From contig JAHFPH010000012.1 in the NCBI GenBank assembly GCA_023266845.1, positions 1 to 44,306 of the forward strand: a DNA stretch of 44,306 nucleotides. The letters are read 5' to 3'. Of this stretch, positions 1 through 44,306 are shown piece by piece. Under the pieces are notes generated by a model that saw nothing but the letters and a program-made list of their open reading frames with translations, did no database searches and was not told the DNA's origin. Both the position numbers and the translations under genes were made by a program. Each line of letters opens with the position of its first letter. Position 1 is the stretch's first letter. Source of the DNA: Rhodospirillaceae bacterium. GTDB lineage: Bacteria > Pseudomonadota > Alphaproteobacteria > JAEULC01.

Positions 1-552
1 ATATCGATCTTCACCTCGCAGAAAAAGCCGCTGGTGGCGCTCGACGATTTCAAGGGCGTGAAGATCCGGGGCCTCAACGCCATCGCCGACGCCGGGCTGG
101 TGGCGGTCGGCGCCGCGCCGACGCCGATCTCGGGCGCCGACGTGTACAACGCGCTGCAATCCGGGCTGATCGACGCGGGCCTGACCGATCTGTCGGCCGC
201 CTACAGCCGCAAATACTACGAGGTGCAGAAATACGGCACGGTAACCCCGTATTTCTCCGTGCATTTCCACATGTTCGTGAATCCCGCGTGGTTCGCCAAG
301 CTGCCGGCCGCGCAGCAAAAGGCGGTGCTGGCCGCCGGCGCCAAGACCGAGAACCACATCGTCGGCCTGACCGAGACCACGGCCGGCGACGCGGTGAAGC
401 AGCTGCGCGAAAAGAACATGACGATCCACGAGCAGACGCCCGCCGAGCAGAAGGCGTGGCTGGCGGCGATGCAGAAGCCGGTGATCGACGCCTTCATCAA
501 GTCGGCGCCCCAGGACGGGCAGAAGCTGATCGACCTGATCAACAAGCTGTGA
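1..552 (+). CDS. dctP: TRAP transporter substrate-binding protein DctP, 5'-truncated
   Basis: The reading frame is open from the first base, so the true start lies outside the window; 183 C-terminal residues are visible. The part present has the look of a DctP periplasmic receptor: a DFKGVKIRGLNA-type strand, a GADVYNALQSGLIDAG segment (the hinge and ligand-contact region of the family) and a helical C-terminal tail. DctP proteins bind an organic acid in the periplasm and deliver it to the DctQM membrane pair. The next two genes encode exactly those subunits, spaced 10 bp and overlapping 4 bp, so this is one dctPQM operon. The substrate cannot be read from the sequence; the arginine that normally pairs with the carboxylate is probably in the missing part. 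Confidence 0.9.
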   Translation: MSIFTSQKKPLVALDDFKGVKIRGLNAIADAGLVAVGAAPTPISGADVYNALQSGLIDAGLTDLSAAYSRKYYEVQKYGTVTPYFSVHFHMFVNPAWFAKLPAAQQKAVLAAGAKTENHIVGLTETTAGDAVKQLREKNMTIHEQTPAEQKAWLAAMQKPVIDAFIKSAPQDGQKLIDLINKL

Positions 553-562
553 CGCCGGGCAT

Positions 563-1147
563 ATGAGCCCCGGCCGGGCGCGGCCGGCGGCGGGGTTGGC
601 CCGCGCCGCCGGCATAGCACTCGCGGTTGCCGATGCCTGCGCGCAGGCGGCGGTGGCCATGGCGGCGCTCGCCGTGCTCGCCTGCTTTTTCCTGGTCTGT
701 TACTCGGTCGCCATGCGCTATTTCTTTGGGTCGCCCTTGACCTGGGGCGACGAGGTCACGGGCTGGCTGATCGTGGCCGTGGTCATGCTGGCGGTCGCCG
801 ACGCGCAGCGCCGCAACGAAAATATCGGCGTCGACCTGCTGATCGAAAAATCCGGCCCGCGCCTGCGCCGCGCGCTCGTCGCGCTGGGCGTGGCGATGGT
901 GGCGGCCTGCGCGCTGATGATGACCTGGCAGGGCGTCGAGATGGTGCAGTTCTCGCGCATGCTCGACTTGCGCTCCAACACGCTCGGCTCGGTCGCCGTG
1001 TGGACGGTGCAGACCCTGGTGCCGCTGGGATCGGCGCTGATGCTGGTCGTGGCCCTGGCGCAGCTCGTGGCGATCGCGGCGGGGCGCGATCCGTTTCTGG
1101 CCGAAGCCGACAAGGAAAGCGACGGGATTACCCGGGGCATCGAATGA
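563..1147 (+). CDS. dctQ: TRAP transporter small permease DctQ
   Basis: This 194-residue protein has four hydrophobic segments (roughly residues 27-50, 65-83, 108-127 and 150-172), the normal topology of the DctQ small membrane subunit. The first helix is followed by the conserved RYFFGSPLTWGDEVTGWL type of sequence, in which a W-x-D/E-E motif lies at the membrane boundary. DctQ scaffolds the large permease DctM in the inner membrane and helps couple sodium or proton influx to uptake of the DctP ligand. It starts 10 bp after dctP and its TGA overlaps the ATG of dctM (ATGA), which indicates translational coupling. The C-terminal tail is hydrophilic and cytoplasmic. Confidence 0.93.
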   Translation: MSPGRARPAAGLARAAGIALAVADACAQAAVAMAALAVLACFFLVCYSVAMRYFFGSPLTWGDEVTGWLIVAVVMLAVADAQRRNENIGVDLLIEKSGPRLRRALVALGVAMVAACALMMTWQGVEMVQFSRMLDLRSNTLGSVAVWTVQTLVPLGSALMLVVALAQLVAIAAGRDPFLAEADKESDGITRGIE

Positions 1148-2445
1148 GCTTCCTGGTCCTGCTGGCGCTGCTGATCGGCTTTCTTTATCTCGGCATGCCG
1201 ATGTTCGCCGGCATGCTGCTGTTCGCCGCCGGCGTGCTGTGGTGGGAGGAAGGCGGCATCGGCACGCTGGGCGAGTTCGTCTTCAACCACATCAACGCGC
1301 CGCTGCTGGTGGCGATTCCACTGTTCATGCTGATGGCGCATTTCATGGTGCGCGGGCGGGTGGTGGACGATCTGTACGGCGCGGCGCACACCTTCCTGCG
1401 CCATCTGCCCGGCGGCCTGGGCGTGGCGACCGTGGCGGCCTGCGCGATTTTCGCCGCCGTGTCGGGATCGTCGGTCGCGACGGCGCTGACCATCGGCGCG
1501 GTGGCGCTGCCGCAGATGCTGAAGCTGGGCTACGACCCGCGCGGCGCCTATGGCGTGGTGGCGGCAGGCGGCACACTCGGCATCCTGATCCCGCCGTCCT
1601 CGCCCATGATCCTCTACGGCGTGGTGTCGGACACCTCGATCGGCGCGCTGTTCATGGCCGGAGTGTTTCCCGGAATCCTGCTGGCGGCGATCTTCGCGCT
1701 CTGGTGCATGTGGACCGAATGGCGGCGCGAGAAGCGCATCGGCACGGCGGCGCTGAGGCCCAAGCGCGCCAGCGCGCGCGAAATGGGCGCGGCGCTGAAG
1801 CGCTCGTTCTGGGCGCTGACCCTGCCGCCTTTCGTGCTGGGCGGGATCTATTTCGGCATCTTCACCGCCACCGAGGCCGCGGGCATCGGCGCGCTGTGGG
1901 CCGCCATCGTGGCGGTGGCGATCTACCGCCAGTTCGGCTGGCGCGATCTGTGGGGGGGCGCCAAGGACACGGCGCGCACCACGGCGATGCTGTTCATGAT
2001 CATCATCGGCGCAGGCTTGTTCGGCCACATGCTGACGAAACTGCGCATCCCCGACGAGCTGGTGAAGCTGGTGATCGATTACGGCCTGGGACGCGTCGCG
2101 TTCGTCGGCGCCATGATGATCATCATCTTCATCCTGGGGCTGATCCTGGAATCGATCTCGATCATCCTGATCACGACGCCGGTGATCCTGCCGGTGCTGA
2201 AGCACTTGGGCATCGATCCGGTATGGTACGGCGTGCTGCTCACCATCAACCTGGAACTGGCGTTGATCTCGCCGCCCGTGGGCCTCAACCTGATCGTCAT
2301 CAAGACCATCGCCAAGGTGCCACTGTACGAGGTCGACCGCGCCGCCGTGCCGTATATCCTTTTGATGTTCCTGGGCATGGGCGTCATCATCGTGTTTCCC
2401 GCCATCGCGCTCTGGCTGCCCGGAACCATGGCGTTGGGGCGGTAA
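1144..2445 (+). CDS. dctM: TRAP transporter large permease DctM
   Basis: The encoded protein has 433 residues and about a dozen membrane spans, as expected for DctM, the transport subunit of TRAP systems. It opens with a hydrophobic helix and carries the family pattern of re-entrant, glycine- and proline-rich loops: VSGSSVATALTIG near residues 115-127 and LGILIPPSSPMILYG near 145-160, with a matching SPPVGLNLIVIKTIA in the C-terminal half. These paired loops are known to shape the sodium and substrate sites. The start chosen is the ATG overlapping the dctQ stop; an upstream in-frame extension would run into dctQ and adds an arginine-rich stretch without family character. Confidence 0.95.
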   Translation: MSFLVLLALLIGFLYLGMPMFAGMLLFAAGVLWWEEGGIGTLGEFVFNHINAPLLVAIPLFMLMAHFMVRGRVVDDLYGAAHTFLRHLPGGLGVATVAACAIFAAVSGSSVATALTIGAVALPQMLKLGYDPRGAYGVVAAGGTLGILIPPSSPMILYGVVSDTSIGALFMAGVFPGILLAAIFALWCMWTEWRREKRIGTAALRPKRASAREMGAALKRSFWALTLPPFVLGGIYFGIFTATEAAGIGALWAAIVAVAIYRQFGWRDLWGGAKDTARTTAMLFMIIIGAGLFGHMLTKLRIPDELVKLVIDYGLGRVAFVGAMMIIIFILGLILESISIILITTPVILPVLKHLGIDPVWYGVLLTINLELALISPPVGLNLIVIKTIAKVPLYEVDRAAVPYILLMFLGMGVIIVFPAIALWLPGTMALGR

Positions 2446-2494
2446 GGCTCGATACCCCCTTCTGTTCTGTTTGCGACATGGGTATGATGGGGCC

Positions 2495-3517
2495 ATGTTG
2501 AACGGTCCCGCCGCCCCCGCCCGTCCCGAGACCATCGGCTTTTTGCTGGTGCCGCATTTCTCGATGATGGCCTTCACCGCGACCATCGAGCCCCTGCGCA
2601 TGGCCAACCGCATGAGCGGCAAGGAGCTGTATCGCTGGTTCCTGACCACCATCGACGGCAAACCGATCCGCGCCTCCAACGGCATCCTGCTGATGCCCGA
2701 CGCTTCGATCGCCGACGCGGCCGACGCGATGCGCCCGGACGCCGTGATCGTGTGCGCGGGCATCGATGTGCAGCTGTTCAACGACAAGGCGACCTTCGCC
2801 GCGCTGCGCCGGATCGAACGCCAGGGCGTGGATATCGGCGCGGTGTGCACGGGCAGCCATGTTCTGGCGCGCGCCGGGCTTCTGGACGGGCATCGCTGCA
2901 CCATCCACTGGGAGAATCTCGACAGCTTCACCGAGGCGTTCCCCGACATCGAGGTCTCGACCGATCTGTTCGAGATCGACCGCAACCGCTTCACCTGCTG
3001 CGGCGGCACGGCGGCGATCGACATGATGCTGTACCTGATCGGCCGGCGGCACGGCGCCGCGCTCGCCACCGCCGTCAGCGAGCAATGCATATTGGAGCGC
3101 ATCCGCGACGAAAACGACGCGCAGCGCATGCCGTTGTCCGCGCGCCTGCGCGTGAACCATCCCAAGCTGGTGGCCGCCATCGGGCTGATGGAAGCCAATC
3201 TGGAATCGCCCTTGAGCCAGGACGAGCTGGCGCGGCGCGTGGGGCTGTCGCGTCGGCAATTGGAGCGCCTGTTCCGCCGCTACCTGCGTAAAGCGCCCGC
3301 ACGGCACTATCTGGAGCTGCGCCTGCAGCGCGCGCGGCTGCTGTTGCTGCAATCCACGCTGTCGATCATCGACGTGGCGCTGGCCTGCGGCTTCGTCTCG
3401 GCCTCGCATTTCTCGAAATGCTACCGCCAGGCCTATCTACGCTCGCCCAAGCAGGAACGCGGGGGTGCTGTGGGCGAGGCGTCGGCCAGCGTGCATACCC
3501 CGGCGCAGGCCGCTTGA
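2495..3517 (+). CDS. GlxA family transcriptional regulator (DJ-1/PfpI domain plus AraC HTH)
   Basis: This 340-residue protein has two domains. Residues 10-195 form a DJ-1/PfpI amidotransferase-like domain with a nucleophile-elbow GAVCTG (Cys118) followed by the typical H-x-L-A-x-A-G-L-L-D-G run. Residues 215-325 form an AraC DNA-binding domain with two helix-turn-helix units (SQDELARRVGLSRRQLERLF and IIDVALACGFVSASHFSKCY). GlxA-type regulators often control catabolism of quaternary amines, arginine or related nitrogen compounds, and the amidotransferase part normally acts as a ligand sensor and not as an enzyme. It lies 49 bp downstream of dctM in the same orientation, so it may regulate that transporter, though this is only inferred. 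The ATG at 2495 is preferred over a TTG 24 bp upstream. Confidence 0.88.
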   Translation: MLNGPAAPARPETIGFLLVPHFSMMAFTATIEPLRMANRMSGKELYRWFLTTIDGKPIRASNGILLMPDASIADAADAMRPDAVIVCAGIDVQLFNDKATFAALRRIERQGVDIGAVCTGSHVLARAGLLDGHRCTIHWENLDSFTEAFPDIEVSTDLFEIDRNRFTCCGGTAAIDMMLYLIGRRHGAALATAVSEQCILERIRDENDAQRMPLSARLRVNHPKLVAAIGLMEANLESPLSQDELARRVGLSRRQLERLFRRYLRKAPARHYLELRLQRARLLLLQSTLSIIDVALACGFVSASHFSKCYRQAYLRSPKQERGGAVGEASASVHTPAQAA

Positions 3518-3519
3518 GC

Positions 3520-5631
3520 TCACGCGCGGCCGCACGCCTCGACCAGGAAATCCTCCAGCGCCCGCACCGCGCCCACGTCGTCGAACATCTTGCCGCGCGA
3601 TAGGGCGATGCGGCTTTTCATGGCGGCGCGATATTCGGATTCCGACGCCAGCCTGACGGCAAACGCCGCGTAGGCCTCGTCGTCGGCCGCGATCAACTCG
3701 GGGATTCCGATATGGCGCAAAATCCCGCTGGCGAAGCGCCCGCGCATGAATCGGCCCTCTTGCGTTACGACCGGCAAGCCGCATTCCAGCGCCTGAGCGG
3801 CGGTGTTGAAGCCGGAAAATCCGATCGTGTCGAGAAACACGTCGGCGCGCTGCATCAAACCATGGAACGCCGCGCGGTTCTGCCACGGCGCGAACACGCC
3901 ATAGCGCGCGAAGTCCATCCCGGCCTGCTTGAAGACATGCGCAAGCCGCAAGCGCAGTTTTTCCGACAATTCGCGCCGCTTCGGGTCGACGAAGAAAACG
4001 AATTGGCATTTGCCGAGCTTGCGCGCGATCGCAACGAACACGCCGTCGTTGCGCGGCGCGTATTTGAACGGCATCCCCGGGCATAGCAGCATCGGCGCGT
4101 CGCCGGCGATGCCCAACGCGGCCAGGTCCGGCTCGGCGCCCTTGGCCGCCAGGGTGGAATAGCAGCAGCCCAGGCGCGGCAGGGCGACGAGTTTCTCGGT
4201 GTAGTTCGCCTGCGCATCCGGCGGCTCCAGCCCGGCGGCGGAAATGTAATAGTCGATGGTCGGCAGGCCCGTCGTCTCGGGGTGCCCCCAGCACGCCGCC
4301 TGGACCCGGGCCAGGCGCAGACCAGCGAGCCGCGCCACCATCGGGTCCATGCCGATTTCGGGATAGATCAGCGCATCCAGCCGTGCCGCCGCGATCGCCT
4401 CGGCCCATTGCCCGGTCGTTCTCACCCCTTCGGCCAGGGATATGGCCTTGGTCTTGGCCCAGGCCGTCTCGAAATCGAAACGCGGGCTCAGATGGAATCC
4501 GTGCAGTTCGATTTTTTCCCGATTCAAATGCTGGAACCAGCCCTTGACGATGGCGTTCCACACCGAATGGTCGAGGAAATACGCCGACGCCACGCCGACC
4601 CTGAGCTTGCCGACGGATTTGACCGCGGGCTTGGGCAGGCCGCGCTTCTCGCCCCATTGCCGCATCAGCCCGGCTGAAAGCGCGCCATAGCGCGCCAGCA
4701 GATCGCGGTTGTTGCGCTCCTGATACGCCAGATAGAAGGGCTGCGCCTTGCCGACCAATTCGCGGTCGTCGTCGCGGTTGGCGGCGAGCCACGACTCCAG
4801 TTCCGTCAGCGCGCGCGAGAATTCCGTCGGCCATGACGGGAAATCCTCGCCGGTCCCGGCCATGATCGGGATCGTGTGCATGCAGGCGCGCCAGCGCGCC
4901 TCGGCGAGATTGGGCTGCAGGGCCAGCGCCTTTCGATAGCAGTCCAAAGCGTCCGCGCGCCTGCCCTGATCGGCATACGCCGTGGCCATGCCGGCCAGCG
5001 CCCCGGCATGGTCGGGCTTGAGCTTCAGCGCGCGCTCAAACGCCACGACCGCCTCGCCGAGACGGTTGAGCGCGTAGAGCGCGTTGCCTCGGCAGCAATG
5101 CGCCTCGGCATAGTCGGGAGCCGCCGCCAGGACCTTGTCGTAGCACGCCAGCGATTCTGCGTGGCGCTTGAGATCGCCGAGCGCGTCGCCGCGATTGGCG
5201 AGCGCGTTGACATAGCCGGGCCGCGCGGCGATGGCCTTGTCGTAGCTCGCCACCGCCTCTTCCGCGCGTCCCAGCTCGCGCAGCGCGTTGCCGCGCCCGT
5301 TCAGCGCCTCGGCGAAATCGGGCTTCAGCGCGACGGCACGGTCAAAGCTTTGCAGCGCCTCGTCGCGCCTGCCCTGCTTCAGCAGCATCGCGCCCAGATT
5401 GTTGTGGCTGCCCGGCGCCTGGGGCGCCGCCTCGATCGCGCGTTTGATCAGCGTGACGGCTTCCTCGGCCTTGCCCTCGGCCATGCGCACGGCGGCCAGC
5501 ACCTGCAACGCGCCGAGATTTTTGGGGTCGCGCGCCAACACGTCCTCGCATTGCCGGGCGGCCTTTTCCAGCTCGCCCTGCTGGTAGAGTTTAAGCGCGG
5601 CGGCGACGATGTCCTGGTCTGCACTTGGCAT
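3520..5631 (-). CDS. TPR protein with O-GlcNAc transferase/SPINDLY-like (GT41) domain
   Basis: The protein has 703 residues. The N-terminal third (about residues 8-250) is a tandem of tetratricopeptide repeats of 34 residues with the usual spacing, for example NLGAMLLKQGRRDEALQSFD and GNALYALNRLGEAVVAFERA. The rest resembles the catalytic half of O-GlcNAc transferases and bacterial SPINDLY proteins: a GWFQHLN...FHLSPRFDFE region, a CWGHPETTGLPTIDYY motif, CPGMPFKYAPRN with the UDP-contacting lysine region, and DVFLDTIGFSGFNTAAQAL. Such enzymes transfer a sugar from a nucleotide sugar to Ser/Thr of target proteins; bacterial members are often linked to flagellin or adhesin glycosylation, but no target is visible here. 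It converges with the GlxA gene, leaving 2 bp between stops. An upstream in-frame extension (to 5757) runs through a repeat element and is rejected. Confidence 0.85.
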   Translation of the reverse strand: MPSADQDIVAAALKLYQQGELEKAARQCEDVLARDPKNLGALQVLAAVRMAEGKAEEAVTLIKRAIEAAPQAPGSHNNLGAMLLKQGRRDEALQSFDRAVALKPDFAEALNGRGNALRELGRAEEAVASYDKAIAARPGYVNALANRGDALGDLKRHAESLACYDKVLAAAPDYAEAHCCRGNALYALNRLGEAVVAFERALKLKPDHAGALAGMATAYADQGRRADALDCYRKALALQPNLAEARWRACMHTIPIMAGTGEDFPSWPTEFSRALTELESWLAANRDDDRELVGKAQPFYLAYQERNNRDLLARYGALSAGLMRQWGEKRGLPKPAVKSVGKLRVGVASAYFLDHSVWNAIVKGWFQHLNREKIELHGFHLSPRFDFETAWAKTKAISLAEGVRTTGQWAEAIAAARLDALIYPEIGMDPMVARLAGLRLARVQAACWGHPETTGLPTIDYYISAAGLEPPDAQANYTEKLVALPRLGCCYSTLAAKGAEPDLAALGIAGDAPMLLCPGMPFKYAPRNDGVFVAIARKLGKCQFVFFVDPKRRELSEKLRLRLAHVFKQAGMDFARYGVFAPWQNRAAFHGLMQRADVFLDTIGFSGFNTAAQALECGLPVVTQEGRFMRGRFASGILRHIGIPELIAADDEAYAAFAVRLASESEYRAAMKSRIALSRGKMFDDVGAVRALEDFLVEACGRA

Positions 5632-5702
5632 GCGGGCGGCAGAGTAGCGGCGCGGTGGCGCGAACGCCACCGCCACGTAGTTGTTTGGCTCTACAGGAAG
5701 AT

Positions 5703-5787
5703 GAACCACTAAGGCACAAAGACACCAAGTCGAAAACTCCGCGCGGCCCGCAGCCACGCCTGCATTCTTTTGGTGCCTTGGTGGTTT
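5703..5787. repeat. Palindromic intergenic repeat, family A, copy 1
   Basis: The left arm carries GAACCACTAAGGCAC and CACCAAG units and the right arm the complement (TTGGTGCCTTGGTGGTTT), so the transcript would fold into a long hairpin. The interior has GCGCGGCCCG. A second copy with the same arms and a similar interior lies at 8538-8631. It fills much of the gap between the glycosyltransferase gene and the antitoxin-like gene. Confidence 0.75.
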
Positions 5788-5873
5788 ACTAAATCTTCAA
5801 TGCCAAGGCCAGTTGCGTCAAATTATGAACTGCCCGATAGTGGAACATTGTGGATCGCTGCAACGAATAGGCT

Positions 5874-6164
5874 ATGCGCGTACCGACGCATCCCGGACGG
5901 CTGCTGAAACGCGAATTGGCCGCGCGCAAGCTTAGCGCCAACCGTTTGGCGATCGCGCTTGGGGTTCCTTCCGGTCGGATCGTGGATATCCTCAACGGCA
6001 AACGCGGAATAACGCCGGATACCGCATTGCGTCTCGGGTTTTACTTCGGCAATGGCGCGCGGTTTTGGCTGGACATGCAGACCCAGCACGATCTGGGGGC
6101 GCTTGAAGCGTCGCATGGCCGCGAGATCGCCCAACAGGTGCATCGCCGACGCCCCGCGGCGTGA
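5874..6164 (+). CDS. higA: HigA-type antitoxin / XRE-family regulator without adjacent toxin
   Basis: This 96-residue protein matches the HigA addiction-module antitoxin family in length and layout. It opens with HPGRLLKRELAARKLSANRL, continues with a helix-turn-helix (ALGVPSGRIVDILNGKRGIT) and the characteristic DTALRLGFYFGNGARFWLDMQ, where HigA proteins have A-x-R-L-x-x-x-F-x-x-x-x-x-F-W-L-x-L-Q. HigA proteins bind DNA as dimers, neutralise a RelE-like HigB toxin and repress the operon. HigB is normally encoded directly upstream, but the 242 bp before this gene hold only the 3'-side of repeat A and no toxin-like frame. It may be a solitary regulator or the remnant of a decayed toxin-antitoxin pair. 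Confidence 0.8.
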   Translation: MRVPTHPGRLLKRELAARKLSANRLAIALGVPSGRIVDILNGKRGITPDTALRLGFYFGNGARFWLDMQTQHDLGALEASHGREIAQQVHRRRPAA

Positions 6165-6171
6165 CGGCCGC

Positions 6172-6203
6172 TCAAAACGAAACGGGGCCGTTTCCGGCCC
6201 CGT
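6172..6203 (-). terminator. Rho-independent terminator of rplM-rpsI
   Basis: Read on the minus strand, ACGGGGCC and GGCCCCGT form a perfect 8-bp stem around a 6-nt loop, followed by a T-rich run (TTCGTTTT). It begins 26 bp past the rpsI stop codon. Confidence 0.85.
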
Positions 6204-6228
6204 CCGCCCGTCTTTATCGGCGAAAACT

Positions 6229-6741
6229 TTAGCGCTTCGAGAACTGGAAGCTGCGGCGCGCCTTCATGCGGCCGTATTTCTTGCGCTCGACCACGCGCGC
6301 GTCGCGCGTTAGGAACCCGCCCTGCTTCAGCACCGGCCTGAGCTCCGGCTCGAAATAGGTGAGCGCCTTGGAGATACCGTGGCGCACGGCGCCCGCCTGG
6401 CCCGACAACCCGCCGCCGTTGACGTTGACGACCACGTCGAACAGCTGCTCGCGCTGCGTGGCCAGGAAGGGCTGGCTGATCAGCATGCGCAGCACGGGCC
6501 GGGCGAAATACACGTTCCAGTCGCGCCCATTGACCGTGATCTTGCCCTTGCCCGGCTTGATCCACACCCGCGCCACGGCGTTCTTGCGCTTGCCGGTGGC
6601 GTAGGCGCGGTTGAACTTGTCGACCTTGCGCTCGCGGATCACCGCGACCAGCTGCGCCGCCGGTGTCGCCGTGCCCAGCGCCTTCAGCGCCTCGAGGCCC
6701 TGGGGTTGCGGTTGGGCTTGCGTCGGTTCGTTCGCGGCCAT
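6229..6741 (-). CDS. rpsI: 30S ribosomal protein S9
   Basis: The protein has 170 residues; the S9 core occupies about residues 42-170, after an N-terminal extension rich in Ala, Pro and Gln that is typical of alphaproteobacterial S9. Diagnostic parts are [38 protein letters not shown], and the basic tail ending in [11 protein letters not shown], which reaches toward the P-site tRNA in the assembled 30S subunit. The start ATG lies 2 bp after the rplM stop codon, so the two are cotranscribed, and a good terminator follows. A longer in-frame reading extends back through rplM and is clearly a shadow. Confidence 0.98.
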
Positions 6742-6743
6742 GG

Positions 6744-7211
6744 TCAGTTGTCGCCCCTCTTGTTCTTCGGGTTGCGCCCGGCGATATCGACCGTCGCGGG
6801 CGTCTGCGCCTCGTGCGGGTGCTTGGCCCCGGCATAGACGCGCATGTTGCGCATCTGCTCGCGGCCCAAGGGCCCGCGCGGCATCATGCGCTGCACCGCT
6901 TTTTCGATCGCGCGCTCGGGGAATTTTCCGCCGAGCGTCTTGCCCAGCGTGCGAGTCTTCAAGCCGCCGTGATGCTCGGTGTGCCAGGTGAACATGTGCA
7001 GGTCCAGCTTGCGGCCGGTCACGCGCACCTTCTCGGCGTTGATCACGATCACGTTGTCGCCGCAATCCACATGCGGCGTGAAGCTCGGGCGGTGCTTGCC
7101 GCGCAGGATTTTCGCCACCTCGGCGGCCAGGCGCCCCAGAACGACGCCGTCGGCGTCGATCAGCACCCACTTCTTCTCGACCTCGGCGGCCTTCATCACG
7201 TAGGTTTTCAT
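6744..7211 (-). CDS. rplM: 50S ribosomal protein L13
   Basis: A 155-residue protein with standard L13 features: an N-terminal [53 protein letters not shown], and [21 protein letters not shown]13 binds 23S rRNA early in 50S assembly. It is the first gene of the rplM-rpsI operon. The start at 7211 is fixed by the MKTY opening shared by the family. A sigma-70-like promoter is visible 56-83 bp upstream, leaving a leader of about 50 nt in which an autoregulatory structure could sit, although none is evident. Confidence 0.98.
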
Positions 7212-7266
7212 CGGCTACTTCCAAACGGTCCTGAAATACGGGGTCGCCCTCCCCGAAAGGCGGCGC

Positions 7267-7294
7267 AGTATGCAGAGGGACCGCACGATGTCAA
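7267..7294 (-). promoter_or_regulatory. Sigma-70-type promoter of rplM-rpsI
   Basis: On the minus strand a perfect TTGACA (7294-7289) is separated by 16 nt from CATACT (7272-7267, four of six matches to TATAAT). The predicted transcription start is near 7260, giving a leader of about 50 nt before the rplM ATG. This fits a strong ribosomal-protein promoter. Confidence 0.65.
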
Positions 7295-7367
7295 CGCGAA
7301 AGCCGCATACCGCCTGGCTTTTCTGAAACGGTAAAATAATACCACAACAAAACTCAGGGAATTCAAC

Positions 7368-7868
7368 ATGCCGCGCATAACCCTCCGCAACGCCAAGCTC
7401 GGCAAACCGGGAAAGGACGACGCGCAAACCCTGCTCGACCTGGTGAAGGCGCTGGCGCTTTACGAGAAAGCGCCGTACGCGGTGAAGGCCAGGGCGGCCG
7501 ATCTGCGCCGGCACGGTAGCGGCAAGAAGAAGGTGTTCGAGGCGATCATCGCCGAGCTCGACGGGCGGCCCGCGGGCTTCGCCCTCTTCTTCCACAATTT
7601 CTCCACCTGGACCGGCAAGCCCGGGCTCTATCTCGAGGACCTGTTCGTCCACGAATGGGCGCGCGGCCACGGGATCGGGCGCAAGCTGATGGCTAGTTGC
7701 GCCCGCATCGCCAAGAAACGCGGCTGCGGGCGGCTCGACCTATGGGTGCTGCACTGGAACCCGACGCGCGCGTTCTATCACCGCCTGGGCATCAACCACA
7801 TGAAGGACTGGCTGCCCTATCGCGCGGATGCGAAGGGAATAGCGAGGCTGGCGAGGGGAGATAAGTAA
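7368..7868 (+). CDS. GNAT family N-acetyltransferase, diamine/spermidine acetyltransferase-like
   Basis: This 166-residue protein has the GNAT fold pattern: an N-terminal helix region (DDAQTLLDLVKALALYEKAP), a central strand pair GRPAGFALFFHNFSTWTGKP followed by GLYLEDLFVHEWARGHGIG, in which R99-G-H-G-I-G104 is the acetyl-CoA pyrophosphate-binding loop, and a C-terminal FYHRLGI with the conserved Tyr. The FHNFSTW and YLEDLFV segments are those seen in the spermidine/spermine (SSAT) and thialysine acetyltransferase branch, so a polyamine or amino-acid side-chain amine is the likely acceptor. It is transcribed away from rplM and stands alone, followed by a repeat element. Confidence 0.85.
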   Translation: MPRITLRNAKLGKPGKDDAQTLLDLVKALALYEKAPYAVKARAADLRRHGSGKKKVFEAIIAELDGRPAGFALFFHNFSTWTGKPGLYLEDLFVHEWARGHGIGRKLMASCARIAKKRGCGRLDLWVLHWNPTRAFYHRLGINHMKDWLPYRADAKGIARLARGDK

Positions 7869-7877
7869 TTCAGGGTT

Positions 7878-8018
7878 GTCATGGCCGTGCTTGTCACGGC
7901 CATCCACGTCGAGGCAGCGCCAACCGACAAACGGGCGGGCGCGGAAGGTTGGCCGTACTCCCCTGGGGACATCGAGGCACGTGACGACGTGGATGGCCCG
8001 AACAAGTCGGGCCATGAC
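7878..8018. repeat. Palindromic intergenic repeat, family B, copy 1
   Basis: The ends are the inverted repeat GTCATGGCC/GGCCATGAC, with an inner inverted pair GGCCATCCACGTC/GACGTGGATGGCC. A second, shorter copy lies at 11796-11900. It sits between two converging genes and could act as a transcript end structure. Confidence 0.75.
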
Positions 8019-8038
8019 GCCACTAATAAGACGTGGCG

Positions 8039-8479
8039 TCACTTCTCCTGCGGTATCGAGTAACTCGCGGTGACGTGCGCGACCGGATCGGGTTTCCCTT
8101 CGCTGTAGAGCGTCACTTCGCCGAAGGCCAGGCGCTTGCCCAGCTTCACGATGCGGCCCTCGGCCAGGATGTCGCGCGGCTCGGGGCGGCTCAGGAAATT
8201 GATGTTGAGGTTCACGGTCACGGCCTCGGCGCGCGCGCGGCCGACCATGCTGAGCACAACAGCGTACATCGCGTAATCTGCCAGGCCCATCATCGACGGG
8301 CCGGCGATGGTGCCGCCGGGCCGCAAATGCTGCTTGTCATAGGGCAGGCGCGCGGTGACGTGCCCGGCCGTCATCTTTTCCACGCGCAGGCCCAGCGCAT
8401 GCGCCAGCGGCAGCGCCGAGGCGGTGATCGCGTTGAACTCGGCGATGCTGATGCGGCTTTCCTCGGTCTTCTGCTGCAT
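8039..8479 (-). CDS. PaaI family hotdog thioesterase
   Basis: A 146-residue hotdog-fold protein. After an N-terminal helix it shows LPLAHALGLRVEKMTAGHVT, then HLRPGGTIAGPSMMGLADYA, the HGG-like loop followed by the central helix with the conserved Asp that activates water, and a C-terminal TVNLNINFLSRPEPRDILAE strand set. Family members hydrolyse acyl-CoA or aryl-CoA thioesters as tetramers. No substrate is indicated; the neighbour on the other side of a repeat is an ECHDC3-like protein, so both may belong to acyl-CoA quality control. The ATG at 8479 has an AGGGAAGAG ribosome-binding site 8 nt upstream and is preferred to the ATG at 8506. Confidence 0.88.
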   Translation of the reverse strand: MQQKTEESRISIAEFNAITASALPLAHALGLRVEKMTAGHVTARLPYDKQHLRPGGTIAGPSMMGLADYAMYAVVLSMVGRARAEAVTVNLNINFLSRPEPRDILAEGRIVKLGKRLAFGEVTLYSEGKPDPVAHVTASYSIPQEK

Positions 8480-8537
8480 GTCACGCTCTTCCCTGCCCGC
8501 TTTCATAGCCCGATTCGCCCGCGAACCTCAAAGCGAA

Positions 8538-8631
8538 GGAACCACCAAGTCACCAAGACACCAAGTTGGCCGAAATGCGCGGCCCAGGGCCGCGCAAGAA
8601 TTCCCTTGGCGCCTTGGTGTTCCACTTCTTG
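8538..8631. repeat. Palindromic intergenic repeat, family A, copy 2
   Basis: The left arm is GGAACCACCAAGTCACC plus ACACCAAG; the right arm is CTTGGCGCCTTGGTGTTCC. The interior carries CGAAATGCGCGGCCC, similar to the copy at 5703-5787. It lies between two divergent genes. Confidence 0.75.
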
Positions 8632-8663
8632 CATTGCCGAGCGCGCGCGGCGAATATCCTGAT

Positions 8664-9452
8664 ATGAGCCAGGAAAAAGACGTGCTGCTGCGGCACGATT
8701 CGGGCGGCGTCGCCACGCTGACCATGAACCGGCCGAAGCAGCGCAACGCGCTGTCCGGCGGGTTGATGGCGGCGATCCAGGGCGCGCTCGACTCGATCGC
8801 CCGGGACCGCGCGGTCAAGGCCGTGGTGCTGGCGGCCAACGGCCCCGTCTATTGCGCCGGGCACGATCTGCGCGAGATGCGCGCCATGCCGGGCAGGCAG
8901 GCGCTGGAAGCGCTGTTCCGGCAATGCAGCGCGATGATGCTGTCGATCCTGAGGTTGCCCAAGCCGGTGATCGCCAAGGTGCAAGGCACCGCGACCGCCG
9001 CGGGCTGCCAGCTGGTCGCGACCTGCGACCTGGCGGTTGCGTCCACCAAGGCGCGCTTCGCCACGCCCGGCGTGAATATCGGCTTGTTCTGCTCGACCCC
9101 CGCCGTGGCGCTGTCGCGCGCCGTGGGGCGCAAGCCCGCGATGGAAATGCTGCTGACCGGCGAGCCGGTCACGGCCCGCGAGGCGCTGCGCATCGGCCTC
9201 ATCAACCGCGCGGTCGCGCCCGCGAGGCTCGACGCGGAGACGGCCGCGCTGGCGCGGCGCGTCGCCTCGAAATCGCCGCTGACCGTGAAGATCGGCAAGG
9301 AGAATTTCTATCGCCAGCTCGAGATGGGCATCGAGCAGGCCTACGACCAGGTCAGCCGCGCGATGGCCGAGAACATGCTAGCCCTGGACGCCGAGGCCGG
9401 CATCGACGCCTTCCTGGAAAAAAAGCCCGAGCCGGAATGGAAAGGACGCTGA
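8664..9452 (+). CDS. Enoyl-CoA hydratase/isomerase family protein, ECHDC3-like
   Basis: The protein has 262 residues and the crotonase fold: LTMNRPKQRNALSGGL at the N-terminus, YCAGHDLREMRAM for the adenine and oxyanion region, and TATAAGCQLVATCDLAVAS followed by FATPGVNIGLFCSTPAVALS. The AAGCQLVA and GVNIGLFCSTP segments are those of the ECHDC3 branch. The two catalytic glutamates of true enoyl-CoA hydratases are replaced (Q in GCQL, and no Glu in the TPGVNIG segment), so water addition to enoyl-CoA is doubtful. A downstream CoA-binding gene starts 8 bp after the stop, suggesting a two-gene operon. The start ATG follows the repeat element directly. Confidence 0.9.
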   Translation: MSQEKDVLLRHDSGGVATLTMNRPKQRNALSGGLMAAIQGALDSIARDRAVKAVVLAANGPVYCAGHDLREMRAMPGRQALEALFRQCSAMMLSILRLPKPVIAKVQGTATAAGCQLVATCDLAVASTKARFATPGVNIGLFCSTPAVALSRAVGRKPAMEMLLTGEPVTAREALRIGLINRAVAPARLDAETAALARRVASKSPLTVKIGKENFYRQLEMGIEQAYDQVSRAMAENMLALDAEAGIDAFLEKKPEPEWKGR

Positions 9453-9460
9453 GCGACCGG

Positions 9461-9940
9461 ATGAACCACGACAGCTACGACGACGACTATGTGCGCGCGA
9501 TCCTAAAGAAGGTGCGCGTGATCGCGATGGTCGGCGCCAGCCCGAACTGGAACCGGCCCAGCTATTTCGCGATGAAATACCTGCAGGGCAAGGGCTTCCG
9601 CGTGATCCCGGTCAATCCCGTCGCCGCCGGCCAGGAAGTCCTGGGCGAGAAAGTCCATGCCAGCCTGAAGGACATCCCGGACAAGGTCGACATGGTGGAC
9701 GTGTTCCGCGCGTCCGCGGTCGCCGGCCCGATCGCCGACGACGCCATCGCCATCGGCGCCAAAGTGCTGTGGATGCAATTGGGCGTGCGCAACGACGCGG
9801 CGGCTGCGCGCGCCGAGGCCGCCGGACTCGAAGTCGTCATGAATCGCTGCCCCAAGATCGAATACGCGCGGCTGAACGCCGAGCTAGGCTGGCACGGCTT
9901 CAACTCGGGCATCATCACCAGCAAGCGCCGGCGCATTTGA
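9461..9940 (+). CDS. CoA-binding (YccU-like) domain protein
   Basis: A 159-residue single-domain protein of the CoA-binding family (Rossmann-like, as in succinyl-CoA synthetase alpha). It shows VRVIAMVGASPNWNRPSY near residues 17-35, FRVIPVNPVAAGQEVLGEKV, a VDMVDVFRAS strand, and the C-terminal NRCPKIEYARL with the conserved Cys. The related E. coli protein is YccU; binding of CoA or of a nucleotide is the expected property, but the physiological role is not established. It follows the ECHDC3-like gene by 8 bp. An in-frame ATG at 9437 would overlap that gene and is the alternative start. Confidence 0.85.
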   Translation: MNHDSYDDDYVRAILKKVRVIAMVGASPNWNRPSYFAMKYLQGKGFRVIPVNPVAAGQEVLGEKVHASLKDIPDKVDMVDVFRASAVAGPIADDAIAIGAKVLWMQLGVRNDAAAARAEAAGLEVVMNRCPKIEYARLNAELGWHGFNSGIITSKRRRI

Positions 9941-9950
9941 GGCCGATGGC

Positions 9951-10020
9951 CCTCATGCTTCGACAGGCTCAGCATGAGGACTTATCTTTCGGCCTCATCC
10001 CTAGGCTTGTCGAAGGGATG
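9951..10020. repeat. Double-hairpin intergenic repeat, family C
   Basis: Two adjacent stem-loops are present: CCTCATGCT/AGCATGAGG with loop TCGACAGGCTC, and CATCCCT/AGGGATG with loop AGGCTTGTCGA. The two loops are complementary to each other over the CGACA-GGCT core. Elements with this TTCGACAGGCTCAG core are familiar in intergenic DNA of several proteobacteria. Confidence 0.7.
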
Positions 10021-10048
10021 CGGCCGCGTCCGATAAAGGAAAACACCG

Positions 10049-11341
10049 ATGACCGACAGCAAACCCGACTTCGAGACCCTGGCGATCCATGCCGGCGCGC
10101 AGCCCGACCCCGCCACCGGCGCGCGTGCCACGCCCATCTACGCGACCACGTCCTTCGTGTTCGACGATGTCGACCACGCCGCCTCGCTGTTCAACCTGCA
10201 GACCACGGGCTTCATGTATTCGCGCATCATGAACCCCACGGTCGCGGTGCTGGAGGAGCGGCTGGCCGCGCTCGAGGGCGGGCGCGGCGCCACGGGCTGC
10301 GCCTCGGGCCATTCCGCGCAGGTGCTGGCGCTGTTCCCGCTGCTGTCCACGGGTGACGAGTTCGTCGCCTCGAACAAGCTTTACGGCGGCTCGATCACGC
10401 AGTTCGGCCAGACCTTCAAGAAATTCGGCTGGACCGTGAAGTTCGTCGACCCCGACGACATGGACGCGGTCAGGCGCGCGGTCGACGAAAAAACCAAGGC
10501 CGTGTTCACCGAATGCCTGGCGAATCCGGGCGGCGTGGTCGTGGATATCGAGGCGATGGCGAAAATCGCGCACGCCGCCAACTGCCCGCTGATCGTCGAC
10601 AACACGCTGGCCACGCCCTATCTGCTGCGGCCGATGGAATGGGGCGCGGACATCGTGGTGCATTCCACCACCAAGTTCCTGTCGGGCACCGGCACCACGA
10701 TCGGCGGCGCGGTGATCGACTCGGGCAAATTCGATTGGGCCAAGGCCGGAAAGTTCCCCGACCTGGCCGGGCCCTGCGCCGCCTATCACGGCCTTACGTT
10801 CTTCGAGACCTTCGGCGATCTCGCCTACACCATGCATTGCCACGCCGTGGGCTTGCGCGACCTGGGCCCCACCATGTCGCCGTTCGGCGCGTGGATCACG
10901 CTGTTGGGCGTCGAGACCCTGGCGCTGCGCATGGACCGGCATTGCGCCAACGCCGCGAGGGTCGCGGAATTCCTGACCGGCCACAAAGCGGTGGCCTGGG
11001 TCAATTACGCCGGCCTGCCCGCGAACAAGTACAACAGGCTGGCGAAGAAATATTTGCCCAAGGGTGCGGGCGCGGTGTTCACCTTCGGCCTCAAGGGCGG
11101 CTACCAGGCCGGCATCAGGATGGTCGAGGGCGTGAACATGCTGTCGCACCTCGCCAATATCGGCGACAGCAAAAGCCTCATCATCCACCCCGCCTCGACC
11201 ACGCACCGGCAATTGACCGAGGCGCAGCAGATCGCCGCCGGCGCCGGGCCCGACGTGATCCGGCTTTCCATCGGCCTGGAAAGCGCCAAGGACATCATCG
11301 CCGACCTGGATCAGGCGCTGAACAGGGCCGCCGGCAACTGA
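10049..11341 (+). CDS. metY: O-acetylhomoserine (thiol)-lyase / aminocarboxypropyltransferase
   Basis: This 430-residue PLP enzyme belongs to the Cys/Met metabolism family. It begins with the DFETLAIHAGAQPDPATGAR opening typical of MetY, has the cofactor-phosphate region SRIMNPTVAVLEERLAALEG, the LIVDNTLATPY strand with the Asp that pairs with the pyridine nitrogen, and VHSTTKFLSGTGTTIGG, where Lys209 should form the Schiff base. Reaction: O-acetyl-L-homoserine plus sulfide (or methanethiol) gives homocysteine (or methionine) plus acetate. The length of 430 and the C-terminal HPASTTHRQL favour MetY over cystathionine-type enzymes of about 390 residues. It stands alone, preceded by repeat C. 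Confidence 0.95.
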   Translation: MTDSKPDFETLAIHAGAQPDPATGARATPIYATTSFVFDDVDHAASLFNLQTTGFMYSRIMNPTVAVLEERLAALEGGRGATGCASGHSAQVLALFPLLSTGDEFVASNKLYGGSITQFGQTFKKFGWTVKFVDPDDMDAVRRAVDEKTKAVFTECLANPGGVVVDIEAMAKIAHAANCPLIVDNTLATPYLLRPMEWGADIVVHSTTKFLSGTGTTIGGAVIDSGKFDWAKAGKFPDLAGPCAAYHGLTFFETFGDLAYTMHCHAVGLRDLGPTMSPFGAWITLLGVETLALRMDRHCANAARVAEFLTGHKAVAWVNYAGLPANKYNRLAKKYLPKGAGAVFTFGLKGGYQAGIRMVEGVNMLSHLANIGDSKSLIIHPASTTHRQLTEAQQIAAGAGPDVIRLSIGLESAKDIIADLDQALNRAAGN

Positions 11342-11371
11342 TCGGGCTGTGGCGCGCGCCGCCAGCAGCCC

Positions 11372-11377
11372 TATAAT
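11372..11377 (+). promoter_or_regulatory. TATAAT -10 box placed for near-leaderless transcription
   Basis: A perfect TATAAT ends 7 bp before the ATG at 11385, which would put transcription start within about 1 nt of the start codon. No convincing -35 hexamer is visible at 16-18 nt spacing and there is no ribosome-binding site between the box and the ATG. Confidence 0.35.
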
Positions 11378-11384
11378 CACGGGC

Positions 11385-11738
11385 ATGTGGAATGCCTGGA
11401 AAATCGTCCTGGCAGTGGCGCTGCTCGTTGCGCCTGCCCACGCACAAAATCCCAAGCAGCCCCTCGCCGGGCAGACGATCGCCATCGTCGAGCCTTCGGG
11501 CCAGGGCAGCGTCACCCATATCGTCGCCGAGCTGCTGAAGCCGCGGCTTGAAAAGGCGCTGGGAGCGCAGATCGCCATCCAGACCGTGCCGAGCTCGGCC
11601 GAGGTCGCCGCCGCCCAGACGCCGGCCGCGAAAGACGGCGCGGAGAAGTCCAGCATTCCGCTCAACGTCCAAAACGCCATCGTGCTGCGCGAATCGATGG
11701 CCCGCGCCAGGCGGGTGATCAACGACCTGCCGAACTAA
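11385..11738 (+). CDS. Small secreted protein resembling the N-terminal lobe of Bug/TctC receptors
   Basis: A 117-residue protein with a clear Sec signal peptide (a WKIVLAVALLVAPAHA core, cleavage after Ala at about residue 20). The mature part begins GQTIAIVEPSGQGSVTHIVA and continues LLKPRLEKALGAQIAIQ. This resembles the first strand, glycine loop and helix of tripartite tricarboxylate (Bug/TctC) substrate-binding proteins, which have the pattern I-x-I-V-V-P-x-x-x-G-G-x-x-D-x-x-A-R. Full receptors have about 300 residues, so this would be only the first 60-70 residues plus an unrelated tail. I do not recognise the whole protein; the likeness may be a relic or a small binding module. No transporter genes adjoin it. 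Confidence 0.6.
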   Translation: MWNAWKIVLAVALLVAPAHAQNPKQPLAGQTIAIVEPSGQGSVTHIVAELLKPRLEKALGAQIAIQTVPSSAEVAAAQTPAAKDGAEKSSIPLNVQNAIVLRESMARARRVINDLPN

Positions 11739-11795
11739 CGAAGCATCGCTCGGCAAGGCGTTGCGGATTTGATCACGCTTCTACAGTCCATTTTC

Positions 11796-11900
11796 GTCAT
11801 GGCCGGACTTGTTCCGGCCATCCACGTCCCGCGCTGCGGCACGTCGCTACCCCGACATGGGTGGCCGGGACACGTTCCTTCGGAACGTCCCGGCCATGAC
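11796..11900. repeat. Palindromic intergenic repeat, family B, copy 2
   Basis: Ends are CGTCATGGCCGG/CCGGCCATGACG, with an inner GGCCATCCACGTCC arm and a separate hairpin ACGTTCC-TTC-GGAACGT in its right half. It shares its outer arms with the copy at 7878-8018 but has a different centre. It lies directly before queA. Confidence 0.75.
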
Positions 11901-11941
11901 GTGTTTGGTAAGCGTCGCGGGCTATCGGCGGCGGCGCAAAA

Positions 11942-12969
11942 ATGAAAACCTCGCTGTTCGATTTCCATCTGCCGCCGGAGCTGATCGCGCAGACGCCCGC
12001 GCGCCCGCGCGATTCGGCGCGGCTGCTGCTGGTGGACGGCGAGCGCCTGGAGGACCGCATCGTGCGCGATCTGCCCGCGCTCATCGAACCGGGCGACGTG
12101 CTGGTGGTGAACGACACGCGCGTGCTGCCCGCGCGCCTGACCGGCAAGCGCGGCGCGGCGAAGATCGAAGCCACGCTGCACAAACGCCTTGGCGACAGCG
12201 AGTGGCTTGCCTTCGCCAGGCCCGCCAAGCGCCTCAAGGCAGGCGACCGCGTGGAATTCGCCGGCGAGCTCGCCGCCGAGATCGTATCGCGCAACGGCGG
12301 CGAGGTGCGCCTGCGCTTCCGGCAAAGCGGCGCCGATTTCGCGCGGGCGCTGGCGAAGCACGGCCGCATGCCCCTGCCGCCCTATATCCGCCGCGCGGAC
12401 GGCTCGAGCGATGCCGACGCCGCCGATTACCAGACCATGTTCGCGGAGCGCGACGGCGCGGTGGCCGCGCCCACGGCGGGGCTGCATTTCACCCCTGCCC
12501 TGATCGCGGCCATCGAGGCGCGCGGGGCGAACCTCCGGCGCGTGACGCTGCATGTCGGCGCGGGTACGTTCCTGCCCGTGACGGAAGAGGACACGAAAAA
12601 TCACCGGATGCACGCGGAATGGGGCGAGATCGGCGCGGAAACGGCCGCCGCCGTCAACGCCGCGCGCCGATCCGGCGGGCGCGTGGTGGCCGTGGGCACC
12701 ACGGCGCTGCGCCTGTTGGAAACCGCGGCTTCCGATGACGGCACGGTGCGGCCTTTCGCCGGCGAGACATCGCTGTTCATCACGCCGGGCTATCGCTTCA
12801 AGACCGTCGACATGCTGCTGACCAATTTCCACCTGCCGCGCTCGACCCTGTTCATGCTGGTCGCGGCCTTCGCCGGATTGAAATGGATGCAGCGCGCCTA
12901 TACCCATGCCATCGCGCGGGGCTATCGCTTCTATTCCTATGGCGATGCTTGCCTGTTGCGGAGAGCGGC

Positions 12970-12973
<4 letters not shown>
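11942..12973 (+). CDS. queA: S-adenosylmethionine:tRNA ribosyltransferase-isomerase QueA
   Basis: The 343-residue protein is full length for QueA. It begins with [20 protein letters not shown], continues with [23 protein letters not shown]...DYQTMFAE and the [14 protein letters not shown] region, and ends with [15 protein letters not shown] and [12 protein letters not shown], all diagnostic. QueA transfers the ribosyl group of SAM to preQ1 at the wobble position (34) of GUN-anticodon tRNAs, giving epoxyqueuosine. The TGA overlaps the GTG start of tgt. It is the first gene of a tightly packed queuosine operon and follows a family B repeat by 41 bp. Confidence 0.97.
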
Positions 12974-14092
<1,119 letters not shown>

Positions 14093-14100
<8 letters not shown>

Positions 14101-14557
14101 CAGGCGTCCAAGCAGGTTTTCCGTGTTGGGCAGGCCCTCGGCGATACCCGCCTCGCCCGACAGGGCCACGCTCGACCGCGTGGCCAATCCGCATCCCCGC
14201 AGCGCCTATCTGGTGCGCTTCACCGCGCCGGAATTCACCTGCCTGTGCCCCGTGACCGGGCAGCCCGACTTCGCGCATCTGGTGATCGACTACGTGCCGC
14301 GCAAATGGATCGTCGAAAGTAAATCGCTGAAATTCTATCTGGCGTCCTACCGCAACACCGGCGCGTTCCACGAGGACACGACGCTGAGGATCGCCAAGAA
14401 GCTGGAACGGCTTTTGGCGCCCGACTGGCTGCGCATCGGCGGGTACTGGTATCCGCGCGGCGGGATGCCGATCGACGTCTTCTACCAGTCAGGCAAGGCG
14501 CCGGATGGTCTCTGGCTGCCGCCCCAGGATGTCGCGCCCTATCGCGGCCGCGGCTGA
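14093..14557 (+). CDS. queF: NADPH-dependent 7-cyano-7-deazaguanine reductase QueF
   Basis: A 154-residue unimodular QueF. The catalytic cysteine and aspartate are in [14 protein letters not shown] (Cys52, which forms the thioimide with preQ0, and Asp59), followed by the family signature ESKSLK (75-80) that helps bind NADPH. The reaction reduces the nitrile of preQ0 to the aminomethyl group of preQ1, the base used by Tgt. The start overlaps the end of tgt by 8 bp and the 3' end overlaps queG by 29 bp, so translation is coupled through the operon. Confidence 0.96.
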
Positions 14558-15677
14558 GCGGCAGCAGCGCTCGATAGACAAGCGCGCGGCGATCCGCGAG
14601 CGGGCCCTGGCGCTGGGCTTCCAGGCCGTGGGCTTCGCCAGGGCCGAGATCGCCGGCGAAGCGCGCGCGCATCTCGGCGATTTCCTTCAACGCGGCTACC
14701 ACGGCGATATGGGTTGGATGCGCGACAAGGCCGAGCGGCGCGGCGATCCCGCCGTGCTGTGGCCCGAGGCGAAATCCGTCGTCATGCTGGGGCTCAGCTA
14801 CGCGCCGGAAGAAAACCCGACGGGACTGCCGGCGGATCGCGGCAACATCTCGGTCTATGCGCGCGGACACGACTACCACGACGTGCTGAAAAGCAAGCTG
14901 CGCAAGCTCGCGGAATGGACGCAGAAGAATCTCGGTGGCCGAATAAAACTGTTCGTCGACACCGCGCCGGTCATGGAAAAGCCGCTGGCGCGGCAAGCCG
15001 GGATCGGTTGGCAGGGCAAGCACACCAACCTGCTGTCGCGTGAGCACGGCTCGTGGCTGTTCCTCGGTGCGCTGTTCACGACCCTCGATCTGGAAGCCGA
15101 TGCGGCCGGGGACGATCATTGCGGCGAATGCCGGCGCTGTTTGGACGCCTGCCCGACCGCGGCGTTCCCCGCACCATACGTGCTCGATGCGCGGCGCTGC
15201 ATCTCGTACCTGACCATCGAGCATAAGGGGCATATCGACCGCAGCTTGCGCCCGCTGATCGGCAACCGCATCTATGGCTGCGACGATTGCCTGGCCGCCT
15301 GCCCGTGGAACAAATTCGCCAGGGCTGGCCGCGAAAACGCCTTGCAACCGCGCGACGATCTGAAATCGCCCAAGCTGGCCGAACTGGCGCAACTGGACGA
15401 CGCCGGTTTTCGCCGCAAATTCTCCGGCTCGCCGGTCAAGCGCACGGGACGCGACCGTTTCGTCCGCAACGTGCTGATCGCCATCGGCAACAGCAAAGAC
15501 CCGGCGCTGGCGCCCGCCGCCGAGCGCCACCTGACCGACCCGTCGCCCCTGGTTCGCGCGATGGCGGTATGGGCGCTCGGGCGCCTTTTGCCGGACGGAC
15601 GCTTCGCCCGCCTACGCGATCAATGCTTGCCGGGCGAGCCGGACCCGGAGGTGGGGGCGGAATGGGCCGGATCCTGA
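14529..15677 (+). CDS. queG: Epoxyqueuosine reductase QueG
   Basis: A 382-residue cobalamin and iron-sulfur enzyme that reduces epoxyqueuosine to queuosine in tRNA. Conserved parts are [31 protein letters not shown] and [10 protein letters not shown]. Two [4Fe-4S] clusters are bound by Cys198, 201, 204, 208 and Cys224, 251, 254, 258 ([18 protein letters not shown] and [13 protein letters not shown]). The C-terminal region (about 310-370) resembles the HEAT-like repeat that cradles the tRNA anticodon. The start at 14529 overlaps queF by 29 bp; an upstream start at 14505 is possible but less like the family. It ends the queuosine operon. Confidence 0.96.
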
Positions 15678-15716
15678 GCCTGCCGCTATGGCTGCGGCAC
15701 GGGCTGCGGCGACGCG

Positions 15717-16000
15717 ATGCTGTTCATCAATCTCCGCGGCCTCGATCGCCACCCCCTCGGCGGATTGGAAGACGCCGCGTTCTCGCCGCCCTCAAACGCG
15801 CCGCTTCGAGCTTTCCCGGCGTCAGCCTAGGCGCGAACGGCCGGGCGCGGGCCTATCTGGTGGAAAACGACTGGGCCATGGCCACGAACGGCGAGGAATT
15901 CGCCCAGCGCCTGGGCGCGGACGCGCCGGCGCTGATGCTTTTGCGCCTGTGGCACACGGTAATCGTGGAAAATCTGGCCGTCAGGCTTGGCTGGCGCTGA
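15717..16000 (+). pseudogene. Small unrecognised gene, probably broken by a frameshift
   Basis: Two frames together read like one protein. From ATG 15717 one frame gives MLFINLRGLDRHPLGGLEDA, well-behaved protein sequence. After about 15777 that frame becomes unconvincing, and the sensible reading continues in another frame from about 15779: VLAALKRAASSFPGVSLGAN, then YLVENDWAMATNGEEF, ending LAVRLGWR. The single open frame that spans the region (ATG 15662) has an arginine-rich first 40 residues typical of a wrong frame. One lost base, or two gained, near 15774-15779 would explain this. The joined product would be about 93 residues; I do not recognise it. It follows queG and converges with dksA, 9 bp away. 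Confidence 0.5.
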
Positions 16001-16009
16001 GGCCCGGAC

Positions 16010-16429
16010 CTACTCGTCGCGGTGGGTGCGCTCCATGCGTTCATGGCGCTCCTGCGCCTCGACGCTGAGCGTGGCGATGGGGCGCGCGTCGAGCCGGCGC
16101 ACGCCGATCGGCTCGCCGGTCTCCTCGCAATACCCGTAGGTGCCTTCCTCGATCCGGCGCATGGCGGCGTCGATCTTCGAGATCAGCTTGCGCTCGCGGT
16201 CGCGGGTTCTCAGCTCGGTGAAGCGGTCGGTCTCGAGCGTGGCGCGGTCGGTCATGTCGGCTTCGTGCAGGCTTTCTTCCTGCATGTGCTGCAGCGTTTC
16301 GCTCGATTCCTTCAGCAGCTCCTCGCGCCATTGCAGCAGCTTGGCGCGGAAATATTCGCGCTGCTGCGGATTCATGAACGGCTCGTCTTCGCTCGGCCGA
16401 TAATTGGAAGGTAGCGTCACCCGCGCCAT
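16010..16429 (-). CDS. dksA: RNA polymerase-binding transcription factor DksA
   Basis: A 139-residue DksA. The N-terminal half forms the coiled coil that enters the RNA polymerase secondary channel (QREYFRAKLLQWREELLKES, then EADMTDRATLETDRFTELRT, with the D-x-x-D-x-A tip). The C-terminal half keeps the globular domain sequence YGYCEETGEPIGVRRLDARP, but only one of the four zinc-ligand cysteines remains; the others are Thr, Ser and Ala. This replacement is usual in alphaproteobacteria. DksA works with ppGpp to repress rRNA promoters and activate amino-acid promoters. A good promoter lies 43-71 bp upstream. Confidence 0.95.
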   Translation of the reverse strand: MARVTLPSNYRPSEDEPFMNPQQREYFRAKLLQWREELLKESSETLQHMQEESLHEADMTDRATLETDRFTELRTRDRERKLISKIDAAMRRIEEGTYGYCEETGEPIGVRRLDARPIATLSVEAQERHERMERTHRDE

Positions 16430-16471
16430 CTTGACCCCGTTTTTTTAGTGCCCCCGGATCGAAGGGCGCGG

Positions 16472-16500
16472 AGTATAGGTAGGCGGTTTGGTCCGATCAA
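16472..16500 (-). promoter_or_regulatory. Sigma-70-type promoter of dksA
   Basis: On the minus strand TTGATC (16500-16495) is followed after exactly 17 nt by TATACT (16477-16472), which matches TATAAT in five positions. The transcript would start near 16465, leaving a leader of about 36 nt before the dksA ATG. Confidence 0.65.
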
Positions 16501-16576
16501 GGCCGCCGAAAACACGGTTTTTTCGTAGGTTTTTCAGTCAGTTAGGCAAAATCTACGGAACCCCGCGGAAACGCTT

Positions 16577-16598
16577 GGGGCGTCCTGTCGGACGCCCC
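16577..16598 (-). terminator. Hairpin downstream of flaF
   Basis: GGGGCGTCC and GGACGCCCC form a perfect 9-bp stem with loop TGTC. It lies 34 bp past the flaF stop, between flaF and the dksA promoter. Neither side has a strong T run, so it may be a weak or Rho-assisted terminator. Confidence 0.55.
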
Positions 16599-16631
16599 TA
16601 AAAGCCGCGAAAATCCTGAATTGGAACCGGG

Positions 16632-17024
16632 TCAGGCGGCTTCGGCCGGCGGCATGACAGGCGATTCGCGCCGGGCCGACAGGCCGGCGGCGACATTGCG
16701 GTTGATGTCGATCAGGGTACCCAGCTTGCTGGCCGCCGGCTCGCTCAACGCGTCGAGCGTTTGGCGGTCGACGAAGATGCTGAGGCTGACGATATTGGCT
16801 TTCAGCTCGTCGGGCAGCGCGTTCTCGGCCGAGGCCACGTCGCACTGGATGATGGTCCACAGCCGCCAGTTCAGGCGCAACGCGGTGCGATAGGCCTCGA
16901 CGTCCTGCGCCACGTTCTCGCGCGCGTCGTTCAGGCGCCGCGCGGCTTCCATCAGCGCCTTGGCTTCGGTGCTGCCGCTGACGTTGGCGTTATGAAGATG
17001 TTTCCTGCGGTCGCCGATCGACAT
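16632..17024 (-). CDS. flaF: Flagellar biosynthesis regulator FlaF
   Basis: A 130-residue protein with the FlaF pattern: an N-terminal helix (EAKALMEAARRLNDARENVA), then YRTALRLNWRLWTIIQCDV, the LPDELKANIVSLSIFVDRQT helix and KLGTLIDINRNVAAGLS near the end. FlaF is an alphaproteobacterial factor that, with FlbT, adjusts flagellin translation and secretion; FlbT is not in this window. The ATG at 17024 has AAGGA 7-8 nt upstream. The gene is divergent from sciP, and the 231-bp gap between them holds a perfect CtrA box that could serve both. Confidence 0.85.
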   Translation of the reverse strand: MSIGDRRKHLHNANVSGSTEAKALMEAARRLNDARENVAQDVEAYRTALRLNWRLWTIIQCDVASAENALPDELKANIVSLSIFVDRQTLDALSEPAASKLGTLIDINRNVAAGLSARRESPVMPPAEAA

Positions 17025-17158
17025 GATCCCAATCCTTCGTGGATCGCTGGCGGGCACCCAAGCGGGGCTTCCTGCCGAAACTGCCGCCACCATAGGTGCA
17101 TGGGGTTAACAGCGGATGAACGCCCCGGCGCCTGGGCGGTGCTGGGGACCAGGCTGAG

Positions 17159-17173
17159 TTAACCAATAATTAA
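17159..17173. promoter_or_regulatory. CtrA binding box, perfect TTAA-N7-TTAA
   Basis: TTAACCAATAATTAACC gives TTAA, exactly seven bases and TTAA, followed by CC; this is the CtrA consensus. Half sites TTAA occur at 17106 and 17183. It lies 83 bp before the sciP start and 135 bp before the flaF start. Confidence 0.75.
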
Positions 17174-17255
17174 CCAAGCGGATTAAAGCTTTCTCAAGAC
17201 TGGGCGAGTAGTTTCCCGCACGATCGCAGGTAGCGATCTGACAGAGGTTTGCAAG

Positions 17256-17549
17256 ATGGACAAGTTCAATATCGGGCCAGGCATGGCCGTGGTGGGGCCG
17301 CAGGGTCGGCCGATTTCCCTCCACGATCTGCCGCCGCCCAATACCAAGCGATGGGTCATCCGGCGTAAGGCCGAGGTGGTCGCCGGCGTGCGTTCGGGGT
17401 TGCTTACCCTCGAAGAGGCTTGCGCGCGCTACAAGCTGTCGGTGGAGGAGTTCCTCTCCTGGCAGCGGCTGATCGACCGGCACGGAATGCGCGGCCTGCG
17501 CGCCACGCGGCTGCAGGAATACCGCGCGGTTCTCGACGCCGCCGACTGA
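17256..17549 (+). CDS. sciP: CtrA inhibitor SciP (DUF1153)
   Basis: A 97-residue protein matching SciP: GPQGRPISLHDLPPP at the N-terminus, TKRWVIRRKAEVVAGVRSG, then a helix-turn-helix (LTLEEACARYKLSVEEFLSW) and RHGMRGLRATRLQEYR. In Caulobacter SciP binds CtrA, or DNA next to it, and blocks CtrA-dependent transcription in G1 without affecting CtrA stability. The perfect CtrA box upstream suggests that CtrA drives sciP here too, closing a negative loop. It precedes the fliF-fliG fusion in the same orientation with a 185-bp gap that contains its own promoter-like elements. Confidence 0.93.
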   Translation: MDKFNIGPGMAVVGPQGRPISLHDLPPPNTKRWVIRRKAEVVAGVRSGLLTLEEACARYKLSVEEFLSWQRLIDRHGMRGLRATRLQEYRAVLDAAD

Positions 17550-17619
17550 ACTCGACGGTGAGGCGCGGCCGTCAAACCGCCGCGCCGCCTGCCTCGCCTC
17601 CCTAGGGCTTCCGGACCCC

Positions 17620-17639
17620 GGAAAAACCCAGGTTTTTCC
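17620..17639. other. Inverted repeat after sciP
   Basis: GGAAAAACC and GGTTTTTCC are perfectly complementary with only CA between them. This may be a sciP transcript end or a protein-binding palindrome; the two-base loop is too tight for an ordinary hairpin, so the effective stem would be shorter. Confidence 0.35.
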
Positions 17640-17644
17640 ACGAA

Positions 17645-17677
17645 TTAACCGATCATTCACCGTCCCGTCCCTACAAT
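17645..17677 (+). promoter_or_regulatory. Candidate CtrA-dependent promoter of the fliF-fliG gene
   Basis: TTAA (17645-17648), seven bases and TTCA (17656-17659) give a CtrA box with one mismatch. A TACAAT (17672-17677), five of six matches to a -10 box, lies where the -35 position would fall inside the box, as in CtrA-activated promoters. The gene starts 58-70 bp downstream. Confidence 0.45.
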
Positions 17678-17734
17678 GCTAAGGAACGGCGGACCGTCTT
17701 TGGTTCGCGGCGAGCGAAGTGGGACAGTCGGACA

Positions 17735-19270
17735 GTGAACGGTTTGATGCAATGCCTGGGGACCGCGCGTCCCGGAAGGCTGGGCACGCTCGGCGCGGCC
17801 GGCATCGCATTGCTTTTCGGATTCGCGATCTTCGCGGCCTGCGACGACGCCCTTAGCGACGAACTTCCGCTGGGCCAGGCGCGCACCGCCCTGGAGCTGC
17901 GCCTCGGCCGCGCGATCGAGGAGATGCTGGAGCCGCTGGTCGGCGCCGGCAAGGCGCGCGCCGAAGTCTCGGCCGAGCTCGATCCCGAGCGCGCCACGGT
18001 CAACAGCGAGATCGTCGATCCCGACAGCCAGGTCCAGCGCAGCGTGCGCACGGTCGAGGAAGGCCAGAAAAGCGACACCACCACGACCTATGAATTCTCG
18101 CGCACGGTGAAGACGCTGGCGCGCGAGGCCGGCCAGCTCAAGCGCCTGTCGGTCGCGGTGCTGGTGGACTACGCGCTGGCCGACGGCAAATCCGTGCCGC
18201 GCGCGCCCGAAGAGATGGAAACCCTGGCGCGGCTCGTGCGCTCGGCCATCGGCTTCAACGCCGAGCGCGGCGACAAGGTCGAATTCTTCAACCTGCGCTT
18301 CGCCGAACTACCGCCCCGCGGGTCGCGTGGCGGCGCGATGCCGGGCTTGAGCAATGCCGAGCTCATGCGCCTGGGCGAGCTTTTGATCGTCAGCATTGCC
18401 GTCCTGTTGGGGCTGCTGGTCGTGGCGCGGGCGCTGGCGCAGCGCCGCCCGGCCTTGGCCACCGCCGTTCCCGCGACGGCCTCCCCCGTCCCCGCTCCGA
18501 TCATGCCCATGCCGGAGCCCGAGCGCCCGGCGCGCGAAACGCCCCGCGCGCCCCAAGCCGCGCCGGCGCGCGACGCGACCGTGTGGGACAAGCTGACCCA
18601 GGTGAACGAGGCGACGCTTGCCAATTACCTGGCCCAGGAGAATCCGCAGACCATCAGCCTGGTGCTGTCGCGCCTGGACGCCGCCCATGCCGCGCGCGTC
18701 CTGGCGCAACTGCCGGTAACCTTGGCCACCGGCGTGATGCAACGCATGCTGCGGCTGGAGCCGGTCGAGCCCCAGGTACTGGACGCGGTCGAGCGCGTGC
18801 TCAGCGCCGAATTCGCGCAAAGCCTGGCGCGCGCGCCCGCGCCGCCCACCGACGGGCACGCCGCCGTGGCGCGGATCCTCGACAAGCTGGATCGCGGCAC
18901 GGAACAGCGCATCGTCGCGGCGCTGGAACGCCAGAACCGCGGCGGCGCGGAGCGCGTGAAATCGCGCATGATCGGCTTCGACGACCTGGCGCAGCTAAGC
19001 ATCGAGGACGCGCGCGCCCTGTTGCGCGAAGTGAAGCCCGACAAACTGGCCGTGGCGTTGAAAGCCGCGGCCGAAGCCACGCGCAAACTGTTCCTGGACG
19101 CGCTGCCCGAGCGCAGCTCCCGCGTGTTGCGCCAGGAAATCGCGGCCCTGGGCCCGGTGCGTTTGCGCGAGGTGGACGAGGCGCAAGCCGCGATCCTCAA
19201 CGTGGCGAAAGAAATGGCCTTGCGCGGCGAGATCGTGTTGGGCGACGGCGATTCTGGCCCCGCGGCCTGA
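17735..19270 (+). CDS. FliF-FliG fusion: MS-ring RBM3 plus FliG middle and C-terminal domains
   Basis: A 511-residue chimera. TM1 spans about 17-36. Residues 48-192 match the FliF C-terminal ring domain RBM3 (LELRLGRAIEEMLEPLVGAG, VDPDSQVQRSVRTVEEGQKS, YEFSRTVKTL, KRLSVAVLVDYA, GFNAERGD), with the beta-collar loop almost absent. TM2 spans about 211-233. A Pro/Ala linker leads to the FliG middle domain (285-360; ENPQTISLVLSRLDAAHA where FliG has EHPQ) and C-terminal domain (375-500; FDDLAQLSIEDARALLREV, GPVRLREVDEAQAAIL). FliF RBM1 and RBM2 and the FliG N-terminal domain are missing, and the 185-bp gap to sciP cannot hold them. Elsewhere fliF, fliG and fliN are neighbours, so fusion by deletion across a gene junction is plausible. 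The start is GTG 17735 or ATG 17747. Confidence 0.88.
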   Translation: MNGLMQCLGTARPGRLGTLGAAGIALLFGFAIFAACDDALSDELPLGQARTALELRLGRAIEEMLEPLVGAGKARAEVSAELDPERATVNSEIVDPDSQVQRSVRTVEEGQKSDTTTTYEFSRTVKTLAREAGQLKRLSVAVLVDYALADGKSVPRAPEEMETLARLVRSAIGFNAERGDKVEFFNLRFAELPPRGSRGGAMPGLSNAELMRLGELLIVSIAVLLGLLVVARALAQRRPALATAVPATASPVPAPIMPMPEPERPARETPRAPQAAPARDATVWDKLTQVNEATLANYLAQENPQTISLVLSRLDAAHAARVLAQLPVTLATGVMQRMLRLEPVEPQVLDAVERVLSAEFAQSLARAPAPPTDGHAAVARILDKLDRGTEQRIVAALERQNRGGAERVKSRMIGFDDLAQLSIEDARALLREVKPDKLAVALKAAAEATRKLFLDALPERSSRVLRQEIAALGPVRLREVDEAQAAILNVAKEMALRGEIVLGDGDSGPAA

Positions 19271-19282
19271 ACGGAGACGAGC

Positions 19283-19612
19283 ATGGCCGACAAGAAACTC
19301 GATCTGGAAGAACTGGGCGATGCTGCCGCCGGCGCGGCCGCTGGCGGCGCGGCTGGCGATGCCGGCGCCTCGGTGCTCGACGCGGTGTACGACATTCCGG
19401 TGCAGGTCTCGGCCGTGCTGGGCAGGACCACGCTGCAGGTCGGCGAGATCCTGAAGCTCGAACGCGGCGCGGTGATCGAGCTGGACCGCCGCGTGGGCGA
19501 GAAGGTCGATATCTACGTCAACGACCGGCTGGTCGCGCGCGGCGAAGTCGCGGTGGTCGACGACCGCCTGGCCGTGACCATGACCGAGATCGTGAAGTCC
19601 GAGAAGCGCTGA
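19283..19612 (+). CDS. fliN: Flagellar motor switch protein FliN
   Basis: A 109-residue protein. The N-terminal 30 residues are Ala/Gly-rich and acidic; residues 33-105 are a SpoA (surface presentation of antigens) domain with YDIPVQVSAVLGRTTLQVGE, LERGAVIELDRRVGEKVDIY and NDRLVARGEVAVVDDRLAV, the standard FliN C-terminal fold. FliN forms the lower C-ring of the flagellar rotor and binds the export ATPase complex through FliH. It follows the fusion gene by 12 bp with a GGAGACGAGC ribosome site. FliM, which normally links FliG to FliN, is not encoded here. Confidence 0.93.
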   Translation: MADKKLDLEELGDAAAGAAAGGAAGDAGASVLDAVYDIPVQVSAVLGRTTLQVGEILKLERGAVIELDRRVGEKVDIYVNDRLVARGEVAVVDDRLAVTMTEIVKSEKR

Positions 19613-19738
19613 AAGATCGAATCACAAGCTGCACAAGCTCCTACCCAGCCCGCCCTCGCCCGGCATAAGGGCTTGCTCGCGCTTGATGTTTCGCGCATGG
19701 ACGCGCCGCGCCTGGCGGACTTGCTATAGCTTCGCGCC

Positions 19739-20731
19739 ATGCGGTTGAAGACCTTCACCGCCCCATCCATGAGCGAGGCGATTCGCCTGGTGCGCGACGC
19801 GCTGGGGTCGGACGCCATCATCGTTTCGGACCAGCCGACCGACGACGGGCTCAGCGTGCGCGTGACCGCGGCGATCGACACGCCGGTCGACGCGCTGGGC
19901 ACGCCGATCGGAACGCCCGACTCGCTCGACACGCTGACCGACGCGCTTTCCTATCATGCCGTGCCGGCGGGATTGGGCGAGCGCATTTTGGCGGCGGCCG
20001 CCCGCGCGCAGATGGGCACCGTCGACCCGATCGCGGCTTTGGCGGCGGCGTTGGAAACCACCTTCCATTTCGCGCCCCTGGGCTCGCCCGGCCCCGGCGA
20101 CGCGCCGATCATGCTGGTCGGCCCGCCGGCTAGCGGCAAAACAGTGACGGCGGCGAAGCTCGCGGCCCGCGCCGCCCTGGCGAGGCGCAAAGTAACCCTG
20201 ATCGCGGCGGACGCCGCCCGCGCCGGAATGGCCGAACGCCTGGCCGCGCTGGCGCTGTCGTTGGGCGCCGAGATGGAAGAGGCCAAGGACCGCGCCGGTC
20301 TGGCGCGCGCGGTGGCGGCGGCCGAGGGTGGCGTAACGCTGATCGACGGCGCCGGGGTCAATCCCTTCGACCGCGCCGAGATGGCGGCCCTGAAGCAGGC
20401 GATCGAGGCGGTCCGGGCCGAGCCGGTGCTGATGGTCGCGGCGGGCGGCGACGCGGATGAATGCGCCGACATCGCCGCCGCCTTCGCCAGGATCGGCGTG
20501 CGCCGCATGATCGCCAGTCGCGCCGACCTGGCGCGGCGGCTGGGCGGCGTTTTGGCGGCGGCCGAGGCTGGCGGGCTGGGCCTGGCCGAAATCGGCACTG
20601 CGCCGCAGATCGCCGGCGGCCTCAGGCCGCTCGACGCCCTGTTTCTCGCCCGGCGCCTGTTGCCGGAATCGGCTCGACAGGACACGGCCGCAGAGGCCAT
20701 AACCCAATTGCAGCACGCGGTGGCGTCATGA
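19739..20731 (+). CDS. flhF: Flagellar biosynthesis GTPase FlhF, divergent
   Basis: A 330-residue SRP-family GTPase. The start RLKTFTAPSMSEAIRLVRDA and LGSDAIIVSDQP match the FlhF basic N-terminal domain. The NG domain begins near residue 80. Its nucleotide motifs are degenerate: P-loop GPPASGKT (128-135), DAARAG (158-163) where the family has DxYRIGA, DGAG (203-206) in place of DTAG, and SRAD (260-263) in place of TKLD. FlhF recruits the first flagellar parts to a cell pole, and FlhG stimulates its GTPase. The ATGA overlap with the next gene supports coexpression with the FlhG homologue. GTP turnover may be reduced or lost. Confidence 0.85.
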   Translation: MRLKTFTAPSMSEAIRLVRDALGSDAIIVSDQPTDDGLSVRVTAAIDTPVDALGTPIGTPDSLDTLTDALSYHAVPAGLGERILAAAARAQMGTVDPIAALAAALETTFHFAPLGSPGPGDAPIMLVGPPASGKTVTAAKLAARAALARRKVTLIAADAARAGMAERLAALALSLGAEMEEAKDRAGLARAVAAAEGGVTLIDGAGVNPFDRAEMAALKQAIEAVRAEPVLMVAAGGDADECADIAAAFARIGVRRMIASRADLARRLGGVLAAAEAGGLGLAEIGTAPQIAGGLRPLDALFLARRLLPESARQDTAAEAITQLQHAVAS

Positions 20732-21519
20732 TCCCACATCTGGAAACCTCCGGCTCCACCACCGCCCAGACCGGCGGCGGGCACCGCATCGTCGCCGTCG
20801 CCTCGGGCAAGGGCGGCGTGGGCAAGACCTGGTTTTCGATCACGCTGTCGCATGCGCTGGCCCGCGCCGGGCAGAAGACGCTGCTGTTCGACGGCGACCT
20901 GGGCCTCGCCAACGTGGACATCCAGCTTGGCCTGACGCCGCGGCGCGATCTGGGCGCGGTGATGACCGGCCAGTCGACCCTGGGACAGGTTTCCGCCCCC
21001 TTCCCCGAGGGCGGGTTCGACATCATCGCTGGGCGCTCGGGCACGGGCAGCCTCGCCAATTTGTCGATGCAGCGCCTGGGCGCGCTGAGCCAGGATCTGG
21101 CGCAGCTCGCGCGGCGCTACGACTGCACCGTGGTCGACCTGGGCGCGGGGCTGGAGCGTCCCGTGCGCATGCTGGCGGCCGTGGCCGGCCTTACCCTGGT
21201 GGTCACGACCGACGAGCCCACCGCGCTCACCGACGCCTATGCCTTCATCAAGGTCACGACCCAGGAAACGCCGCAGGCGCGCCTGGGCGTGGTGGTGAAC
21301 ATGGCGACGACCAGACGCGAGGGCGAGCGCACCTATGAAACGCTGCTGAAGGCCTGCAAGGGGTTCCTGAAGATCGAGCCGCCGCTCTACGGCATCATCC
21401 GGCGCGACGCACGGGTGCGCGAGGCGATCCGCTACCAGACGCCGCTGCTCGCCCGTTTCCCGGCCGCCGACGCGGCGCAGGACGTGGAAGCGGTCGCGCG
21501 CAAGCTGATCGACGAGTGA
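20728..21519 (+). CDS. flhG: FlhG/MinD-like ATPase
   Basis: A 263-residue ParA/MinD-type ATPase. The deviant Walker A motif is SGKGGVGKT (about 26-34); FDGDLGLANVDIQLGLTPRR is the FlhG-type switch I region, and YDCTVVDLGAGLERPVRMLA the switch II region (with Gly where MinD has DTPAG-like sequence). FlhG limits flagellar number and acts on FlhF; the usual N-terminal DQAxxLR activator helix is replaced by a short Ser/Thr/Gly-rich leader. The start ATG overlaps the flhF stop. A strong hairpin follows. Confidence 0.87.
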   Translation: MIPHLETSGSTTAQTGGGHRIVAVASGKGGVGKTWFSITLSHALARAGQKTLLFDGDLGLANVDIQLGLTPRRDLGAVMTGQSTLGQVSAPFPEGGFDIIAGRSGTGSLANLSMQRLGALSQDLAQLARRYDCTVVDLGAGLERPVRMLAAVAGLTLVVTTDEPTALTDAYAFIKVTTQETPQARLGVVVNMATTRREGERTYETLLKACKGFLKIEPPLYGIIRRDARVREAIRYQTPLLARFPAADAAQDVEAVARKLIDE

Positions 21520-21536
21520 ACGGCGGCGCCGGCGCC

Positions 21537-21569
21537 AAAAAAGAAGCGGGGGCCCGGTGGCCCCCGCTT
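21537..21569 (-). terminator. Terminator between converging flhG and the fliJ-like gene
   Basis: AAGCGGGGGCC and GGCCCCCGCTT form a perfect 11-bp stem with a 4-nt loop. On the minus strand the stem is followed by a run of T (complement of the A run at 21537-21542), giving a canonical terminator for the leftward gene; on the plus strand the tail is poorer, so it may also end flhG. Confidence 0.85.
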
Positions 21570-21607
21570 ACGCTTCGCCCGCGTTTTATTCTCTAGGAAC
21601 CTGAAAC

Positions 21608-22012
21608 TCAGCCCTGGCTGCGCTTGCGCTCGCCGTCGGGAATGATCCGGATCGGCATCGGGTCGGAGCCGCGCGGGCGCTTCTGCTGGCGCATCCGTTC
21701 GCGGCTGGCCAGCGCCAGCTCGTACTTCTTCATTTCGTCGAACGCCTCGGCCACGTCCATGCGCGCCTGTTCGGCCTGCCGCTCCACATCGGCCAGCGAC
21801 TGGACGATATGCTGCCGGCGCAGCCTCACCGCCTCGACGAAGCCGCTGGGCGCCGCCGCGCGGGCGCGGCCTGTGTCGCCAAGCTCGGCCTCGAGCTGCG
21901 CCGCGGCGCTTTTCAGCTTGTCGCGCAGGCGCTCCAACTCGTCGAGCGCCCGGCTACGCTCTTCAAGGCGCCATTTCTGCATGCGGACGGTGGCCGCGAC
22001 GCTTTTCCTCAT
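21608..22012 (-). CDS. FliJ-like coiled-coil flagellar export protein
   Basis: A 134-residue protein that is helical almost throughout: VRMQKWRLEERSRALDELER, KLKSAAAQLEAELGD, a short break at AAAPSGF, then LRRQHIVQSLADVERQAEQA and MKKYELALASRERMRQQKRP. This two-helix coiled coil with a hydrophilic, charged surface fits FliJ, the stalk of the flagellar export ATPase, and alphaproteobacterial fliJ genes often lie beside ctrA. Sequence identity is low in this family, so the name rests on fold, size and context. The ATG at 22012 has a GGAAG site; an in-frame ATG at 22081 is less likely. fliI is not present. Confidence 0.6.
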   Translation of the reverse strand: MRKSVAATVRMQKWRLEERSRALDELERLRDKLKSAAAQLEAELGDTGRARAAAPSGFVEAVRLRRQHIVQSLADVERQAEQARMDVAEAFDEMKKYELALASRERMRQQKRPRGSDPMPIRIIPDGERKRSQG

Positions 22013-22476
22013 GCCACGCTTCCGGTCCGGTTCGTTTGGTTCGACTTGGCCATACCTGCCACCACCGATGCTGATGCCCATGCCCGCGTCACCCGCTCCA
22101 CCCCGGAGCGATATGGCGCGCGCGTTTTAAACTGCTTGGCGAGTATCGCGCTCGTTGTTTAACTTTTTGTAAATTGCAGGGTTTTAGTTTCCAATCCTCG
22201 AACGCAGAAAATCAGCCATTAATATCAAATGTTTATAGAAACCCAATCGCCTGCCGCCAACGGCGCCCGCCGATCCGCCAAACCTCGTCCTGGCGCAGCG
22301 AGTCGCCACGAAAGTGGCGGTTACCCATTCCATCCGTTCCGTGAGTCAAAGCAAGCACATAGCTAATTTGGGTTGAATCCTCAGGTCGTTACATAGCGGT
22401 TTGATTCTATAGACTTTTCTATTGATTCCATCCATCTATTAAGATAAGTTAAGGTTAATCCACTGGGAGAATACCC
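22013..22476 (+). promoter_or_regulatory. Regulatory region of ctrA with GANTC cluster and TTAA motifs
   Basis: This 464-bp gene-free stretch is clearly richer in A+T than its surroundings. It has five GANTC sites, the target of the cell-cycle methylase CcrM, within 130 bp: 22300, 22343, 22375, 22403 and 22424. TTAA occurs three times in 20 bp at 22439-22458, just before the GGGAG ribosome site, and a CtrA box with one mismatch lies at 22159-22173 (TTAA-N7-TAAA). These features point to control by methylation state and by CtrA itself. No small open frame with a good ribosome site was seen. Confidence 0.6.
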
Positions 22477-23199
22477 ATGCGCATCCTATTGGTCGAAGAC
22501 GATCCGTCGACCGCCAAGAGCATCGAGATAATGCTCAAATCAGAGGGATACGTGGTCGATCTGGCCGATATGGGCGAAGACGGCTTGGAGATCGGCAAGC
22601 TTTACGATTACGACATCATCGTCCTCGATCTGATGCTGCCCGACATCGACGGGTACGAGGTGCTGCGCCGGATGCGCCAGGCGCGCATCAAGACGCCGAT
22701 CCTGATCCTGTCGGGCCTTGCGGAGCTGGACAGCAAGGTCAAGGGCCTGGGCATCGGCGCCGACGACTATATGACCAAGCCGTTCCAGAAGCGCGAGCTG
22801 ATCGCCCGCATCCAGGCGATCGTGCGCCGCTCCAAGGGCCATTCGGAATCGATCGTGCGCACCGGCAAGCTGGTGGTGAACCTGGACAGCCGCACGGTCG
22901 AGGCCAACGGCCAGCCCTTGCACCTCACCGGCAAGGAATACGGAATTCTCGAGCTCTTGAGCCTGCGCAAGGGCATGACGCTGACCAAGGAGATGTTCCT
23001 GAACCATCTCTACGGCGGCATGGACGAGCCGGAGCTGAAGATCATCGACGTGTTCGTGTGCAAGCTGCGCAAAAAGCTGACCGGCGCCACGGGCGGCGAG
23101 AACTACATCGAGACGGTGTGGGGCCGCGGCTATGTGTTGCGCGACCCGGCGAGCGAACCGGCGGCGGCCGATCCAGTGCCGCAGCGCGCCGTGAGCTGA
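22477..23199 (+). CDS. ctrA: Cell-cycle response regulator CtrA
   Basis: A 240-residue OmpR-type response regulator. The receiver domain (1-120) has the acidic pair EDD (7-9), the phosphorylated Asp51 in [15 protein letters not shown] and Lys in DYMTKPF. The winged-helix domain (about 128-228) contains [54 protein letters not shown] and GRGYVLRD, characteristic of CtrA. CtrA-P activates late flagellar and division genes through TTAA-N7-TTAA boxes and in some species silences the origin. Its phosphotransferase ChpT is the next gene on the opposite strand. The C-terminus ends in Ala-Val-Ser, not the Ala-Ala degradation tail seen in Caulobacter. Confidence 0.98.
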
Positions 23200-23224
23200 T
23201 TTCCGCTTAAAAATTCTTTCGGGC

Positions 23225-23254
23225 AAAACGCCGGCGGCAACACCGGCGTTTTTT
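23225..23254 (+). terminator. Rho-independent terminator of ctrA
   Basis: AAAACGCCGG and CCGGCGTTTT form a 10-bp stem with an 8-nt loop followed by further T residues, 26 bp after the ctrA stop. Confidence 0.85.
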
Positions 23255-23310
23255 GCTTTCCGCGGTCCCCGCGCAACGGATTGGCGAAAAAAGGATAATT
23301 CGGCGCAGGC

Positions 23311-23949
23311 CTATTCCGCCCGGTGCGGAATCTCAACCGCGAAGCCCATCTTGTCGGCATCAGGCCCGGTCACCTCGAGCCTCCCGCCCATGCGCTGGGC
23401 GAGCCTTACGGTGAAATAGGGCTGCACGCCGCGCGGGCTCAAAGCATCGACCTTGGCTCCGGGATCGAGCCCCGCGCGCACCTCGTCGCTTAGCCGCGCG
23501 CCCTGGCCGCTCGACGTCACCGCGAGGCGCGACTTGTCGGCGCCCACCGTCACCGCCACGGCAAGCGCGCCGCCGCGCGGCAGGGATTCCGCCGCCAGCG
23601 CGATCAGGTTCAGCAGCATCTTGCCCCAACCCGCCACGTTGGGCGCCTTGGTGCTAGCCGGGTCCCACTGCACGACGAGCTTGCCGCCCTCGAAAATGCC
23701 GTCCAAAAGCTCGCGCACATCGGCCACGGGCTGCGCCAGTTGCGCGCCGGCCTGACCGAACGCGACACGGTAGAATTGCAGCCGCCGCGAGGCCTGCTTG
23801 CCCGAACTCGCGATCAGCTTCATCGCCTCGCCGTCGCCCTCGCCGAACTCCTCGATCAGCTCGATGCCGTTGTTGACCGCGCCAACCGGGCTTACCAGGT
23901 CGTGGCACAGACGCGAGCACAGCAGCTCGGCCAGTTTCAGATCGTCCAT
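23311..23949 (-). CDS. chpT: Histidine phosphotransferase ChpT
   Basis: A 212-residue protein with the ChpT signature LAELLCSRLCHDLVSPVGAV, in which His16 is the phosphoryl carrier, followed by NNGIELIEEFGEGDGEAMKL. The C-terminal half is a degenerate HATPase-like domain (MLLNLIALAAESLPRGGALA, YFTVRLAQRMGGRLEV) that does not bind ATP in characterised homologues. ChpT passes phosphate from the hybrid kinase CckA to CtrA and CpdR. It converges on ctrA across the ctrA terminator. The ATG at 23949 is preceded by GGGGGAA and is preferred to one at 23994. Confidence 0.93.
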   Translation of the reverse strand: MDDLKLAELLCSRLCHDLVSPVGAVNNGIELIEEFGEGDGEAMKLIASSGKQASRRLQFYRVAFGQAGAQLAQPVADVRELLDGIFEGGKLVVQWDPASTKAPNVAGWGKMLLNLIALAAESLPRGGALAVAVTVGADKSRLAVTSSGQGARLSDEVRAGLDPGAKVDALSPRGVQPYFTVRLAQRMGGRLEVTGPDADKMGFAVEIPHRAE

Positions 23950-24031
23950 CGGATCGCGTTCCCCCGTTGGTCCCGGCGCATTCCGAATACGCATCCCCGC
24001 GGTATAGTGTCAACTGAAGGAGTTCGGCGCC

Positions 24032-24214
24032 ATGACCGACCGGCTTGCCCCCGGAAGCTGGGTCCGCCATCCAGGCCGCCCCGATTGGGGCGTGGGCCAG
24101 GTGCAATCCGCGATCGGCCCGCGGGTGACGGTGAATTTCCAGCATGCCGGCAAACTTTTGATCAACACGTCGGTGGTGACGCTGGAGCCCGCGGAGCCGC
24201 CGCGCGATGAGTAG
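24032..24214 (+). CDS. DUF3553 domain protein
   Basis: A 60-residue protein that consists only of the DUF3553 domain: LAPGSWVRHPGRPDWGVGQV, then VTVNFQHAGKLLINTSVVTL. The all-beta, SH3-like pattern recalls the CarD/UvrD-type tudor domains, but no function is known to me. Its start lies 82 bp from the chpT start on the other strand, and its stop overlaps the start of the ankyrin gene by 8 bp, so those two are coupled. Confidence 0.85.
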   Translation: MTDRLAPGSWVRHPGRPDWGVGQVQSAIGPRVTVNFQHAGKLLINTSVVTLEPAEPPRDE

Positions 24215-25295
24215 CGGGTTCCGCGCGCTGGCGCTGGCCGCCACGCTGCTGGTTGCGCCGCCGGGCAACGCCGCCGATCCGCCGCTGCCCGCGATTCCCG
24301 ACCAGGCCCTGTTGATGGGCGTGGAGATGGGCCGCGCCGATGTCGTGGCCTACGCGCTGGACAAAGGCGCCAAAGCCGACGCCGCCGACCCGCGCGGCAC
24401 CACCGCCCTGGCGCTCGCCGCCAAATCGGGCAACGAGGACATCGTGGCGCTGCTGCTGACGCGTGGCGCGGCGGTGGACATGGCCGCGAAAGACGGATCG
24501 ACCGCGCTGATGCAGGCGGCGCAGCTGGGCAACGAGCGCATCGTCGGGCGATTGCTGGCGGCCAAGGCCGATTTTGGCAAACGCGAGGCGCGCTTCGGCA
24601 ACACGGCGCTGATGATCGCCGCCGCCAAAGCCCATGCCGCGATCGTCGCGCAACTTGCCGAGGCCGGCGGCGTGGTGGACGACGCCGACACCAAGACCGG
24701 CAACACGCCGTTGATCCTGGCCGCATCCAATCCCGAGGGCGCCGATGCGGTGAGCGAGCTTTTGGCGCGCGGCGCCGACCCCAGGCGCGCCACCGAGGAC
24801 GGCTATACCGCGCTGATGGCGGCGGCCGAGAAAGGCACGGGTGGCGCGGTCACGCTGCTGCTGGAAGCGGCCAAGGACAAGCGCGCGCTGGTGCGCGCCT
24901 CGGCCAGCGACGGGCGCACGGCCCTGTCGCTGGCGGTTTCGGGCGGCTGGATCGGCATCGCCAATCTGCTGCTGGAACAAGGTGCGGATATCGAGGCGCG
25001 CGACGCCGGGGGCGCCACGCCCCTGCACCACGCGGTCGAGGCGGATTTCCCCGGGCTGGTGGTGCTGCTGCTGAAGCGCGGCGCGGACGTCGACGCCGTC
25101 AACGCGCGCGACGGCAACACCGCGCTGATGCTCGCGGCCAATCGCGGCGAGGTGGAGGTAGTGCAAATGCTGCTGGCGGCCAAGGCGCGCGTCGATATGC
25201 GCGCCAAGGACGGCTGGACCGCGCTGAAGGCGGCCGAGATGATCGGCGACGACGAGATCGTAGAAATCCTGAAAGCCGCCGGCGCCAAGGAGTGA
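24207..25295 (+). CDS. Exported ankyrin-repeat protein
   Basis: A 362-residue protein with a Sec signal peptide (cleavage near GNAAD, about residue 22) and roughly ten ankyrin repeats of about 33 residues running to the C-terminus, with typical units such as GTTALALAAKSGNEDIVALL, GSTALMQAAQLGNERIVGRL and GNTALMLAANRGEVEVVQML. Ankyrin stacks bind other proteins; a periplasmic location limits partners to envelope proteins or imported factors. It is translated in overlap with the DUF3553 gene and is followed 54 bp later by an exported cytochrome c. No enzymatic domain is present. Confidence 0.88.
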   Translation: MSSGFRALALAATLLVAPPGNAADPPLPAIPDQALLMGVEMGRADVVAYALDKGAKADAADPRGTTALALAAKSGNEDIVALLLTRGAAVDMAAKDGSTALMQAAQLGNERIVGRLLAAKADFGKREARFGNTALMIAAAKAHAAIVAQLAEAGGVVDDADTKTGNTPLILAASNPEGADAVSELLARGADPRRATEDGYTALMAAAEKGTGGAVTLLLEAAKDKRALVRASASDGRTALSLAVSGGWIGIANLLLEQGADIEARDAGGATPLHHAVEADFPGLVVLLLKRGADVDAVNARDGNTALMLAANRGEVEVVQMLLAAKARVDMRAKDGWTALKAAEMIGDDEIVEILKAAGAKE

Positions 25296-25349
25296 CGGCG
25301 ACGCGCGATCGAAGTAAAATAGCGGCGGGCCAGGGCTGAGGATAACGGC

Positions 25350-25757
25350 TTGAAATATCGGATTAAATTCATGCTGGGCGGAGCGGTCGCGGCGTTGATC
25401 GTGGTGGCCGTTCCAGCCTTGGCTCAGGACGCCGCACGCGGCGACGCGTCGCGCGGCGAGGAGCTGTTCAAGAAATGCGTCGCCTGCCATACGCTCGACG
25501 CTGAGGGACGCAACAAAGTCGGGCCGCGACTCCATGGGCTGTTCGGGCGCAAGGCGGGTGGCGTGGCCGATTTCAAGTATTCGCCCGCGCTGCGCGACAG
25601 CACGGTAGTGTGGACGCCGGAAACCATCGACCAGCTATTCGCCAAAGGACCCGACGTATTCACGCCGGGCAGCAAGATGCCGCTGCAGATGATGCCGAAC
25701 CCGGCCGACCGCGCCGACCTGATCGCGTTCCTGAAACGCGCCACGGCCGGGCCGTGA
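25350..25757 (+). CDS. Class I c-type cytochrome
   Basis: A 135-residue exported cytochrome. The TTG at 25350 is supported by a GAGGA site 7 nt upstream and gives a positively charged n-region (KYRIK) before the hydrophobic signal core; cleavage is expected near ALAQ. The mature part has the haem motif CVACH (Cys43, Cys46, His47), the NKVGPRLHGLFGRKAG segment typical of mitochondrial-like cytochrome c/c2, and Met110 in PGSKMPLQM as sixth ligand. It could carry electrons in the periplasm; the formate dehydrogenase operon converges from the right, but a link is only inferred. Confidence 0.9.
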   Translation: MKYRIKFMLGGAVAALIVVAVPALAQDAARGDASRGEELFKKCVACHTLDAEGRNKVGPRLHGLFGRKAGGVADFKYSPALRDSTVVWTPETIDQLFAKGPDVFTPGSKMPLQMMPNPADRADLIAFLKRATAGP

Positions 25758-25788
25758 AGCGCTAGATCAACCCTCTGGGAGGAGAACC

Positions 25789-25911
25789 ATGAAGACCATC
25801 GTTATGGGCGTCGCCGCCGCCATCGTCATCGCGGCGATCGTGGGCGTGGTGATGAAGCAGGAGCGCCAATCGACCGGCGCGCGATACGCGACCGAGAACG
25901 TCAGGCGGTAG
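25789..25911 (+). CDS. 40-residue single-pass membrane peptide
   Basis: A short frame encoding 40 residues with one transmembrane helix (VMGVAAAIVIAAIVGVVM, about 5-22) and a basic, hydrophilic tail (KQERQSTGARYATENVRR). A very strong ribosome-binding site (GGGAGGAG) sits 4 nt before the ATG. It starts 31 bp after the cytochrome c gene in the same orientation, and 5 bp separate its stop from the end of the converging WD40 gene. I do not recognise it. The N-in or N-out topology cannot be decided, although the basic tail suggests the C-terminus is cytoplasmic. Confidence 0.6.
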   Translation: MKTIVMGVAAAIVIAAIVGVVMKQERQSTGARYATENVRR

Positions 25912-25916
25912 ATCCG

Positions 25917-26867
25917 CTACGGCCCGCCCACGGGCTGGCCGGTCGCGAGGTCCCACAGGCGCACGACCTCGTCGCCCCCGGCGGAAAGGCCGCGGTTTCC
26001 GTCCGGCGTGAAGGCCACAGACCAGATCGCCTTGGTATGGCCGTTCATGGCGCGGATTTCCTTGCCCGCGTCGAGGTCCCACAGACGCAGCCTCATGTCT
26101 CGCCCGCCGGACAGCGCGCGCCTGCCGTCGGGCGAGAAGGCCACGGCGATGACGAAGCCCTGATGCCCTAGCAGGGCCTTGGCCTCGCGCTCTTCGTTCA
26201 AGCTCCACAGGCGCACGGTTTCGTCCACGCCCGCCGACAGGAGCTGCGATCCGCCGGGCGAAATCGCCAAGCCGTTGACGCCGAAATTATGTCCGCGCAG
26301 CATCGCGCCCGCGGCACCCGTGCCCGCGTCCCAGAGACGAATGGTCGCGTCGTAGCCGGCCGAGACGATGCGCTTGCCGTCCGGCGTGAAGGCCACGGCG
26401 TTGACGTTGCCCTCGTGCCCTTCCAGTGTGCGAACCAGCGTGCCCGTGGCGATATCCCACACGCGCACGGTGCGGTCCCAGCCGGCCGAGGCCGCCCATT
26501 TGCCGTCGGGCGACACGGCGACCGAGGCGATATTGGCGGTATGCCCCTTGAACTGGCGGATCGGCGCCGCGGATTCCAGGTCCCACAGGATCAGCGTCTT
26601 GTCGTCGCTGGCGGAAATCGCCTGGGCGCCGCCCGGCAGGAAGCGCGCGGAATTGGCCGAGGCGAAATGCTCGTTCAGTTCCTTGAGCTGCTTTTGCGCC
26701 CCGAGGTCCCACAGCCGCACGGTGTAGTCGAAGCTGGCGGTCAGCGCTCGCGCGCCGTCCGGCGACACGACGACCGATTTGACGATGCCGCCGTGGCCCG
26801 ACAGATCGGCCCGGGCCGGCGCAGTGGCGGCCAGAAGCAACAGGGCCGCGCAGGCGGCGCGGCCCAT
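25917..26867 (-). CDS. Exported WD40-repeat protein, last gene of the formate dehydrogenase operon
   Basis: A 316-residue protein with a signal peptide (MGRAACAALLLLAATAPARA) and seven WD40 repeats filling the mature chain, each ending in a W-D or L-W-S type dipeptide: TVRLWDLG, TLILWDLE, TVRVWDIA, TIRLWDAG, TVRLWSLN, RLRLWDLD, VVRLWDLA. A complete seven-bladed propeller in the periplasm is expected. The gene lies 26 bp behind the small exported protein in the operon, with AAGGA before its ATG. A role in assembling or docking the dehydrogenase is possible but not shown; no haem motif is present. Confidence 0.85.
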   Translation of the reverse strand: MGRAACAALLLLAATAPARADLSGHGGIVKSVVVSPDGARALTASFDYTVRLWDLGAQKQLKELNEHFASANSARFLPGGAQAISASDDKTLILWDLESAAPIRQFKGHTANIASVAVSPDGKWAASAGWDRTVRVWDIATGTLVRTLEGHEGNVNAVAFTPDGKRIVSAGYDATIRLWDAGTGAAGAMLRGHNFGVNGLAISPGGSQLLSAGVDETVRLWSLNEEREAKALLGHQGFVIAVAFSPDGRRALSGGRDMRLRLWDLDAGKEIRAMNGHTKAIWSVAFTPDGNRGLSAGGDEVVRLWDLATGQPVGGP

Positions 26868-26893
26868 AGGCGCGATCCTTGAACGATTGCGGA

Positions 26894-27256
26894 TTAGCGC
26901 CAGGTGCGCCCGCTTTCGGGCACGCTCCACGCGTTGCGATTGGTGTTGGTCGCGCCCGAATCGGACAGCACATAGCCGCTTTTGGTGTGGCGGAAAGCCG
27001 GTAGCAGAGCGCCGGTCTCCATGTCCACGGCGAGCGTCGACACCTCGAACGCGGCGTTCGAATTGCCGCCGGCCTGCATGACGGTGGCCAGGAACACCTT
27101 TTTGCCGTCGACCTCGCCCAGCACGACGCGCAGCACCTTGACGCCGAATTGCTGCGCCAGTTTCTTCGACACGTCGTCCGGCGACATCGCGGCCCAGGCC
27201 GCTCCGGCGGAAAACACCAGCGCCAGCGCGGCAGCGGCGATCAGCGCGCGTTTCAT
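26894..27256 (-). CDS. Small exported protein of the formate dehydrogenase operon
   Basis: A 120-residue protein with a signal peptide (core LIAAAALALVFSAGAAW, cleavage after AWA). The mature part starts AMSPDDVSKKLAQQFGVKVL and contains KVFLATVMQAG and FEVSTLAVDMETGALLPAFR, a helix followed by strands that recall PepSY-type domains. I cannot assign a function. It lies 10 bp downstream of the gamma subunit gene with AGGGAG before the ATG, so it is part of the same transcript, and it precedes the WD40 gene. Confidence 0.75.
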   Translation of the reverse strand: MKRALIAAAALALVFSAGAAWAAMSPDDVSKKLAQQFGVKVLRVVLGEVDGKKVFLATVMQAGGNSNAAFEVSTLAVDMETGALLPAFRHTKSGYVLSDSGATNTNRNAWSVPESGRTWR

Positions 27257-27266
27257 GGCGAACTCC

Positions 27267-28277
27267 CTAATCGTGCCCATGCTGGGGACGCTCGCCCTTG
27301 ACCTCGGCGACCCACAGATTGTGATGCTCGCGCGCCCAGTTCTCGTCCACATGGCCGGTGCCCATGGCGTCGAAGGCGCCCTCCATGCCGATGGTGCCGA
27401 TATAGATATGCCCGACGATGACGGCGATCAAAATCAGCGCCACCACGGCGTGCCACACCACGAACTTCTGCATGTCGTGGATGCCCATGCCGAAATCGAA
27501 CGGCATCAGCAGGTAGAAGCCGGTCACCGTCAGCACCGCGCCGCCGCCCACCACCGACCAGAAGATCAGCTTCTGCCCGGCGTTGAACTTGTGCGCGGGC
27601 GGATGCTTGCCCTTGCCGAACATGCCGCCGCCTTGGGCCAGCCATTTGACGTCGCCGGCGTTGGGGATGTTGTGGCGCAGCCACAGCACCAGCATCATCA
27701 GCACACCCAGCACGAAGGCGGCGGCGATGTAGTTGTGCGCCATCTTGCCGTAAAGAGTCAGCGACGCGAACGCGCTTTTGCCGATCAGCGGCAGCAGCAC
27801 GTAGCGGCCGTAGAGCATGTTGAGGCCGGTCAGCGCCAGCACGATGAAGCTTGCGGCCGTCAGCCAATGCGCGAAACGCTCGACCGCGTTGAAGCGCTCG
27901 ATCGTGCGGCTGGACGGGCCCGCCTCGATGCGGATGCGCCCGCGCACCGCGAAGAACACGGCGATCACCACGACCATACCCAAGAGCAGCCACGCGCCAT
28001 AGGTCGACAGCGGGCCGTTACGGATGTTGCGCCAGTTCTCGCCCTCGGATTGCACCAGCACGCCGGCCTTCTTGTCGGGGATCGACACGGTGCCCTGAAC
28101 GCCCTGGCGGATCTGACGGAAGATTTCGGCCTCGGTCGCGCTGGTGCGGCCCATCGGCGCGCCGGCCTCAGGCGCTGCTTGCGCCTGCGGCTGCGCCGGC
28201 GCGGTCTGCGCCAGGAGGGGCTGGGGAGAAACGGCCAAAAGGGCCAGCGCCATCAGGGTCAAGGCAATCCAGCGCAT
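27267..28277 (-). CDS. fdhC: Formate dehydrogenase gamma subunit, cytochrome b556
   Basis: A 336-residue membrane subunit. A signal sequence (1-23) and a periplasmic segment of about 65 residues precede a first helix at about 92-111, then four helices of the diheme cytochrome b type. Haem-ligand regions include ERFNAVERFAHWLTAASFIV (His137) and FVVWHAVVALILIAVIVGHI, and the family ending GMEGAFDAMGTGHVDENWAR is present. The subunit passes electrons from FdhB to the quinone pool and anchors the complex. The N-terminal periplasmic extension is usual in this FDH branch. It follows the small lipoprotein gene by 38 bp. Confidence 0.94.
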   Translation of the reverse strand: MRWIALTLMALALLAVSPQPLLAQTAPAQPQAQAAPEAGAPMGRTSATEAEIFRQIRQGVQGTVSIPDKKAGVLVQSEGENWRNIRNGPLSTYGAWLLLGMVVVIAVFFAVRGRIRIEAGPSSRTIERFNAVERFAHWLTAASFIVLALTGLNMLYGRYVLLPLIGKSAFASLTLYGKMAHNYIAAAFVLGVLMMLVLWLRHNIPNAGDVKWLAQGGGMFGKGKHPPAHKFNAGQKLIFWSVVGGGAVLTVTGFYLLMPFDFGMGIHDMQKFVVWHAVVALILIAVIVGHIYIGTIGMEGAFDAMGTGHVDENWAREHHNLWVAEVKGERPQHGHD

Positions 28278-28315
28278 ATCGGTCGTCCTCCCGGCTTTTC
28301 GTTTTTAACGGCGGA

Positions 28316-28510
28316 TCAGAACGCCTGTAGCTTGGCGCGGCCCTGCATCTCTTGCACCGCGGCGGCCGAAACCTGGTCACCCTTCTGGGCCTGGTAGACG
28401 CCCTTGTTGAACGACAGCGGCCTGCCCTGCTCTTCCTCGCGGCAGGCGGCAAGCGCCGTGGCGGCGAGCGCCAGGGCCAGGGTGGCAAACAGCATCCGTC
28501 GCGTGTTCAT
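28316..28510 (-). CDS. Small lipoprotein in the formate dehydrogenase operon
   Basis: A 64-residue precursor with a lipoprotein signal peptide ending in LAAC (Cys22). The mature 43-residue peptide reads REEEQGRPLSFNKGVY and then KGDQVSAAAVQEMQGRAKLQ. It lies between the beta and gamma subunit genes, 76 bp after fdhB. Small proteins with an RPLSF-x-KG-VY motif recur at this place in alphaproteobacterial FDH operons as far as I recall; the function is unknown. A membrane-anchored peptide here may stabilise the complex. Confidence 0.75.
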   Translation of the reverse strand: MNTRRMLFATLALALAATALAACREEEQGRPLSFNKGVYQAQKGDQVSAAAVQEMQGRAKLQAF

Positions 28511-28586
28511 GCGTGTCTCTCCAGCGGCGACGCGAAGGCGCGGGCCGGAAACTTCCCGGTCCGCCGCCCAATCTTTCAAACCGACG

Positions 28587-29183
28587 TTACGAGCCGCTCT
28601 TGGTCTGATAGGCCGTGCCCCAGCCCCAGGCGCCCGAGCCGAACCCGCGGCCGACCACGCGCTCGCGGTAGATGTCGGACACCACATCGCCGTCGCCGGC
28701 CAGCAGCGCCTTGGTCGAGCACATCTCGGCGCACAGCGGCAGCTTGCCTTCGGCGAGGCGGTTGCGGCCGTACTTCTTGAACTCGGCGTCGGAATTGGCC
28801 TGCTCTGGCCCGCCGGCGCAGAAGGTGCACTTGTCCATCTTGCCGCGGCTGCCGAAATTGCCGGCCTGCGGATACTGCGGCGCGCCGAACGGACAGGCGT
28901 AGAAGCAATAGCCGCAGCCGATGCACAGATCCTTGTTGTGCAGCACCACGCCCTGCTCGGTCTGATAGAAGCAGTCCACCGGGCACACCGCCTTGCAGGG
29001 CGGGTCCGAGCAGTGCATGCAGGCGACCGAGATCGACCGTTCGCCCGGCTTGCCGTCGTTGATGGTGACGACGCGCCGGCGGTTGATGCCCCAGGGCACC
29101 TCGTGCTCGTTCTTGCAGGCGGTGACGCAGGCGTTGCACTCGATGCAGCGTTCGGCGTCACAAAGGAACTTCATGCGTGCCAT
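28587..29183 (-). CDS. fdhB: Formate dehydrogenase iron-sulfur (beta) subunit
   Basis: A 198-residue ferredoxin-like protein with sixteen cysteines in four groups for four [4Fe-4S] clusters: Cys13/16/19/23, 55/58/63/67, 87/90/93/97 and 119/122/151/155. It has the NrfC/HybA-type pattern of motif pairs (CIECNACVTACKNEHEVPWG and CIGCGYCFYACPFGAPQYP). It transfers electrons from FdhA to the cytochrome b subunit. There is no signal peptide, consistent with export by hitch-hiking on the Tat signal of FdhA. It follows fdhA by 18 bp. The short form (about 200 residues) belongs to the FDH3 type, not the E. coli FdnH type with a C-terminal helix. Confidence 0.94.
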   Translation of the reverse strand: MARMKFLCDAERCIECNACVTACKNEHEVPWGINRRRVVTINDGKPGERSISVACMHCSDPPCKAVCPVDCFYQTEQGVVLHNKDLCIGCGYCFYACPFGAPQYPQAGNFGSRGKMDKCTFCAGGPEQANSDAEFKKYGRNRLAEGKLPLCAEMCSTKALLAGDGDVVSDIYRERVVGRGFGSGAWGWGTAYQTKSGS

Positions 29184-29201
29184 GTTACGCGTCCCCTGGC
29201 T

Positions 29202-32111
29202 TTAAGCTTTTTCGATGCGGCATAGCGTGACCTTGGTCTCTTGCATCTGGGTCACGATGTCGTAGCCGTAGGTCGTGCAGGTATTGGCCGATTCGCCGAG
29301 CACGTATGGATCGGCGCCGGGCGGGTATTTGGCCCGCCGGTCCTCGCCCTGCCATTGCCCGCCGAAATGGAACGGCATGAACGCGACGTTCTTGCCGACC
29401 CGTTCGGTGACCATCGCCTTGACCCGCACTTTGCTGCCCTCGGGGCTATGCACCCAGACGTTCTGGCCGTCTTTGATGCCCGCCTGGTTGGCGTTGAAGG
29501 GGTTGATCTCGACGAACATGTCCTGCTGCAACTCGGCGAGCCACGGGTTCGACCGCGTCTCGTCGCCGCCGCCCTCGTACTCGACCAGGCGGCCCGAGGT
29601 GAGCACGACCGGGAACTGCTTGCCCGCGTCCTTGTTCTTGTCCTGGACCGTCTTGAACAGCAGCGGCACGCGCCAATGCCGTTTCACGTCGTTGTGAGTC
29701 GGGTACTTCTCGATCATCGCGGCGTCCGGCGAATACAGCGGTTCGCGGTGCAGCGGCACGCCGTCCGGGAAATTCCAGACGATCGCCCGCGCTTTGGCGT
29801 TGCCGAACGGCGCCAGGCCGTGCTTGATCGCCACGCGCTGGATGCCGCCCGACGTGTCCTGGCTCCACAGGATGCCGTCCGGCGTGGCGCCGCCGATCTT
29901 CTCGATATTCGCGCGCTCCGCGTCGGTCAGGTCCTTGTCCCAGCCCATCTTCTTCAGCATGCCGTAGCTGACCTGCGGATAGCCGTCCTGGATCTCGGAG
30001 CCCACGTTGTAGGCGCCCTCGGCCAGCAGGTTCTCGCCCCACTTCTTCAGATTGTCGGGCGGCGTCAGGCCGAACAGGTTGCGGAACGACAATCCGCCTT
30101 CCGCCACCGGCTTCGACTGGTCGTACAGGTTGGGCGTGCCGGGATGCTTCATCTCGGGCGTGCCCCAGCACGGCCAGGGCAGTCCGTAATAGTCGCCGTC
30201 GCACGGGCCGCCATTGGCGCGCAGCGACGTTTTGTCGAACGTCGCCTGGTTGGCCAAGTGCAGCTTGAGACGCTCGGGCGACTGGCCGGTATAGCCGATG
30301 GTCCAAGCCCCGCGGTTGATCTCGCGCAGGATGTCCTCGACCAATGGCACTGTCCCGGTCACTTTGATGTTCTTGAACATCTCCTTTTCGAAACCGAATT
30401 TCTGCGCGAACAGATACATGATCTCGTGGTCGCGCTTGCACTCGAACACCGGCTTGAAGATCTCGTAGCCCCACTGGATCGAGCGGTTGGACGAGGTGCG
30501 CGATCCGTCGGTCTCGAGCTGCGTCGCCGCCGGCAGCAGGTACACGCCGTCCTTGCGGTCGTGCAGCACGGCCGACAGCGTCGGATACGGATCGACGATG
30601 ACCAGCATATCCAGCTTTTCCATGGCCTTCTTATTGTCGGCCAAGCGCGTCTGCGAGTTCGGCGCGTGGCCCCAATAGACCATCGCCTTGATGTTGTCGG
30701 GCTGGTCCAGGTTCTCCTTGGCTTCCAGCACGCCGTCGAACCAGCGCGAGACCGGAATGCCCGGCTTTTCCATCATCTCGGGCTTGTTGTTAAACCGGCC
30801 CTTCAGATAGTCCATGCTGACGTCCCACACGCGCGCCCAGTGCGCCCAGGCGCCGGGGACCAGCCCGTAATAGGCCGGCAGCGTGGAGACATCGAGGCCG
30901 AGGTCGGTCGCGCCCTGCACGTTGTCGTGGCCGCGGAAGATGTTGGCGCCGCCGCCCGACACGCCGATATTGCCCAGCGCCAGTTGCAGACAATTATAGG
31001 CGCGGACATTGGCGTTGCCGACCGTATGCTGCGTGCCGCCCATGCACCAGATCAGGGTGCCCGGGCGGTTGTTGGCCATGGTGCGCGCGACGCGCTTGAT
31101 CTGCGATACCGGCGCGCCGGTGACGCGCTCGGTCTCTTCCGGCGTCCACTTCTTGCACTCCTCGCGGACTGCATCCAAGCCCCAGACGCGCTTCTTGATG
31201 TACTCCTTGTCCTCCCAGCCATTCTCGAACACCTGGTTGAGGATGCCCCAGATCAGCGCCACGTCGGTGCCCGGACGGAAGCGGACGTATTCGTCGGCGT
31301 GCGCGGCGGTGCGCGTAAAGCGCGGGTCGCACACGATCAGCGGCGCGCCGTTCTGCTCCTTGCCCTTCAGGATGTGCAGCATCGCCACCGGATGCGCCTC
31401 GGCGGCGTTGGAGCCGATCATGAAGATGCATTTGGCCTTGTGGATGTCGTTGTAGCTGTTGGTCATCGCGCCGTAGCCCCAGGTCTGGGCCACGCCGGCG
31501 ACGGTGGTGGAGTGGCAGATGCGCGCCTGGTGGTCGATGTTGTTCGAGCCCCAGAACGCCCCGAACTTGCGCAGCAGATAGGCCTGCTCGTTCGAGAACT
31601 TCGCCGAACCCTGCCAGTACACCGAGTCGGGCCCCGACTTCTCGCGAATCTCGAGCATCTTGTCGCCGATTTCCTTGATCGCGACGTCCCAGGACAGGCG
31701 GGTCCATTTTCCGGCGACCAGCTTCATCGGATACTTCAGGCGGCGTTCGCCGTGCGCGTGCTCGCGGATCGCGGCGCCCTTGGCGCAATGCGCGCCCAGG
31801 TTCAGCGGGCTGTCGAAGCTCGGCTCCTGGCCGATCCACACGCCGTTCTGCACCTCGGCGGTGACGGTGCAGCCGACCGAGCAATGCGTGCAGATATTCT
31901 TGATGATCTTGATCTCGCCGCCGGCGGCGCCCGCCGCCTCGGCCGGGCCTACCATGCCGCCCCTAAGCGACGCCGCGGCCGCCAGGCCGCCCGCCGCGAG
32001 GCCCGAGCGCTTGAGGAACGTGCGCCGGTCGACCGCTCCGCCGACGACGCCGGCCAAAGCCTTGGTCAGCCGCGAACCCGTCGCGGCGCCCGTGGTGCGT
32101 TTCGTGAGCAT
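29202..32111 (-). CDS. fdhA: Formate dehydrogenase catalytic (alpha) subunit, molybdopterin enzyme
   Basis: A 969-residue molybdopterin oxidoreductase. The N-terminus carries a twin-arginine signal, DRRTFLKRSGLAAGG (29-43). A [4Fe-4S] cluster is bound by Cys74, Cys77, Cys81 and Cys109. The active-site segment is ARICHSTTVAGVAQT, with Cys199 as metal ligand in place of the selenocysteine of E. coli FdnG, and His200. GYGAMTNSYNDIHKAKC and IGSNAAEAHPV follow, and the C-terminal domain ends with a MoPterin-binding barrel (VVLTSGRLVEYEGGG). The enzyme oxidises formate to CO2 in the periplasm. It lies 23 bp after the small Tat-leader gene. Mo and W cannot be told apart. Confidence 0.96.
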   Translation of the reverse strand: MLTKRTTGAATGSRLTKALAGVVGGAVDRRTFLKRSGLAAGGLAAAASLRGGMVGPAEAAGAAGGEIKIIKNICTHCSVGCTVTAEVQNGVWIGQEPSFDSPLNLGAHCAKGAAIREHAHGERRLKYPMKLVAGKWTRLSWDVAIKEIGDKMLEIREKSGPDSVYWQGSAKFSNEQAYLLRKFGAFWGSNNIDHQARICHSTTVAGVAQTWGYGAMTNSYNDIHKAKCIFMIGSNAAEAHPVAMLHILKGKEQNGAPLIVCDPRFTRTAAHADEYVRFRPGTDVALIWGILNQVFENGWEDKEYIKKRVWGLDAVREECKKWTPEETERVTGAPVSQIKRVARTMANNRPGTLIWCMGGTQHTVGNANVRAYNCLQLALGNIGVSGGGANIFRGHDNVQGATDLGLDVSTLPAYYGLVPGAWAHWARVWDVSMDYLKGRFNNKPEMMEKPGIPVSRWFDGVLEAKENLDQPDNIKAMVYWGHAPNSQTRLADNKKAMEKLDMLVIVDPYPTLSAVLHDRKDGVYLLPAATQLETDGSRTSSNRSIQWGYEIFKPVFECKRDHEIMYLFAQKFGFEKEMFKNIKVTGTVPLVEDILREINRGAWTIGYTGQSPERLKLHLANQATFDKTSLRANGGPCDGDYYGLPWPCWGTPEMKHPGTPNLYDQSKPVAEGGLSFRNLFGLTPPDNLKKWGENLLAEGAYNVGSEIQDGYPQVSYGMLKKMGWDKDLTDAERANIEKIGGATPDGILWSQDTSGGIQRVAIKHGLAPFGNAKARAIVWNFPDGVPLHREPLYSPDAAMIEKYPTHNDVKRHWRVPLLFKTVQDKNKDAGKQFPVVLTSGRLVEYEGGGDETRSNPWLAELQQDMFVEINPFNANQAGIKDGQNVWVHSPEGSKVRVKAMVTERVGKNVAFMPFHFGGQWQGEDRRAKYPPGADPYVLGESANTCTTYGYDIVTQMQETKVTLCRIEKA

Positions 32112-32134
32112 GTTCGTCTCCCCTTAAGCGCCGG

Positions 32135-32344
32135 TTAGAACTTGGCCGACTTGTAATAGGTCTTGACGTGCTCGGTCTCGCGATAGGCGCCCGTCTTGGC
32201 CTGATCGGCCGCGGCCGGCGCGGCCTTGACTGCAATCGTCGCCGCGACGGCGCCGAGCGCGCCCGCGCCCAAGCCGGTCTTGCGGATGAACGCCCGCCGA
32301 CCGATGCCGGCTTCGGTTTTCGTTTCGTGCTTGCGGTCGGTCAT
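32135..32344 (-). CDS. Formate dehydrogenase region Tat-leader protein (TIGR02811 type)
   Basis: A 69-residue protein with a twin-arginine motif (GRRAFIRKTGLGAGALG, from about residue 15) and a short mature part that ends ADQAKTGAYRETEHVKTYYK and SAKF. This matches the small Tat-target family encoded directly upstream of FDH alpha genes. Its role is unknown; a decoy or assembly function for Tat export has been considered likely because of its constant position. It is 46 bp from the chaperone gene and 23 bp from fdhA. Confidence 0.88.
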   Translation of the reverse strand: MTDRKHETKTEAGIGRRAFIRKTGLGAGALGAVAATIAVKAAPAAADQAKTGAYRETEHVKTYYKSAKF

Positions 32345-32390
32345 GGCTCTGTACCCCTTACGTGCACGTCAACTCGTATCCGCGACGGCG

Positions 32391-33014
32391 TCACGTCATC
32401 GCGAAGGCTTCGCTTTCGATGTCGATGAACAGCCGGCCAATGCTGCCGACCGGCATATAGAGGCGCGCAGACTTCGCCGCCGCCAGGTCGGCAAAGAACC
32501 GCCCGGCCCATGGCGCCAGATGTGCGTCGAAGAATTTGCGTTGCCCGGCCAGATCGGCCGGCGGCCCGAAACGGCCCTCGATCAGCCCGGCCATGATTTC
32601 GCACAGCATGCCGATATGGTCTTCGGGCTCCGCAGTGTCCTTGGACGGGGCGATGCCGAGGCGCGCCATGTCGCCGCGCAGCCGCGCCAGCGGTTTTTCG
32701 TGCATGAACCCGGTCAGATAGTAAGACGCGTAAGGCGTCAGCTCGCCCTGCGACAGGCCGATGAACAGCGCGTTGTATTCTTCCTCAGCCGCGCTCGGCT
32801 CAGTCGCGCGCGCGGCGGCCGACAGCGCGGCGAAAGCTTGGCCCAGAGACGAGGCGTCGCCGTCTATTGCGGACAGACGCTGCAGGAGTTGCGCGGAAGG
32901 CGGACGCGCCAACGCCCCGCCTAGCAGGTCATAGACCTGGGCACGCGCGCGATCCTCTTCCGTAATAACTGCGGTCTCGGCGGTATTCGCCAACACCCGT
33001 CGTTCCTCACCCAT
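32391..33014 (-). CDS. TorD/DmsD-family chaperone for formate dehydrogenase
   Basis: A 207-residue all-helical protein with the TorD-family core: RAQVYDLLGGALARPPSAQL, then YNALFIGLSQGELTPYASYY and the signature EPEDHIGMLCEIMAGLIE (E-P-x-D-H), followed by a C-terminal helical block. Such chaperones bind the Tat signal peptide of molybdoenzymes and hold export until the cofactor is inserted. As first gene of the fdh operon its client is almost certainly FdhA or the small Tat-leader protein. A promoter-like element with a palindrome lies about 90-118 bp upstream. Confidence 0.9.
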   Translation of the reverse strand: MGEERRVLANTAETAVITEEDRARAQVYDLLGGALARPPSAQLLQRLSAIDGDASSLGQAFAALSAAARATEPSAAEEEYNALFIGLSQGELTPYASYYLTGFMHEKPLARLRGDMARLGIAPSKDTAEPEDHIGMLCEIMAGLIEGRFGPPADLAGQRKFFDAHLAPWAGRFFADLAAAKSARLYMPVGSIGRLFIDIESEAFAMT

Positions 33015-33099
33015 CCGAGTTCGACGCTTTTCTTCCCGCTCTTTTTCGGCGGTATGCGCGTCGGTCTCAAGCGGCCCAATCCGGAAGTAACCCCCGGTA

Positions 33100-33132
33100 A
33101 AAGCTTAAAAGCTTTGGTATACGAGCCGCCAA
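33100..33132 (-). promoter_or_regulatory. Candidate promoter of the fdh operon with palindrome over the -10 region
   Basis: On the minus strand TTGGCG (33132-33127), 17 nt and TTTAAG (33109-33104) each match the sigma-70 hexamers in four positions. The -10 element lies inside a perfect inverted repeat AAAGCTT-N2-AAGCTTT (33100-33115), a possible operator. The rest of the 223-bp gap (33015-33237) is A+T-richer than its neighbours and otherwise shows nothing. Confidence 0.4.
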
Positions 33133-33237
33133 CATTCTGACGACGGGCGGCGCGGCAAGTCAATTAAGAAGTACTAAATTAACGCCTTTCAAACCCGATT
33201 TGCTGCGATGCAACACAATCGGGAGTTGATCGGGAGC

Positions 33238-33780
33238 CTAGCCCTCCTGCTTCGTATTCTTGCCGTCCTTGGCGTCGGATTTTTCAGGAACTTCGGCGAT
33301 TTTCTTCTCCTTCGCCGCTTCGGCTTCAGGCCTGGACTCGCCCTCCAGCCGCGCGACGGTTTTATCCACCGCGTCGAGGAAGCCCTTGCCGACTTGATAG
33401 GAGGTCTTTACCACCTGGCCGGGCGCGGCCAGGTGCGTGAAGTCGACATTGTGCATCTCGAACGGATCGGGCGCGGAGATCACGGGATCGGTCGCCCACA
33501 TTTTTCTGAGCGCCTGCATCTTCAAGGCCCGCGGCACGCCGGGGCGCATGAAGGGGCTGTAGTCGGAATGCTCGCCCAGGCTGTCGATCGACGGCAGCTC
33601 GGCGATCACTTTCGGATCGCTTTCCTCGGCATTGACGGGCGCGGCCGGTTCCTTCGCCGCCGGCGGTTTCGATTCCGTCTTTTCCTTCGTCTCGGTTTCC
33701 GGCGCGGCTTTGGCTTCCTCGCGGCGCTCCTGTTTCAACCGCGACCAGCGCTTGAGAAAAGCCTCGTCGCCGCCGCTCAT
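33238..33780 (-). CDS. DUF3306 protein, formate dehydrogenase-associated
   Basis: A 180-residue hydrophilic protein. The N-terminus DEAFLKRWSRLKQERREEAK is followed by a low-complexity Glu/Lys/Pro/Ala linker (about 20-60), then the DUF3306 core: ELPSIDSLGEHSDYSPFMRP, GVPRALKMQALRKMWATDPV and the FEMHNVDFTH segment. The C-terminal 40 residues are again charged and disordered. DUF3306 proteins occur beside formate dehydrogenase genes in many alpha- and betaproteobacteria; the function is not known. The start overlaps the DUF3305 stop (ATGA). Confidence 0.85.
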   Translation of the reverse strand: MSGGDEAFLKRWSRLKQERREEAKAAPETETKEKTESKPPAAKEPAAPVNAEESDPKVIAELPSIDSLGEHSDYSPFMRPGVPRALKMQALRKMWATDPVISAPDPFEMHNVDFTHLAAPGQVVKTSYQVGKGFLDAVDKTVARLEGESRPEAEAAKEKKIAEVPEKSDAKDGKNTKQEG

Positions 33781-34298
33781 CGCCGCCGCTCCGGCCCGGC
33801 GCGCGGTCCGCCGCGCTGGGCGAACACTTCGGTTTCCGCGCGCGAGCGCTGGCGCTTGTATTTCGGCTCCTCGACATGGAAGCGCTTCACGAAATCGGCC
33901 ACCCACTCCGCGATCGACGGCGGCATGGGCAATCCATCCACCACGTCGTCGCCGACTTCGGCCCAGGATTGGCCCTCGTCGGGCGCGGCGGTCACCTGGA
34001 ACGCGCGCGCATCGAGGCCCGCCGGCCCGCCGCCGGCGCGCAGCGCCACATAGATGCGCGGCTCGCCGCTGGCGAGGTTGAGCCGGTAGCTGTCGGTCTC
34101 GCGCCGATGCAGGCGCAGCTCCATCGCGCCCATGTAGAAGCGCACAACGCCCGGCTCCTCGGCGATTTTCGCGCCCGCCTCGAGCTCGGGTGGGATTTCC
34201 AGCACCGCCGCGGGCCGCCAGTCGTGATCGGCCCAGGCGCTTTTCAGCGCGCGGCGCTCGGCCACGATGCCGACGGTGATGGCTTCCGAGGTCTGCAT
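33777..34298 (-). CDS. DUF3305 protein, formate dehydrogenase-associated
   Basis: A 173-residue protein matching DUF3305: AITVGIVAERRALKSAWADH and DWRPAAVLEIPPE near the N-terminus, YMGAMELRLHRRETDSYRLN, GEPRIYVALRAGG and PPSIAEWVADFVKRFHVEEP near the end. The C-terminus is basic. It is coupled to the DUF3306 gene by a 4-bp overlap, and both precede the fdh operon by 223 bp. Their steady company with FDH genes suggests a part in enzyme maturation or regulation, which is inference. Confidence 0.85.
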   Translation of the reverse strand: MQTSEAITVGIVAERRALKSAWADHDWRPAAVLEIPPELEAGAKIAEEPGVVRFYMGAMELRLHRRETDSYRLNLASGEPRIYVALRAGGGPAGLDARAFQVTAAPDEGQSWAEVGDDVVDGLPMPPSIAEWVADFVKRFHVEEPKYKRQRSRAETEVFAQRGGPRAGPERRR

Positions 34299-34360
34299 GG
34301 CGCCGATTCTAGCATAGCGCGGAAATCGGCGTTACCGCTTGGCCCGCCGCGCCGGCGCGG

Positions 34361-34834
34361 CTAACGTTTCGCAACGTCGGCCACTTCGCCGCCGGTCATG
34401 GCGACGAGCTGATCGGCGTTGAGCTTGAACACCGCATTGGGCGTGCCGGCCGCCGCCCAGATCTCGCCCAAGGCCATCAGGTCGCGGTCGATATAGGTGC
34501 CGAGCCTGGTCGGATGACCGAAGGGCGGCACGCCGCCGATCGCGAAGCCGGTGCGGTTGCGCACGAAATCCGCGTCGGGACGCTCGACCTTTTCGCCCAG
34601 GAGCGCGGCGAGCTTCTTTTCGTCGACGCGGTTCTCGCCGCTGGCGATCACCAGCACCGGCTTGTCGCCGGCGCGGAAGATCAGCGACTTGGCGATGCGC
34701 GCCACCGTCGTGCCGACCGCCGCCGCCGCCTCGGCCGAGGTGCGCGTCGGCGCCTGGAACTCGATCACCGTGCAATCGAATCCGGCGGCCTTGAGCGCGT
34801 CCTGCACCTTCTGCGCGGAGGGGCTTAACGCCAT
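34361..34834 (-). CDS. YbaK/EbsC-type aminoacyl-tRNA deacylase
   Basis: A 157-residue protein of the YbaK/ProX editing family. It starts LSPSAQKVQDALKAAGFDC, has RTSAEAAAAVGTTVARIAKS with the conserved catalytic Lys, the strand LIFRAGDKPVLVIASGENRV, and FAIGGVPPFGHPTRLGTYID with the family GGVPPxGH motif. Relatives hydrolyse mischarged aminoacyl-tRNA, typically Cys-tRNA(Pro) or Ala-tRNA(Pro). The start overlaps the proC stop by one base (TGATG), an apt partner because proC makes proline. Confidence 0.88.
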   Translation of the reverse strand: MALSPSAQKVQDALKAAGFDCTVIEFQAPTRTSAEAAAAVGTTVARIAKSLIFRAGDKPVLVIASGENRVDEKKLAALLGEKVERPDADFVRNRTGFAIGGVPPFGHPTRLGTYIDRDLMALGEIWAAAGTPNAVFKLNADQLVAMTGGEVADVAKR

Positions 34835-35646
34835 CAACCAGCCAGTTCGCGCGAGCGTTTCGCGGCGGCGGCGATAGCGCGGTTGAACAAGGGCTGCAAG
34901 CCGTCGGCCGCCATCAGGATTTTCAGCGCTTCCAAAGTCGTGCCGTTGGGGCTGGTGACGTTCTGGCGCAATACCGACGGCGACTCGCCGGATAGCCGCG
35001 CAAGCTCGCCCGAGCCTTGCACCGTGACGCGCGCCAGGCGCATGGCGAGATCGGCCGGCAAGCCCGCCTGCCGGCCCGCTTCGGCCAGGGCTTCGATCAG
35101 CAGGAACACATAGGCGGGGCCGCCGCCCGATACCGCGGTGACGGCGTCGAGCAAGCCTTCGTCCGCCACCCAATGCACTTCGCCGACGGCCGCGAGCAGC
35201 GCCTGCGCCGTTTCACGCATGGCAGGCGTGACATGGCGATTGGCCACCGCCACCGTGACGCCGCGCCCGACCGAAGCCGGCGTGTTGGGCATCGAGCGCA
35301 CCACGGCGGCGCCCGCGCCCAGATGCTTGGCGAAATAGCCCAGCGTCTTGCCGGCGGCGATGCTGAGGAACAGCGGTTTCGATTCTTTGACGGCGCCGAG
35401 CGACGCCAGGGCCGCGTCCATCATCTGCGGCTTCACCGCCAGCAGCACGACCGACGGCTTCAGCCCGTTTACGTCGGAAACGCGTGTGACGTTCGCCGCC
35501 CCGGCGAGGGGTTTCAGCGCAACGTCGCTCGGCTCGACCACGAACACGGGCTTGTCGGCCGTGCCGGCGATGCGCTGATCGAGCCACCCGCGCAGAAGCG
35601 CGCCGCCCATCTTGCCGCAGCCCAAGAGAAGCAAGGGTCCGCTCAT
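34834..35646 (-). CDS. proC: Pyrroline-5-carboxylate reductase
   Basis: A 270-residue NAD(P)H-dependent reductase for the last step of proline synthesis. The Rossmann motif is GCGKMGGALLRG (9-20). Further family marks are VLLAVKPQMMDAALASLG, VRSMPNTPASVGRGVTVAV, WVADEGLLDAVTAVSGGGPA with the substrate-binding region, and the C-terminal signature TSPNGTTLEALKIL. It is followed without a gap by the YbaK gene. The start lies 22 bp upstream of the ybjN stop, so it may be cotranscribed with that gene. Confidence 0.96.
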   Translation of the reverse strand: MSGPLLLLGCGKMGGALLRGWLDQRIAGTADKPVFVVEPSDVALKPLAGAANVTRVSDVNGLKPSVVLLAVKPQMMDAALASLGAVKESKPLFLSIAAGKTLGYFAKHLGAGAAVVRSMPNTPASVGRGVTVAVANRHVTPAMRETAQALLAAVGEVHWVADEGLLDAVTAVSGGGPAYVFLLIEALAEAGRQAGLPADLAMRLARVTVQGSGELARLSGESPSVLRQNVTSPNGTTLEALKILMAADGLQPLFNRAIAAAAKRSRELAG

Positions 35647-35668
35647 GGACCCGACATTAATCCAGGTT

Positions 35669-36175
35669 TTACGCTTCGCCTATCGTGTCGATCATCGCCG
35701 ACACCATGGCGTCGGACGGGCCTTTGCCGCCCCAGATCACGAACTGAAAGGCGGGATAGAAGCGATCGCCTTCGGTGAGCGCGATGTCCACCAGGTCTTC
35801 CAGCTGCTCGACGCTGGCTCCGCCCGCGCCGCGCAACAGCAGGCTGTGGCGGAACAGCGCGACGCCTTCGGACGCCGACAGCTCGAAATGCCCGGCCCAG
35901 AGCGACTCGTTGATCAGCGCCAGCAGCTCGACCACCATGCGGCGCTTGTTCCCGGGCACCTTGAGATCGAGCGAGCAGGTGAATTGCAGCGCGCTCATCT
36001 CCGAATTCCAGGCGAAGAAAAGGCGGTAATCGCCCCAGCGGCCGGTCAGTTGCGCCACCAGCTCGTCGTCGCCCGCGCGCTCGAACGACCAGTCATGCGC
36101 GGTGACGATTTCTTCGACCAGATCGAGCGGGTTGGAATGGACGGCGCCGCCGCGTTCGACCAGTGCCGCTTTCAT
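35669..36175 (-). CDS. YbjN domain-containing protein
   Basis: A 168-residue cytoplasmic protein with the YbjN (class I chaperone-like) fold: NPLDLVEEIVTAHDWSFERA, WGDYRLFFAWNSEMSALQFT, then KRRMVVELLALINESLWAGH and RHSLLLRGAGG. The likely ancestry is shared with type III secretion chaperones; E. coli YbjN alters motility and stress phenotypes, but no biochemical role is established. It precedes proC by 22 bp. The ATG at 36175 has GAGGGGAC upstream; the longer frame to 36280 lacks conservation. Confidence 0.85.
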   Translation of the reverse strand: MKAALVERGGAVHSNPLDLVEEIVTAHDWSFERAGDDELVAQLTGRWGDYRLFFAWNSEMSALQFTCSLDLKVPGNKRRMVVELLALINESLWAGHFELSASEGVALFRHSLLLRGAGGASVEQLEDLVDIALTEGDRFYPAFQFVIWGGKGPSDAMVSAMIDTIGEA

Positions 36176-36422
36176 GCAGTCCCCTCGTTCGGGGATAAAG
36201 CAAGGCACGTCCGTACGCCCGGCTATCCCCACCCCTTGGACGGCTCGGACCCCGCATCTTGTGTGCAAAGTTCCGTCCATCCACTATATCGAGCAAGCTG
36301 CCGTAAGCGTTTGATTCGCACAAGAGAAATCTTCATGGGTCGTGCGAAGACCTCCGGCCAAGCGAAAAACCTCTGGGGATAAGCGCGACGGAACCGGCGA
36401 TGCGCTTTACGAAGCGCGGGCG

Positions 36423-36704
36423 TCAACCCTTGGACTTCGCTTTGCCCGCGGGCTTCACGCGGCTGAGCGCGGCCTCGAGCTCGGCCACGCGTTTGGCGAG
36501 CTTTTCCTGCTCCGCGCGCGCCTTCTGCGCCATGGCGCGCACGACCTCGAATTCCTCGCGCGTCACCAGGTCCATGCCGGACAGGATTCGCTCGAATTGC
36601 TGGCGCAGCCGCGCCTCGACTTCCTCGCGCACGCCCGCGAGCGCGCCCAGCGCCCCGCCCGCCACGCGCGCCAGATCGTCGATCAGCCGATGGTCGAACT
36701 GCAT
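36423..36704 (-). CDS. ubiK: Ubiquinone biosynthesis accessory factor UbiK
   Basis: A 93-residue protein of the BMFP/UbiK family. It opens FDHRLIDDLARVAGGALGAL, continues with VREEVEARLRQQFERIL, then MDLVTREEFEVVRAMAQKAR and a coiled coil AEQEKLAKRVAELEAALSRV with a basic tail. UbiK forms a trimeric coiled coil that binds UbiJ and lipid, aiding the ring-hydroxylation steps of ubiquinone synthesis. The ATG at 36704 has AAGGA before it; a longer frame to 36758 is less likely. It is divergent from rfaD. The ubiK-lgt-methyltransferase-pgeF neighbourhood recurs in alphaproteobacteria; rfaD is the intruder here. Confidence 0.88.
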   Translation of the reverse strand: MQFDHRLIDDLARVAGGALGALAGVREEVEARLRQQFERILSGMDLVTREEFEVVRAMAQKARAEQEKLAKRVAELEAALSRVKPAGKAKSKG

Positions 36705-36817
36705 GAATCGTTCCTTGGCTGCTTCGATTATGGGCGCGTCGGCGGCCGGGTTCAACACGGCTTGCTCCCATCCCTTGCTGGACCTATAAGACGCAAACCC
36801 TTGATTTGGAGCGGCGG

Positions 36818-37804
36818 ATGATCCTCGTCACCGGCGGGGCCGGGTTCATCGGATCGAACCTGCTGGCCGGGCTGGAAGCGCGCGGGCAGTACGAGCTCGC
36901 GGTCGCCGACCATCTGGGCCGGGGCGATAAATGGCGCAACATCGCCAAGCGCGAGATCGCCGCGTTCGTCAGGCCCGACCGGCTGGAATCGTTTCTCGAA
37001 GCTCATCGCGAGCGCCTGGAAACCGTGTTCCATCTCGGCGCCGTCTCCTCGACCACCGAGACCGACGCCGACCTGATCGTCGATTCCAATTTCGCGCTGT
37101 CGCAAATGCTGTGGGATTGGTGCGCCAGGCACGGCAAGCGGCTGATCTACGCGTCGTCGGCCGCGACCTACGGCGACGGCGGCGCCGGATTCGACGACGA
37201 TTTCTCGCTGCCGCATCTGGCCAAGCTCAAGCCGCTCAACGCCTATGGCTGGAGCAAGCACGCGTTCGACCGGCGCGTGGCGCGCGTCGCGTCGGGCAAC
37301 GGCGCGCGGCCCAGGCAATGGGCCGGCGTCAAGTTCTTCAACGTCTATGGACCAAACGAGTATCACAAGGGCGCGCAGGCCTCGGTCGTCTATCACACCC
37401 ACCAGCGCGTCAAGCAGGGCAAGAAGGCGCGGCTGTTCCGTTCGCACGACAAGAAATACAAGGATGGCGGACAGATGCGCGACTTCGTGTGGGTCGGCGA
37501 TTGCGTCGACGCGCTGCTGTTTCTCCACGACAACCCGGCGGTCAACGGCATGTTCAACATCGGCAGCGGCAAGGCGCGCAGCTTTTTGGACCTGACGCAT
37601 GCCGTCTATAAGGCGCTGGGCAAGAAGCCGGCGGTCGAATTCGTCGACACACCGAAAGAGATTCGCGCGAAATACCAGTATTTCACGGAAGCGAAGATCG
37701 GCCGCCTGCGCGTGGCCGGGTTCAAAAAACCGATGACCAGCCTGGAAGACGGCGTGGCGGCTTACGTGCGCGACTTCCTGGAAGCGCCCGACCCCTATCG
37801 CTGA
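36818..37804 (+). CDS. rfaD: ADP-L-glycero-D-manno-heptose-6-epimerase
   Basis: A 328-residue extended SDR enzyme. The NAD(P) motif is TGGAGFIGSN (5-14), the RfaD-specific ADHLGRGDKWRNI follows, and the catalytic region includes AVSSTTETDADLIVDSNF, ASSAATYGDGGAGFDDD and PLNAYGWSKHAFDRRV with the Tyr-x3-Lys pair. FFNVYGPNEYHKGAQASV is also typical. The enzyme inverts C6 of ADP-D-heptose for the LPS inner core. The ATG at 36818 follows GGAG by 6 nt. No other heptose genes are near, and a GC-rich repeat follows. Confidence 0.93.
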   Translation: MILVTGGAGFIGSNLLAGLEARGQYELAVADHLGRGDKWRNIAKREIAAFVRPDRLESFLEAHRERLETVFHLGAVSSTTETDADLIVDSNFALSQMLWDWCARHGKRLIYASSAATYGDGGAGFDDDFSLPHLAKLKPLNAYGWSKHAFDRRVARVASGNGARPRQWAGVKFFNVYGPNEYHKGAQASVVYHTHQRVKQGKKARLFRSHDKKYKDGGQMRDFVWVGDCVDALLFLHDNPAVNGMFNIGSGKARSFLDLTHAVYKALGKKPAVEFVDTPKEIRAKYQYFTEAKIGRLRVAGFKKPMTSLEDGVAAYVRDFLEAPDPYR

Positions 37805-37821
37805 TCCGTTATGCCGCTTGG

Positions 37822-37913
37822 TCCCCCCTCCCTACCCCTCCCCCGCAAGGGGGGAAGGGACTCATTTTTTGAGTCCCCCCTCCCCTCGCGGGAGGGGGAT
37901 AGGGGGAGGGGGG
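37822..37913. repeat. GC-rich compound palindrome, family D
   Basis: C-rich arms (CCCCCCTCCCTACCCCTCC) and G-rich arms (GGAGGGGGATAGGGGGAGG) flank an inner hairpin GGGACTC-ATTTTTT-GAGTCCC. It lies between rfaD and lgt and could act as a terminator for rfaD. Elements of this composition are common in intergenic DNA of GC-rich proteobacteria. Only one copy is in the window. Confidence 0.65.
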
Positions 37914-37941
37914 TGTTTCCGCCGCAGCGGGCCTGACTGCG

Positions 37942-38727
37942 ATGTACGCCCTGCCCTTTCCCGCGATCGATCCGGTGGCCCTGGCGATCGGCCCGGTGGC
38001 GATCCGCTGGTACGCGCTCGCCTATATCGCCGGCATCGTCTTGGGCTGGCGCTATGCCATATTGCAGTGCCGGCGCATGCCGCATCTCGTCAGCCCCAAG
38101 CAGATGGACGATTTCATCTTCTGGCTGACGCTCGGCATCATCCTGGGCGGGCGTTTCGGCTACGTCGTTTTCTACAATCCCGCGCACTACCTGTCGCATC
38201 CCCTGGAGGCGCTGGCGCTATGGCATGGCGGCATGTCGTTCCACGGCGGATTGCTGGGCGTGCTGCTGGCGATGCTGCTGTTCGCGCGCAGGGAAGGCAT
38301 GCCGTTCTTCGTCCTTTCCGACGTCGTCGCGCTGTGCGTGCCGTTCGGGCTGTTCTTCGGGCGCATGGCGAATTTCGTGAACGGCGAGCTGTGGGGCCGC
38401 GTCACGGACGTGCCCTGGGCTTTCGTGTTCCCGAATGGCGGCCCCCTCCCGCGCCATCCCAGCCAGCTTTACGAAGGATTTCTCGAAGGTCTGGTGCTGT
38501 TCACTACGCTGTGGCTGCTGCTGCGCCAAGGCGCGCGCGAAAAGCCGGGCGTGATGAGCGGCGCGTTCCTTTTGGTCTATGGCCTGTCGCGCTTCGCGGT
38601 GGAATTCGTGCGCGAGCCCGACGCGCAACTGGGCTATCTCACTTTCGGCCTCACCATGGGCCAATATCTTTGCATTCCCATGCTGGCCTATGGCGCGTAT
38701 CTGATCGCGCGCGCCGTTCGAAAATGA
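37942..38727 (+). CDS. lgt: Prolipoprotein diacylglyceryl transferase Lgt
   Basis: A 261-residue inner-membrane enzyme with about seven helices. Key residues map onto E. coli Lgt: IRWYALAYIAG (Tyr24), GGRFGYVVFYNP, WHGGMSFHGGLLG (His101, the E. coli His103 equivalent) and FGRMANFVNGELWGR (Arg141 and Asn144). HPSQLYEGFLEG and VYGLSRFAVEFVREPD are also standard. It attaches diacylglycerol from phosphatidylglycerol to the lipobox cysteine of lipoproteins, such as the two encoded at 41812-44105 and the FDH lipoprotein. Its stop overlaps the start of the methyltransferase gene. Confidence 0.96.
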   Translation: MYALPFPAIDPVALAIGPVAIRWYALAYIAGIVLGWRYAILQCRRMPHLVSPKQMDDFIFWLTLGIILGGRFGYVVFYNPAHYLSHPLEALALWHGGMSFHGGLLGVLLAMLLFARREGMPFFVLSDVVALCVPFGLFFGRMANFVNGELWGRVTDVPWAFVFPNGGPLPRHPSQLYEGFLEGLVLFTTLWLLLRQGAREKPGVMSGAFLLVYGLSRFAVEFVREPDAQLGYLTFGLTMGQYLCIPMLAYGAYLIARAVRK

Positions 38728-39815
38728 GCTTGAAAGAGCGGATCATCCGCCGCATCGCGGCCGAAGGGCCGATCTCCGTCGCCGATTACATGGCGCTGTG
38801 CCTGGCCGACCCTGTGGACGGCTATTACACGCGCGACGCGCCGGGCCTGGACCCGTTCGGCGTGAAGGGCGACTTCATCACGGCGCCGGAGATTTCGCAG
38901 ATCTTCGGCGAGCTCATGGGATTGTGGTGCGTCGACGCCTGGCAGCGCTTGCTGGGATCGCCAAGCCCGGTGAACCTGATCGAGCTTGGACCCGGGCGCG
39001 GCACGCTGCTGGCCGATGCGCTGCGCGCGGCGCGCGTAGCGCCCGCGTTCCTGGAAGCCGCGCGGATTCATCTGGTCGAGGTCAGCCCCGCGCTGAAACG
39101 CAGGCAGCGCATGGCGCTGGCCGGCATGGACGTGGTCTGGCACGACCATTTCGACGCCACGCCCGACGGGCCGTTCCTGCTGCTGGCGAACGAATTCTTC
39201 GATGTCCTGCCGATCCGGCAATTCGTCGCCACGTCGCGCGGCATGGCCGAGCGCGTCATCGGCCTGGACGAGACGCGCCGGCATCTGCGCTTCGCCCTGG
39301 CGCCGGGCCCGAGCGCCTGGGCGAAACTGCTGCCGCCCGCCCTGGCCCGCGCGCATGAAGGCAGCATGGTGGAGCTGTCGCCCGCGGCGCTGACACTGGC
39401 GCAATCCATCGCCCGGCGAATCGCGCGCCGGGGCGGCGCCGCGCTGATCGTCGATTACGGCCCGACGGTAAGCGCACCGGGCGAAACGCTGCAGGCGCTG
39501 AAGCGCCATCTGCGGCACAACGTGCTGGAAGATCCGGGCGCGGCCGACGTCACCGCGCATGTCGATTTCGCCGCCATCGCAAGCGCGGCAGAGGCCGCGG
39601 GCGCACGCAGCTTCGGTCCCGCGCCGCAGGGCGAATTCCTGGCCCGGCTGGGCGCGAACCAACGCGCGGATCGGCTGAAGGCGGGCCTCGGTCCGCTCGG
39701 CGCCGCCGAAATCGATACGGCGGTCGGGCGGTTGCTCGATCCCAAGGAAATGGGCACTTTGTTCAAGGTCTTGGCGCTGGTCCCGGCGGACGCGGGCGCG
39801 CCGGCCGGGTTCTGA
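38724..39815 (+). CDS. SAM-dependent methyltransferase, MidA/NDUFAF7 family
   Basis: A 363-residue class I methyltransferase. It opens with ISVADYMALCLADPVDGYYT, then GDFITAPEISQIFGELMGLW, the SAM motif LIELGPGRGTLLADALRA, ANEFFDVLPIRQFV and ALIVDYGPTVSAPGETLQAL. This pattern is that of MidA/NDUFAF7, whose mitochondrial form dimethylates an arginine of complex I subunit NDUFS2. A bacterial complex I target is plausible but unproven here. The ATG overlaps the lgt stop (ATGA), and pgeF follows by 20 bp; the three-gene order lgt, methyltransferase, pgeF is a recurring one. Confidence 0.9.
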   Translation: MSLKERIIRRIAAEGPISVADYMALCLADPVDGYYTRDAPGLDPFGVKGDFITAPEISQIFGELMGLWCVDAWQRLLGSPSPVNLIELGPGRGTLLADALRAARVAPAFLEAARIHLVEVSPALKRRQRMALAGMDVVWHDHFDATPDGPFLLLANEFFDVLPIRQFVATSRGMAERVIGLDETRRHLRFALAPGPSAWAKLLPPALARAHEGSMVELSPAALTLAQSIARRIARRGGAALIVDYGPTVSAPGETLQALKRHLRHNVLEDPGAADVTAHVDFAAIASAAEAAGARSFGPAPQGEFLARLGANQRADRLKAGLGPLGAAEIDTAVGRLLDPKEMGTLFKVLALVPADAGAPAGF

Positions 39816-39835
39816 TACGGGAGCGATCGCGGACG

Positions 39836-40600
39836 ATGATCACGCTCGAAAGGTTGAACGGCGGCGGACTGCGGCACGGCTTCTTCACGCGCGAAGGAGG
39901 ATCGAGCGGCGGCATCTACGCCAGCAACAATTGCGGCTTCGGGTCGAGCGACGATCCCGAGCGAGTCGCCGAGAACCGCCGCCGCTCGCTGGCGCAAATC
40001 GGCCTGCCGCCCGAGACGCTGGTCACCGTGCATCAGGTGCACGGCGTCGACGTGGCGGTCGCGGAAAAACCCTGGCCGCCGAAACAGGCGCCACACGGCG
40101 ACGCGCTGGTCACGGACCGGCCCGGCGTGGCGCTGGGGATTCTGGCCGCGGACTGCGCGCCGATCCTGTTCGCCGACGCCACGGCGCGCGTGATCGGCGC
40201 GGCGCATGCCGGCTGGCGCGGGGCGCTGGCGGGCGTGGGCGAAACGACGGTCGCGGCGATGCGGAGACTTGGCGCGCGGCCGGAAAACATCGCGGCCGCG
40301 ATCGGCCCGTGCATAGCACGGCGATCCTACGAGGTCGGGCCGGAATTCCCCGCGCCGTTCCTGAAGCAAGACGCGCGTAACGGCGATTTCTTCGCGCCCG
40401 CCAAGCGCGAGAAGCATTTCATGTTCGATCTGGCCGGGTATCTGACCCGCCGTCTGACAGCGCTGGGGTTGAAAAGCGTCGAGACTCTGTCCAACGACAC
40501 CTGCGGCGAGGAGCGGCGCTTCTTCAGCTACCGCCGCGCCACGCTGCGCGGCGAAAAGGACTATGGCCGCAATCTTTCCGTCATCGCATTGGAGAAATAA
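39836..40600 (+). CDS. pgeF: Peptidoglycan editing factor PgeF (YfiH/polyphenol oxidase family)
   Basis: A 254-residue protein of the former DUF152 family. Conserved parts are LRHGFFTREGGSSGGIYASN, TVHQVHG (His66, His69), LAADCAPILFAD (Cys107) and GAAHAGWRGALAGV (His124), which form the metal- or nucleophile-centred active site, and SNDTCGEERRFFSYRR near the end. In E. coli PgeF removes misincorporated L-Ser from muropeptide precursors; related enzymes also show purine nucleoside phosphorolysis. It is followed after 2 bp by the M24 gene, so the operon from lgt probably continues. Confidence 0.93.
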   Translation: MITLERLNGGGLRHGFFTREGGSSGGIYASNNCGFGSSDDPERVAENRRRSLAQIGLPPETLVTVHQVHGVDVAVAEKPWPPKQAPHGDALVTDRPGVALGILAADCAPILFADATARVIGAAHAGWRGALAGVGETTVAAMRRLGARPENIAAAIGPCIARRSYEVGPEFPAPFLKQDARNGDFFAPAKREKHFMFDLAGYLTRRLTALGLKSVETLSNDTCGEERRFFSYRRATLRGEKDYGRNLSVIALEK

Positions 40601-40602
40601 CC

Positions 40603-41754
40603 GTGGCCGTGCATTTCAGCGAGCAGGAACTGGCGGGGCGTCGCGCCAAGGCGTGCAAGGCGATGCAGCAGGCTGGGCTGGATGGCCTGCTGATGTTCCG
40701 TCAGGAGAGCATGTATTACCTGACGGGCTACGACTCGTTTGGCTACGTGTTCTTCCAGTGTCTGTATCTGGGCGCGGACGGCGATTTCTTCCTGTTGACC
40801 CGCCTGCCCGACCTGCGCCAGGCGCAGCACACCTCGGTCATCAAGGACATCCGCATCTGGGTGGACCGCGACGGATCGAACCCGGCGATCGAGCTGCGCG
40901 ACCATCTGGCCCAGAAGAAGTGCAAAGGAAAGAAGCTGGGCGTGGAATACGAGGCCTATGGGCTGACCGCGCGCAACGGCAAGCGGCTGGAAACGGCGCT
41001 CGACGGGTTCTGCGCGCTGGCCGACGCGTCGGAGCTGGTGAACCGGCTGCGCGTGGTGAAAAGCCCGGCCGAGCTTGAATACGTGCGCAAGGCGGCGGAG
41101 CTGGCCGACGCCGCGCTGGCCGAGGCCAATCGCCTAGCCAAGCCCGGCGCGTTCGAAGGCGACATCCTGGCGGCGATGCACGGCGCGGTGTTCAAGGGCG
41201 GCGGCGACGATCCGGGCAACGAATACATCATCGGCTCGGGCAAGGACGCGCTGCTGTGCCGTTATTTCTCCGGCCGCCGCCATCTGTCGGCGCAGGACCA
41301 GCTGATGCTGGAATTCGCCGGGGTGTACCGGCACTACCATGCCTGCCTGATGCGCACGATCCTGATCGGCAAGCCCGATCCACGCCAGGTGGCGATGCAT
41401 AAATGCGCGCTGGAGGCGATGGAGGCGTGCAAGGCCGCGCTGAAGCCCGGCCGGCCGATCGGCGAGGTGTTCGAAGCCTATGCGAAAGTGTTCGACGCCG
41501 GCGGATATCGAAAGCACCGCTTCAACGCCTGCGGCTATAGCCTGGGCACCACCTTCGCGCCGAACTGGATGGACTGGCCGATGTGCTATCGCGGCAATCC
41601 GGTGATCGCGGAGCCGGGCATGGTATTCTTCCTGCACATGATCGCGGTGGACAGCGACAACAACCTGGCGATGGCGCCGGGCTATACCGTCGAGGTCACG
41701 GATCAGGGCTGTAAACCATTGTCGAAGATGCCGCTCGATCTCGTGGTAAACTAG
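40603..41754 (+). CDS. M24 (Xaa-Pro peptidase/creatinase) family protein with altered metal ligands
   Basis: A 383-residue protein with a creatinase-type N-terminal domain (FSEQELAGRRAKACKAMQQA, then ESMYYLTGYDSFGYVFFQCL) and an M24 pita-bread C-terminal domain. The five metal ligands of aminopeptidases are largely lost: the first Asp is Glu237 (LMLEFAGVYR), the second aligns with Cys248 (YHACLMRT), the His region reads NACGYSLG, and the first Glu aligns with His345 (MVFFLHMI). Only Glu364 seems kept. This set recalls the metal-poor branch that contains creatinase, ectoine hydrolase and DddP-like enzymes; the substrate is unknown. GTG start, 2 bp after pgeF. Confidence 0.85.
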   Translation: MAVHFSEQELAGRRAKACKAMQQAGLDGLLMFRQESMYYLTGYDSFGYVFFQCLYLGADGDFFLLTRLPDLRQAQHTSVIKDIRIWVDRDGSNPAIELRDHLAQKKCKGKKLGVEYEAYGLTARNGKRLETALDGFCALADASELVNRLRVVKSPAELEYVRKAAELADAALAEANRLAKPGAFEGDILAAMHGAVFKGGGDDPGNEYIIGSGKDALLCRYFSGRRHLSAQDQLMLEFAGVYRHYHACLMRTILIGKPDPRQVAMHKCALEAMEACKAALKPGRPIGEVFEAYAKVFDAGGYRKHRFNACGYSLGTTFAPNWMDWPMCYRGNPVIAEPGMVFFLHMIAVDSDNNLAMAPGYTVEVTDQGCKPLSKMPLDLVVN

Positions 41755-41762
41755 GAAAGCTA

Positions 41763-41834
41763 GTGCCGCATCTGATGATCTTCATGGGCTTCTTGCTGCT
41801 GGGGTTGGTGGTTGCCTGTGTTCTGGTGGTGTAA
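41763..41834 (+). CDS. Possible 23-residue membrane peptide
   Basis: A short frame with GTG start (or ATG at 41775) preceded by GGAAAG, encoding PHLMIFMGFLLLGLVVACVL and two more Val, essentially one hydrophobic helix. It begins 8 bp after the M24 gene stop and overlaps the beginning of the lipoprotein gene in another frame. It could be a leader peptide that couples translation to the lipoprotein, or chance. Low confidence because of its length. Confidence 0.25.
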   Translation: MPHLMIFMGFLLLGLVVACVLVV

Positions 41835-42903
41835 GCGATCCGCGCTGTTCGCCGCGTTGGCCGCCGCCCTTGTTCTAAGCGGCTGCGGCGACGTGCCGCG
41901 CCCGTTCCTGCCCTCGGCCGCCGATCAGGCCAACCAACTCTTGGTTCTGTCGGACCCCGCGGGAATCGTGGTCGATGACGTCGGCGACCTGCCGCCGGCG
42001 GGGCAGGCCCGTTTCGTGGCCGCCCTGGTGGACGAGTTGATGCGCGTCGACGTGCCGGCCACCGCCAAGCAAGGCAACCCGCTCAGCCTCCACCTGAAGG
42101 GCCAAGTGCTGGAATTTCCAAGCGCCAAGGGCACCGAGTTGCAGATCTATTGGCTGCTGGTCGACGCCCAGGGCCGGTCGCTGGGCAATCACGCCGTGCG
42201 GCGCAACGTCGATTCGAAGCTGTGGCAGGCCGGCGATCAAAAGCTTCTGGCGCAGCTCGCGCGCGAATCGTCGGCCGGTATCGTGAAGCTGCTGCCCGAC
42301 AACCAGCCGGCGCAGACCGCGCGCGCGACGCCGCCCTCGCCTAGGCCCGGCGCGGTCGCCAACAACGTCGTGCCGCCGATGGGCACGGGGCTGGGCCAGA
42401 TCGCCCGGCAGAACGCCGCCAAGCCCGCGCCGCGCCCGCAGACCGCGCAGGCGACGCCGGCCAGCGCCAACGCCGACTCGGCGCCGCCCGGCGCGCCCGC
42501 CGTGGCGCTGCGCCCGGTCGAAGGCGCGCCCGGCGACGGCGCTGAGGCGCTGAACGCGGCGCTGCGCCATTTCCTGGGCCGCGCGGGCATCCAGGTCGTC
42601 GAGGAGAATCAAAATCCAATAGCGATCGTCGCCGGCAAGGTGAGCCTGTCCGATCTCGGCGTGCAGCAGCAGGAAGTGCGGGTCGATTGGACCGTGCTTG
42701 CGCCCGACGGCAAGCGCCTGGGAACGGTCGGCCAATCCAACCGCATCGCGGCGGGCCGGCTGAACGGCGCCTGGGGCGGCATCGCCTTCGCCGTGGCCGA
42801 GAACGCGGTGGAGGGCATAGGCGATCTGTTCGAACAGTTGGCGCCGTCCGCCGCGTCTCCCGCGAAGGCCCCGTCCCAAGCGCAGGTGCCCCCGTCTAAA
42901 TGA
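41812..42903 (+). CDS. Unrecognised lipoprotein with two similar domains
   Basis: A 363-residue lipoprotein: hydrophobic leader and lipobox LSGC (Cys25). The mature part has two domains of about 110 residues (about 40-160 and 245-347) joined by a Pro/Ala/Gln-rich linker (165-235). Both domains share one order: an opening helix (ARFVAALVDELMR; ALNAALRHFLGR), a strand (LSLHLKGQVLEF; IAIVAGKVSLSD), ELQIYWLLVDAQGRSLGN against EVRVDWTVLAPDGKRLGT, and a closing helix (LAQLARESSAGIVKLL; FAVAENAVEGIGDLFE). This looks like an internal duplication. I do not recognise the family. The start is TTG 41812 or GTG 41818. Its stop overlaps the next lipoprotein gene. Confidence 0.75.
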   Translation: MPVFWWCKRSALFAALAAALVLSGCGDVPRPFLPSAADQANQLLVLSDPAGIVVDDVGDLPPAGQARFVAALVDELMRVDVPATAKQGNPLSLHLKGQVLEFPSAKGTELQIYWLLVDAQGRSLGNHAVRRNVDSKLWQAGDQKLLAQLARESSAGIVKLLPDNQPAQTARATPPSPRPGAVANNVVPPMGTGLGQIARQNAAKPAPRPQTAQATPASANADSAPPGAPAVALRPVEGAPGDGAEALNAALRHFLGRAGIQVVEENQNPIAIVAGKVSLSDLGVQQQEVRVDWTVLAPDGKRLGTVGQSNRIAAGRLNGAWGGIAFAVAENAVEGIGDLFEQLAPSAASPAKAPSQAQVPPSK

Positions 42904-44105
42904 CGTTCGGTCGATATTCCGCCCGGGCGCTGCCACTGCTCGCCCTGACGCTGATGCTGTCGAGCTGCGGGTGGTTCGACCGCCTTGGCCTGTTCAGCTC
43001 GGACAAGCCGCAACAGCAACGCAGCGCCGCGCGCGACGCGACGCCGGTTGGCACGCTGACCGGCGCGGTCGAGGCCGACCCACCGCTGTCCAGCGCCAAT
43101 GTGCGCGTCGAGGTCTACGACGTGACCGGCATCGATCCCGACCAGGCCGTGGCCAAGGCCGACCCCGTGCGCGTGGTGCGCAGCGACCGCAACGGCCGCT
43201 TCACTATCCAGCTCGGCGGCATGGCGCGCACCGCCGCCGGCCAGGCCAAGACCTGGCTGGTGCGCGCCGCGCCCGAGGGCGCCGATCCGAAAAAATCGCC
43301 CGAGGCGCGCGTCACCTTTTCCAGCGAGGCCGCGCGCGGCAAGCTGCCGCTGCTTTACCTGTGGGACGGCAACGCGCGCGCCGACGTGAACGACGCGACG
43401 GTCGCCTTCCGCTTCAACGAACTGCCCGGCGCCAAGCGCATGGACCCCGCGGTCTATGGGGTGGAGCTGGCCTCGTCGGCCGGCGGCGGATCGTTCCTGC
43501 CCTTCGTCAACGGCAAGCCCGAGATCGCGTTCGCGCGCCTGGCCTTGCAGGAATTCGCCTGGACCTATCGCCCGCAGGCAAGCCTGGAGCAACAGAGCGA
43601 CGGCACCGTCTTCCACGCGGTCTATCGCGGCGTGGCGCGCAGCATCCAGGGCGGCAATCCGCCCCCGCTGACGCGGCTGCGCGAGGCCAAGCTGGTGCCA
43701 CCGGGCCTCGGCTTCCGCAGCCTGACCGACGGCAAGCCCGACCAGGCGCTGCCGCACCAGATGCCGCCCGGTGCCATGATCGAGATCGACTTGGGCAGTA
43801 CGACCGAGATCGGCTCGGTGTTCCTGTTCGGGCTGGCGATGGACGGCGAGGAAGAGGTGACGGTGCATCTGGGCGACGCCGCCGGGCGCCTCGGGCAGAA
43901 GGTGGCGCAGGCGTCGGCCGGCGACGCGTTCGAGATGAAACTGCCGCCGGGCGCGCGCGGGCGCTATTTGTCGGTGCGCTTCGCCGGGCGGCTGGTGGCG
44001 TTGGCCGAGATCGTCGCCTATCCGCCGCTGGGGGCGCAGAAATGGGAGGCGGCGAAGCCCACCTCCCCCTTTTCCAGCCGCGTGGACAAAGCCCCGGTGA
44101 ATTGA
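42900..44105 (+). CDS. Unrecognised lipoprotein with discoidin-like C-terminal domain
   Basis: A 401-residue lipoprotein with lipobox LSSC (Cys23). Residues 50-160 look like a carboxypeptidase-regulatory or transthyretin-like beta sandwich ([20 protein letters not shown], then [13 protein letters not shown]). Residues 160-265 are undefined. Residues 270-380 read like a galactose-binding, discoidin-type domain: [20 protein letters not shown], then [45 protein letters not shown] and LAEIVAY. The assignment is by pattern only. It starts in a 4-bp overlap with the duplicated lipoprotein, so both are likely made together in the envelope. prs follows 73 bp later. Confidence 0.75.
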
Positions 44106-44178
44106 TAGTTTCCGCGCGCATTTCGGGGCTGGCTGGCGCTTTTCCGTTTCAGCTCTTGGACAATCCGGGGACGGCGGC

Positions 44179-44306
44179 ATGAAGATCATCGCCGGCAACA
44201 GCAATCGGCCTTTGGCCGAGGCGATCGCCAAGTATTTGAAGCTGCCGATGACCAAGGCGTCGATCCGGCGCTTCGCCGACAAGGAAATCTTCGTCGAGAT
44301 CCTGGA
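44179..44306 (+). CDS. prs: Ribose-phosphate pyrophosphokinase, 3'-truncated
   Basis: Only the first 42 residues are inside the window. They read [20 protein letters not shown] and continue with [16 protein letters not shown], the constant N-terminus of PRPP synthetase (N-S-N-x-x-L-A-x-x-I, and R-F-x-D-x-E). The enzyme transfers pyrophosphate from ATP to ribose 5-phosphate. The gene runs off the right end. Confidence 0.93.

Follow-up and report, generated by a model that had tools for sequence, protein, structure and literature searches.

How does a single gene come to encode parts of FliF and of FliG, and what would its product do in the cell? Such a gene lies in the window analysed here, by which we mean the whole stretch of 44,306 nucleotides of contig JAHFPH010000012.1. 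The source genome (G000) is a draft of 3.46 Mb in 200 contigs, 94.67% complete and with 2.92% contamination. Its order consists of one genus in the searched collection, and the three other genomes of this genus ("genus mates") made up the comparison set.

A natural FliF-FliG fusion

The gene starts with GTG and encodes 511 uninterrupted residues, arranged as follows (evidence in brackets).

17735..19270, + strand: FliF(TM1-RBM3-TM2)-FliG(M-C) fusion gene, 511 aa (ORF, Pfam, alignment, AlphaFold, Foldseek)
17789..17854, + strand: TM1, residues 19-40 (hydropathy, AlphaFold model)
17870..18304, + strand: RBM3 domain, residues 46-190 (Pfam, alignment, AlphaFold, Foldseek)
18353..18442, + strand: TM2, residues 207-236 (hydropathy, AlphaFold model)
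18446..18580, + strand: Pro/Ala-rich disordered linker, residues 238-282, replacing FliF tail and FliG-N (alignment, AlphaFold)
18614..18826, + strand: FliG middle domain, with the FliM-binding EHPQ-type motif present as ENPQ (Pfam, motif alignment)
18920..19240, + strand: FliG C-terminal domain (Pfam, motif alignment)

The gene is a natural in-frame FliF-FliG fusion, strongly reduced. Pfam assigns YscJ_FliF_C to residues 111-189 (2e-30), FliG_M to residues 294-364 (5e-20) and FliG_C to residues 396-502 (2e-30). RBM3 (PF08345) between two TM helices identifies the front part as FliF, and FliG_M together with FliG_C identify the rear part as FliG. Aligned with the genus mates, the fusion lacks the RBM1/RBM2 block, the FliF tail and FliG-N; the FliG_N domain, which serves docking on the FliF tail, is absent by Pfam as well. 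A weak match of the FliG_N model at residues 304-398 proved to be the armadillo repeats of M and C, not a genuine FliG-N. The beta-collar is a short loop (about residues 93-124), in the alignment ~35 residues shorter than in genus mates. Because each half is incomplete, the fusion stays far under the NCBIfam equivalog cut-offs, with 60.7 bits against 129.75 for FliF (TIGR00206) and 156.6 against 226.7 for FliG.

An AlphaFold model built on a 46-row alignment (mean pLDDT 75.8, above 90 over most of RBM3 and FliG-C) folds into TM1, an RBM3 spanning about residues 46-186 with a loop instead of the collar, TM2, the disordered linker and the helices of FliG M/C. In Foldseek, one half matches FliG-MC and the other the RBM3 rings (33/34-mer) of Salmonella and Vibrio FliF. 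GC content by codon position (0.75/0.49/0.88) is like that of a real gene. The FliM-binding motif is ENPQ in the fusion and EYPQ in genus mates, and the FliG-C helix motifs are conserved in an alignment whose E. coli FliG row served as a motif guide only. The initial annotation had proposed this very succession of TM1, RBM3, nearly lost collar, TM2, Pro/Ala linker and FliG M/C, with RBM1, RBM2 and FliG-N absent, and it is borne out in both respects: for the former Pfam, AlphaFold and Foldseek agree, for the latter Pfam and the alignment to genus mates. It had also asked whether full-length fliF or fliG exist elsewhere in G000. There are none: PF01514 (YscJ_FliF, RBM1/RBM2) has zero matches genome-wide and the single FliG_C match is the fusion gene. 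The 1:1 ratio of FliF to FliG which it foresaw follows, provided that the frame is translated whole.

With FliF of Salmonella (6SCN/7D84/8FTF) and relatives, the fusion shares the RBM3 fold, TM1 and TM2, and the operon position after sciP; unlike them, it has no RBM1, RBM2, FliG-binding tail or most of the collar, it is joined to FliG, and its genome lacks export gate, rod and filament. With FliG of the C-ring it shares FliG-M and FliG-C, the FliM-binding motif and the conserved FliG-C helices, at 50-51% identity to genus-mate FliG; here, however, FliF and the Pro/Ala linker stand where FliG-N was, and no MotA was found. Laboratory FliF-FliG fusions (Salmonella; Vibrio FliFG, PDB 8Z4D/8Z4G) are likewise single chains with FliF followed by FliG. 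They build MS-rings, and one Salmonella fusion is motile (PMC6079021, PMC11481574). The full-length laboratory fusions keep RBM1-3 and were part of a complete flagellum or overexpressed, whereas the G000 fusion is natural, strongly reduced and sits in a genome without flagellar export genes. Among the open-access papers searched, none describes a natural FliF-FliG fusion.

The origin of the fusion can be read from its surroundings, beginning with two features upstream.

17256..17549, + strand: sciP (CtrA inhibitor), also the upstream neighbour of genus-mate fliF
17632..17661, + strand: promoter-region footprint TTTCC ... TTAAC ... TTCRTTCAC, which can be aligned across the genus (four species)

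All three genus mates carry separate, normal fliF (~551 aa) and fliG (~340 aa) directly after sciP, as the initial annotation expected of relatives; in two of the three a contig end cuts one of these genes. The gap between sciP and the fusion measures 185 bp, as the initial annotation stated, and its view that no simple frameshift is involved is upheld. In this intergenic region the GTG start comes after TTTCC, TTAAC and TTCRTTCAC of the footprint, whose TTAAC(C) resembles a CtrA half-site and may bind CtrA. Compared with a genus mate, the fusion is 55% identical in the RBM3 part and 51% in the FliG-MC part. None of 1000 shuffles aligned as well as its first 48 residues do with the genus-mate FliF N-terminus, and 10 of the first 19 residues are identical to FliF of one mate (G002). 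Judged from these alignments, the fusion arose in place, by in-frame deletion of RBM1-RBM2, of the collar, and of the stretch from FliF tail through FliG-N, because genus mates have the same sciP neighbour, and their promoter and FliF N-terminus can be aligned with its own.

In-place, in-frame deletions also argue against an assembly error. The initial annotation would have yielded to an error removing the N-terminal region of FliF; the alignable N-terminus and promoter and the in-frame deletions counter it. More generally, an assembly or binning artefact joining pieces of fliF and fliG draws on the state of the draft (200 contigs, 2.92% contamination), and we find it scarcely credible: the pieces are in frame and show an even divergence, each half being 51-55% identical to the mates, coding composition is continuous, the surrounding sister gene order is preserved, and the same architecture occurs in independent genomes of a second order.

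Flagellar genes lost and kept

Downstream and upstream of the fusion, the window holds the following genes.

19283..19612, + strand: fliN (Pfam, NCBIfam)
19739..20731, + strand: flhF, SRP-type GTPase (Pfam, NCBIfam)
20728..21519, + strand: flhG, MinD-type ATPase, 75% identical to genus mate
21608..22081, - strand: FliJ-like coiled coil, 52% identical to genus-mate FliJ, no Pfam match; fliI missing alongside
16632..17093, - strand: FlaF (flagellin regulator), kept without any flagellin gene found
22477..23199, + strand: CtrA-type response regulator
23311..23994, - strand: ChpT-type histidine phosphotransferase

Farther along, a molybdopterin oxidoreductase, a nitrate-reductase-delta-type chaperone and a nearby cytochrome b561 gene (29202-33014, - strand) probably form a formate dehydrogenase cluster.

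The order sciP-fliF-fliG-fliH-fliN-motA/exbB-like-flbD-flhA-flhF-flhG of genus mates is shortened in G000 to sciP-fliFG-fliN-flhF-flhG. All within this one contig, fliH is gone from between the fusion and fliN; the stretch from fliN to flhF has lost the motA/exbB-like gene, flhA and the flbD-type regulator; and next to fliJ there is no fliI. Absences in the rest of the genome were judged by searches of the draft assembly. A flagellated relative supplied FlhA, FliI, FlgI, the ends of FlgE, FlgK and flagellin for one combined query. It detected FlhA, FliI, FlgI, FlgE/F/G, FlgK and flagellin in every one of the three mates but not in G000, where the FliI query hit only F1-ATPase- and Rho-like sequences. 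The FlhA family HMM and MotA_N likewise match in 3/3 mates and nowhere in G000, and G000 also lacks the MotA/ExbB-like gene that the mates have after fliN. That a chance gap spans all these genes is very unlikely at 95% completeness. We are thus nearly certain that the G000 cell has no flagellum.

The initial annotation had taken the protein for part of a flagellar rotor, a view that falls with FlhA, FliI, FlgI, FlgE/F/G, FlgK, flagellin and MotA. A working motor with a reduced rotor could appeal to the charged FliG-C helices retained in the fusion and to the motility of Salmonella FliF-FliG fusions (PMC6079021). We give it hardly any credence, since genes for export gate, ATPase, P-ring, rod/hook family, hook-associated proteins, filament and MotA went undetected in searches that were positive in 3/3 mates. 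The export gate and the rod sit within RBM1, RBM2 and the collar, so that the loss of these domains follows that of the flagellum.

What is kept in the window is the fusion, FliN (70% identical to genus mate), FlhF, FlhG, the FliJ-like protein and FlaF, with flhF and flhG intact beside the ring genes. FliM, which the initial annotation had suggested looking for, is intact on a separate contig of 8.4 kb (C198) and retains LTREEIEALL at its N-terminus. This contig also bears a DUF6468 protein and a MotE-like protein; their genes (the latter MgtE_N) adjoin fliM at L019:4506-5600 (- strand) despite the missing MotA. With flagellin and FliI gone, FlaF and FliJ look like leftovers. In Lysobacter, by comparison, flagellum loss includes loss of fliG rather than retention as in G000.

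The neighbourhood of sciP, ctrA and chpT, the TTAAC half-site footprint upstream of the fusion and the CheY/FlhG-binding type of the FliM N-terminus could mean that the ring serves signalling or regulation instead of polar division, as a CtrA/SciP-linked assembly checkpoint or by docking CheY-like proteins through FliM. Basal flagellar proteins of polar flagellates feed into flagellar transcription programmes (PMC7064773). We nevertheless consider this quite improbable. The locus lacks the flagellar regulator (flbD-type) that adjoins flhA in the mates, chemotaxis genes were not seen within the window, and a checkpoint would have no remaining flagellar output.

A parallel case in a second order

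Viral contigs contained no relative of the fusion, nor did a first scan of named genome contigs. A scan of these contigs with genus-mate FliF returned 50 normal loci and none fused, and an even sample of 385 genomes of the class gave no second fusion among the strong matches. An odd 961-aa FliG frame (G106) proved to be a normal fliF plus fliG. A contig filed under Myxococcales (L086) has an alphaproteobacterial-type fliF-fliG locus and is likely mis-binned.

A second case was traced from weak class-level matches examined singly. It leads to another alphaproteobacterial order whose single family, f90, comprises 43 genomes of 0.7-1.8 Mb. FlhA occurs in none of the 43, MotA_N in none of the 35 genomes tested, and 34 match the fusion profile. 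In some genera a separate RBM3-only FliF (~290-330 residues) stands beside a full FliG; other genomes have a single frame of ~570-650 residues retaining FliG-N; in others it measures ~416-421 residues and has no FliG-N, which is the architecture of the window fusion. The uniqueness which the initial annotation implied is hence not sustained, the same reduced fusion again occurring without FlhA or MotA_N. Further fusions may exist, as the class survey is a sample and its weak matches were opened in part.

The accompanying genes are graded too. Four f90 genomes with separate RBM3-only FliF retain FliM, FliN, FlhF and FlhG; fused ones retain, among detectable genes, FliN with FlhF and FlhG, or FlhF and FlhG, or the fusion alone. 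G000 and the separate f90 forms have the FliM-binding PQ motif in FliG; the most reduced fusions have lost it. Graded losses are seen at L141, L143, L144, L145, L146, L147 and L148, all without FlhA, in a series that starts with separate RBM3-only FliF, FliG, FliN, a MotA/ExbB-like protein, FlhF and FlhG, and ends with the fusion alone. The series fits the order to be expected, in which the flagellum is lost, then the export-housing domains, then the genes fuse, and FliG-N is lost last. It probably shows stepwise how the same reduction happened there. The f90 genes thus resemble the G000 fusion in that FliF is cut down to RBM3 and can be joined to FliG, that some have lost FliG-N, and that FlhA and MotA_N are lacking; they differ in residing in tiny genomes, several of which are without FliM/FliN and even FlhF/FlhG.

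Several details of these loci are worth recording. A MotA/ExbB-family gene without MotA_N match follows fliN at L014:5679-6524 and L141:13196-13999, and such a gene survives in some f90 genomes without another detected stator gene. At G409:C18:12102-13811, a frame of 584 residues matches FlhF and FlhG, which a single stop codon separates; they may be an FlhF-FlhG fusion or adjacent genes. At G422:C147:10954-11895 (L148), one in-frame stop seems to cut flhF, possibly a decaying gene. After the short fusion of G413 and G370, a 206-residue protein with a weak FlhG-like match (L143:9018-9638; L147:15674-16294, - strand) is perhaps a degenerate FlhG.

Do the two fusions share an origin? In a FliG-MC tree the G000 fusion falls among free-living Alphaproteobacteria, away from f90, on a long branch; the AU test rejects neither affinity to f90 (p 0.30) nor to genus mates (p 0.77). 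The fusion is 50-55% identical to genus mates against 22-27% to f90 (alignment A1). We rejected gene transfer with f90, as identity, gene order, N-terminus and promoter favour the genus mates. Vertical descent within its own genus is the better reading because of synteny, identity, promoter and N-terminus, and independent origins of the G000 and f90 fusions are likely on these sequence grounds, not proven by the tree.

The end branch of the fusion measures 1.19 against a median of 0.079, and rough estimates against a genus mate give dN 0.44 and dS 0.68, compared with 0.04 and 0.24 between mates. Constraint on the fusion is therefore clearly relaxed. Piecemeal loss of flagellar genes is common, and all this could be a passive relict: the flagellum is gone, fliF/fliG/fliM/fliN/flhF/flhG/fliJ/flaF are decaying leftovers, and the fusion came about by chance deletion and has yet to become a pseudogene. 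Because the fusion evolves fast and FlaF and FliJ look like leftovers, we take this as a serious rival, even if an unlikely one. Against it, two clean in-frame deletions (RBM1-2; FliF tail to FliG-N) and a collar trim left whole domains. All retained genes have intact frames, FliN and FlhG keep 70% and 75% identity to genus mate, the promoter is alignable, and ENPQ and the FliG-C motifs are conserved. Moreover, the same architecture persists in a second order with genomes of ~1 Mb, where unused genes should vanish. We are fairly confident that some selection acts on the ring proteins.

A putative ring and its role

The set retained by G000 is the division-control set of Campylobacter jejuni, which leads us to read the ring as a polar scaffold linked to FlhF/FlhG. 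We give this scaffold, with its proposed ring assembly, polar position and cellular role, about an even chance. In C. jejuni, mutants of fliF, fliM, fliN, flhF and flhG show polar division and minicells, and export-apparatus and rod mutants form few or no minicells (PMC3228812). FlhG is mislocalised from the pole in MS- and C-ring mutants (PMC6946799). The single fliG mutant forms few minicells (PMC3228812), which counts against the scaffold. G000 and C. jejuni share the FliF, FliM, FliN, FlhF and FlhG set, there acting beyond motility (PMC3228812, PMC6946799); C. jejuni, however, has a full flagellum, whereas in G000 the ring set stands alone and its like function would be a matter of analogy. 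The ring kept in G000 after flagellum loss, and the like reduction in a second order, suggest a role for the ring apart from swimming.

The proposed model is as follows. TM1-RBM3-TM2 of the fusion would form a membrane-anchored ring of ~33-35 subunits; isolated Salmonella RBM3 assembles rings of native symmetry (PMC8786727) and Vibrio FliFG fusions form 34- and 35-mers (PMC11481574). On the cytoplasmic side, the fused FliG-M/C would carry a C-ring of FliM/FliN, docking of FliG-N on the FliF tail being no longer needed once the two are joined. The M and C domains of FliG bind FlhF, as seen in Shewanella, and the N-terminus of FliM binds FlhG (PMC11236974). The parts lost would then be those that served the flagellum (RBM1, RBM2, collar, export gate, ATPase, rod, hook, filament, stator), and the parts kept those that contact FlhF (FliG-MC) and FlhG (FliM N-terminus). 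Such a ring would likely take part in division-site placement or cell-cycle polarity, as the MS/C ring of C. jejuni does in addition to motility.

Tentatively, and with somewhat less than even confidence, we extend the scaffold to a flagellum-independent ring organelle. On two or more occasions in Alphaproteobacteria, the FliF-RBM3/FliG(/FliM/FliN) rotor, released from export, axial structure and stator, would have become a membrane scaffold that stands alone and works with FlhF/FlhG, and the fused protein would be the core that cannot be reduced further. Some f90 genomes keep the fusion without detectable FlhF, FlhG, FliM and FliN, and there a role with FlhF/FlhG is incomplete as an explanation.

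Taken together, rotor parts were kept after swimming was lost, in two groups, and the export and rod domains (RBM1, RBM2, collar) are set apart from the ring core. The f90 family covers the steps between a reduced FliF that still stands apart and a complete fusion, and the small fused protein lends itself to tests of how RBM3 rings assemble and how the C-ring attaches. The two groups offer a natural test of whether the MS/C ring has a task of its own with FlhF/FlhG, so far studied mainly in the flagellated C. jejuni.
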